This document shows positions 1-33,935 of a stretch of 33,935 bases of DNA, one piece after another; the stretch's first letter is position 1, and every line of letters begins with the position of its first letter. A model generated the notes under the pieces. The model ran no database searches. It had not been told where the DNA came from and saw only the letters and a program-made list of their open reading frames with translations. Made by a program: the position numbers and the translations under genes. Origin of the DNA: an uncultured Bacilli bacterium (GTDB taxonomy: Bacteria > Bacillota_I > Bacilli_A > RF39 > UBA660); contig CALVIV010000014.1 in assembly GCA_944331935.1 (NCBI GenBank), positions 1 through 33,935 of the forward strand, written 5' to 3'.

Positions 1-20
1 ATTATTTCCCGGGAAATAAT
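1..20. promoter_or_regulatory. Noc-binding-type palindromes (nine identical copies; first copy given)
   Basis: A perfect 20-bp palindrome with core ATTTCCCGGGAAAT. The same 20-mer recurs without any change at 128-147, 255-274, 382-401, 513-532, 640-659, 771-790, 898-917 and 1024-1043. The core matches the published B. subtilis NBS consensus, which Noc recognises through its helix-turn-helix domain. In several copies the symmetry extends to 24 bp. The GC-rich CCCGGG centre stands out in this AT-rich stretch. Confidence 0.88.
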
Positions 21-59
21 TTTACTGCTTCTCTATATAGTTTTATCTACTTCTCTATA

Positions 60-75
60 TGTTTCACGTGAAACA
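60..75. promoter_or_regulatory. parS-type ParB-binding sites (nine copies; first copy given)
   Basis: TGTTTCACGTGAAACA is a perfect 16-bp parS. The same form is at 187-202. The variant TGTTCCACGTGAAACA, also a standard B. subtilis parS form, is at 314-329, 441-456, 572-587, 699-714, 830-845 and 1083-1098. The copy at 956-971 (TGTTTTACGTGAAAGA) has two changes and may be weak. parS loads ParB (Spo0J), which forms a CTP-dependent sliding clamp and recruits SMC. Confidence 0.92.
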
Positions 76-381
76 TTAGTATATAAAGGTGATAGAAAGT
101 ATAAATTTAATACTTACCTCTACCTAAATTATTTCCCGGGAAATAATTTTACTGCTTCTCTATATAGTTTTATCTACTTCTCTATATGTTTCACGTGAAA
201 CATTGATATATATATTTTAAATAAAATATAAATTTAATACATAATTCTACCTATATTATTTCCCGGGAAATAATTTTACAGTTTCTCTATATAGTTTTAT
301 CTACTTCTTTATATGTTCCACGTGAAACATTAGTATATAAGTTTTAAATAAAGTATAAAATTAATACTTACTTCTACTTAA

Positions 382-897
382 ATTATTTCCCGGGAAATAA
401 TTTTACTGCTTCTCTATATATTTTTATCTACTTCTTTACATGTTCCACGTGAAACATTAATTAGTATATAAAATTGAAATAGAATATAAATTTAATACTT
501 AATTCTACCTAAATTATTTCCCGGGAAATAATTTCACTACTTCTCCATATAGTTTTATCTATTTCTTTATATGTTCCACGTGAAACATTAGTATATAAGT
601 TTTAAATAAAGTATAAAATTAATACTTACTTCTACTTAAATTATTTCCCGGGAAATAATTTTACTGCTTCTCTATATATTTTTATCTACTTCTTTACATG
701 TTCCACGTGAAACATTAATTAGTATATAAAATTGAAATAGAATATAAATTTAATACTTAATTCTACCTAAATTATTTCCCGGGAAATAATTTCACTACTT
801 CTCCATATAGTTTTATCTATTTCTTTATATGTTCCACGTGAAACATTAGTATATAAGCTTTAAATAAAGTATAAAATTAATACTTACTTCTACCTAA
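382..897. repeat. Tandem duplication of a 258-bp two-unit block within the array
   Basis: Bases 382-639 (units 4 and 5) and 640-897 (units 6 and 7) are almost identical. By eye the 131-bp halves are the same and the 127-bp halves differ at two positions only. Unit 3 shares its parS-side half with unit 5. This pattern shows recent growth of the array by duplicating two units together. Arrays like this are easily collapsed in assembly, so the true copy number may be higher. Confidence 0.9.
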
Positions 898-1114
898 ATT
901 ATTTCCCGGGAAATAATTTTACTACTTCTCTATATAGTTTTATCTATTTTTTATATGTTTTACGTGAAAGATTGATATATAAAGCTGAAAAAAACGATAA
1001 AATTAATACTTACTTCTATCTAAATTATTTCCCGGGAAATAATTTAACTACTTTTCTATATAGTTTTATCTATTTCTTTATATGTTCCACGTGAAACATT
1101 AACATATAAAGCTT

Positions 1115-1153
1115 AAAAAAAAGAAGAAGTTACTCTTCATTAGTACTTTCTTC
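1115..1153 (-). terminator. Possible gyrA terminator
   Basis: On the minus strand the end of gyrA can form an imperfect stem (GAAGAAAGT pairing with ACTTCTTC, one bulged A), followed by a run of T (A run at 1115-1122 on the plus strand). It overlaps the gyrA stop codon. It is the only terminator-like signal between gyrA and the palindrome array. The pairing is weak, so the call is tentative. Confidence 0.35.
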
Positions 1154-3574
1154 TTCATCTTTATCCACAACTGTCACTGTTGCAACTTTTTGATCATCTT
1201 TTAAATGAATTAACCTAACTCCTTGAGTAGCCCTCTTCAAAGTAGATATCTGTTCCATTGGCATTCTCATTATAACACCACTATCTGTAATAATCATTAC
1301 ATCTTTTTCATCACTTTCATCAGCATTTATACAATTTAAAGAAACCATAGAACCATTTTTATCAGTCATATTTAAAGCTTTAACACCTTTACTACCTCTA
1401 TGAGTTAACCTATATTCATTTATATCAGTTTTCTTACCATATCCGTTCTCAGTAACAATTAATACCTCTTGATCTCCAGTTACAACATTAGCACCAACAA
1501 CGACACTTCCATCAAGGTCAATTCCTTTAACTCCAGATGTACCACGACCCATAGAACGTATTTCAGTTTCCACAAATCTTACCATTCTTCCATTGCTAGC
1601 ACCGATTATTACTTCATCTTCACCAGTAGTTTTATCCACAGCTATTAACTCATCGTTATCTTTAAGAACAATTGCAATCTTTCCACTCTTACGGATATTG
1701 TCAAATTCCTTTATTTCCGTACGTTTTACAAGACCATTTCTGGTAACAAAAAGTAAATATTTATAGTTTTCCACAGAAGGGTCTAAGCATACTATCGAAC
1801 TTATGTTCTCGCCGTTTTCTAGTGATAATAAATTTACCACAGGTAGACCTTTAGATTGACGACTATACTCTGGAATCTCATATCCTTTAAGTCTGTATAC
1901 TCTTCCTTTATTAGAGAAGAATAAGATATAATCATGTGTTTTCATTGAAATTAAATGTTTAACAAAATCCTCTTCATTCGTAGCCATTCCTTTAATTCCA
2001 ATGCCACCACGATTTTGACTCTTATAAGTATCTGCTCTTAATCTCTTTATATAACCTTTATTAGTTAATGTTACAATAACATCTTCTACAGGAATTAAAG
2101 ACTCATCTTCAATATACTCAATCGCTGTCATATCAATATTAGTTCTTCTGTCATCTCCATATTTATCTTTAATCTCTAGAAGCTCTGTCTTAATAACATT
2201 AAGAATCTTCGCATCACTACTTAAAATATCTTTTAAATTAGCAATTAATTCAAGTAAATCCTTAAGTTCATTTTCTATTTTTTCTCTTTCTAATCCAGTT
2301 AATCTTCTAAGTCTCATCTCTAATATAGCATTCGCTTGTATTTCAGTTAAGCCAAACTTACTCATTAAACCACTTCTAGCCTCATCATCAGACTTAGAAC
2401 CTCTAATTAACTTAATTACTTCATCAATGTTATCTAAGGCAATCTTTAAACCTTCTAAAATATGAACACGTTTTTCTGCATTATCTAAATCAAATTGCGT
2501 TCTTCTTATAATAACTTCCCTTTGGAAATCAATATATTTTGCAATAATGTCCTTTAATCCTAAAGTTCTAGGAACACCTTGGTCTAACATCAAGAAAATT
2601 ATTCCATAACTAGTTTGAAACTGTGTATGTTTATATAATTTATTCAATACAACTTGAGCATTGGCATCCTTCTTCAATGTAATAGTAATCTTAATACCAT
2701 CTTTTAAATCAGAATGATAATCAGAAATACCTTCAATTGTCTTATTATGAACAAGTTCTGCTACTTTGTTTTTTAACTCAGATGTATTAACACCATAAGG
2801 AACTTCATCAATAATTATATATTGCCTTCCATTCTTTTCTTCTATCTGGGCTTTACTTCTAATAGTAATAGTTCCTCTACCTGTTTCATAAGCCTTTTTA
2901 ATACCACTATTACCAAGAATAGATGCTCCAGTAGGAAAATCCGGTCCCTTAATATATTGCATTAAGCCATCTACATCAATATCAGGATTGTCAATATAAG
3001 CAACACAACCATCAATTACCTCTTTTAAATTATGAGGAGGAATATTTGTTGCCATACCAACAGCAATACCAGTAGTACCATTAACTAAAATATTAGGAAA
3101 CCTTGAAGGTAAAACTACAGGTTCTTTTGAAGATTCATCAAAGTTAGGAGTAAAATCTACTGTATTTTTATTAATATTTCTTAAAAGTTCAAGAGATATT
3201 TTTGAAAGTCTTGACTCAGTATAACGCATAGCTGCAGCCCCATAACCTTCAATATTACCAAAATTACCATGACCATCAATTAACATATATCGATATGAAA
3301 AATCTTGAGCCATTCTAACCATTGCTTCGTAAATAGAACTATCACCATGAGGATGATAATTACCCATAACCTCACCAACAGTCTTAGCACTTTTTCTGTG
3401 AGGCTTATCAGGTGTATAACCAGATTCAAACATAGAATATAGAATTCTACGATGAACAGGCTTTAAACCATCTCTTAAATCAGGAATTGCCCTTGCTGTA
3501 ATAACACTCATTGAATAATCAAGAAAAGAGTCTTTTACTTCTTTTACTATATTATTTTGTTCTAATCTATCCAT
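1130..3574 (-). CDS. gyrA: DNA gyrase subunit A
   Basis: GyrA is the DNA-cleaving and rejoining subunit of gyrase, the A2B2 topoisomerase that introduces negative supercoils using ATP. The 814-residue product has the normal length. The N-terminal part shows [16 protein letters not shown], the [12 protein letters not shown] region (the quinolone-determining region, with serine at the E. coli Ser83 position) and the catalytic tyrosine in AMRYTESR near residue 118. The C-terminal half is a beta-pinwheel with a GyrA-box-like QNRGGIG. An upstream in-frame GTG at 3580 lies only two bases from the Shine-Dalgarno AGGAGGT (3583-3589), whereas ATG at 3574 is eight bases away, so I use the ATG. The gyrB stop lies within this ribosome-binding region, so the two are probably co-transcribed and translationally coupled. 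Confidence 0.97.
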
Positions 3575-3587
3575 AACCACTTACCTC

Positions 3588-5510
3588 CTAAACATCTAAC
3601 GTTGCATAAGGAGCATTTGTTTCAATAAATTCACGACGAGGTGCCACTTCTTCACCCATAAGCTGTGAAAATACTTCATCCGCTGCAACTGCATCATCTA
3701 TTGTAATCTGTCTTAAAACACGCTTATTAATATCCATAGTTGTCTCATTTAATTCTTCAGCATCCATTTCTCCTAAACCTTTCATACGAGTTATCTCATA
3801 TTTAGTATTTGGAGAAAGAGTTGCTAAATATTCAGCACGTTCTGCCTCATCCAAAACATATTTACGTGTCTTACCATGAGTAATTCTATATAAAGGAGGT
3901 TGAGCAGCATATACATGTCCTTCTTCAATAATAGGCTTAAAGAAACGATAAAATAATGTTAAAAGTAAAACTCTAATATGAGAACCATCAACATCAGCAT
4001 CAGTCATTATAATAATCTTATTATAACGAAGCTTAGAAATATCGAACTCTTCCCCAATACCTGTTCCAAATGCTGTAATAATTGTTCTAATCTCTTCATT
4101 AGATAAAGCTCTATCAAGTCTTGCTTTTTCTACATTTAAAATCTTACCACGTAAAGGAAGTATCGCTTGTGTCATACTATTTCTTCCTTTAATAGCAGAA
4201 CCACCAGCAGAATCTCCCTCGACTAAGAATATTTCACATTCTGATGCATCTTTACTCTTACAGTCATTAAGTTTACCCCAAACATTAGTCATATCTAGGT
4301 CACCCTTACGACGAGTTAACTCTCTTGCTTTCTTAGCAGCCACACGAGCTCTTGATGCTGTTATACATTTTTCTACAATAATTTTCGCTTCATCAGGATG
4401 TTCCAATAAAAATCTCTCAAATTGTTCTGAAAATATTTTATCAGCTATTCCTCTAACCTCACTATTACCAAGTTTCGTCTTAGTCTGACCTTCAAACTGT
4501 GGATTAGGATGTTTTACAGAAATAATCATTGTAATACCCTCTTTAACATCATCACCACTTAAAGAATCATCTTTATCTTTTAAAAGGTTATGACTAACAG
4601 CATATTTATTCAAAACTCTAGTTAAAGCACGTCTTACACCATCTTCATGAGTACCACCTTCTGGTGTTGTAATATTATTAACAAATGAATAAATCGCTGC
4701 ATTATATGACTCATTGTATTGTAAAGCCACTTCAACTGAAATATCATTCATAACTCCAGTTACATCAATAATTGTAGGATGAATTGGATTTTTATTCTTA
4801 TTAAGCATCTCTACATACTCTCTAATTCCACCTTCATAATGAAAGCTATCTTTTCTAGGCGTTTCTCTATCATCATATAAAGTAATACGTAGACCTCTAT
4901 TCAAGAAAGCTAACTCACGAAGTCTTGTTTTTAAAGTATCATAATCATATACAGTAGTTTCTGTAAATATTTGGTCATCTGGTTTAAATGTAACTGTTGT
5001 ACCAGTTCTATCTTTATCACATTCTCCTATTACTTTTAAAGGCTCAACTGGTTTACCTCCTGTTTGATATCTTTGGTAATATATCTTACCATCACGATAT
5101 ACTTTAACCTCTAACCAGTCAGATAAAGCATTAACAACACTAGCACCAACACCATGAAGTCCTCCAGATACTTTATATCCGCCTCCACCAAATTTACCTC
5201 CAGCATGAAGTACTGTATAAACAGTTTCTACTGTACTTTTATGAGTTTTAGGATGAATATCAACAGGTATACCTCTTCCATCATCTTTAACTGTAATACT
5301 ATTATCTTTATTAATGGTAACTTCAATATGTGTACAATATCCTGCTAAAGCTTCATCTATTGCATTATCAACAATTTCCCATACTAAATGATGAAGTCCT
5401 CTCGAACTAGTAGAACCAATATACATACCAGGTCTTTTTCTAACAGCTTCTAATCCTTCTAGCACTTGTATAGCCGAAGAATCATAATTACCTTCTACTT
5501 TTTCTTCCAT
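3588..5510 (-). CDS. gyrB: DNA gyrase subunit B
   Basis: GyrB is the ATPase subunit of DNA gyrase. The 640 residues match the family length (about 640 in Bacilli). In order: the GHKL ATPase domain with [10 protein letters not shown] and [15 protein letters not shown], the transducer region, then the TOPRIM domain with EGDSAGGSA near residue 430 and the metal-binding [10 protein letters not shown] near 501, and a GyrB C-terminal end with [11 protein letters not shown]. The ATG at 5510 has an AGGAG seven bases upstream. recF ends four bases before this start and gyrA begins just after its stop, so recF-gyrB-gyrA form one leftward transcription unit. remB (yaaB), found between recF and gyrB in B. 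subtilis, is absent. Confidence 0.98.
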
Positions 5511-5513
5511 ATT

Positions 5514-6629
5514 CTAACTCCTCTCTACTTTTCCTTCATTAACTTTAAATATAACTGCACTATCTAAAGTCTTCCTAGAAATATTTTTTAAATCAGTAGT
5601 TGTTATAATACTCTGAATATCTCGACTTACATATTTTAAAAGCTTATTTCTCTTTGTTAAATCAAGTTCACTAAATATATCATCTAAAAGAAGAACTGGA
5701 TTAGTTCCATTATTTTCTTTAAATATCGGAATAGAAGCAAGTTTATAAGCAAGTACAGCGCATTTCTGCTGCCCCTCTGACGCATAAATCTTCATATCTA
5801 TATTATTATCCATAATAAAGGAAAAATCGTCTCTATGAGGCCCAAATAGCGTCATACCAGCACTTAATTCTCTTCTATAATTCTTCTTATAAGTATTAAT
5901 AAGAACTTTCCTTAACTCTTCCTCTTCATAAGAACTAATAGATATATTAGGACTATAGTCTATTTTTAATAATCTTTTATCTTCTGTAATATTATTATAA
6001 ATATCACTAATATAACTATTAATTAAAGATAAATACTTAAATCTCTCCCTATAAATCAAAACAGCTTTCTCTACTAACTTATCTGTTAAAACATCTAAAT
6101 AAGCTTTATCAGCAATTCCATTAGTAAATAATATCTTAAGATATTCATTACGTGTCTTTAAAATTTTATTATATTCATTATAAGTAACTAAATAAGAATA
6201 AGAAATTTGTGACAATGCCATATTAAGTAAATTTCTTCTGATACTAGGTGATCCCTTTATAATATCTAAATCATTAGGTGTAAAAATAATAATATTTAAA
6301 TTAGAAATATAAGAAGCATATTTTTTAACTTTTTTATTATTTACAAAGATATTTTTATCTTTCTCTAAAAACTCTATCTTCAAGTCTTTAATCTGCTTAT
6401 TATTTAAAACTCTACCCTCAATAACAGCTTTCTTTCTACCAAACTTAATAACATCAGCATCTAAGCCATTTCTAAAGGATTTAGTAAGTCCAAGTATTGC
6501 AATAGCTTCAAGTATATTTGTCTTACCACTAGCATTATTTCCAATAAAAATATTCATTTTACTACCTAAAGTTATATTAAATTTATCATAATTACGAAAA
6601 TTCGTAACTTTTAAGGACCTAATTATCAT
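5514..6629 (-). CDS. recF: DNA replication and repair protein RecF
   Basis: RecF is an SMC-like ATPase that, with RecO and RecR, loads RecA at single-stranded gaps. The 371-residue protein has the family length. The Walker A motif is GNNASGKTN (residues about 30-38), and the ABC-type Walker B is seen in LLLDDIFSELD near residue 310. Its place between dnaN and gyrB is conserved in Bacilli. The ATG at 6629 has no convincing Shine-Dalgarno of its own. A 10-codon ORF with a good one starts 22 bases upstream and ends inside the first codons of recF, which suggests coupled initiation. A terminator follows the preceding gene, and recF has its own extended -10 promoter. Confidence 0.96.
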   Translation of the reverse strand: MIIRSLKVTNFRNYDKFNITLGSKMNIFIGNNASGKTNILEAIAILGLTKSFRNGLDADVIKFGRKKAVIEGRVLNNKQIKDLKIEFLEKDKNIFVNNKKVKKYASYISNLNIIIFTPNDLDIIKGSPSIRRNLLNMALSQISYSYLVTYNEYNKILKTRNEYLKILFTNGIADKAYLDVLTDKLVEKAVLIYRERFKYLSLINSYISDIYNNITEDKRLLKIDYSPNISISSYEEEELRKVLINTYKKNYRRELSAGMTLFGPHRDDFSFIMDNNIDMKIYASEGQQKCAVLAYKLASIPIFKENNGTNPVLLLDDIFSELDLTKRNKLLKYVSRDIQSIITTTDLKNISRKTLDSAVIFKVNEGKVERS

Positions 6630-6651
6630 ATTTGCTCAAAAAAACGACCAT
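6619..6651 (-). CDS. Possible 10-codon leader ORF coupled to recF
   Basis: On the minus strand an ATG at 6651 follows AGGTGAT (6655-6661) at good ribosome-binding spacing. It reads ten codons (MVVFLSKYDN) to a TAG at 6619-6621. That stop lies a few codons inside recF, in a different frame. recF itself lacks a good ribosome-binding site, so this short ORF could deliver ribosomes to the recF start. It is too short for any homology evidence, and it could be chance. Confidence 0.35.
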   Translation of the reverse strand: MVVFLSKYDN

Positions 6652-6696
6652 ATAATCACCTACACCCTATTTTAGTACTCCTATACACGCAAGAAT

Positions 6697-6725
6697 ATTA
6701 TACCATATTTAGCCCTAAATAAACA
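6697..6725 (-). promoter_or_regulatory. recF promoter (extended -10)
   Basis: The minus strand carries TGGTATAAT (6697-6705), an extended -10 element. TGTTTA (6720-6725) lies 17 bases upstream as a weak -35. It lies just after the comK terminator and about 70 bases before recF, so recF-gyrB-gyrA can be transcribed separately from dnaN. Confidence 0.6.
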
Positions 6726-6726
6726 G

Positions 6727-6751
6727 AAAAAAAGCAATTATTTTGCTTTTT
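6727..6751 (-). terminator. comK terminator
   Basis: A nine-base-pair stem AAAAAGCAA/TTGCTTTTT encloses a five-base loop and is followed by a T run on the minus strand. The TAA stop of the comK homologue lies in the loop region, so the last codons of the gene form one arm of the hairpin. Confidence 0.8.
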
Positions 6752-7196
6752 CTTTTCTGCTTCTTATTATAGATTCTAATCTACTCGCTCTCATTACCTG
6801 ATTATTAAAGGAATTATAAGATATATCAACAGTAAGTACCTTACCATTTTTAAATTCTACCTGTGTTTTAGTACTAGTAAGTTTACTATAACTCTTAATA
6901 TTTTTTAAAGATATCCAACTACAGTCATCATCTATTGGACTAGTAGTAGGAAAAAATATTAAATTCTTAGTATCTTCAACCATAACAGGAACTTTATAAG
7001 AACTGTTTAGTATTTCCCCTGCTCCCGTTTTTCTTCCTTCATAAGAACTTCCAAAGTACCTACAACTATAATCAACTATTTCTAAAGGTTTCATCTTAAC
7101 CTCATAATTACAGTCATCTTCAACTACAACTGAATCCCATAAATCTCCCCCAGGCATAATCGCAAGTGTCTCATCATTAATTTCATAATCTTTCAC
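6738..7196 (-). CDS. comK: ComK family competence transcription factor
   Basis: ComK is the master activator of DNA-uptake (competence) genes in B. subtilis and binds paired AT-boxes. I recognise the family from long conserved stretches: MKPLEIVDYSCRYFGSSYEG (residues 35-54), CSWISL (92-97) and ISYNSFNNQV (125-134). The GTG at 7196 is chosen because AAGGGGG lies eight bases upstream; the earlier in-frame TTG at 7220 has no ribosome-binding site. The product is then 152 residues, against 192 for B. subtilis ComK. The missing part is the C-terminal tail, which in B. subtilis carries the FMLYP motif bound by MecA for ClpCP degradation. It has its own promoter and terminator and lies between dnaN and recF, where yaaA is usual. 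Whether it still governs competence is inference. Confidence 0.88.
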   Translation of the reverse strand: MKDYEINDETLAIMPGGDLWDSVVVEDDCNYEVKMKPLEIVDYSCRYFGSSYEGRKTGAGEILNSSYKVPVMVEDTKNLIFFPTTSPIDDDCSWISLKNIKSYSKLTSTKTQVEFKNGKVLTVDISYNSFNNQVMRASRLESIIRSRKEKAK

Positions 7197-7247
7197 AAAA
7201 ATTTCCCCCTTCAAAAGCAATTACTTGCTTTGCTATCAGTCTACTAT

Positions 7248-7280
7248 ATTATATTGTCGAAAAAGGTATTTTTTTGTCAA
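7248..7280 (-). promoter_or_regulatory. comK promoter with possible ComK AT-box
   Basis: On the minus strand TTGACA (7275-7280) and TATAAT (7248-7253) are both perfect hexamers, but the spacer is 21 bases, which is longer than optimal. Inside the spacer is an exact AAAA-N5-TTTT, the core of ComK AT-boxes in B. subtilis, where ComK binds its own promoter between -35 and -10. AT-rich sequence makes chance matches likely, and I did not find a clear second box. Confidence 0.5.
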
Positions 7281-7282
7281 AA

Positions 7283-7316
7283 AAGTAAAAAAAAAGTAAA
7301 ATTTCCTTACTTTTTT
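7283..7316 (-). terminator. dnaN terminator
   Basis: A ten-base-pair perfect stem (AAAAAAGTAA with TTACTTTTTT) and seven-base loop are followed by a long T tract on the minus strand, just after the dnaN stop. The arms are nearly symmetric in A and T, but no gene converges from the left. Confidence 0.75.
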
Positions 7317-7333
7317 CCTCAAATTTTCAAAAT

Positions 7334-8461
7334 TTAGTAAGTTCTAATAGGTAAAACTAACTGAGTTAGGGTCTCATCTTCAGAACTTTTTAATAAAATT
7401 GGTTTAATTTCCCCTACAAAATGTAATTCTACAGTCTCTGTATTAAATGATTTTAAAGCATCCATCATATATTTAGAACTAAATGATACTTTAACATCAA
7501 TATCCTGGTCTTTAGTAATAGTCATTTTCTCTTCTACTCTACCAATCTCTGCACTAGATGATTTCATTATTAAATTATTGCCATCAGTTTCAAGGGTTAC
7601 TGTATTTTTATCTTTATCACTAGTTAAAATACTAACTCTATCAACAACATCATAGAATTGATTAATATTAAAATGTAATTTAACTAAATAATCTTTTGGT
7701 AAAAGATTAGATGTATTAGGATATGTTCCATTTATTAATCTAGATTGAAATAAAAGGTTTTGATATTTAAACAAAATTTTATTATTAAAGATATGAATTT
7801 CTATCATTTCATCACTATCATCAATAATTCTTGTAAATTCTACTAAATTTCTACTAGGAATTACAATATTTTGATTCTCTTTACTAACTTTATCTAATTT
7901 TATAACTTTTCTAGCCAATCTATAAGAATCTGTTGCATTACATTCTAGCATATCTCCTGTTATATTAAAGTTAATACCATTTAATATCGCTTTATTCTCA
8001 TCTATAGAAGTTGCAAATGCTGTTTGATTAACTATTTCTTTTAAAACACTAGGTAAAAGTTCTATATGACTCTTACTCTCCCCTAAATCTATATTAGGAT
8101 ATTCACTTTCACTAATACCATTTAAGTTAAATTCACTATTTTCTGTATAAATAAGAATCTTAAGTTCATCAACTACTTCTATATTTATATAAGGATCTGG
8201 TAATTTTCTAACAATATCAGAAATATACTTACCTTGAATAATGATACTACCCTCTTCTTTTACTTTAATAATCTCTTCATTATCACAATCAATATGTATT
8301 TGAATAGTAATATCGTTATCACTAGCAGTTAAAACTAACTTTTTACTAGTAAGTTCAAATTTAATACCAGCTAAAACTGGAATAACATTCCTACTTGATA
8401 TAGCCTTACTTACTTTATTAATCGCTTCCATTAACACTTCTTTTTTTATTGTAAATTTCAT
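7334..8461 (-). CDS. dnaN: DNA polymerase III beta subunit (sliding clamp)
   Basis: DnaN forms the dimeric ring that tethers the replicative polymerase and many repair proteins to DNA. The 375-residue product has the usual length and starts with the family's typical MKFTIKKEVLMEAINKVSKA. It ends in LVLPIRTY, matching the conserved C-terminus with the LPIR(T/P) peptide. Its neighbour dnaA lies 140 bases upstream, and the intergenic space holds DnaA boxes and its promoter. The ATG at 8461 is preceded by AAGGA at normal spacing. A strong terminator follows, so dnaN is not simply co-transcribed with recF. Confidence 0.97.
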   Translation of the reverse strand: MKFTIKKEVLMEAINKVSKAISSRNVIPVLAGIKFELTSKKLVLTASDNDITIQIHIDCDNEEIIKVKEEGSIIIQGKYISDIVRKLPDPYINIEVVDELKILIYTENSEFNLNGISESEYPNIDLGESKSHIELLPSVLKEIVNQTAFATSIDENKAILNGINFNITGDMLECNATDSYRLARKVIKLDKVSKENQNIVIPSRNLVEFTRIIDDSDEMIEIHIFNNKILFKYQNLLFQSRLINGTYPNTSNLLPKDYLVKLHFNINQFYDVVDRVSILTSDKDKNTVTLETDGNNLIMKSSSAEIGRVEEKMTITKDQDIDVKVSFSSKYMMDALKSFNTETVELHFVGEIKPILLKSSEDETLTQLVLPIRTY

Positions 8462-8601
8462 TATTATTCCTTCTTTCTTATATATTATTTTTATTTATAG
8501 AGTGGAAAATGTGGAAAACCCTAATTTTCCTTTATATTATATCATATTTTTTATTAACAATGCTTGTGGATAAAAAGTTTAAAACTAAAACTTTTCAACA
8601 A
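8462..8601 (-). other. oriC part 2: dnaA-dnaN intergenic, likely unwinding region
   Basis: This 140-bp gap carries one perfect DnaA box (TTATCCACA on the minus strand, 8565-8573). It also has a closely spaced pair, TTTTCCACA (8510-8518) and TTTTCCACT (8501-8509). Right after that pair, toward dnaN, comes a stretch of A and T beginning CTATAAATA on the minus strand. In B. subtilis the basal unwinding system has the same order: DnaA boxes, a short GC patch, then DnaA-trios and AT-rich DNA next to dnaN. This makes it the likely strand-opening site, though the trios here are only suggestive. Confidence 0.7.
8536..8544 (-). promoter_or_regulatory. dnaN promoter (extended -10)
   Basis: TGATATAAT on the minus strand is a full extended -10 element. 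It lies about 75 bases before the dnaN start. No good -35 is present (AGCATT at 17 bases). It sits between the perfect DnaA box and the paired boxes, so DnaA binding could affect dnaN transcription. Confidence 0.6.
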
Positions 8602-9975
8602 CTATGGTTTCAAATCATTTTCAAGTTTCTTAATTATCCCTGCTAAATCACTATTATTTTTAATCTCTTGTTCAATTTTCTCAACGGAATGCATTACTGT
8701 TGAATGGTCTTTTCCTCCAAACTCTGTCCCAATTTTAGGAAAAGATTCACTAGTAAGTTTTCTACATAAATACATAGCAATTTGTCTAGGAAAAGCAATG
8801 TTACTACTTCTTTTCTTACTTCTTATATCTTCAACTGATATCTGAAAATACTCTGCCACTATCTTTTGAATTCTTGTTATATCATTCTTTTCACTAAGTC
8901 CTTTACTAATAAAGTCTTTCAAAGCCTCAATCGCAAGGTTAATATCTATCTTCGCTCCTCCCATAATAGTTGAATAAGCAACAAGTCTTGTAATAGAGCC
9001 TTCTAGTTGCCTTACATCACTTCCCATATTAGAAGCAATATATTCAATAACATCTTCTGGTATTTCAGCTTCAAAGTTACCTGCTATTATTTTTTTACGG
9101 AGTATTTCTTTTCTAAGCTCAAAATCAGGTGGATAAATATTAACAGTAAGTCCCCAACAGAATCTTGTTCTAAGACGTTCCTCTAATAGTTTTAAATCAT
9201 TAGGAGACCTATCTGAAGATATAATTATCTGTTTAGAATCATTATAAAGATTAGTAAAGGTGTGGAAAAACTCTTGTTGTGTTTGGGTCGCTCCTCCAAG
9301 AAACTGAATATCATCAATTATTAAGACATCAATATTTCTATATTTATTTTTAAAGAAGTCTATATAACTAAAGTTAGTCCCCTTCTCGTCTTTTTTATTA
9401 ATACCAACAAAATCATCTCTAAACTGGTCACTAGTAACATAAAGAACTCTTCTATTAGAATTTTCCACAATATAATTCCCTATCGCATGCATTAAATGTG
9501 TCTTTCCTAGTCCACTATTACCATATATAAATAAAGGATTATACATTTTACCAGGATTTTCCGCAACTGATAAGGCTGCCGCTTGGGCAAATTTATTACT
9601 ATTACCTACTATAAAATTCTCAAAATTATATTTAGGATTAAGATTAGATTGATTTTTAAAAGACTTAGGAACACCCTCCTCTATTCTTTCCTCTTCTTCT
9701 TTCTCTTTTTCCACTTTTCTGTTATTAATTTCATCTGGCAACAAAAACTCTAATTCAAAATTTGTTCCTGTTACCTTATTTAAAGCCATTCTAATAAGTT
9801 CAAAGTAATTATCAGATAAATGTTTTTTATGAATAGACATAGGTACTTCAATAATCGCTACCCCATTATCTAAACTAATAAGTTTAACATCACTAAACCA
9901 AGTGTCGAAAGCTAGGGATGAAAGTTCATCTTTTATCTCTTTTAGAACATTTTGCCATAGAATTTCGACATTCAC
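8602..9975 (-). CDS. dnaA: Chromosomal replication initiator DnaA
   Basis: DnaA is the AAA+ protein that binds DnaA boxes, opens oriC and loads the helicase. With the GTG start at 9975 it is 457 residues, close to B. subtilis (446). Domain I begins ILWQNVLKEIKDEL. A charged linker (about 85-100) precedes the AAA+ domain with Walker A GNSGLGKT (152-159) and Walker B LIIDDIQF (about 218-225). Domain IV ends with the DNA-binding signature FGGKDHSTVMHSVEKI. An in-frame ATG at 10107 would add 44 residues running through DnaA boxes, but it lacks a ribosome-binding site and matches no DnaA N-terminus. The GTG has GGAGGTGAT at ideal distance. It is transcribed away from rpmH, as is usual. Confidence 0.97.
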   Translation of the reverse strand: MNVEILWQNVLKEIKDELSSLAFDTWFSDVKLISLDNGVAIIEVPMSIHKKHLSDNYFELIRMALNKVTGTNFELEFLLPDEINNRKVEKEKEEEERIEEGVPKSFKNQSNLNPKYNFENFIVGNSNKFAQAAALSVAENPGKMYNPLFIYGNSGLGKTHLMHAIGNYIVENSNRRVLYVTSDQFRDDFVGINKKDEKGTNFSYIDFFKNKYRNIDVLIIDDIQFLGGATQTQQEFFHTFTNLYNDSKQIIISSDRSPNDLKLLEERLRTRFCWGLTVNIYPPDFELRKEILRKKIIAGNFEAEIPEDVIEYIASNMGSDVRQLEGSITRLVAYSTIMGGAKIDINLAIEALKDFISKGLSEKNDITRIQKIVAEYFQISVEDIRSKKRSSNIAFPRQIAMYLCRKLTSESFPKIGTEFGGKDHSTVMHSVEKIEQEIKNNSDLAGIIKKLENDLKP

Positions 9976-10008
9976 CCTATCACCTCCCACCTGAATTCCT
10001 AAATTACC

Positions 10009-10014
10009 ATTATA
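10009..10014 (-). promoter_or_regulatory. Candidate dnaA promoter -10
   Basis: TATAAT on the minus strand lies about 35 bases before the dnaA GTG start. The -35 region is poor (CTTTTT). A DnaA box at 10027-10035 lies between the -10 and -35 positions, so autorepression by DnaA is plausible. A second TATAAT at 10147-10152 is an alternative. Confidence 0.4.
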
Positions 10015-10214
10015 ATACTCTAAATTTGTGGAAAAAGGAATAGGTATTTTTAATTTTTTAGTTTTCCACAATTTTTCGACAAATTTCTCCACAACTAAAA
10101 TCGACATATATCAACAAAAAACAGAGTTTTCCACATTTTCCACAAAATTATAATTCACAAGTTAATATCTGTTTTCCACATCATGTGGAAATAGTGGAAA
10201 AAGTAAAAGAAATA

Positions 10215-10223
10215 TGATAAAAT
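10215..10223 (+). promoter_or_regulatory. Promoter of the small oriC ORF (extended -10)
   Basis: TGATAAAAT is an extended -10 element. It lies a few bases before a strong Shine-Dalgarno (AGAGGAGTGAT) and the ATG at 10245. A weak -35 (TGGAAA, 10195-10200) overlaps a degenerate DnaA box. Confidence 0.45.
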
Positions 10224-10244
10224 TTAAAGAGGAGTGATAGTTAT

Positions 10245-10460
10245 ATGTCATATTTAGGTAAATTTCCTCTAGAGGAAATAGAGAGAATTAAAAGAAGAGT
10301 ATGTGACCCAAATCTTAATAAAGAACTTGGTATTAAACTAACATATGTGGCGCCTTTAAAGCCATTAGGAGAAAAAGATGATTTATTTCAAGGAATTATC
10401 TTTAATTATAATAATGATGATGCAAATGAGAATGAAGAAAGAAAAGGTAAAAGTCGCTAA
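10245..10460 (+). CDS. Small hypothetical protein in the oriC region, 71 aa
   Basis: I do not recognise this protein. It is 71 residues, charged and probably soluble, starting MSYLGKFPLEEIERIKRRVC and ending in an acidic-then-basic tail with asparagine and aspartate repeats (residues about 53-71). No membrane segment or known motif is visible, and it has one cysteine. The ORF has an excellent Shine-Dalgarno (GAGGAGTGAT) about eight bases before its ATG and its own promoter-like element, so it is likely to be translated. It is divergent from dnaA, close to the DnaA-box cluster, and lies just upstream of the rpmH promoter. A role linked to replication is only a guess from position. Confidence 0.6.
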   Translation: MSYLGKFPLEEIERIKRRVCDPNLNKELGIKLTYVAPLKPLGEKDDLFQGIIFNYNNDDANENEERKGKSR

Positions 10461-10469
10461 AATATTTTC

Positions 10470-10499
10470 TTGACAAAGTAAGATACTAACTATTATAAT
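10470..10499 (+). promoter_or_regulatory. rpmH promoter
   Basis: A perfect -35 TTGACA (10470-10475) and a perfect -10 TATAAT (10494-10499) are separated by 18 bases. They lie 30 bases before rpmH. This is among the strongest promoters in the window, as expected for a ribosomal-protein gene. Confidence 0.85.
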
Positions 10500-10529
10500 A
10501 ATGTAGATTTCAAGTCTGGAGGTGTTATA

Positions 10530-10658
10530 ATGAAAAGAACATATCAACCAAACCAAAGAAGAAGAGCAAAGAAACATGGATTCTTCGCTCGTAAAGCAAG
10601 TGCTGGTAATATTTTAAATGCTCGTCGTAAGAAGGGACGTAAAGAATTAGTAAAATAA
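10530..10658 (+). CDS. rpmH: Large-subunit ribosomal protein bL34
   Basis: bL34 is a small, very basic protein of the 50S subunit. The 42-residue product starts [19 protein letters not shown] and ends [12 protein letters not shown], an almost exact family consensus. The ATG at 10530 has CTGGAGGTG seven bases upstream. The position dnaA | rpmH-rnpA-yidC is one of the most conserved gene orders in bacteria. A short hairpin with a T tract follows, so rnpA may be expressed at a lower level by read-through. Confidence 0.97.
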
Positions 10659-10662
10659 AATT

Positions 10663-10685
10663 CACTGTTTTTGCAGTGTTTTTTT
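10663..10685 (+). terminator. rpmH-rnpA attenuating terminator
   Basis: A five-base-pair stem CACTG/CAGTG with a six-base loop is followed by seven T residues. It sits in the 46-base gap before rnpA. The stem is short, so partial termination is more likely than a full stop; no separate promoter for rnpA is evident. Confidence 0.55.
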
Positions 10686-10704
10686 AAATTTGGGACGTGA
10701 TAAA

Positions 10705-11031
10705 ATGAACAAGAAGTATATAGTAAAAGAAAGTAGAGTCTTTGATGAAGTAATAGAAAGTGGTAAAAAGATAAAGAACTATAACTTTGTCATATTTTAT
10801 AAAGAAAAAAAAGATTCTCCTACTAAGTATGGAATAACCGTTCCAAAGAAAGTAGGGAAGGCTCATATTAGAAATAACCTAAAAAGAAAGGTTAGAGCAA
10901 TTATCAGAAACTACAACAAAAACTATGAAAAAAACTATAATTGTATTATAATTATAAGAAATAGCTGTCTAAATCTATCTTATCAAGAACTATATAGCAG
11001 CTTACAATATTTATTAGATAAAATTAAGTAA
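10705..11031 (+). CDS. rnpA: Ribonuclease P protein component
   Basis: RnpA assists the RNase P RNA in cutting the 5' leader from tRNA precursors. The 108-residue product starts MNKKYIVKES and has the typical RnpA order: a hydrophobic strand (NFVIFYK), KYGITVPKKVGKAHIRN, and the RNA-binding RNNLKRKVRAIIRN, which corresponds to the family RNR motif with the second R-bearing position changed. Many bases encode lysine. An in-frame TTG at 10690 would add five residues but has no ribosome-binding site. The ATG at 10705 has only GTGAT upstream, a type of site also seen at mnmG. The stop codon runs into the Shine-Dalgarno of yidC. Confidence 0.95.
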   Translation: MNKKYIVKESRVFDEVIESGKKIKNYNFVIFYKEKKDSPTKYGITVPKKVGKAHIRNNLKRKVRAIIRNYNKNYEKNYNCIIIIRNSCLNLSYQELYSSLQYLLDKIK

Positions 11032-11041
11032 GGAGCATTGT

Positions 11042-11971
11042 ATGAAAAAAAGAAAAATAAAATCAAAGATAATTATTATAATAATGTTACTATTTCTAGT
11101 AACAGGATGTACTACAACTTTAGTAAATAAAGATAATGAACCGGTAAAAAATCCTGAAACAGGGCAGTCTTTAACAGAAAATATTCTTTGCCAACCAGAA
11201 AATGAACAAACTAGAAAGTTATATGAAAAAAATGGTGTTAAACTAAAAGATTTACCAAAGTGTTCAGAATTTACACCAGGTTCAACAGAATATGATGGAC
11301 TATGGACTGGAATATTTGTTAAACCACTAGCATTTTTAATCTTAACATTAGGTAAATATATTGGTAGTTTTGCTTTAAGTATTATCATTATTACTATTAT
11401 AATAAGATTAATATTATTCCCATTCACAAGAAAAATGGCAGTACAAAGTGAAATGATGAAAAAAGCTTCTCCTGAACTTGCTAGAATTCAAAAGAAGTAT
11501 GAAGGTAAAACAGACCAAGACTCTATGTTAAAACAAAATCAAGAAATGATGATGGTTTATAAAAAGTATAACTTTAATCCTCTAACGAGTTGTTTAATCT
11601 CATTTATACAACTTCCTCTATTATTAGCATTCTTAGAAGCGATAAATAGGGTACCTGCAATATTTGAAGAAAACTTCCTAGGAATACAGTTAGGTACAAC
11701 TCCACTAGTAGGTTTTGGTAGCAGTACCTTCTATATGTACATAATTCTTATTCTTATAATAGGTGCCTCAACAATTTTAATGTTTAAAACAACCAATAAT
11801 AGTGCAAGTGATCCATCAATGAAAATGATGCCTATCATGATGAGTGTAATTATTATCATAACTGCATTTTTCATGCCAGCTGCTCTAGGAATATATTGGT
11901 CAGTAGGTAATACATTCGCTATTGTTCAAAATATTGTTGTAATGAGGGGGATGGAAAAACATGGTAAATAA
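11042..11971 (+). CDS. yidC: Membrane protein insertase YidC (lipoprotein form)
   Basis: YidC/OxaA/SpoIIIJ inserts and folds membrane proteins, alone or with SecYEG. The 309-residue product begins with a lipoprotein signal peptide: basic residues MKKRKIKSK, a hydrophobic stretch, then a lipobox LVTGC with the cysteine near residue 23, as in Gram-positive YidC. Four to five further membrane segments follow, including the first family helix (FALSIIIITIIIRLILFPF, with the conserved arginine) and the final FMPAALGIYWSVGNTFAIVQ. A long polar region of about 60 residues lies between the lipobox and the first helix. It overlaps jag by 11 bases, a common arrangement in Bacilli. AGGAG precedes the ATG. 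Confidence 0.95.
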   Translation: MKKRKIKSKIIIIIMLLFLVTGCTTTLVNKDNEPVKNPETGQSLTENILCQPENEQTRKLYEKNGVKLKDLPKCSEFTPGSTEYDGLWTGIFVKPLAFLILTLGKYIGSFALSIIIITIIIRLILFPFTRKMAVQSEMMKKASPELARIQKKYEGKTDQDSMLKQNQEMMMVYKKYNFNPLTSCLISFIQLPLLLAFLEAINRVPAIFEENFLGIQLGTTPLVGFGSSTFYMYIILILIIGASTILMFKTTNNSASDPSMKMMPIMMSVIIIITAFFMPAALGIYWSVGNTFAIVQNIVVMRGMEKHGK

Positions 11972-12569
11972 ACACGAGTATACAGGAAAAACATATGAAG
12001 AAGCTGTTAATAAAGCTAAAATAGATTTACAAGAGTTAGAAGAAAACTTAATAATAAATACTAAAGAAGAAAAGAAAACTTTACTATCTAAAAAAGTAGA
12101 GATAGAAGTAATAGAAAAAAGAGAGGTAAAAGACTATCTAAAAAAATTAATTAAAACTCTATTAAAAGATATGGGCTTTGATGTTGAAATAGAAATAACG
12201 GTTAATAATAATACCCCAACATATCGTTTATATTCTACTAATGATGCCTTATTAATAGGAAAAGATGGTAAAAATTTAAAAGCCTTAACAACTGTAGTAA
12301 ATGCTATACTAACAAAAGAGATAAATAGTAACTATCGTTTCTTAATAGATGTAAGTGACTACAAAGAAAAGAACGATAGAAGAATAGAGCGACTTGCCAA
12401 AAAGTTAGCAAGAGAAGTAAGAGAAACAAAAGTAGAAGTAAAGATGGATTCCATGAACTCATATCAAAGAAGACTAGTACACAATATTTTAAATAATAAT
12501 AAATATGTCTATACTGAGAGTGTAGGAGAAGAACCTAATCGTTGTGTTGTTATAAAACCTCGTGACTAG
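11961..12569 (+). CDS. jag: RNA-binding protein Jag/KhpB
   Basis: Jag (KhpB, SpoIIIJ-associated) is a KH-R3H RNA-binding protein that works with KhpA and influences cell division and elongation in streptococci and related bacteria. The 202 residues show three parts: a Jag_N domain (EYTGKTYEEAVNKAKIDLQ, residues 6-24), a KH domain with LLIGKDGKNLKALTTVVNAIL where GKDG is the KH loop, and an R3H domain near the end with NSYQRRLVHNIL and the closing CVVIKPRD. The start overlaps the end of yidC, and the GGGGG of yidC's last codons may act as ribosome-binding site. A terminator follows the stop codon directly. Confidence 0.94.
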   Translation: MVNKHEYTGKTYEEAVNKAKIDLQELEENLIINTKEEKKTLLSKKVEIEVIEKREVKDYLKKLIKTLLKDMGFDVEIEITVNNNTPTYRLYSTNDALLIGKDGKNLKALTTVVNAILTKEINSNYRFLIDVSDYKEKNDRRIERLAKKLAREVRETKVEVKMDSMNSYQRRLVHNILNNNKYVYTESVGEEPNRCVVIKPRD

Positions 12570-12581
12570 GTTCTTTTTTTT
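12556..12581 (+). terminator. jag terminator
   Basis: A five-base-pair stem AACCT/AGGTT with a seven-base loop is followed by C and an eight-base T run. The TAG stop of jag sits in the hairpin. It ends the rpmH-rnpA-yidC-jag unit. Confidence 0.65.
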
Positions 12582-12622
12582 GTAAAGTTTTGACTAATTT
12601 ATAAAACTTTTCTTATTTGACC

Positions 12623-12651
12623 TTTACAGTATCACAAAATATCTATATAAT
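12623..12651 (+). promoter_or_regulatory. Promoter of the 12685 gene and mnmE operon
   Basis: TTTACA (12623-12628) and TATAAT (12646-12651) are separated by 17 bases, about 35 bases before the ATG at 12685. It follows the jag terminator and is the only clear promoter before mnmE-mnmG-rsmG. Confidence 0.65.
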
Positions 12652-12684
12652 AATAAGACTGAAAAAAGGAAAGGAAGGTGTTAT

Positions 12685-13401
12685 ATGCAAGAAATAGTTG
12701 CAGATACAATTAATGATTTAGAATTTTTAAAGTTACAATTAACTACTGAAATAGATGTTATAAAGAATGGTGTAAACAGTTTAGAAGCATTAGAAGCAGT
12801 ACAAGAATATATTGCCCTAAAACAAGAAATAGATAAAACTTCTAATATAATAAAATCCATTGAATTAATAAAAAAAGCAGAAGAATTAAAAAATACTTAT
12901 GCTGAAGTAAAACAGTATGAGACAAATCCAACAACTATAGAATATTATCAAGAAAAATTAAAATACCTTGAAAATTTAATTTCTATAAATGGTGTAATAT
13001 ATAATAAAGAAAGAGAAGACAAGATTTTATACTCTCCTGTAACAGCACTAAAACACTTAATTAATTTTAAGGAACAAGAAGGATTACCAGCAAACTTTAC
13101 TATAGAAGAGTTAAATAATTATATAAATGCTGTAAGAAACTCTTTGCAAGCTTATAAAGTATACGAAGATGATAAGGTAGTAAATGATATATTAGGTTAT
13201 AAGGTATATGAAAATCCTCATAATTATGATATAAAGAATGTAAAAGAACTACCATCTATAAAATTAGAATATCTAAATGAAAAAGATAGCTTAACAGAAA
13301 GAGAACAAGAAGCATTCTTTGGAACAGAAGTTTATAATGCTTTAGGTATATCTAAAGATAAAGATAAAGTAAAAAGAATAGGAGTAATGAAAAATGTCTG
13401 A
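12685..13401 (+). CDS. Hypothetical coiled-coil-rich protein upstream of mnmE
   Basis: I do not recognise this 238-residue protein. The first half (about residues 10-115) is rich in leucine, glutamate and lysine in heptad-like spacing and likely forms helices or a coiled coil. The middle has LKHLINFKEQEGLPANFTIEELNNYI-type helical sequence (about 130-150), and the C-terminal part is charged. No signal peptide, membrane segment or catalytic motif is visible. It has a good promoter and an AGGAAGGTG ribosome-binding site. It overlaps mnmE by eight bases, so mnmE translation is probably coupled to it. Its stop is the only TGA among the genes I call here. No such gene is usual between jag and mnmE, so it may be lineage-specific. 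Confidence 0.75.
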   Translation: MQEIVADTINDLEFLKLQLTTEIDVIKNGVNSLEALEAVQEYIALKQEIDKTSNIIKSIELIKKAEELKNTYAEVKQYETNPTTIEYYQEKLKYLENLISINGVIYNKEREDKILYSPVTALKHLINFKEQEGLPANFTIEELNNYINAVRNSLQAYKVYEDDKVVNDILGYKVYENPHNYDIKNVKELPSIKLEYLNEKDSLTEREQEAFFGTEVYNALGISKDKDKVKRIGVMKNV

Positions 13402-14749
13402 TACCATAGTTGCTATATCAACTAAACTAGGAGTAGGGGCTATCTCTATTATAAGAGTAAGTGGAGATAATGCTATTTCCTTAGTAAATAAAGTCTTTAG
13501 AGGAAAAGATTTAACAAAAGTAGAGTCTCATACTATAAATTATGGGTTTATTCATGATGGCAAAGAAGATATAGATGAAGTATTAGTATCAGTAATGAGG
13601 GCTCCTAAGACATTTACAAGAGAAGATATTGTGGAAATAAATTGTCATGGTGGTATCGCTACAACCCTTAGAATTCTTGATTTATTAATAGAAGAGGGAG
13701 CAAGAAGGGCAGAAGCTGGAGAATTTACGAAAAGAGCTTTTCTTAATGGTAGAATAGATTTAACCGAAGCTGAAGCTGTAATGGACTTAATAGAAAGTAA
13801 GACTGATAATAGCAGAAAACTAGCTTTATCATCCTTAGAAGGTTCTCTAAAAAAGTATATTAATAGCTTTAGAGATAAACTAAAACATGTTCTAGCCAAT
13901 ATCGAGGTTAATATCGACTATCCTGAGTACTATGATATAGAAGAGGTTACTAGAAAAGAGTTAAAAGAAGTAATAACTAGTCTTGAAAAAGACTTAAAGA
14001 ACTTAGTAACAAAGTCAGAAGAAAGACAGATTATCAAAAATGGTATAAAAACTATTATAATAGGAAGACCTAATGTAGGTAAGAGTAGCATTTTAAATAG
14101 ATTTTTAAAAGAGGATAAAGCAATTGTTACTGATATTGAAGGAACAACAAGAGATATCGTTGAAGGAAGTATTATCTTTGATGGAATAGAACTTTCTTTA
14201 ATTGATACAGCAGGAATAAGAGACACAGATAACTTAGCCGAAAAAATAGGAGTAGAGAAGAGTTTATCTTTAATAGACAAAGCTAACCTTATTATAGTGG
14301 TATTAAACTCTAGTGAAGAATTAACTGATAATGATAAGTTCATCTTAGATAAAGTTAAAGATAAAAATCCAATAATTGTTTTAAATAAAAACGATTTACC
14401 AAGTAAAATAGATAAATCTAAGTTAGACTTTAAACATATTGTAAGTACTAATACTAATACACTAGATGGAATAGAACCCTTAAAAGAAGAGATAAAGAGT
14501 ATGTTTAAATTATCTGAGATAAAAGAAGATGACTACACTTATCTTGCTAATGAAAGACAATTAAGTCTTGCTAAACAAGCTCTAAAGAGTCTAGGTGATG
14601 CTAAAAACAGTTTAGATAATGATGAACCTGTTGATATAATAGAAATAGATTTAAAAGAAGTGTTTGATATACTAGGTTCTATTACAGGAGAAAGCTATAG
14701 TGATGAGCTATTAGATGAGTTATTTGCAAATTTCTGTGTAGGAAAATAG
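13394..14749 (+). CDS. mnmE: tRNA uridine-5-carboxymethylaminomethyl modification GTPase MnmE
   Basis: MnmE (TrmE) works with MnmG to modify the wobble uridine U34 of certain tRNAs, using a folate C1 unit. The 451-residue product has the family length. It has an N-terminal folate-binding domain starting SDTIVAISTKLGVGAISIIRVSG, a helical domain, and a G domain with G1 GRPNVGKSS (about 223), DTAG (about 273) and NKND (about 333). It ends in CVGK, the conserved C-terminal C-x-G-K with the essential cysteine at residue 448. AGGAG precedes the ATG at 13394. mnmG follows after 22 bases, the usual pairing. Confidence 0.97.
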   Translation: MSDTIVAISTKLGVGAISIIRVSGDNAISLVNKVFRGKDLTKVESHTINYGFIHDGKEDIDEVLVSVMRAPKTFTREDIVEINCHGGIATTLRILDLLIEEGARRAEAGEFTKRAFLNGRIDLTEAEAVMDLIESKTDNSRKLALSSLEGSLKKYINSFRDKLKHVLANIEVNIDYPEYYDIEEVTRKELKEVITSLEKDLKNLVTKSEERQIIKNGIKTIIIGRPNVGKSSILNRFLKEDKAIVTDIEGTTRDIVEGSIIFDGIELSLIDTAGIRDTDNLAEKIGVEKSLSLIDKANLIIVVLNSSEELTDNDKFILDKVKDKNPIIVLNKNDLPSKIDKSKLDFKHIVSTNTNTLDGIEPLKEEIKSMFKLSEIKEDDYTYLANERQLSLAKQALKSLGDAKNSLDNDEPVDIIEIDLKEVFDILGSITGESYSDELLDELFANFCVGK

Positions 14750-14771
14750 AAAAAGAAAGACGTGATGTTAG

Positions 14772-16628
14772 ATGAATTATGAAGTAATTGTTGTAGGAGG
14801 AGGACATGCTGGTATTGAAGCCTGTTTATCATGTGCAAGACTTAAGCACAAGACTCTTTTAGTAACAGGAAACATTGATAATATTGCCGATATGCCCTGT
14901 AATCCATCAATTGGAGGACCTGCTAAAGGAATAGTAGTAAGAGAAATAGATGCCTTAGGTGGCGAAATGGCTAAAAATACTGATAAGAGTTCTTTACAAA
15001 TGAAAATGTTAAATACTAAAAAAGGTCCTGCCGTTCGTGCTTTACGTGCCCAAGCTGATAAAGTTATCTATAAAAAGGAAATGTTAAAGACCTTAAAAAA
15101 TCAAGATAACTTAGATATTAAAGAAGGACTAGTAAAAGAACTTATTATAAAAGATAATAAAGTAGGTGGAGTCATTTTAGAAAATGGTGAAGAAATAACA
15201 TCTAAAGCCGTTATCTTAACAACCGGAACATATTTAAAAGGAACAATATTAGTAGGTGATAAGAAAACAGCAGGAGGTCCTCATGGTGAAAAAGCTAGTA
15301 ACTATTTAAGCCCATTCTTAAAGAAGCTAGGCTTTAATATTTTAAGACTAAAAACAGGAACGCCTCCTCGTATTGAAAAAGCAAGTGTTGATTTTTCTAA
15401 AATGCAAGAAGAACTTGGTAGTAGAGAAGATATAACTTTCTCATATGATAACACTACCGCTCTTGCCTATAAGTACCAATTACCTTGTTATTTAATCTAC
15501 ACTAACGATTTAACTCATAAAATAATTAAAGAACATCTAAACGAATCTAGTATGTATGGTGGTTATGTCGAAGGAGTAGGACCAAGATACTGTCCATCTA
15601 TTGAAGATAAAGTAGTAAGATTTAGTGATAAAGAACGTCATCAACTCTTCTTAGAGCCTGAAAGTATTTATTATGATGATTTGTACCTTCAAGGATTTTC
15701 TACAAGTATGCCTCACTATGTTCAAGAACAAATGGTCCATAGTCTATCTGGGTTAGAAAATGCTAAGATATTAAAATATGCTTATGCCATAGAGTATGAT
15801 GCCATTGACTCAAGACAAATAAAACCAACTCTTGAAACCAAGATAATTGAAAATCTTTATACAGCCGGCCAAATAAATGGTACAAGTGGTTATGAAGAAG
15901 CAGCAGGACAAGGCTTAATCGCTGGAATTAATGCTTCCTTAAAACTAGAAAATAAAAAGCCCTTAATTCTAAAACGTAATGAAGCATATATTGGTGTTCT
16001 AATTGATGACTTAGTAACTAAAGGAGTAAAAGACCCATATCGTCTTTTAACATCCCGTGCAGAATACCGTCTTCTTTTAAGAGATGATAATGCTGATTTA
16101 AGACTTAGAGAATATGGCCATGAAATAGGATTAATAAATGATGATATTTATAATAAGTTTCTAAAGAAAAAGCAAGATATTGAAGAATTAACAAATATTT
16201 TAAAAGAAACTAAAATTACTCCTAAAAAAGAAATAAACGATATCTTAATAAAGTTAAACACATCTCCTTTAAAAGATAGTATTACTTTATATGACTTATT
16301 AAAAAGACCAGAACTATCTATAGAAGACTTAACTAATTTTAAAGAGTTAAATTACTCTAAAGAAGTTCTAAAAGAAGTAGAGATTAATATAAAATATGAA
16401 GGCTATATTAAAAAATCTCTTGAAGAAGCTAAGAAGATGTTAGAGTTAGAAGATAAAACTTTACCAGAAGATATTAACTATCAAGATATTCCTAATATTG
16501 CCAGTGAAGCGAAAGAGAAGCTAGACAAGATTAGACCAGTAACTTTGGGTCAAGCAAGTAGAATTAGTGGTGTTAATCCTGCTGATATCGCTATTATCTC
16601 TGTTTATTTAAAGAAAAGAGGAGAATAA
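14772..16628 (+). CDS. mnmG: tRNA uridine-5-carboxymethylaminomethyl modification enzyme MnmG
   Basis: MnmG (GidA) is the FAD-dependent partner of MnmE in U34 modification. The 618 residues fit the family. The FAD-binding Rossmann motif is GGGHAGIEA (residues 9-17). Other conserved stretches are CNPSIGGPAKG, GHEIG near residue 455 and the tRNA-binding C-terminal RISGVNPADIAIISVYLKKRG. The cysteines of CNPSIGG and RYCPS are present. The ribosome-binding site before ATG 14772 is only GTGAT. The stop overlaps the start of rsmG by one base (TAATG), so the two are translationally coupled, as in many Bacilli. Confidence 0.97.
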   Translation: MNYEVIVVGGGHAGIEACLSCARLKHKTLLVTGNIDNIADMPCNPSIGGPAKGIVVREIDALGGEMAKNTDKSSLQMKMLNTKKGPAVRALRAQADKVIYKKEMLKTLKNQDNLDIKEGLVKELIIKDNKVGGVILENGEEITSKAVILTTGTYLKGTILVGDKKTAGGPHGEKASNYLSPFLKKLGFNILRLKTGTPPRIEKASVDFSKMQEELGSREDITFSYDNTTALAYKYQLPCYLIYTNDLTHKIIKEHLNESSMYGGYVEGVGPRYCPSIEDKVVRFSDKERHQLFLEPESIYYDDLYLQGFSTSMPHYVQEQMVHSLSGLENAKILKYAYAIEYDAIDSRQIKPTLETKIIENLYTAGQINGTSGYEEAAGQGLIAGINASLKLENKKPLILKRNEAYIGVLIDDLVTKGVKDPYRLLTSRAEYRLLLRDDNADLRLREYGHEIGLINDDIYNKFLKKKQDIEELTNILKETKITPKKEINDILIKLNTSPLKDSITLYDLLKRPELSIEDLTNFKELNYSKEVLKEVEINIKYEGYIKKSLEEAKKMLELEDKTLPEDINYQDIPNIASEAKEKLDKIRPVTLGQASRISGVNPADIAIISVYLKKRGE

Positions 16629-17275
16629 TGACTAAGGATGAATTTGTAAAAGAAGTAGAAAAACTAGGTTTAAAGGTAACTGATGAAGAGTTAAAAAAGT
16701 TAGATATTATTTATAATACTTTAATAGAAACAAATAAAACTATGAACTTAACAAGAATAACAGAAGAAAGTGATGTCTATTTAAAACATTTCTATGATAG
16801 TCTAACTCTAGCCAAAGTATATGACCTATCAAAAGCTAAAACTCTATGTGATATTGGAACGGGAGCCGGCTTCCCAGGTCTAGTCTTAAAAATATTCTAT
16901 CCTAACTTAGAAATAACTTTAGTAGATTCTCTTTTAAAAAGAGTAAATTATCTTAATAACTTAATAGATAAATTACATCTAATTGGTATAAAAGCCTATC
17001 ATAATCGTGCTGAAGAATTAATAAAAGCAGGAAAAAAATTTGATGTTGTAACTGCAAGAGCTGTAGCAAACTTACCAAAACTACTATTATGGACAATGCC
17101 TTTAGTAAATAAAAATGGTAGTTTTCTTGCCATGAAAGGAAATGTTACTGAAGAATTAGAACTATCTAAAGATATTCTGAAAAAACATAACTGGTATATT
17201 AATAATAAAGAGATATTTACTTTACCAAATAAGGAAGATGTAAGAACAATTTTAGAAATTAAAAATAAAGCCTAG
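16628..17275 (+). CDS. rsmG: 16S rRNA (guanine-N7)-methyltransferase RsmG
   Basis: RsmG (GidB) methylates G527 of 16S rRNA using S-adenosylmethionine; loss in other bacteria gives low-level streptomycin resistance. The 215-residue protein has the SAM-binding motif DIGTGAGFPGLVLKI, then VDSLLKRVNYLN and the conserved VVTARAVANLPKLLLW. GAGGAG four to five bases before the ATG is formed by the last codons of mnmG. A promoter for noc lies about 20 bases after its stop, so noc can be transcribed independently. Confidence 0.96.
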   Translation: MTKDEFVKEVEKLGLKVTDEELKKLDIIYNTLIETNKTMNLTRITEESDVYLKHFYDSLTLAKVYDLSKAKTLCDIGTGAGFPGLVLKIFYPNLEITLVDSLLKRVNYLNNLIDKLHLIGIKAYHNRAEELIKAGKKFDVVTARAVANLPKLLLWTMPLVNKNGSFLAMKGNVTEELELSKDILKKHNWYINNKEIFTLPNKEDVRTILEIKNKA

Positions 17276-17292
17276 CAAACTAGTACAATTAA

Positions 17293-17301
17293 TGATATAA
17301 T
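17293..17301 (+). promoter_or_regulatory. noc promoter (extended -10)
   Basis: TGATATAAT is a full extended -10 about 45 bases before noc. The -35 position (17 bases upstream, TAGCAA at 17273-17278) is poor, which is typical of extended -10 promoters. It overlaps the end of rsmG. Confidence 0.6.
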
Positions 17302-17346
17302 GAGATTAGTAGAAAAATAAAAGAATAGAATAAAGAGGGTATGCAT

Positions 17347-18789
17347 ATGGATAATAAAGAAAACGAAGTAGTATATTTACATTTAGATGATATAATTCCA
17401 AATAGATTTCAACCAAGACAAGTATTTGATGAAAAGGCTTTAAAAGAGTTAGCAGTATCTATCAAAGAACATGGTGTAATTCAACCAATTATTGTTCGTA
17501 ACATTGGCAATAAGTACGAAATAATAGCAGGAGAACGTCGTTATAAAGCCTCAGCTATGGCAGGACTTACAACTATACCAGCTATTATTCGTAATTTGGA
17601 TGATAAAGAAAGTAGCAAAGTCGCTCTTCTTGAAAACTTACAACGTAAGAACTTAAACCCAATCGAAGAAGCAAAAACATATCAAAAAATTCTTGAACTT
17701 GACCAAATGACTCAAGAAGAACTTGCTAAAACTATGGGTAAAAGTCAAAGTGCTGTTGCCAATAAACTACGTCTTTTATCTTTAACAGATGAAGTCCAAG
17801 ATGCTCTTTTAAAAGACCAAATCTCAGAACGTCATGCTAGAGCCTTATTAAATGCCAAAGACCCTGAGACTCAAAAACAATTATTAAAAGAAGTTATAGA
17901 TAAGAAAATGACTGTAAGAGAATTAGAGGAAAAAATAAATCCTAAAGAAGAAATAACAAAAAGTGATATAGATGCCTTATTAAATCCATCACCTGTTAGT
18001 GCTACTATGCCTCAAACAAACTCTTTAAATGTTCAAACTAATAGTAATAATACTAATCCTAATAATGATTTTAATACAAGTGTAGGAATTGATTATTCAA
18101 CTCCTCCAAAATTTATTGATTACGATGTACCAAATATAAATGATAACTTAGAAAGTACTGCTAATAAATCTATTGATATCAATGCTATAAAAGATAATGC
18201 TAAAGATATTAATTTAAATGAACCAGTTGATAGTAATAAATCTAATCCTGTAAATGATTTTTTCAATGTTCCTAAAGTTGAAGAAAAAAATGATGAATCT
18301 GCAAAAGACTTTAAGTTCTTTACTCCAATCGAAGAAGAAACTAAAGAAGAGAAACCAAAACAAGACTCATCAGTATCCATGTTTGATGCTCCAGCCCCAA
18401 CTAATGCTCCTTTCATCAATGATAACCCTTTTAACTTAGGATCTGAAACTAAAGATTTAAAAGATTCTACTAGTACATCTATGGATACTTTATTAGCAGG
18501 GGTAAATAATAATGATAATAAACCTAAAGACCAACCAACTGTCCCTAGTATAAATACCTTTAATAACCCATTCGCTAATAATCCTATTTTTAGCGACAAT
18601 GTAAAAGCGAGTGAAGAACAACAAAAAGCTAATAAGCCAAAATATACTCTAAATGAATCTATAAATCTAGTAAGAGAAACTCTAAAGAAAATAGAAGAGT
18701 CAGGCTTTAAAGTAGATAGTGAAGAAATGGACCTTGTTAATAACTATCAGATAACTATTAAAATATCTAAAGAAAATAATAACAGCTAA
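17347..18789 (+). CDS. noc: Nucleoid occlusion protein Noc with long disordered linker
   Basis: Noc is a ParB-family CTPase that binds NBS sites and stops FtsZ assembling over DNA. Residues 1-200 are the ParB/Noc core: IIPNRFQPR, the CTP-binding GERRYKAS (62-69), ENLQRKNLNP (96-105) and the helix-turn-helix MGKSQSAVANKLRLL. At the four positions that separate Noc from ParB it has Q134, K140, S145 and R162, three Noc-like. The C-terminal dimerisation segment (about 432-480, ESINLVRETLKKIEESGFKV) matches Noc. Between them lies about 230 residues of N/D/S/P/K-rich low complexity, so the protein is 480 residues against about 283 in B. subtilis. The N-terminal amphipathic membrane helix of B. subtilis Noc is absent. 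ATG 17347 is chosen over 17341 because GAGGG lies seven bases upstream. The locus rsmG-noc-parA-parB is canonical. Confidence 0.92.
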   Translation: MDNKENEVVYLHLDDIIPNRFQPRQVFDEKALKELAVSIKEHGVIQPIIVRNIGNKYEIIAGERRYKASAMAGLTTIPAIIRNLDDKESSKVALLENLQRKNLNPIEEAKTYQKILELDQMTQEELAKTMGKSQSAVANKLRLLSLTDEVQDALLKDQISERHARALLNAKDPETQKQLLKEVIDKKMTVRELEEKINPKEEITKSDIDALLNPSPVSATMPQTNSLNVQTNSNNTNPNNDFNTSVGIDYSTPPKFIDYDVPNINDNLESTANKSIDINAIKDNAKDINLNEPVDSNKSNPVNDFFNVPKVEEKNDESAKDFKFFTPIEEETKEEKPKQDSSVSMFDAPAPTNAPFINDNPFNLGSETKDLKDSTSTSMDTLLAGVNNNDNKPKDQPTVPSINTFNNPFANNPIFSDNVKASEEQQKANKPKYTLNESINLVRETLKKIEESGFKVDSEEMDLVNNYQITIKISKENNNS

Positions 18790-18813
18790 AAGTAGAGTTA
18801 AATCTACTTTTTT
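18788..18813 (+). terminator. noc terminator
   Basis: A nine-base-pair stem AAAAGTAGA/TCTACTTTT with a six-base loop is followed by two more T residues. The noc TAA forms its first bases. parA has its own promoter just downstream. Confidence 0.75.
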
Positions 18814-18824
18814 AGATAAAATTC

Positions 18825-18853
18825 TTTCCATAATAACATATTTTTGATACAAT
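18825..18853 (+). promoter_or_regulatory. parA promoter
   Basis: TTTCCA (18825-18830) and TACAAT (18848-18853) are 17 bases apart, with TGA directly before the -10 making it extended. It drives parA-parB separately from noc, although read-through is possible. Confidence 0.6.
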
Positions 18854-18885
18854 AAAAAAGACAAATAGAAGAAGAGAGTGATAAA

Positions 18886-19674
18886 ATGGCAAAGGTAATT
18901 TCTTTAGTTAATCAAAAAGGTGGAGTAGGAAAGACAACAACAAGTATTAACCTTTCTGCCTCATTAGCATTCCTTGGTAAAAAAGTATTATTAATAGACT
19001 TAGACCCTCAAGGTAATACTACAACAGGAGTAGGAATAAATAAGGGGGATATAGATGTAAGTGTATATGATGTTCTAACAAATAAATGCAGTACCAAAGA
19101 TGCCATGATTAAAACTAAATATAAAAAACTATATGTACTACCTGCAACAATCAATTTAGCAGGTCTTGATATTGAACTACTTGAAAAAAGTCAGAGTGAA
19201 CCTGGTTTTGCAAAAGGAGCCCAATTAAAATATCATCTAAAAGAGTTAGAAGATGAAAATTTTGATTTTATAATAATAGATTGTCCCCCATCATTAGGAT
19301 TAATTACAACAAATGCCCTAACAGCAAGTGACTCTGTTATTATTCCAGTTCAATGTGAGTTCTTTGCTCTAGAAGGAATAATGCAATTACTAAATACAAT
19401 AAGACTTGCTCAAAAACAATTAAATCCTAATCTAGATATAGAAGGAGTCTTACTAACGATGTTAGATTCAAGAACTAACTTAGGTTTTGAAGTAGTAGAT
19501 GATATTAGAAAGTTTTTCAAAGAAAAGGTATATAATACTATTATACCAAGACTAATTAGATTAACAGAAGCTCCATCCCATGGAGAACCTATAATAGTAT
19601 ATGACCCTAAGAGTAAAGGCTCAGAAGCTTATCTAAACTTAGCAAAGGAAGTGATTGATAGAAATGGAAAATAA
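18886..19674 (+). CDS. parA: Chromosome-partitioning ATPase ParA (Soj)
   Basis: ParA/Soj is a deviant Walker ATPase that binds DNA non-specifically as an ATP dimer. It helps ParB segregate origins and in B. subtilis also regulates DnaA. The 262-residue product has the deviant Walker A KGGVGKTTTS at residues 11-20, LLIDLDPQGN (Walker A') and FIIIDCPPSLGLITTNAL (Walker B). It has the short N-terminus of chromosomal Soj rather than the long one of plasmid ParA. GAGAGTGAT precedes the ATG. It overlaps parB by about 11 bases, so the two proteins are likely made together. Confidence 0.97.
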   Translation: MAKVISLVNQKGGVGKTTTSINLSASLAFLGKKVLLIDLDPQGNTTTGVGINKGDIDVSVYDVLTNKCSTKDAMIKTKYKKLYVLPATINLAGLDIELLEKSQSEPGFAKGAQLKYHLKELEDENFDFIIIDCPPSLGLITTNALTASDSVIIPVQCEFFALEGIMQLLNTIRLAQKQLNPNLDIEGVLLTMLDSRTNLGFEVVDDIRKFFKEKVYNTIIPRLIRLTEAPSHGEPIIVYDPKSKGSEAYLNLAKEVIDRNGK

Positions 19675-20551
19675 AAGGCGTGCTTTAGGAAAAGGTCTTG
19701 AAGAATTATTTAATAGTGAACAATTAAATATTGCCGATGTAGAAGAAAAGATAATAAATAACACTCCAAAAGACCAAATAGTAAATCTAAATCTAGATGA
19801 ATTAAGAAGTAACCCTTATCAACCTCGTAAAAACTTTGATGAAGAAAGTCTAAATGAATTAGCTTCATCTATCAAAGAGCATGGAGTATTTCAACCTATA
19901 ATTGCTAAAAAAAGTATTAAAGGCTATGAAATAATAGCAGGAGAACGTCGTGTTAAAGCTTCAAGACTAGCAGGCTTAACTACCATACCAGCCATCATTA
20001 AAGACTTTACTGATGAAGAAATGATGGAAATAGCTTTACTAGAAAACTTACAAAGAGAAAACTTAAGTGCTATGGAAGAAGCAGAAGCCTATAATGCCTT
20101 AAAGACTAGACTTAATCTAACACAAGAAGAACTTGCTAAGAAAGTAGGTAAATCAAGAAGTCATATTACTAATATGCTAGGACTTTTAACTTTGCCTAAT
20201 GAAATAAAAGACGAAGTAGTAAAAGGTGAACTAAGTATGGGACATGCTAGAGTCCTAAGTAAGCTTGAAGATAAAGAGCAAGCTATAAGTCTAGCAGAAA
20301 AGACAATAAATGAAAATCTAAGTGTTAGAAGACTAGAAGAGTTAACCAATTCTAAAGAAGAATATCATCGTAAAAAAGAAATAACACCTCATAAATCAAA
20401 AGCTAAAGATAATGAATACTCTTACTTAGAAAGTGATTTATGTGAAAAACTAGGTACAAAAGTAAAGATAAGAAATAATAAACTAGAAATAAGTTTTACA
20501 AATGCTAATGACTTAACAAGAATACTTGAAATAATGCATTTAGATAAATAA
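19664..20551 (+). CDS. parB: Chromosome-partitioning protein ParB (Spo0J)
   Basis: ParB binds parS, hydrolyses CTP, spreads as a sliding clamp and recruits SMC. The 295 residues begin with the ParA-stimulating RRALGKGLEELF, followed by the CTP-binding core GERRVKAS (93-100), ENLQRENLS (127-135), the helix-turn-helix VGKSRSHITNMLGLL and SMGHARVL. At the specificity positions it has R165, M171, T176 and G193, the ParB pattern at the first and last. This differs from Noc in the same window. ATG 19664 is preferred to TTG 19655; GGAAGTGAT lies suitably upstream. No parS site was noticed inside this gene, unlike B. subtilis spo0J; the sites lie in the array at 1-1098. Confidence 0.96.
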   Translation: MENKRRALGKGLEELFNSEQLNIADVEEKIINNTPKDQIVNLNLDELRSNPYQPRKNFDEESLNELASSIKEHGVFQPIIAKKSIKGYEIIAGERRVKASRLAGLTTIPAIIKDFTDEEMMEIALLENLQRENLSAMEEAEAYNALKTRLNLTQEELAKKVGKSRSHITNMLGLLTLPNEIKDEVVKGELSMGHARVLSKLEDKEQAISLAEKTINENLSVRRLEELTNSKEEYHRKKEITPHKSKAKDNEYSYLESDLCEKLGTKVKIRNNKLEISFTNANDLTRILEIMHLDK

Positions 20552-20565
20552 AGGAGGTAATCCCC

Positions 20566-21372
20566 TTGAAAGAATTTTTTGAATCAGAAATATTTATATA
20601 TCTAGTAAGACCTATAATATATATTGCCCTTGCCTATATTTTCTACAAAGTAATAACATTTTTTCTTACTAAAGCTTTACATACTAAATATTTAAAAAAT
20701 AAAAATAAAAAACGTGTAAATACAACTTTAAGTCTTATAAATAACTGCTTAAAGTATATAATAATATTTTTAACAATCTTAATTCTACTTAATAGTTTTG
20801 GTATTAATGTAAGTAGTATCTTAGCAGGTTTAGGAATAGTCGCTGCTGTTCTTACTCTAGCCTTCCAAGACTTAGCAAAAGACTTTATCGCTGGTATATC
20901 TATTGTTATGGAAGACCAATTTGAAATAGGTGATAATGTCATGATTAATGGCTTTCGTGGTGATGTTATAGAAATGGGACTTAAGACAACTAGAATAAAA
21001 GATTATAAAGGTGCAGTCCAAATAATATCAAATCACATGATAACAGAAGTTACTAACTATAGTTTAAATCCATCCCTAGCCGAAGTTACAATCTCTGTAG
21101 ATTCTGATAATAACTTAGATAAAGTTGAGAAGATTATTAGAAAAACTATGGATACAATTGATAAAACTTATGATTTTCTTAAAGGAAATACTGAACTATG
21201 GGGAGTTGAGATGCTAGAACAAAATGCTGTAACATATAAATTAGCAGTTAAAACTAAGACTGGAAAAGATTTTGATGTTCAAAGAAAGATGAGAAAAGAC
21301 TTACAAGATGCTTTAACTAAAGCAGGTATTAAGATGCCACAAACACATATGGAGGTTCGTAATGGAAAGTAA
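20566..21372 (+). CDS. Small-conductance mechanosensitive channel (MscS family)
   Basis: MscS channels open under membrane tension and release solutes during osmotic downshock. The 268-residue protein has three N-terminal membrane segments (about residues 8-32, 52-75 and 78-105). The pore-lining third helix ILAGLGIVAAVLTLAFQDLAKDFIAG is rich in glycine and alanine as expected, followed by the beta domain with the conserved GDNVMINGFRGDVIEMGLKTTRIKDYKG. It begins with TTG, chosen because AAAGGAGGTAAT lies eight bases before it. It overlaps the next gene by 11 bases. An MscS gene between parB and ychF is common in Firmicutes. Confidence 0.92.
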   Translation: MKEFFESEIFIYLVRPIIYIALAYIFYKVITFFLTKALHTKYLKNKNKKRVNTTLSLINNCLKYIIIFLTILILLNSFGINVSSILAGLGIVAAVLTLAFQDLAKDFIAGISIVMEDQFEIGDNVMINGFRGDVIEMGLKTTRIKDYKGAVQIISNHMITEVTNYSLNPSLAEVTISVDSDNNLDKVEKIIRKTMDTIDKTYDFLKGNTELWGVEMLEQNAVTYKLAVKTKTGKDFDVQRKMRKDLQDALTKAGIKMPQTHMEVRNGK

Positions 21373-21568
21373 AACATATAAATTAGGAGATAGACTAGTA
21401 TTAAAAAAAGGCCATCCTTGTGGTGCTAATGACTGGGAAGTAGTAAAATTAGGAGCCGATATTAAACTAAAATGTAGAAACTGTGGTAGATTAGTATTTA
21501 TACCAAGAATAGAGTTAAATAAAAAGATAAAGAAAATAATAGAAAAGGAGAATGAAGATGCATCATAA
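21362..21568 (+). CDS. DUF951 family protein
   Basis: A 68-residue protein with the DUF951 signature: KKGHPCGANDWEVVKLGADI (residues about 15-34), then LKCRNCGRLVFIPR. The cysteines (C19, and the C-x-x-C pair near 37-40) suggest a small zinc- or metal-binding fold, but the function is unknown. DUF951 genes are usually found between parB/mscS and ychF in Firmicutes, as here. The start lies inside the end of the MscS gene, with GGAGG at proper spacing. It overlaps the transporter gene that follows. Confidence 0.88.
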   Translation: MESKTYKLGDRLVLKKGHPCGANDWEVVKLGADIKLKCRNCGRLVFIPRIELNKKIKKIIEKENEDAS

Positions 21569-23165
21569 TAGAAGAAAGTTAAAATTAAAAAAATTCTATC
21601 TCCATCCTATTACCATTTATCTACTATTAACATTTCTTGTTTTAGTACTAAGTGCTATTCTTTCAGCTTTTCAAATGCAAGCGACTTATAATACAATAAG
21701 TCCTACAACTAATGAATTAGAAAGTACCTTAGTAACAGTAGAAAATTTACTAAACTTCGATGGTATGAAATATATATTTAGTAATGCTATGACTAACTTC
21801 TTATCTTTTGCACCATTAGGTATGTTATTACTAACTCTATTTGGCCTTAGTATTGCAAAATCAACTGGTTTTCTAGATACTCTATGTAAAAGAGTATTGA
21901 TTAAAATAGATAAAAAAATATTAACATTTATTATTATTTTTATAGCAACTATCTCATCTTTAATAAATGATGTAGGTTATGTTATCTTAATACCAATATC
22001 TGCTATGTTATTCTTACTTAATAATAGAAATCCATATCTAGGAATAATAGCAGCCTTTGCAGGTGTTAGTTTTGGTTATGGAGTATCTATCTTTGTAGGT
22101 AGTATGGAAGTTAATCTAATACCAGACACCACTACAGCCGCTCGTCTAATAGATGCTTCCGCTCATGTCAGTCTAACTTCGAATCTATTTATAATAATCG
22201 CTTTTTCCCTTATTTTATCAATAGTTGGAACTATTATAATAGAAAAGATAATCGCTCCACGTCTTGGTAAATATAAAGAAAAAGAAGAGTTATCTAAAAC
22301 AGAAGAATTAGTTGTTGTCGATGAAGTAGATGCTAAAGAATTAGAACAACAAAAAATAGAGAAAGATAGACGTGAAAAAAGAGGACTTAAAGCTGCTATC
22401 ATAACAGGAATAATAGTAATAATTTTATTTATCTATTCTATAATACCAAATTTACCATATTCAGGAATGTTACTTGATATGGAAGAAGATACTTATCTTG
22501 GTCAATTATTTGGTACTAACTCTTATTTTCAAGATGGCTTTACTTATATGATGGCTTTACTTCTAACTTTAGTTGGTATTGCCTATGGAATAGGTGCTAA
22601 AAGTATTAAGAACGATAAAGATATCATTAATGGTTGTAAAGAAACATTCGCTCCTATGGGAGAAATATTAATGTTAATCTTTGTTGTATCACAATTTACT
22701 TCCGTATTTAGAGAAACAAATATCGGAACAGTTATTGCCTCTTGGTGTGCTAGTGCTGTAGGTAATATTGGCTTTACAGGCCTACCTTTAATAATATTCG
22801 CTATCATTATGATAGGACTTGCTAATCTCTTTGTTCCAACTGCAAGTGCTAAATGGCAAATATTCGCTCCAGTTATGGTTCCTGCCTTTATGCAATCAAA
22901 TTTATCAGCACCATTCGCTCAGTTTATCTTAAGAGCAGGTACTTCAATAACAGCAGGTATAACTCCATTACTAGCATGCTTTGCCATTTATATAGGTTAC
23001 TTAAATGTCTATAACCCAGATAAGACAAAACCAATAACAATTCATAAAAGTATAAGTTATCTTTTACCATACTTTGGAATAATCGCCATAACTTGGATTT
23101 TGCTAATAATAGGATGGTACTTAATAGGACTACCACTAGGTCCAGGAGTATATGCCACAATTTAA
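21558..23165 (+). CDS. AbgT family transporter
   Basis: AbgT proteins are large membrane transporters; E. coli AbgT takes up p-aminobenzoyl-glutamate, while others have been reported to export sulfonamides. The 535-residue product has about ten to twelve hydrophobic segments, with a charged cytoplasmic loop at about 245-285 (KYKEKEEL to DRREKRG). Family features include the repeated re-entrant segments: the AGVSFGYGVSIF stretch in the first half, and NLFVPTASAKWQIFAPVMVP plus LRAGTSITAGITPLL in the second. The substrate cannot be read from the sequence. ATG 21558 is preferred to 21552 because AAGGAG lies seven bases upstream. A GNRA-loop terminator follows. No such gene lies here in B. subtilis, so it is an addition to the conserved order. 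Confidence 0.85.
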   Translation: MHHNRRKLKLKKFYLHPITIYLLLTFLVLVLSAILSAFQMQATYNTISPTTNELESTLVTVENLLNFDGMKYIFSNAMTNFLSFAPLGMLLLTLFGLSIAKSTGFLDTLCKRVLIKIDKKILTFIIIFIATISSLINDVGYVILIPISAMLFLLNNRNPYLGIIAAFAGVSFGYGVSIFVGSMEVNLIPDTTTAARLIDASAHVSLTSNLFIIIAFSLILSIVGTIIIEKIIAPRLGKYKEKEELSKTEELVVVDEVDAKELEQQKIEKDRREKRGLKAAIITGIIVIILFIYSIIPNLPYSGMLLDMEEDTYLGQLFGTNSYFQDGFTYMMALLLTLVGIAYGIGAKSIKNDKDIINGCKETFAPMGEILMLIFVVSQFTSVFRETNIGTVIASWCASAVGNIGFTGLPLIIFAIIMIGLANLFVPTASAKWQIFAPVMVPAFMQSNLSAPFAQFILRAGTSITAGITPLLACFAIYIGYLNVYNPDKTKPITIHKSISYLLPYFGIIAITWILLIIGWYLIGLPLGPGVYATI

Positions 23166-23185
23166 ATACCGCAAGGTATTTTTTT
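23164..23185 (+). terminator. Terminator after the AbgT transporter gene
   Basis: A seven-base-pair stem AAATACC/GGTATTT with a GCAA tetraloop is followed by T residues. The last codon and stop of the transporter gene overlap its first bases. It ends the parA-parB-mscS-DUF951-transporter unit. Confidence 0.85.
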
Positions 23186-23186
23186 C

Positions 23187-23215
23187 TTTTAAAAGATATA
23201 AAACAATGCTATAAT
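23187..23215 (+). promoter_or_regulatory. ychF promoter (extended -10)
   Basis: TGCTATAAT (23207-23215) is a full extended -10, with a weak TTTTAA at the -35 position. It lies 25 bases before the ychF start and just after the terminator. Confidence 0.6.
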
Positions 23216-23239
23216 ATGAAGAAGAAAAGAGGTAATATT

Positions 23240-24337
23240 ATGAGTTTAAAAGCAGGAATTATAGGACTACCAAATGTAGGTAAAAGTACATTGTTTAATG
23301 CCCTAACAAAAACCCACATCTTAGCAGAAAACTATCCATTCGCAACTATTGACCCTAATGTTGGAATAGTAAATGTTAAAGATGAAAGAATTGATAAATT
23401 ATCAAGTATGTATAATCCTAAAAGAACAATCTATACAAGTTATGAGTTCATTGATATAGCAGGACTTGTTAAAGGTGCAAGTAAAGGAGAAGGACTAGGT
23501 AATAAGTTCTTATCACATATAAGAGAAGTAGATGCCATCTGTGAAGTAGTAAGATGTTTTGATAATGGTAATATAATCCATGTCGATGGTAATGTAGACC
23601 CTATAAGAGATATTGAAACAATTAATCTAGAATTAGTGCTAGCAGACTTAGAAACAGTAACTAATAGAATAGGTAGAATTAGTAAAAAAGCTAGAATGAG
23701 TAAAGATAAAGATGAACTTTTAGAGTATGAAACTCTAGAAAAATTAAGAAAAGCTCTAGAAGAAAATACCCCAATAAGACTAATTGACTTAACAAAAGAA
23801 GAGAAATCTATTATCAAAAGCTTTAATCTTCTAACCGAAAAACCTTTGATTTATCTTGCCAATGTTAATGAAAGTGATTTAGGTACAGATAATGACTATG
23901 TTAAAAAAGTTAAAGAATATGCTAGCAAAGAAAATGCTAAAGTAATAGAAATATGTGCTAAAGTAGAAGAAGAGTTAAGTGAACTAGAAGAAGAGGATGC
24001 TAAAGAAATGTTAGAAGCTTTAGGACTAGAAAAAAGTGGACTAGACTCTCTAATCTCTGCAACCTATGACTTATTAGGACTTGCCACATATTTTACCGTA
24101 GGGCCAGATGAAGTAAGAGCTTGGACTTTCAAAAAAGGCATGAATGCTAAAAGCTGTGCTGGTATCATCCATACAGATTTTGAAAAAGGCTTTATTAAAG
24201 CAGAGGTTATCTCCTATGAAGACTTAATAGAGTGTGGTAGTGAATTAAAAGCAAGAGAAGCAGGTAAAGCAAGACTTGAAGGAAAAGACTATTTAATGCA
24301 AGATGGGGATATCTGTCACTTTAGATTTAATGTATAA
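23240..24337 (+). CDS. ychF: Redox-regulated ATPase YchF
   Basis: YchF (OLA1 family) is a P-loop protein of the Obg group that prefers ATP, binds ribosomes and is linked to oxidative-stress response. The 365-residue product equals the B. subtilis length. It begins [20 protein letters not shown] with the Walker [10 protein letters not shown] at 9-17, then [20 protein letters not shown], the NVNE motif in place of the usual GTPase NKxD, and a C-terminal TGS domain with [32 protein letters not shown] longer reading frame begins at 23093, but it runs through the transporter gene and terminator; the ATG at 23240 has AAGAGGT upstream. Confidence 0.97.
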
Positions 24338-24470
24338 TGGGCAAGATATACTAAACTAACAGTTCAAAATATAACCAGTTGTTATTGTTATATAAGCCAA
24401 GAAAAATATTTAATATTATTTATTTATAGAATAAAATGTATTATAATGAACTTAAGAGGAGTTGATTGAA
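24338..24470. other. Intergenic gap between ychF and the 24471 gene
   Basis: The gap has no tRNA or ORF that I can see. A weak six-base-pair stem (TATAAC/GTTATA, about 24370-24395) has no T tract. Near its end TATAAT (24442-24447) is followed by AGGAG and the next start, so the next gene is probably transcribed from here. Confidence 0.5.
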
Positions 24471-24932
24471 ATGCTTTATATTGATGAAAATACTATGTTG
24501 GCATGTACATTATTATCAGATGATTCCATTGCCGGTGTAGACTATAAAGATTTAGAAAAATTTGTAGAAGTATTCAAAAAAAATTTATCTGAAACAAAAG
24601 TAGAATATATCTTACCATTTTATCCGCACAATGGACTAACACATGGCTATGGAAGTTGGCAAGAAAACTTTGTTTGTTATGCTGGAAGATATTTTTGTAG
24701 ATTAGATGAAGAACAAGAAAAAAAATTTAAAGAAGAAAAAATATCCTCTTTAATTAGTGAACTAAATAAAGAGGGAGTTGAAGAAATGAATGCTACAAAC
24801 ATAGTACTAAATAGTATAGAAGCTTATAAACAAAGGAATAAAAAATTAGAAGAACCAAAGGTATTAAATAAAATAATAAAAAGAAAACAAGCCAAACCTT
24901 CACTAATAATTAATATATCTTCATCTAGATAG
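24471..24932 (+). CDS. Hypothetical protein, 153 aa
   Basis: I do not recognise this protein. It starts MLYIDENTMLACTLLSDD and has an aromatic-rich middle (FYPHNGLTHGYGSWQENFVC, about residues 45-65, and AGRYFCRLDEE). The rest is helical and lysine-rich (about 75-145), ending in a short hydrophobic stretch. It shows no signal peptide and no known catalytic motif; three or four cysteines are scattered. ATG 24471 lies nine bases after AGGAG, while the upstream TTG at 24462 touches it, so the ATG is chosen. It has its own -10 and is followed by a terminator-like hairpin, so it is a single gene placed between ychF and rpsF, where B. subtilis has none of this kind. Confidence 0.65.
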   Translation: MLYIDENTMLACTLLSDDSIAGVDYKDLEKFVEVFKKNLSETKVEYILPFYPHNGLTHGYGSWQENFVCYAGRYFCRLDEEQEKKFKEEKISSLISELNKEGVEEMNATNIVLNSIEAYKQRNKKLEEPKVLNKIIKRKQAKPSLIINISSSR

Positions 24933-24949
24933 AGAAGGATAAAAAAATT

Positions 24950-24978
24950 CAAAGAAAAAGATAGACTTTTCTTTTTTC
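24950..24978 (+). terminator. Terminator after the 24471 gene
   Basis: AAAGAAAAAG and CTTTTCTTT pair (one bulged A) around a five-base ATAGA loop and run into a T-rich tract. The hairpin overlaps the -35 region of the rpsF promoter, so it is a compact end-and-start. Confidence 0.5.
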
Positions 24979-24990
24979 TTTTGCTATAAT
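24962..24990 (+). promoter_or_regulatory. rpsF operon promoter
   Basis: TAGACT (24962-24967) and TATAAT (24985-24990) are 17 bases apart, with TGC before the -10 to make TGCTATAAT. It drives rpsF-ssb-rpsR. Confidence 0.75.
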
Positions 24991-25008
24991 ACTAGCGAGT
25001 ATTTAATT

Positions 25009-25048
25009 ACTCCTTACCTAGAAATAGGTCTTATGTCCAGAAGGAGGT
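25009..25048 (+). promoter_or_regulatory. rpsF leader hairpin covering the ribosome-binding site
   Basis: CTCCTT (25010-25015) pairs with AAGGAG (25041-25046), which is the Shine-Dalgarno of rpsF. Inside is a second perfect stem ACCTA-GAAA-TAGGT (25016-25029) with a GNRA loop, and an unpaired 11-base stretch (25030-25040) containing TCC. The known S6:S18 leader motif controls this operon in many bacteria by binding the S6-S18 complex. Position and overall shape agree, but I cannot confirm the motif's conserved CCG here. Confidence 0.6.
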
Positions 25049-25057
25049 GTACGTTTA

Positions 25058-25345
25058 ATGACAAATTATGAAATCATGTTTATCGTTAAACCAGATTTAG
25101 ATGAGGCTGCTATTAAAAAAGAAGCAGAAAATCTAAAGAAAGTTTTAACTGATAGAAAATGTAAGATTAATGAAGAAAAAGCAATGGGACAAAAAGAATT
25201 AGCTTATGAAATGAACAAATATAAAAATGGTTATTATTTCTTATATGTTGTAGAAGCAACTCATGAAGCAATTTCTGAATTTGACCGTCTAGCTCGTCTA
25301 AATGAAAACATTTTACGTCATTTAGTTATTAAATTAGACGATTAA
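25058..25345 (+). CDS. rpsF: Small-subunit ribosomal protein bS6
   Basis: bS6 binds S18 and 16S rRNA in the platform of the 30S subunit. The 95-residue product starts [20 protein letters not shown] and contains [22 protein letters not shown], matching the family, which usually has 95-100 residues. It is first in the rpsF-ssb-rpsR operon. The ribosome-binding site AAGGAGG lies about ten bases before the ATG and can be hidden by the leader hairpin described above, which would allow the S6-S18 complex to repress its own synthesis. Confidence 0.97.
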
Positions 25346-25359
25346 GAAAAGAGGTATTT

Positions 25360-25875
25360 ATGAATAAAGTATTTTTAATAGGTCGCTTAACTCGTGACCC
25401 TGAACTTCGTTATACAGGTAATAATACAGCAGTAGCAAGTTTTACTATCGCTGTTAATAGAACTTATACTAACCAAGCAGGAGAGCGTGAAGCAGATTTT
25501 ATACCAGTTGTAGTATGGCGTAGACAAGCTGAAAGTGTTAAAAACTATCTATCACAAGGTAGTCAAGTAGCAGTAGAAGGACGTATTCAAGTACGTAATT
25601 ATGATGACCAAAATGGACAACGTCGTTACGTTACTGAAGTAATCGCTGATAGTGTTGAATTTATTGGTTCAAAAAGAGATAATAATGGCTCCCAAGGAAC
25701 TAATACTAACAACTATAACAGTGGAGTGACATCCGCTCCATCTACTCCATCAGAACCTACTCCATATGACTTTACTGATACACCATCATCAAATAATGGA
25801 ACAGATATTTCAAATGACCCATATAAAGACTTTGGAGCAAGTATTGAAATAGATGATAGTGAATTACCATTTTAA
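25360..25875 (+). CDS. ssb: Single-stranded DNA-binding protein SSB
   Basis: SSB protects single-stranded DNA during replication and repair and recruits partners through its C-terminal tip. The 171-residue product has an N-terminal OB fold ([20 protein letters not shown] to about residue 105), a flexible linker rich in asparagine, serine, threonine and proline (about 108-155), and the acidic tip DDSELPF. The family end is DDDLPF. The position between rpsF and rpsR is conserved in Bacilli. AGAGG lies just before the ATG. Confidence 0.97.
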
Positions 25876-25894
25876 AAGAAGGGAGGAATAGTCT

Positions 25895-26131
25895 ATGGCT
25901 AAAGACTTTAAAGAACATAAAGAATTTGGACGTCGTAAAAAGAAAGTATGTATAATGTGTGCTGGAAAAGACGTTAACTATAAAGATGTTGATACATTAA
26001 GAAGATTTATTAACGATAGAGGTAAAATTGTTCCTCGTCGTGTAACAGGAACTTGTGCTCGTCATCAAAGACATATAGCAAGAGAAATTAAAAGAGCAAG
26101 AGCTATTGGTCTATTACCATTTACTAAGTAA
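25895..26131 (+). CDS. rpsR: Small-subunit ribosomal protein bS18
   Basis: bS18 pairs with S6 in the 30S platform. The 78-residue product ends [20 protein letters not shown], an almost universal S18 C-terminus. The N-terminal part has [19 protein letters not shown], with two cysteines (C-x-x-C) as in zinc-binding forms of S18; other cysteines for a full zinc site are not obvious, except in GTCARH. GGGAGG precedes the ATG at eight bases. A strong terminator follows at once. Confidence 0.97.
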
Positions 26132-26155
26132 ATAGAAACATCTATTTACTTTTTT
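26126..26155 (+). terminator. rpsR operon terminator
   Basis: An eleven-base-pair stem AAGTAAATAGA/TCTATTTACTT with an AACA loop is followed by five more T residues. The rpsR stop codon lies in the left arm. Confidence 0.88.
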
Positions 26156-26165
26156 CATTACAAGT

Positions 26166-26194
26166 TTTACTTCTACCCTAAAATAGTATATAAT
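26166..26194 (+). promoter_or_regulatory. Promoter of the DHH-rplI-dnaB operon
   Basis: TTTACT (26166-26171) and a perfect TATAAT (26189-26194) are 17 bases apart. They lie 28 bases before the DHH gene, after the rpsR terminator. Confidence 0.7.
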
Positions 26195-26221
26195 ATTAAC
26201 AAGGGATAAAAGGAGGATCTA

Positions 26222-27214
26222 ATGAAATTAATAGAAAGAAAAAAAGAACTAAAGCAAAAATTAAAATCTGCAAAAACAGTTTTTATTATGGCTCATAAAG
26301 ATTTAGATTTAGATGCCCTAGGAAGTTCTATAGGTCTTTACATTATCTTAGAAAAACTAAATAAAAATTGTTTTCTAATTATTAATGATACAAAGCATGA
26401 ATCTGGTGTCTCTAAAGTATTTAAAGAACTAGAAGGATGCCTAAATATAATTAAAGATAGTGAAATAGAAGATAATCTTTATATAAGAAGTAAGAAAAAT
26501 CTATTAGTAATATTAGATACAAATAAAGAAGAATTGGTCCAAGCAAGAGATGCTATTAATTATTTTGATAAAGAAAATATAGTAATATTAGACCATCATG
26601 AACTAGGAGAAACATCAATTGATGCTGGACTTATGATAATAGATAATGATATTTCTAGTACTTGTGAAATGATTACTAATCTAATAGAAGCCTATAAAAT
26701 GGAACTTGACCCTTATTATGCAACTCTTTTATTATCAGGAATTGTCTTAGATACTAATAACTTTACATTAAAAACAAATTCTGAGACTTACTATGCTGCC
26801 TATTACTTATCAAGTATGGGTGCCAGTACTAAGAAAGTTCAGTATCTATTAAAACAAGATTTAAAAGAGTACATTGAAAGACAAAAAGTAATTACTAATG
26901 TCGATATTATAAATAATAGAATCGCTATCGCTAAAGGTAGTCCTTACATGGTATATCGAAGAGAAGATATCGCTAAAATAGCCGATACCCTTCTATTCTT
27001 TAACGATATAGAAGCATCATTTGTTATTGCCAAAACTACTTCTAAAACCATCTCTATTAGTGGTAGAAGTCTAGGTAACTATGACATTTCTAAAATACTT
27101 ACCCCATTAGGTGGTGGCGGAAACAAGACCGTAGGGGCAACACGAATAAGTGATAGTACTATTAGTAAAGTAGAGACTAAACTAAAACAAATCTTAAAAA
27201 AAGAGGAGGAATAG
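26222..27214 (+). CDS. DHH/DHHA1 phosphodiesterase, GdpP-type catalytic part only
   Basis: In Bacilli GdpP breaks down the second messenger c-di-AMP; it has two membrane helices, PAS and degenerate GGDEF domains, then DHH/DHHA1. This 330-residue protein has only the last part. Motifs are [12 protein letters not shown] (about 24-35), [14 protein letters not shown] (about 122-129), a GdpP-like [26 protein letters not shown] and the DHHA1 end [13 protein letters not shown]. Its position just before rplI and dnaB is exactly that of gdpP (yybT) in B. subtilis, and conserved stretches favour it over NrnA or PdeA-type stand-alone proteins. There is no signal peptide or membrane helix, so it is probably cytosolic. 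Activity on c-di-AMP or pApA is an inference. AGGAGG precedes the ATG; rplI starts one base after its stop. Confidence 0.85.
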
Positions 27215-27215
27215 C

Positions 27216-27656
27216 ATGGAAGTAATCTTTATAAAAGATTTAAAAGGACAAGGTAAAAAGGGAGAAATAAAAGAAGTAAAAGATGGATATGCTGAAAACT
27301 TCTTAATAAAAAAAGGCTATGCGATTAAGTCTACTAAAACCTCTTTAGAGAAACTAGCTGATGAAAACAAAGCTAAAAAAGAAGAAGAGGAAAAAGCTAA
27401 GAAAGAAGCAATAAGTTTAAAAGAAAAATTAGAGAAAGTAACTTTAACTTTTAAAGTTAAAACAGGAGATAATGATAAAGTCTTTGGAAGTATTAGTGTT
27501 AAACAAATAAAAGAAGCCCTAAAAGAAAAAGGTTATGACTTTGATAAAAGTATGATTAAACTAACAAGTTCTCCTTCATCTTTAGGTTTTCATAATATCG
27601 AAGTAGAGCTATATAAAAACATAACTGCCAAAGTAAAAATACATTTAGTTAAGTAG
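27216..27656 (+). CDS. rplI: Large-subunit ribosomal protein bL9
   Basis: bL9 binds 23S rRNA and extends from the 50S subunit; it helps keep reading-frame fidelity. The 146-residue product starts with the family signature [35 protein letters not shown], has a lysine/glutamate-rich connecting helix (about 50-75) and a C-terminal domain with [14 protein letters not shown] and VKIHLVK. Ribosome-binding GGAGG is formed from the end of the previous gene. The gdpP-rplI-dnaB order is the usual one in Bacilli. dnaB begins nine bases after its stop. Confidence 0.97.
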
Positions 27657-27664
27657 GTGATAAT

Positions 27665-29011
27665 ATGGCTGTAAGACCAAGCCCTCACAATTTAGAAGCA
27701 GAAAAAAGTGTCTTAGGTTCTTGTTTTCTTTCAAATAATGCTTTATTAATGGCTATAGAAGCCTTAGATGAGACTGACTTTTATGATGCTAGACATGCTA
27801 AAATATTTACAGCATTAAAAAAATTAGTTGAAGAAAAAACACCTGTTGACTTAACTACTTTAACAACAGAATTAACTAAACTAAACTATTTAAATGATGT
27901 AGGAGGAGTTGCGTATTTAACAGAAATAACAACCTTTGTTCCAACCGCTACTAATGTAGAATACTATATAAAAGAAGTAGATAATGCTTCTCTTCTTAGA
28001 AGATTAATTGAAACAGCAGAATCTATCGCTACCATGGGATATAATAGTGAAGAAAGTATAGGTGATATCTTAGATAGTGCCGAACGTAAAATCTTAACTA
28101 TCGCTAAGAATAGAAAAGCTAGTGAGTTTAAATCTATAGGTGAAGTCTTAAAAAAGACTGAAGAAGACTTACAAAAGCTTGCCGAAGCGAAAGGAGAAAT
28201 AACAGGTATCCCTACAGGATGGTATGATATTGATAAAGTAACAGCAGGACTTCATGAAAATGAACTTATAATTCTTGCCGCTCGTCCTGGTATGGGTAAA
28301 ACTGCCTTTGCCCTTAACCTTGCTACTTATGTAACAACACACACAGATAAAACAGTCGCTGTATTCAACCTTGAAATGGGAGCAGAACAACTTGCTAACC
28401 GTATTATCTCATCTCTTGGACAAATAGAAGGATACAAACTTAGAACTGGTAAAATGTTAAATAATGACTGGAAGAGATTTGACCAGGCAGTTAGTAGATT
28501 AGATAATTCTAAACTATATATAGATGATACTCCAGGTATAACAATTGGAGAAATACGTGCGAAATGTCGTCGTTTAGCGTCATCTCCAGATGGCCTTGAC
28601 CTTGTAATAATCGACTACCTTCAATTAATATCAGGTGGTAAAAACTATGGAGCCAATCGTCAACAAGAAGTAGCAGATATCTCAAGAAGTCTAAAAACTC
28701 TTGCGATGGAGTTACATATTCCCGTAATTGCCTTAGCCCAACTTTCTCGTAGTGTTGAAGGAAGAGAAGATAAAAGACCAATGCTATCAGATTTAAGGGA
28801 GTCAGGTTCAATCGAGCAGGATGCCGACCTTGTAGGTTTCCTTTATCGTGATGATTATTACAATAAAGAAGCTAAAAACGATGCTACAAGTATCAGTGAA
28901 TTTATAATCGCTAAGCACCGTGCTGGACCTCAAGCTACTATCCAGTTACTATTTAAAAAAGATACATCTACATTCTTAAATATGAGCAAAAACGAAATAG
29001 AGGAGGAATAA
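27665..29011 (+). CDS. dnaB: Replicative DNA helicase DnaB
   Basis: DnaB (DnaC in B. subtilis) is the hexameric ring helicase at the fork. The 448-residue product has the N-terminal primase-binding domain (starting RPSPHNLEAEKSVLGSCFL), a linker, and the RecA-like C-terminal domain with Walker A ARPGMGKTA (about residue 205-213) and the Walker B region LVIIDYLQLI. The DnaB signature PVIALAQLSRSVEGREDKRPMLSDLRESGSIEQDAD follows, with the arginine-finger region near FLYRDDYY. TAGGTGAT lies before the ATG. The M23 peptidase gene starts one base after its stop. Confidence 0.97.
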   Translation: MAVRPSPHNLEAEKSVLGSCFLSNNALLMAIEALDETDFYDARHAKIFTALKKLVEEKTPVDLTTLTTELTKLNYLNDVGGVAYLTEITTFVPTATNVEYYIKEVDNASLLRRLIETAESIATMGYNSEESIGDILDSAERKILTIAKNRKASEFKSIGEVLKKTEEDLQKLAEAKGEITGIPTGWYDIDKVTAGLHENELIILAARPGMGKTAFALNLATYVTTHTDKTVAVFNLEMGAEQLANRIISSLGQIEGYKLRTGKMLNNDWKRFDQAVSRLDNSKLYIDDTPGITIGEIRAKCRRLASSPDGLDLVIIDYLQLISGGKNYGANRQQEVADISRSLKTLAMELHIPVIALAQLSRSVEGREDKRPMLSDLRESGSIEQDADLVGFLYRDDYYNKEAKNDATSISEFIIAKHRAGPQATIQLLFKKDTSTFLNMSKNEIEEE

Positions 29012-29012
29012 G

Positions 29013-30530
29013 ATGAATATAAAAACTATAATTACAATCATAGTTGCCTTAATGGTAAGTCTCATTATAATATTTATAACTCCTAAAGAAGAAACATTAA
29101 CCCCTAAAAACGTTTATCGTGTCTATCTAGCCGGTAAATCAGTAGGATTAATAGATGATAAAGACTCACTAGACGAGTATATAGATAAAGAACAACAGAC
29201 TTTAAAAGATAAATACAAAGCTGACAAAGTCTATGCTCCAGAAGACTTAGAAGTAGTAAAAGATGTAACCTATAATGAAAACATATCTACAACAGAAGAA
29301 ATATACAATAAAATTAAGGACATCGAGCCATTTACTATTAAAGGATATGCTATAACAATAGAAGGTCTTGATAGTACTAATGAAGAAGGAGAAACAATAA
29401 AAGGAAAAGACCAAACTATCTATGTTTTAGATAAAAAAGTTTTTGAAGAAGCAATGGATAATACGATAAGGTCATTTGTAGATAGTGATAGTTATGATAA
29501 ATATCTAAATAATGACCAAAAAGAAATTGAAAGTGGCAAAACAGGAACAGTTATAGAAAATATTTATATAGAAAACAAAGTAACTATAAAAGAAACAAAT
29601 ATTCCATCAGATGAAACTATTTATGAAAATGTTGATGATTTAAGTAAATACTTACTATTTGGAACTCTAGATGAACAACAAAAATATACCGTTCAAGCAG
29701 GAGATACAATCAGTGATGTCGCCTTCAATAACAAACTATCTAATGAAGAGTTCTTAATCGCTAATCCAGAGTTTACAGATGCTAATAACCTTCTATATGA
29801 AGGACAAAATGTTACAATAAGTATTATTAAACCACAATTTAGATTAGTAGAAATAGACCACCAAGTTACAACTCAGGATATACCTTATGAAACAGAGACA
29901 AGATATGATAATACCCAGTATTCTACCTATGAAGAAACAATTCAAGAAGGAGTAAATGGATCTCAATTAGTAACATCAAAAGTAGAAAAGGTTAATGGAC
30001 AAGTAGAAAGTGCTGTTATTGATAATAATGCTACTCAAGTTTTAAAAGAGCCTGTTAAGAGAATTGTAGTTAAAGGTACTAAACAAAGAGAAAGCAGCGG
30101 AGGAGTAAACAGTGGATTAAGTAGTAACAGTAAAGTAGAAGGATACTGGTTATGGCCTACAAGAACTCCATACTATATAAGTAGTCCATATGCTTATCGT
30201 TGGGGAACTCTTCATGATGGTATGGATATAGCAGGTGCCGGTTTCGGCTCACCAATTTATGCCTCTAATAATGGTATAGTAGTAGCATCATCTTATAAAT
30301 ATGATAATGGTGAATATATTGTTATTAATCATAACAATGGTTACTATACAATGTATGCTCATCTTGCTGAACGTTATGTTAGTGTAGGACAAGAAGTTTC
30401 GCAAGGAGATACTATTGGAGCGATGGGTAGGACAGGAGCAGCTACAGGAGTTCATCTTCACTTTGGATTATGGAGAGGATATCCATATAGCCGTGGTTCA
30501 TCTTCTATGAATCCTATGAGTCTATTCTAA
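29013..30530 (+). CDS. Membrane-anchored LysM-G5-M23 peptidase
   Basis: This 505-residue protein is a cell-wall peptidase, probably cleaving peptidoglycan cross-links. In order: an N-terminal membrane anchor (about residues 5-23, uncleaved signal type), an extracellular helical/beta region (30-220), a LysM-type peptidoglycan-binding repeat (YTVQAGDTISDVAFNNKLSNEEF, about 224-272), a G5 domain (about 275-353), a glycine/serine linker and a C-terminal M23/LytM domain. Metal-binding residues are visible in HDGMDIAG near residue 400 and HLHFG near 480. GGAGG is six bases before the ATG. It lies between dnaB and walJ, where B. subtilis has walRK-walHI. The exact bond cut is not known from sequence. 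Confidence 0.9.
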   Translation: MNIKTIITIIVALMVSLIIIFITPKEETLTPKNVYRVYLAGKSVGLIDDKDSLDEYIDKEQQTLKDKYKADKVYAPEDLEVVKDVTYNENISTTEEIYNKIKDIEPFTIKGYAITIEGLDSTNEEGETIKGKDQTIYVLDKKVFEEAMDNTIRSFVDSDSYDKYLNNDQKEIESGKTGTVIENIYIENKVTIKETNIPSDETIYENVDDLSKYLLFGTLDEQQKYTVQAGDTISDVAFNNKLSNEEFLIANPEFTDANNLLYEGQNVTISIIKPQFRLVEIDHQVTTQDIPYETETRYDNTQYSTYEETIQEGVNGSQLVTSKVEKVNGQVESAVIDNNATQVLKEPVKRIVVKGTKQRESSGGVNSGLSSNSKVEGYWLWPTRTPYYISSPYAYRWGTLHDGMDIAGAGFGSPIYASNNGIVVASSYKYDNGEYIVINHNNGYYTMYAHLAERYVSVGQEVSQGDTIGAMGRTGAATGVHLHFGLWRGYPYSRGSSSMNPMSLF

Positions 30531-31315
30531 TGAAAATAAAAGTACTAGCGAGTGGATCTAAAGGAAACTGTTCCTTAATAGAAACAGCATCTGCTCGCTT
30601 TCTTATTGATATAGGAATTACCTATCAAAGATTAAAAAAAGAATTAGAGAAGATGAACTTAAACTTAGATGATATAGATGCCCTCCTTTTAACCCATGCT
30701 CATAATGACCATACAAGTGGTCTTAAAGTCCTTTTAAAACATACCAACTTTAAGATTTATGCAAATAAAGATATTATAAAAGAACTAACCGTAGATATAG
30801 ATAAAGAAAGAATAGAACTTTATGATAGTATTATGCATTTAAATAGTACAGAACTAACCATCTTTAAGACAAGTCATGATGCCAAAGGCTCAGTTGGTTT
30901 CTTAATAACAGATGATGGAAGTTCCTTAGTATATATAACAGATACGGGATACTTAAATCGTAAGTACTTTAAATTACTAACAAACAGAAATATTTATTAT
31001 ATAGAAAGTAATCATGATGAGAAAATGCTTATGGATGGACCTTATCCTTATTACTTAAAACAAAGAATACTTAGTGATGAAGGGCATCTGTCTAATGAGA
31101 CAACTTCAAAATATTTAAAGAAATTAGTAGGAGATAGTACTAAGTACATAATTCTCGCTCATTTAAGTGAACATAACAATAAAGAAGAACTTGCTTATAC
31201 AACAACTAGAGTTGCTCTACAAGATAGAAGTGATATTAAAATATTAGTAGCCAAACAAAATGAGGCATTAGAAGAAATAGAGGTAATATATGATAAAGTT
31301 AATATGTGTAGGTAA
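30530..31315 (+). CDS. walJ: WalJ/YycJ-type metallo-beta-lactamase-fold hydrolase
   Basis: WalJ (YycJ) is a metallo-beta-lactamase-fold protein with reported DNA exonuclease activity, linked in Bacilli to cell division and mismatch repair. The 261-residue product has the metal-binding HAHNDHTSGL (about 55-64) and the family starting MKIKVLASGSKGNCSLIE. Further metal ligands include SHDAKGSVGF, ITDTGYL and AHLSEHNN near the C-terminus. Its start overlaps the stop of the M23 gene (TAATG), and it overlaps rlmH by 26 bases. The usual neighbours walR and walK are absent from this window. Confidence 0.93.
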   Translation: MKIKVLASGSKGNCSLIETASARFLIDIGITYQRLKKELEKMNLNLDDIDALLLTHAHNDHTSGLKVLLKHTNFKIYANKDIIKELTVDIDKERIELYDSIMHLNSTELTIFKTSHDAKGSVGFLITDDGSSLVYITDTGYLNRKYFKLLTNRNIYYIESNHDEKMLMDGPYPYYLKQRILSDEGHLSNETTSKYLKKLVGDSTKYIILAHLSEHNNKEELAYTTTRVALQDRSDIKILVAKQNEALEEIEVIYDKVNMCR

Positions 31316-31745
31316 AATAAAAGAAAAATACTTAAATGAGGCGATAGATGAATATAAAAAGAGGCTATCTAAATATACAAAATTAGACATAGTAGAACTA
31401 CCTGATAGTAGTTACAATGAAATAGATAAAGTAAAAAAAGAGGAAGGTAAACTCATTTTAAAGCACATAAAAGAAACTGATAATGTTATTATTCTTGACA
31501 TGAATGGACATGAGTTATCATCAGTAGAATTAACTACTAAATTATGTTCCTTAGAAGCGATGAATAGTAATATAACCTTTATAATAGGAGGAAGTTATGG
31601 CCTAAGTGAAGAAGTAAAGAAAAGAGCGAATTATAGTATATCTTTTTCTAAATTAACTTTTCCTCATCAACTATTTAGAGTTATATTACTAGAACAACTT
31701 TATAGAACATATAAAATAAGAAATAATGAAAACTATCATAAGTAG
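31290..31745 (+). CDS. rlmH: 23S rRNA (pseudouridine1915-N3)-methyltransferase RlmH
   Basis: RlmH is a SPOUT-class methyltransferase that methylates pseudouridine 1915 of 23S rRNA in assembled ribosomes. The 151 residues are close to the family size. It has MIKLICVGKIKEKYLNEAI at the start, the SAM-binding FIIGGSYGLSEEV and the C-terminal FSKLTFPHQLFRVILLEQLYRTYKIRNNENYHK, which carries the trefoil-knot and substrate-binding residues. The ATG at 31290 lies inside walJ with AGAGGTAAT just before it. ung follows about 11 bases after the stop. Confidence 0.97.
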   Translation: MIKLICVGKIKEKYLNEAIDEYKKRLSKYTKLDIVELPDSSYNEIDKVKKEEGKLILKHIKETDNVIILDMNGHELSSVELTTKLCSLEAMNSNITFIIGGSYGLSEEVKKRANYSISFSKLTFPHQLFRVILLEQLYRTYKIRNNENYHK

Positions 31746-31756
31746 GAGTGAGAAGT

Positions 31757-32419
31757 ATGATTGGAAACGATTGGGATATTTATTTAAAAGATGAATATAA
31801 TAAAGACTATTTTAAAAAATTAATAGATTTTGTTAATAAGGAATATAAAGAAAAGACTATTTATCCACCTAAAAATGAGATATTTAATGCCTTAAGACAT
31901 ACTCCATATAAAGATGTTAAAGTCGTAATACTGGGACAAGACCCATATCATGGAGAACATCAAGCAGAAGGACTATCTTTCTCTGTTAAAAATGGTATTA
32001 GAAAGCCACCATCATTACAAAATATCTTTAAGGAGTTAAATGATGACTTAGGAATACCTTTTCCTAAAACAAGTAGTCTAATTCCTTGGGCAGACCAAGG
32101 AGTATTACTTCTAAATGCCGTTTTAACAGTACAAGCGAATATGGCCGCCTCTCATAAAGATAAAGGTTGGGAAATATTTACTGATAAAATAATTGAATTA
32201 TTAGATAAAAAAGAAGAGCCAGTAGTCTTTATTCTTTGGGGTTCTTTTGCAAGAAATAAAAAGAAACTAATAACTAATAAAAATCACTATATAGTAGAGT
32301 CAGCTCATCCTTCACCTCTATCTGCCTACAATGGCTTCTTTGGTAGTAAACCATTCTCTAAGACTAATAACTTCCTAATCTCTAAAGGTCTAAAACCAAT
32401 AGATTGGAAAATAGATTAA
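31757..32419 (+). CDS. ung: Uracil-DNA glycosylase
   Basis: Ung removes uracil from DNA made by cytosine deamination or dUTP incorporation, the first step of base excision repair. The 220-residue product has the family-1 motif GQDPYHG with catalytic Asp62, and HPSPLSAY with catalytic His184. It also has GVLLLNAVLTV and VFILWGSFA. The in-frame GTG at 31748 overlaps the Shine-Dalgarno AGGAG, so ATG 31757, eight bases downstream of it, is taken as the start. It is the last gene of the dnaB-M23-walJ-rlmH operon, judging by the tight spacing. Confidence 0.96.
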   Translation: MIGNDWDIYLKDEYNKDYFKKLIDFVNKEYKEKTIYPPKNEIFNALRHTPYKDVKVVILGQDPYHGEHQAEGLSFSVKNGIRKPPSLQNIFKELNDDLGIPFPKTSSLIPWADQGVLLLNAVLTVQANMAASHKDKGWEIFTDKIIELLDKKEEPVVFILWGSFARNKKKLITNKNHYIVESAHPSPLSAYNGFFGSKPFSKTNNFLISKGLKPIDWKID

Positions 32420-32438
32420 TTAGCACTAATTAGTTTTT
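32417..32438 (+). terminator. Possible ung terminator
   Basis: A six-base-pair TAATTA/TAATTA stem with a GCAC loop, then G and five T residues, overlaps the ung stop codon. The all-AT stem is weak. Confidence 0.4.
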
Positions 32439-32483
32439 ATATGTTTATATCTTAATCCTAACCACAACTAATAAAAAATATGG

Positions 32484-32489
32484 TAAGAT
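32484..32489 (+). promoter_or_regulatory. Candidate promoter of the 32511 gene
   Basis: TAAGAT preceded by TGG is an extended -10 type element, about 22 bases before the ATG at 32511. The -35 position (ACCACA) is poor. Confidence 0.4.
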
Positions 32490-32510
32490 ATATAGCAAGG
32501 GAGGTTTATT

Positions 32511-33836
32511 ATGTATAATGACAAAGAAGAATATTTAAAAAGAGTGATAAAAAGGACTTATAAAAGATATATTGGAGAAAGGACCGATGGAAAAGCAACA
32601 ATAGTTGATGTCTTAAAATTTTTTAATATTTCCATAGATACTACTAGATTAGAAGACTATGATATTGAATCAATCGATTATAATATTCCATCTATAAAAG
32701 TAGTAGATAAGAAAGACAATACAACAGTTACATCAAAGTATACAGAAGATGCAAAACTTTTAAACTATAGTGGTAATACCAAATTTATTAATGTAATTAT
32801 TACTAATCCTAACTATAGAATAGAAAGCTTGTATTATACAAATTCAACCATACCAATAATTTCGCAACTAACATTTATAAAAGATGATTATGAATTAACT
32901 TTTGAAAAAGAAAGAGAGAATTATTTTGGTTTTGGTATTAGTGCAGATACAAGATTTGTTATACGATATAAGAAAAATATAAAAGAAGGAAGAAAAACAG
33001 GAAAGCAATCGCTATTAACAAAAATTTATCAAATAAAAGATAGTAATACTTTTGAACAAGATTACACTTATGACTTACAGCATTTAATAAACTATAATGA
33101 TAGACAAGATAAATATTGTTATAATGAATTTGGAACTATTATTTATGGAATAAATAACATAGAAATAAAAGATAAATTGCATCAATTTAATGGGGTTTGT
33201 TTTGAAAAGATAAATAAAGAATTCCGTAGATATCTACCTTATAATATAAATGAAAAGGATTTTACTAGGTATTTTAATAAAAATGTATGTAAATCTGCTA
33301 TTATATTTACAGGTAGTACTGATGAAGGTATTCATCATTTCTTAACAATTTCCAAAAACAAAACTTCCAATAATGACAATACTTTAACTATTGATGATAA
33401 CATACATTTGAAATATGAAGCGATAAAATGGAAAAGCATAACAAAAGAAGATGGTATACCAGACCAAGAAAAAGTTATAATTGCTAAAAAAGAACTTCAA
33501 GTCGCAAAAATTAATGATGATAATATTTCAAGTCTAGAAATTCAAAGTATTCTAGAACAATTAACCGCTAAAGAAAATGAGGATATAGACAATATATTTA
33601 TTCAAACTGTTATCAATGAATTAATGAATTTTATTAATAAATTAGAAATTCAAAAAGGATTTAAAGAAGAACTAATAGATGAATTATCACCAAAGGAATT
33701 TATTAATAAAACATTTGAAGAAATTTATACATTAGTCAGCAATGATAAAGATAAATTTTTTGATTTAATCTCAAACCAGTTTCATAATGCGACAAATATA
33801 AAATTAGAACAAGGCCATACAAAAATACTGAAATAA
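32511..33836 (+). CDS. Hypothetical protein, 441 aa, likely lineage-specific
   Basis: I do not recognise this protein. GGGAGG six bases before the ATG gives a clear start. It has no signal peptide or membrane segment and is rich in lysine, asparagine and isoleucine. The first 50 residues are helical and basic (KRVIKRTYKRYIGER). The middle (about 70-320) looks beta-rich, with many aromatic residues. The C-terminal 110 residues (about 325-441) are helical and acidic, possibly a coiled coil (KEELIDELSPKEFINKTFEEIY). No catalytic motif is visible, and only four cysteines are scattered in it. It stands alone after ung and is followed by an apparent insertion-sequence end, so it may belong to a variable region. 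Confidence 0.7.
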   Translation: MYNDKEEYLKRVIKRTYKRYIGERTDGKATIVDVLKFFNISIDTTRLEDYDIESIDYNIPSIKVVDKKDNTTVTSKYTEDAKLLNYSGNTKFINVIITNPNYRIESLYYTNSTIPIISQLTFIKDDYELTFEKERENYFGFGISADTRFVIRYKKNIKEGRKTGKQSLLTKIYQIKDSNTFEQDYTYDLQHLINYNDRQDKYCYNEFGTIIYGINNIEIKDKLHQFNGVCFEKINKEFRRYLPYNINEKDFTRYFNKNVCKSAIIFTGSTDEGIHHFLTISKNKTSNNDNTLTIDDNIHLKYEAIKWKSITKEDGIPDQEKVIIAKKELQVAKINDDNISSLEIQSILEQLTAKENEDIDNIFIQTVINELMNFINKLEIQKGFKEELIDELSPKEFINKTFEEIYTLVSNDKDKFFDLISNQFHNATNIKLEQGHTKILK

Positions 33837-33859
33837 AAAAGATTTATACTAAAGTTATT

Positions 33860-33935
33860 GGGTTCTTTGTCAAATAGTGGGGATTTAAGAAAATCCAAAT
33901 GACAAAATAATCGATTGAAGCATAAAATTATGCTT
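33860..33935. mobile_element. Possible terminal end of an ISL3-family insertion sequence (partial)
   Basis: The sequence GGGTTCTTTGTCAAATAGTG and the next four bases (33860-33883) resemble the terminal inverted repeats of ISL3-family elements, which typically begin GG-C/T-TCTTTGTCAA. Just inside, GGATTT and AAATCC form a six-base stem with a four-base loop (33881-33896). The element would run on past the window edge, so no transposase is visible. The call rests on the end sequence alone. An 8-bp target duplication, usual for ISL3, cannot be checked because the other end is absent. Confidence 0.45.

Follow-up and report, generated by a model that had tools for sequence, protein, structure and literature searches.

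A Noc protein with a long acidic linker and no N-terminal membrane helix, and its predicted binding sites interleaved with parS beside the replication origin, in a family of uncultured gut Bacilli

In textbooks, Noc exemplifies a ParB duplicate that came to police cell division once it had gained a membrane helix and recognition of a new DNA site. The stretch of 33,935 nucleotides analysed here (the window) comes from an uncultured member of the Bacilli and encodes a Noc that retains the residues of NBS specificity, has no N-terminal membrane helix and carries a disordered linker between its DNA-binding and C-terminal domains. Exact NBS alternate with parS in a tandem array beside gyrA, and this combination recurs across the family of the window genome (f1). 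The named relatives of the window are MAGs recovered from animal guts, among them Candidatus Onthousia and further uncultured Bacilli/Tenericutes. We propose, with a probability of roughly 0.6, that this Noc is a second centromere-binding clamp, which would act at the origin through its linker. The relevant features of the window are as follows.

1–1122, unstranded: composite centromere-like tandem array, 127-bp unit × 8.8, continuing on contig C1 of the same genome
3–18, unstranded: NBS TATTTCCCGGGAAATA, exact, the first of nine
130–145, 257–272, 384–399, 515–530, 642–657, 773–788, 900–915 and 1026–1041, unstranded: further exact NBS
60–75, also 187–202, unstranded: parS TGTTTCACGTGAAACA, exact
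314–329, 441–456, 572–587, 699–714, 830–845, 956–971 and 1083–1098, unstranded: parS variants, mostly TGTTCCACGTGAAACA
1130–3580, reverse strand: gyrA, its 3' end abutting the array
8602–10107, reverse strand: dnaA, the origin marker
16628–17275, forward strand: rsmG, the upstream neighbour of noc as in Bacillus subtilis
17347–18789 (coding to 18786), forward strand: noc-type gene, 480 aa, start ATG 17347, alternative ATG 17341
18886–19674, forward strand: parA (soj)
19664–20551, forward strand: parB (spo0J), of normal length, with the ParA-contact segment LGKGLEELF

The array unit consists of an NBS, 57 bp, a parS and 70 bp, so that sites alternate every 57/70 bp. All nine NBS of the window are exact. 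The genome as a whole contains 15 exact NBS 14-mers, against ~0.004 expected from its base composition: nine at C14:4–1040, five at C1:94716–95241 and a single satellite at C1:88031, 6.7 kb from the array. The five sites at the end of contig C1 probably belong to the same array, split there by the assembly; as MAG contigs break within the array, copy numbers are to be read as minima. A search reaching two mismatches found no NBS with one or two mismatches elsewhere in the genome; scattered degenerate sites are therefore ruled out within that limit. Since an alignment of array units selects them by their exact NBS, the NBS conservation of 1.0 that it returns is circular, and an unbiased scan allowing up to four mismatches was used instead. 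Over five arrays it recovered 30/30 exact NBS and 9/29 exact parS, which makes NBS the better-kept element. In one relative (G008) the whole array lies on one contig, between gyrA and tadA and ~17 kb from noc, with a satellite at the rsmI–pth junction.

Clustered NBS are present in most members of the genus, and the array recurs across it. Exact NBS were not found in three genus members that have Noc (G005, G009 and G028), a gap that may reflect the loss of tandem arrays from draft assemblies. Within the family, NBS occur in the recF–pth segment of every genome whose segment was read, usually together with parS in the gyrA–tadA gap; family-wide, the recognition sites are thus clustered next to oriC, as is characteristic of a centromere. 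Periods of 127, 126, 115, 105 and 66 bp and NBS–parS distances of 57, 60, 38 and 27 bp indicate that geometry drifts within a layout that is otherwise retained. In an evenly drawn sample of 295 genomes of the phylum, 11 of which belong to the family (the window genome and ten others), exact NBS were found in the recF–pth segment of all ten other family members. The corresponding count for Noc-bearing genomes of six other families was 0/40, most of them having parS there and several of the regions being shortened by contig ends. The strict composite NBS/parS pattern was detected in 9 of 395 genomes of the class, eight of the nine being family members. Noc-bearing genomes of other families instead carry dispersed imperfect NBS (up to three mismatches), the excess over the reversed pattern being clearest in G092 (51 vs 8) and G041 (24 vs 4) and small in several others; G008 gave 11 vs 10.

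Several variations on this layout were observed. Satellite NBS recur in or after rsmI (G000:C1:88031 (L096), L098:13449 and L186:7180, at the rsmI–pth junction) and inside dnaX (L171, L174, L180, L182, L183 and L185). An array of nine exact NBS adjoining gyrA in G019 (L184:66–678) shows mostly alternating 74/83-bp spacing and has no parS between the sites. Origin-side NBS/parS accompany a short-linker Noc in G266 of family f19 (L175), so that origin-side NBS and the long linker are separable traits. In two other genera an exact NBS lies ~0.3 kb upstream of noc (L115:3958–3971 and G100:C23:43576), where autoregulation is possible.

The protein itself is divided as follows.

17347–17937, forward strand: folded core, residues 1–197, ParB N-terminal CTPase fold and HTH (profile matches, AF2 model)
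17938–18639, forward strand: disordered acidic linker, residues 198–431, 234 aa (FoldIndex, AF2)
18106–18123, forward strand: linker motif PKFIDY, residues 254–259, family pattern [KR]F[IV][ND][YF]
18205–18213, forward strand: linker motif DIN, residues 287–289, family pattern [AST]x[DE]I[NKHD]
18310–18327, forward strand: linker motif FKFFTP, residues 322–327
18562–18591, forward strand: linker motif NNPFANNPIF, residues 406–415
18640–18786, forward strand: C-terminal domain, residues 432–480, Noc-like, predicted helix-strand-strand (TIGR04285 match, AF2)

These boundaries agree with those that an earlier note, made from the letters of the window, had placed near residue 200 and at ~432. The C-terminal domain may also be delimited as residues 432–474, its helix-strand-strand unit lying at 435–474. 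The AlphaFold2 (AF2) model has pLDDT values of 80–90 in the core and 83–88 in the C-terminal unit, and comparison of the model with the PDB put Geobacillus Noc first (7nfu; 56% identity, core). The protein matches the ParB_N and HTH_ParB domains, and it matches TIGR04285 in two stretches separated by the linker (298.1 bits, E 4.8e-89). This score is below the curated cut-off of 315 bits, as are those of many short-linker Nocs of other families, and we attribute the shortfall to the model and attach no biological weight to it. A tree built from 89 cores gave the Noc/ParB split an SH-aLRT support of 98, with the window protein on the Noc side; the Nocs of the family form one branch (support 99), which also includes L089. 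With B. subtilis and Geobacillus Noc the window protein further shares the rsmG–noc–parA–parB gene order, the CTP-site segments and the Noc-type C-terminal domain.

Both segments of the CTP site, GERRYKA and ENLQR, are intact, nearly all of their positions being invariant in 34 family proteins, and predict CTP clamping. The NBS specificity set comprises Q173, K179 and/or K184, and R201 in Caulobacter numbering, one lysine being sufficient (PMC7383237). The window protein has S at the position equivalent to 184, and its residues Q134, K140 and R162, which it shares with B. subtilis and Geobacillus Noc and which are invariant in the 34 proteins, make up the set and predict NBS binding; the adjacent ParB has the parS-type residues R and G at its specificity positions. 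As far as sequence can tell, the protein is therefore a true Noc by descent and predicted DNA specificity, which is distinct from a demonstrated nucleoid-occlusion protein.

ParB-family clamps load at their sites and then slide, and Noc does so with CTP (PMC8429893). In the mechanism that we propose, Noc would load at the exact NBS of the array, ~7–8 kb from dnaA, and ParB at the interleaved parS; both would be expected to close on CTP and to slide over the same origin-proximal DNA, as predicted from the interleaving of the sites and the sliding of the clamps. Noc without a membrane helix would not itself tether this DNA to the membrane. Its acidic arm of ~230 residues, one per subunit between the DNA-binding and dimerisation domains, would instead display a ladder of conserved motifs, and many clamps at one locus would form a dense multivalent platform at the origin. 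Such a platform could recruit a client for segregation, replication control or origin-positioned division control, with ParA, SMC, DnaA or a division protein as candidates. We infer recruitment through the linker, which is best read as a recruiting arm. The more specific picture of a bipartite centromere, in which two orthogonal CTP-clamp systems, ParB–parS and Noc–NBS, are interleaved at fixed spacing and Noc has been remodelled from a division guard that binds the membrane into a long-armed origin scaffold that gathers clients, has in our estimation about an even chance of being right.

Tandem partition sites are familiar from plasmids, F sopC being an example. As in the ParB–parS (Spo0J) centromere and F sopC, a protein of the CTP-clamp family would here load at an origin-side array of sites from which it spreads along DNA. 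Unlike in the ParB–parS centromere, two orthogonal protein–site pairs share the array, and the LGKGL-type N-terminal segment that contacts and stimulates ParA, present in the neighbouring ParB, is absent from Noc. In the open-access literature searched, we met no report of an array that interleaves loading sites for two orthogonal clamps. Noc of Staphylococcus aureus, a member of the same Noc clade that restrains replication initiation, may be a precedent for a function at the origin; it differs in having 41 dispersed loci, with no interleaved parS/NBS array reported there (PMC5540599). In archaeal ParB of the pNOB8 type, a long linker binds ParA (PMC7333895). The resemblance lies in a long linker between two ParB domains that serves as a protein-binding arm, putatively so in the window Noc, whose C-terminal domain is unrelated to that of the archaeal protein.

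Two of the features that define Noc of B. subtilis as an occlusion protein are lacking here: the membrane helix, which that protein requires for membrane binding and occlusion (PMC4331003, PMC8429893), and NBS that are scattered along the chromosome but missing around the terminus. Therefore, the B. subtilis occlusion model does not transfer. The earlier note had concluded that this Noc needs some other way to the membrane or to an effect on division; this is not supported, given that helix-less Nocs are common and NBS are origin-confined. Since NBS are confined to the parS/NBS array of the origin and not dispersed, it is preferable to start from a role at the centromere. The composite array, which the note did not connect with Noc, is the more surprising feature of the window. 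Among the alternatives, the one that survives best, doubtful as we hold it to be, is that Noc inhibits division near the origin only, its linker motifs binding a divisome protein in the manner of SlmA, which acts directly on FtsZ, and not by membrane crowding. Origin-only NBS could serve such a function if the origins label places that division has to avoid, and the Noc ancestry in the tree and the conserved aromatic linker motifs are in line with it, as is the finding that Spo0J acts together with Noc in B. subtilis to block Z rings at mid-cell (PMC6852036). Against it, occlusion of the classical kind relies on NBS distributed along much of the chromosome, the terminus excepted (PMC7383237; PMC5540599), a layout absent here, and no FtsZ-binding motif was identified in the window Noc. 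The C-terminal domain of MinC was not found in the 28 Onthousia genomes searched (G000–G027), a gap in known spatial control that would favour division control by Noc; it was equally missing from the other Bacilli of that search, so its absence says little, and MinC as a partner system is uninformative.

Returning to recruitment through the linker, the earlier note had described this region as rich in N, D, S, P and K and suggested that it might make multivalent contacts. The composition holds (N 17%, D 10%, P 10%, S 9%, K 9%; net charge −17), and a conserved, disordered, motif-bearing linker could make contacts of this kind. Disorder prediction, which the note had called for, gave negative FoldIndex values over the entire linker and pLDDT <50 across most of residues 219–405. 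Conservation of linker length, likewise to be checked in homologues, amounts to 209–233 aligned residues within the genus and 94–275 aa in 34 family proteins, whose linkers are all acidic (net −10 to −34) and contain neither W nor C. In the phylum sample all 11 family members have long Noc frames (369–611 aa), and frames of other families measure 254–306 aa except in G266 (365), where the extra length lies upstream of the start codon and the C-terminal tail is short. Long linkers were found only in the family clade (support 99). By these comparisons the linker is specific to the window's family, with motifs conserved across its genera, and its 234 residues in the window protein contrast with the short linkers of other Bacilli Nocs. 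Two Noc proteins, L087 (694 aa) and L117 (728 aa), have linkers of roughly at least 450 residues, one of them extremely N-rich.

Short motifs are kept across genera that share only ~50% overall identity. The pattern [KR]F[IV][ND][YF] occurs in 29 of the 34 linkers (shuffled maximum 1), as does [AST]x[DE]I[NKHD] (shuffled mean 5.3, maximum 13); [FYS][KR][FY][FILV] occurs in 25 (maximum 4), L[DES]xL[LI] in 19 (maximum 5) and [DE]x[YF]FxxP in 14 (maximum 2). As the patterns were picked after viewing the alignment, the shuffles show non-randomness, not function. The NPF-like motifs pointed out earlier are real (NNPFANNPIF), although their conservation is mainly confined to the genus. These motif islands, strongly above shuffles, argue against the linker being a passive spacer that enlarges the clamp, with the array merely raising loading near the origin and no client recruited. 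That reading, which we rate as unlikely, draws on the faster evolution of the linker (dN/dS 0.17–0.45, against 0.02–0.13 for the core, i.e. ~5-fold higher) and on the mosaic nature of its middle part. The mosaic segment corresponds to window positions 18207–18456 (gene nt 861–1110): in L033, L035, L055 and L061 the core is 99% and the mid-linker 72% identical, which suggests allele exchange or rapid change among close relatives.

Could the linker instead reach the membrane by another route, through a hidden amphipathic segment or a membrane-protein partner, so that Noc works like that of B. subtilis? AF2 places some low-confidence short helices in the linker, which also has aromatic motifs such as FKFF. 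We nevertheless consider this very unlikely: no sliding segment of the linker matches the B. subtilis helix in both hydrophobic moment and positive charge, which rules out a helix of that kind hidden there; the linker is net acidic in 34/34 proteins, arguing against direct electrostatic binding to the membrane; and NBS are not dispersed. The inference of an alternative membrane route is thus weakened, although a membrane-protein partner might provide one.

The N-terminus bears on the absence of the helix. The open reading frame (17341–18789, forward strand) has in-frame ATGs at 17341 and 17347, and the latter is favoured by the fitting 7-nt spacing to a Shine-Dalgarno-like element.

17332–17339, forward strand: Shine-Dalgarno-like AAAGAGGG, 7 nt before ATG 17347

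An in-frame TAG stop lies at 17326–17328. The conserved IIPNRFQPR begins at residue 16, leaving a lead of ~15 residues, MDNKENEVVYLHLDD, close to the ~13 given in the earlier note. This lead is acidic (net charge −4) and non-amphipathic, with a HeliQuest-style score of −1.15; in B. subtilis Noc the first 14 residues score +1.10. In 53 distinct homologues a stop precedes the conserved core by 17–33 codons, so that a longer start is impossible in the homologues read; the upstream in-frame extension with a helix that the note had named as decisive was found in none of them. A wrong start codon or gene-fusion artefact that conceals a helix-bearing lead, for which the two in-frame ATGs could be adduced, is practically excluded by these stops and by a start context common to the whole genus.

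The note was right about the missing helix in this protein, and wrong in implying that it is unique. An amphipathic helix was predicted in all Nocs examined by Adams et al. (PMC4331003), a generality which, judged by predicted leads, is not borne out by the wider sample here. HMM-based extraction of leads showed that those of families f11 and f6 (MFNIFSRDD..., MGLFDFLG...) resemble the known helix and that f8 has a shorter version; those of f9, f13, f19 and Clostridium zeae comprise only ~9–11 residues and are helix-free, which rules out a loss unique to the window Noc. When the tree is rooted with ParB, the families that have the helix group together (85), and those without it diverge around them as deep branches. 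A single gain of the helix would fit this tree, which has moderate support, long branches and one Clostridium sampled. As helix-less Nocs are common and deep-branching, the membrane helix of B. subtilis may be a derived state; the tree leaves room for NBS recognition being older than the helix, in which case the membrane-binding Noc of Bacillus would be derived. In a large family of gut bacteria Noc would thus have kept its site specificity, without a helix and with a motif-bearing arm, its sites drawn into the centromere. The two innovations of Noc, the new DNA site and the membrane helix, appear separable on the evidence of this family, and both the order of events in Noc evolution and the role of Noc at the origin become directly testable.

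No Rfam match was found in the window. A third ParB-like protein is encoded elsewhere in the genome (G000:C28:11017–11388 (L003); 317-aa frame, 38% identity over the N domain). Within the window, a ComK homologue (PF06338, 165 bits) is located at 6738–7220, between recF and dnaN, beside the origin.
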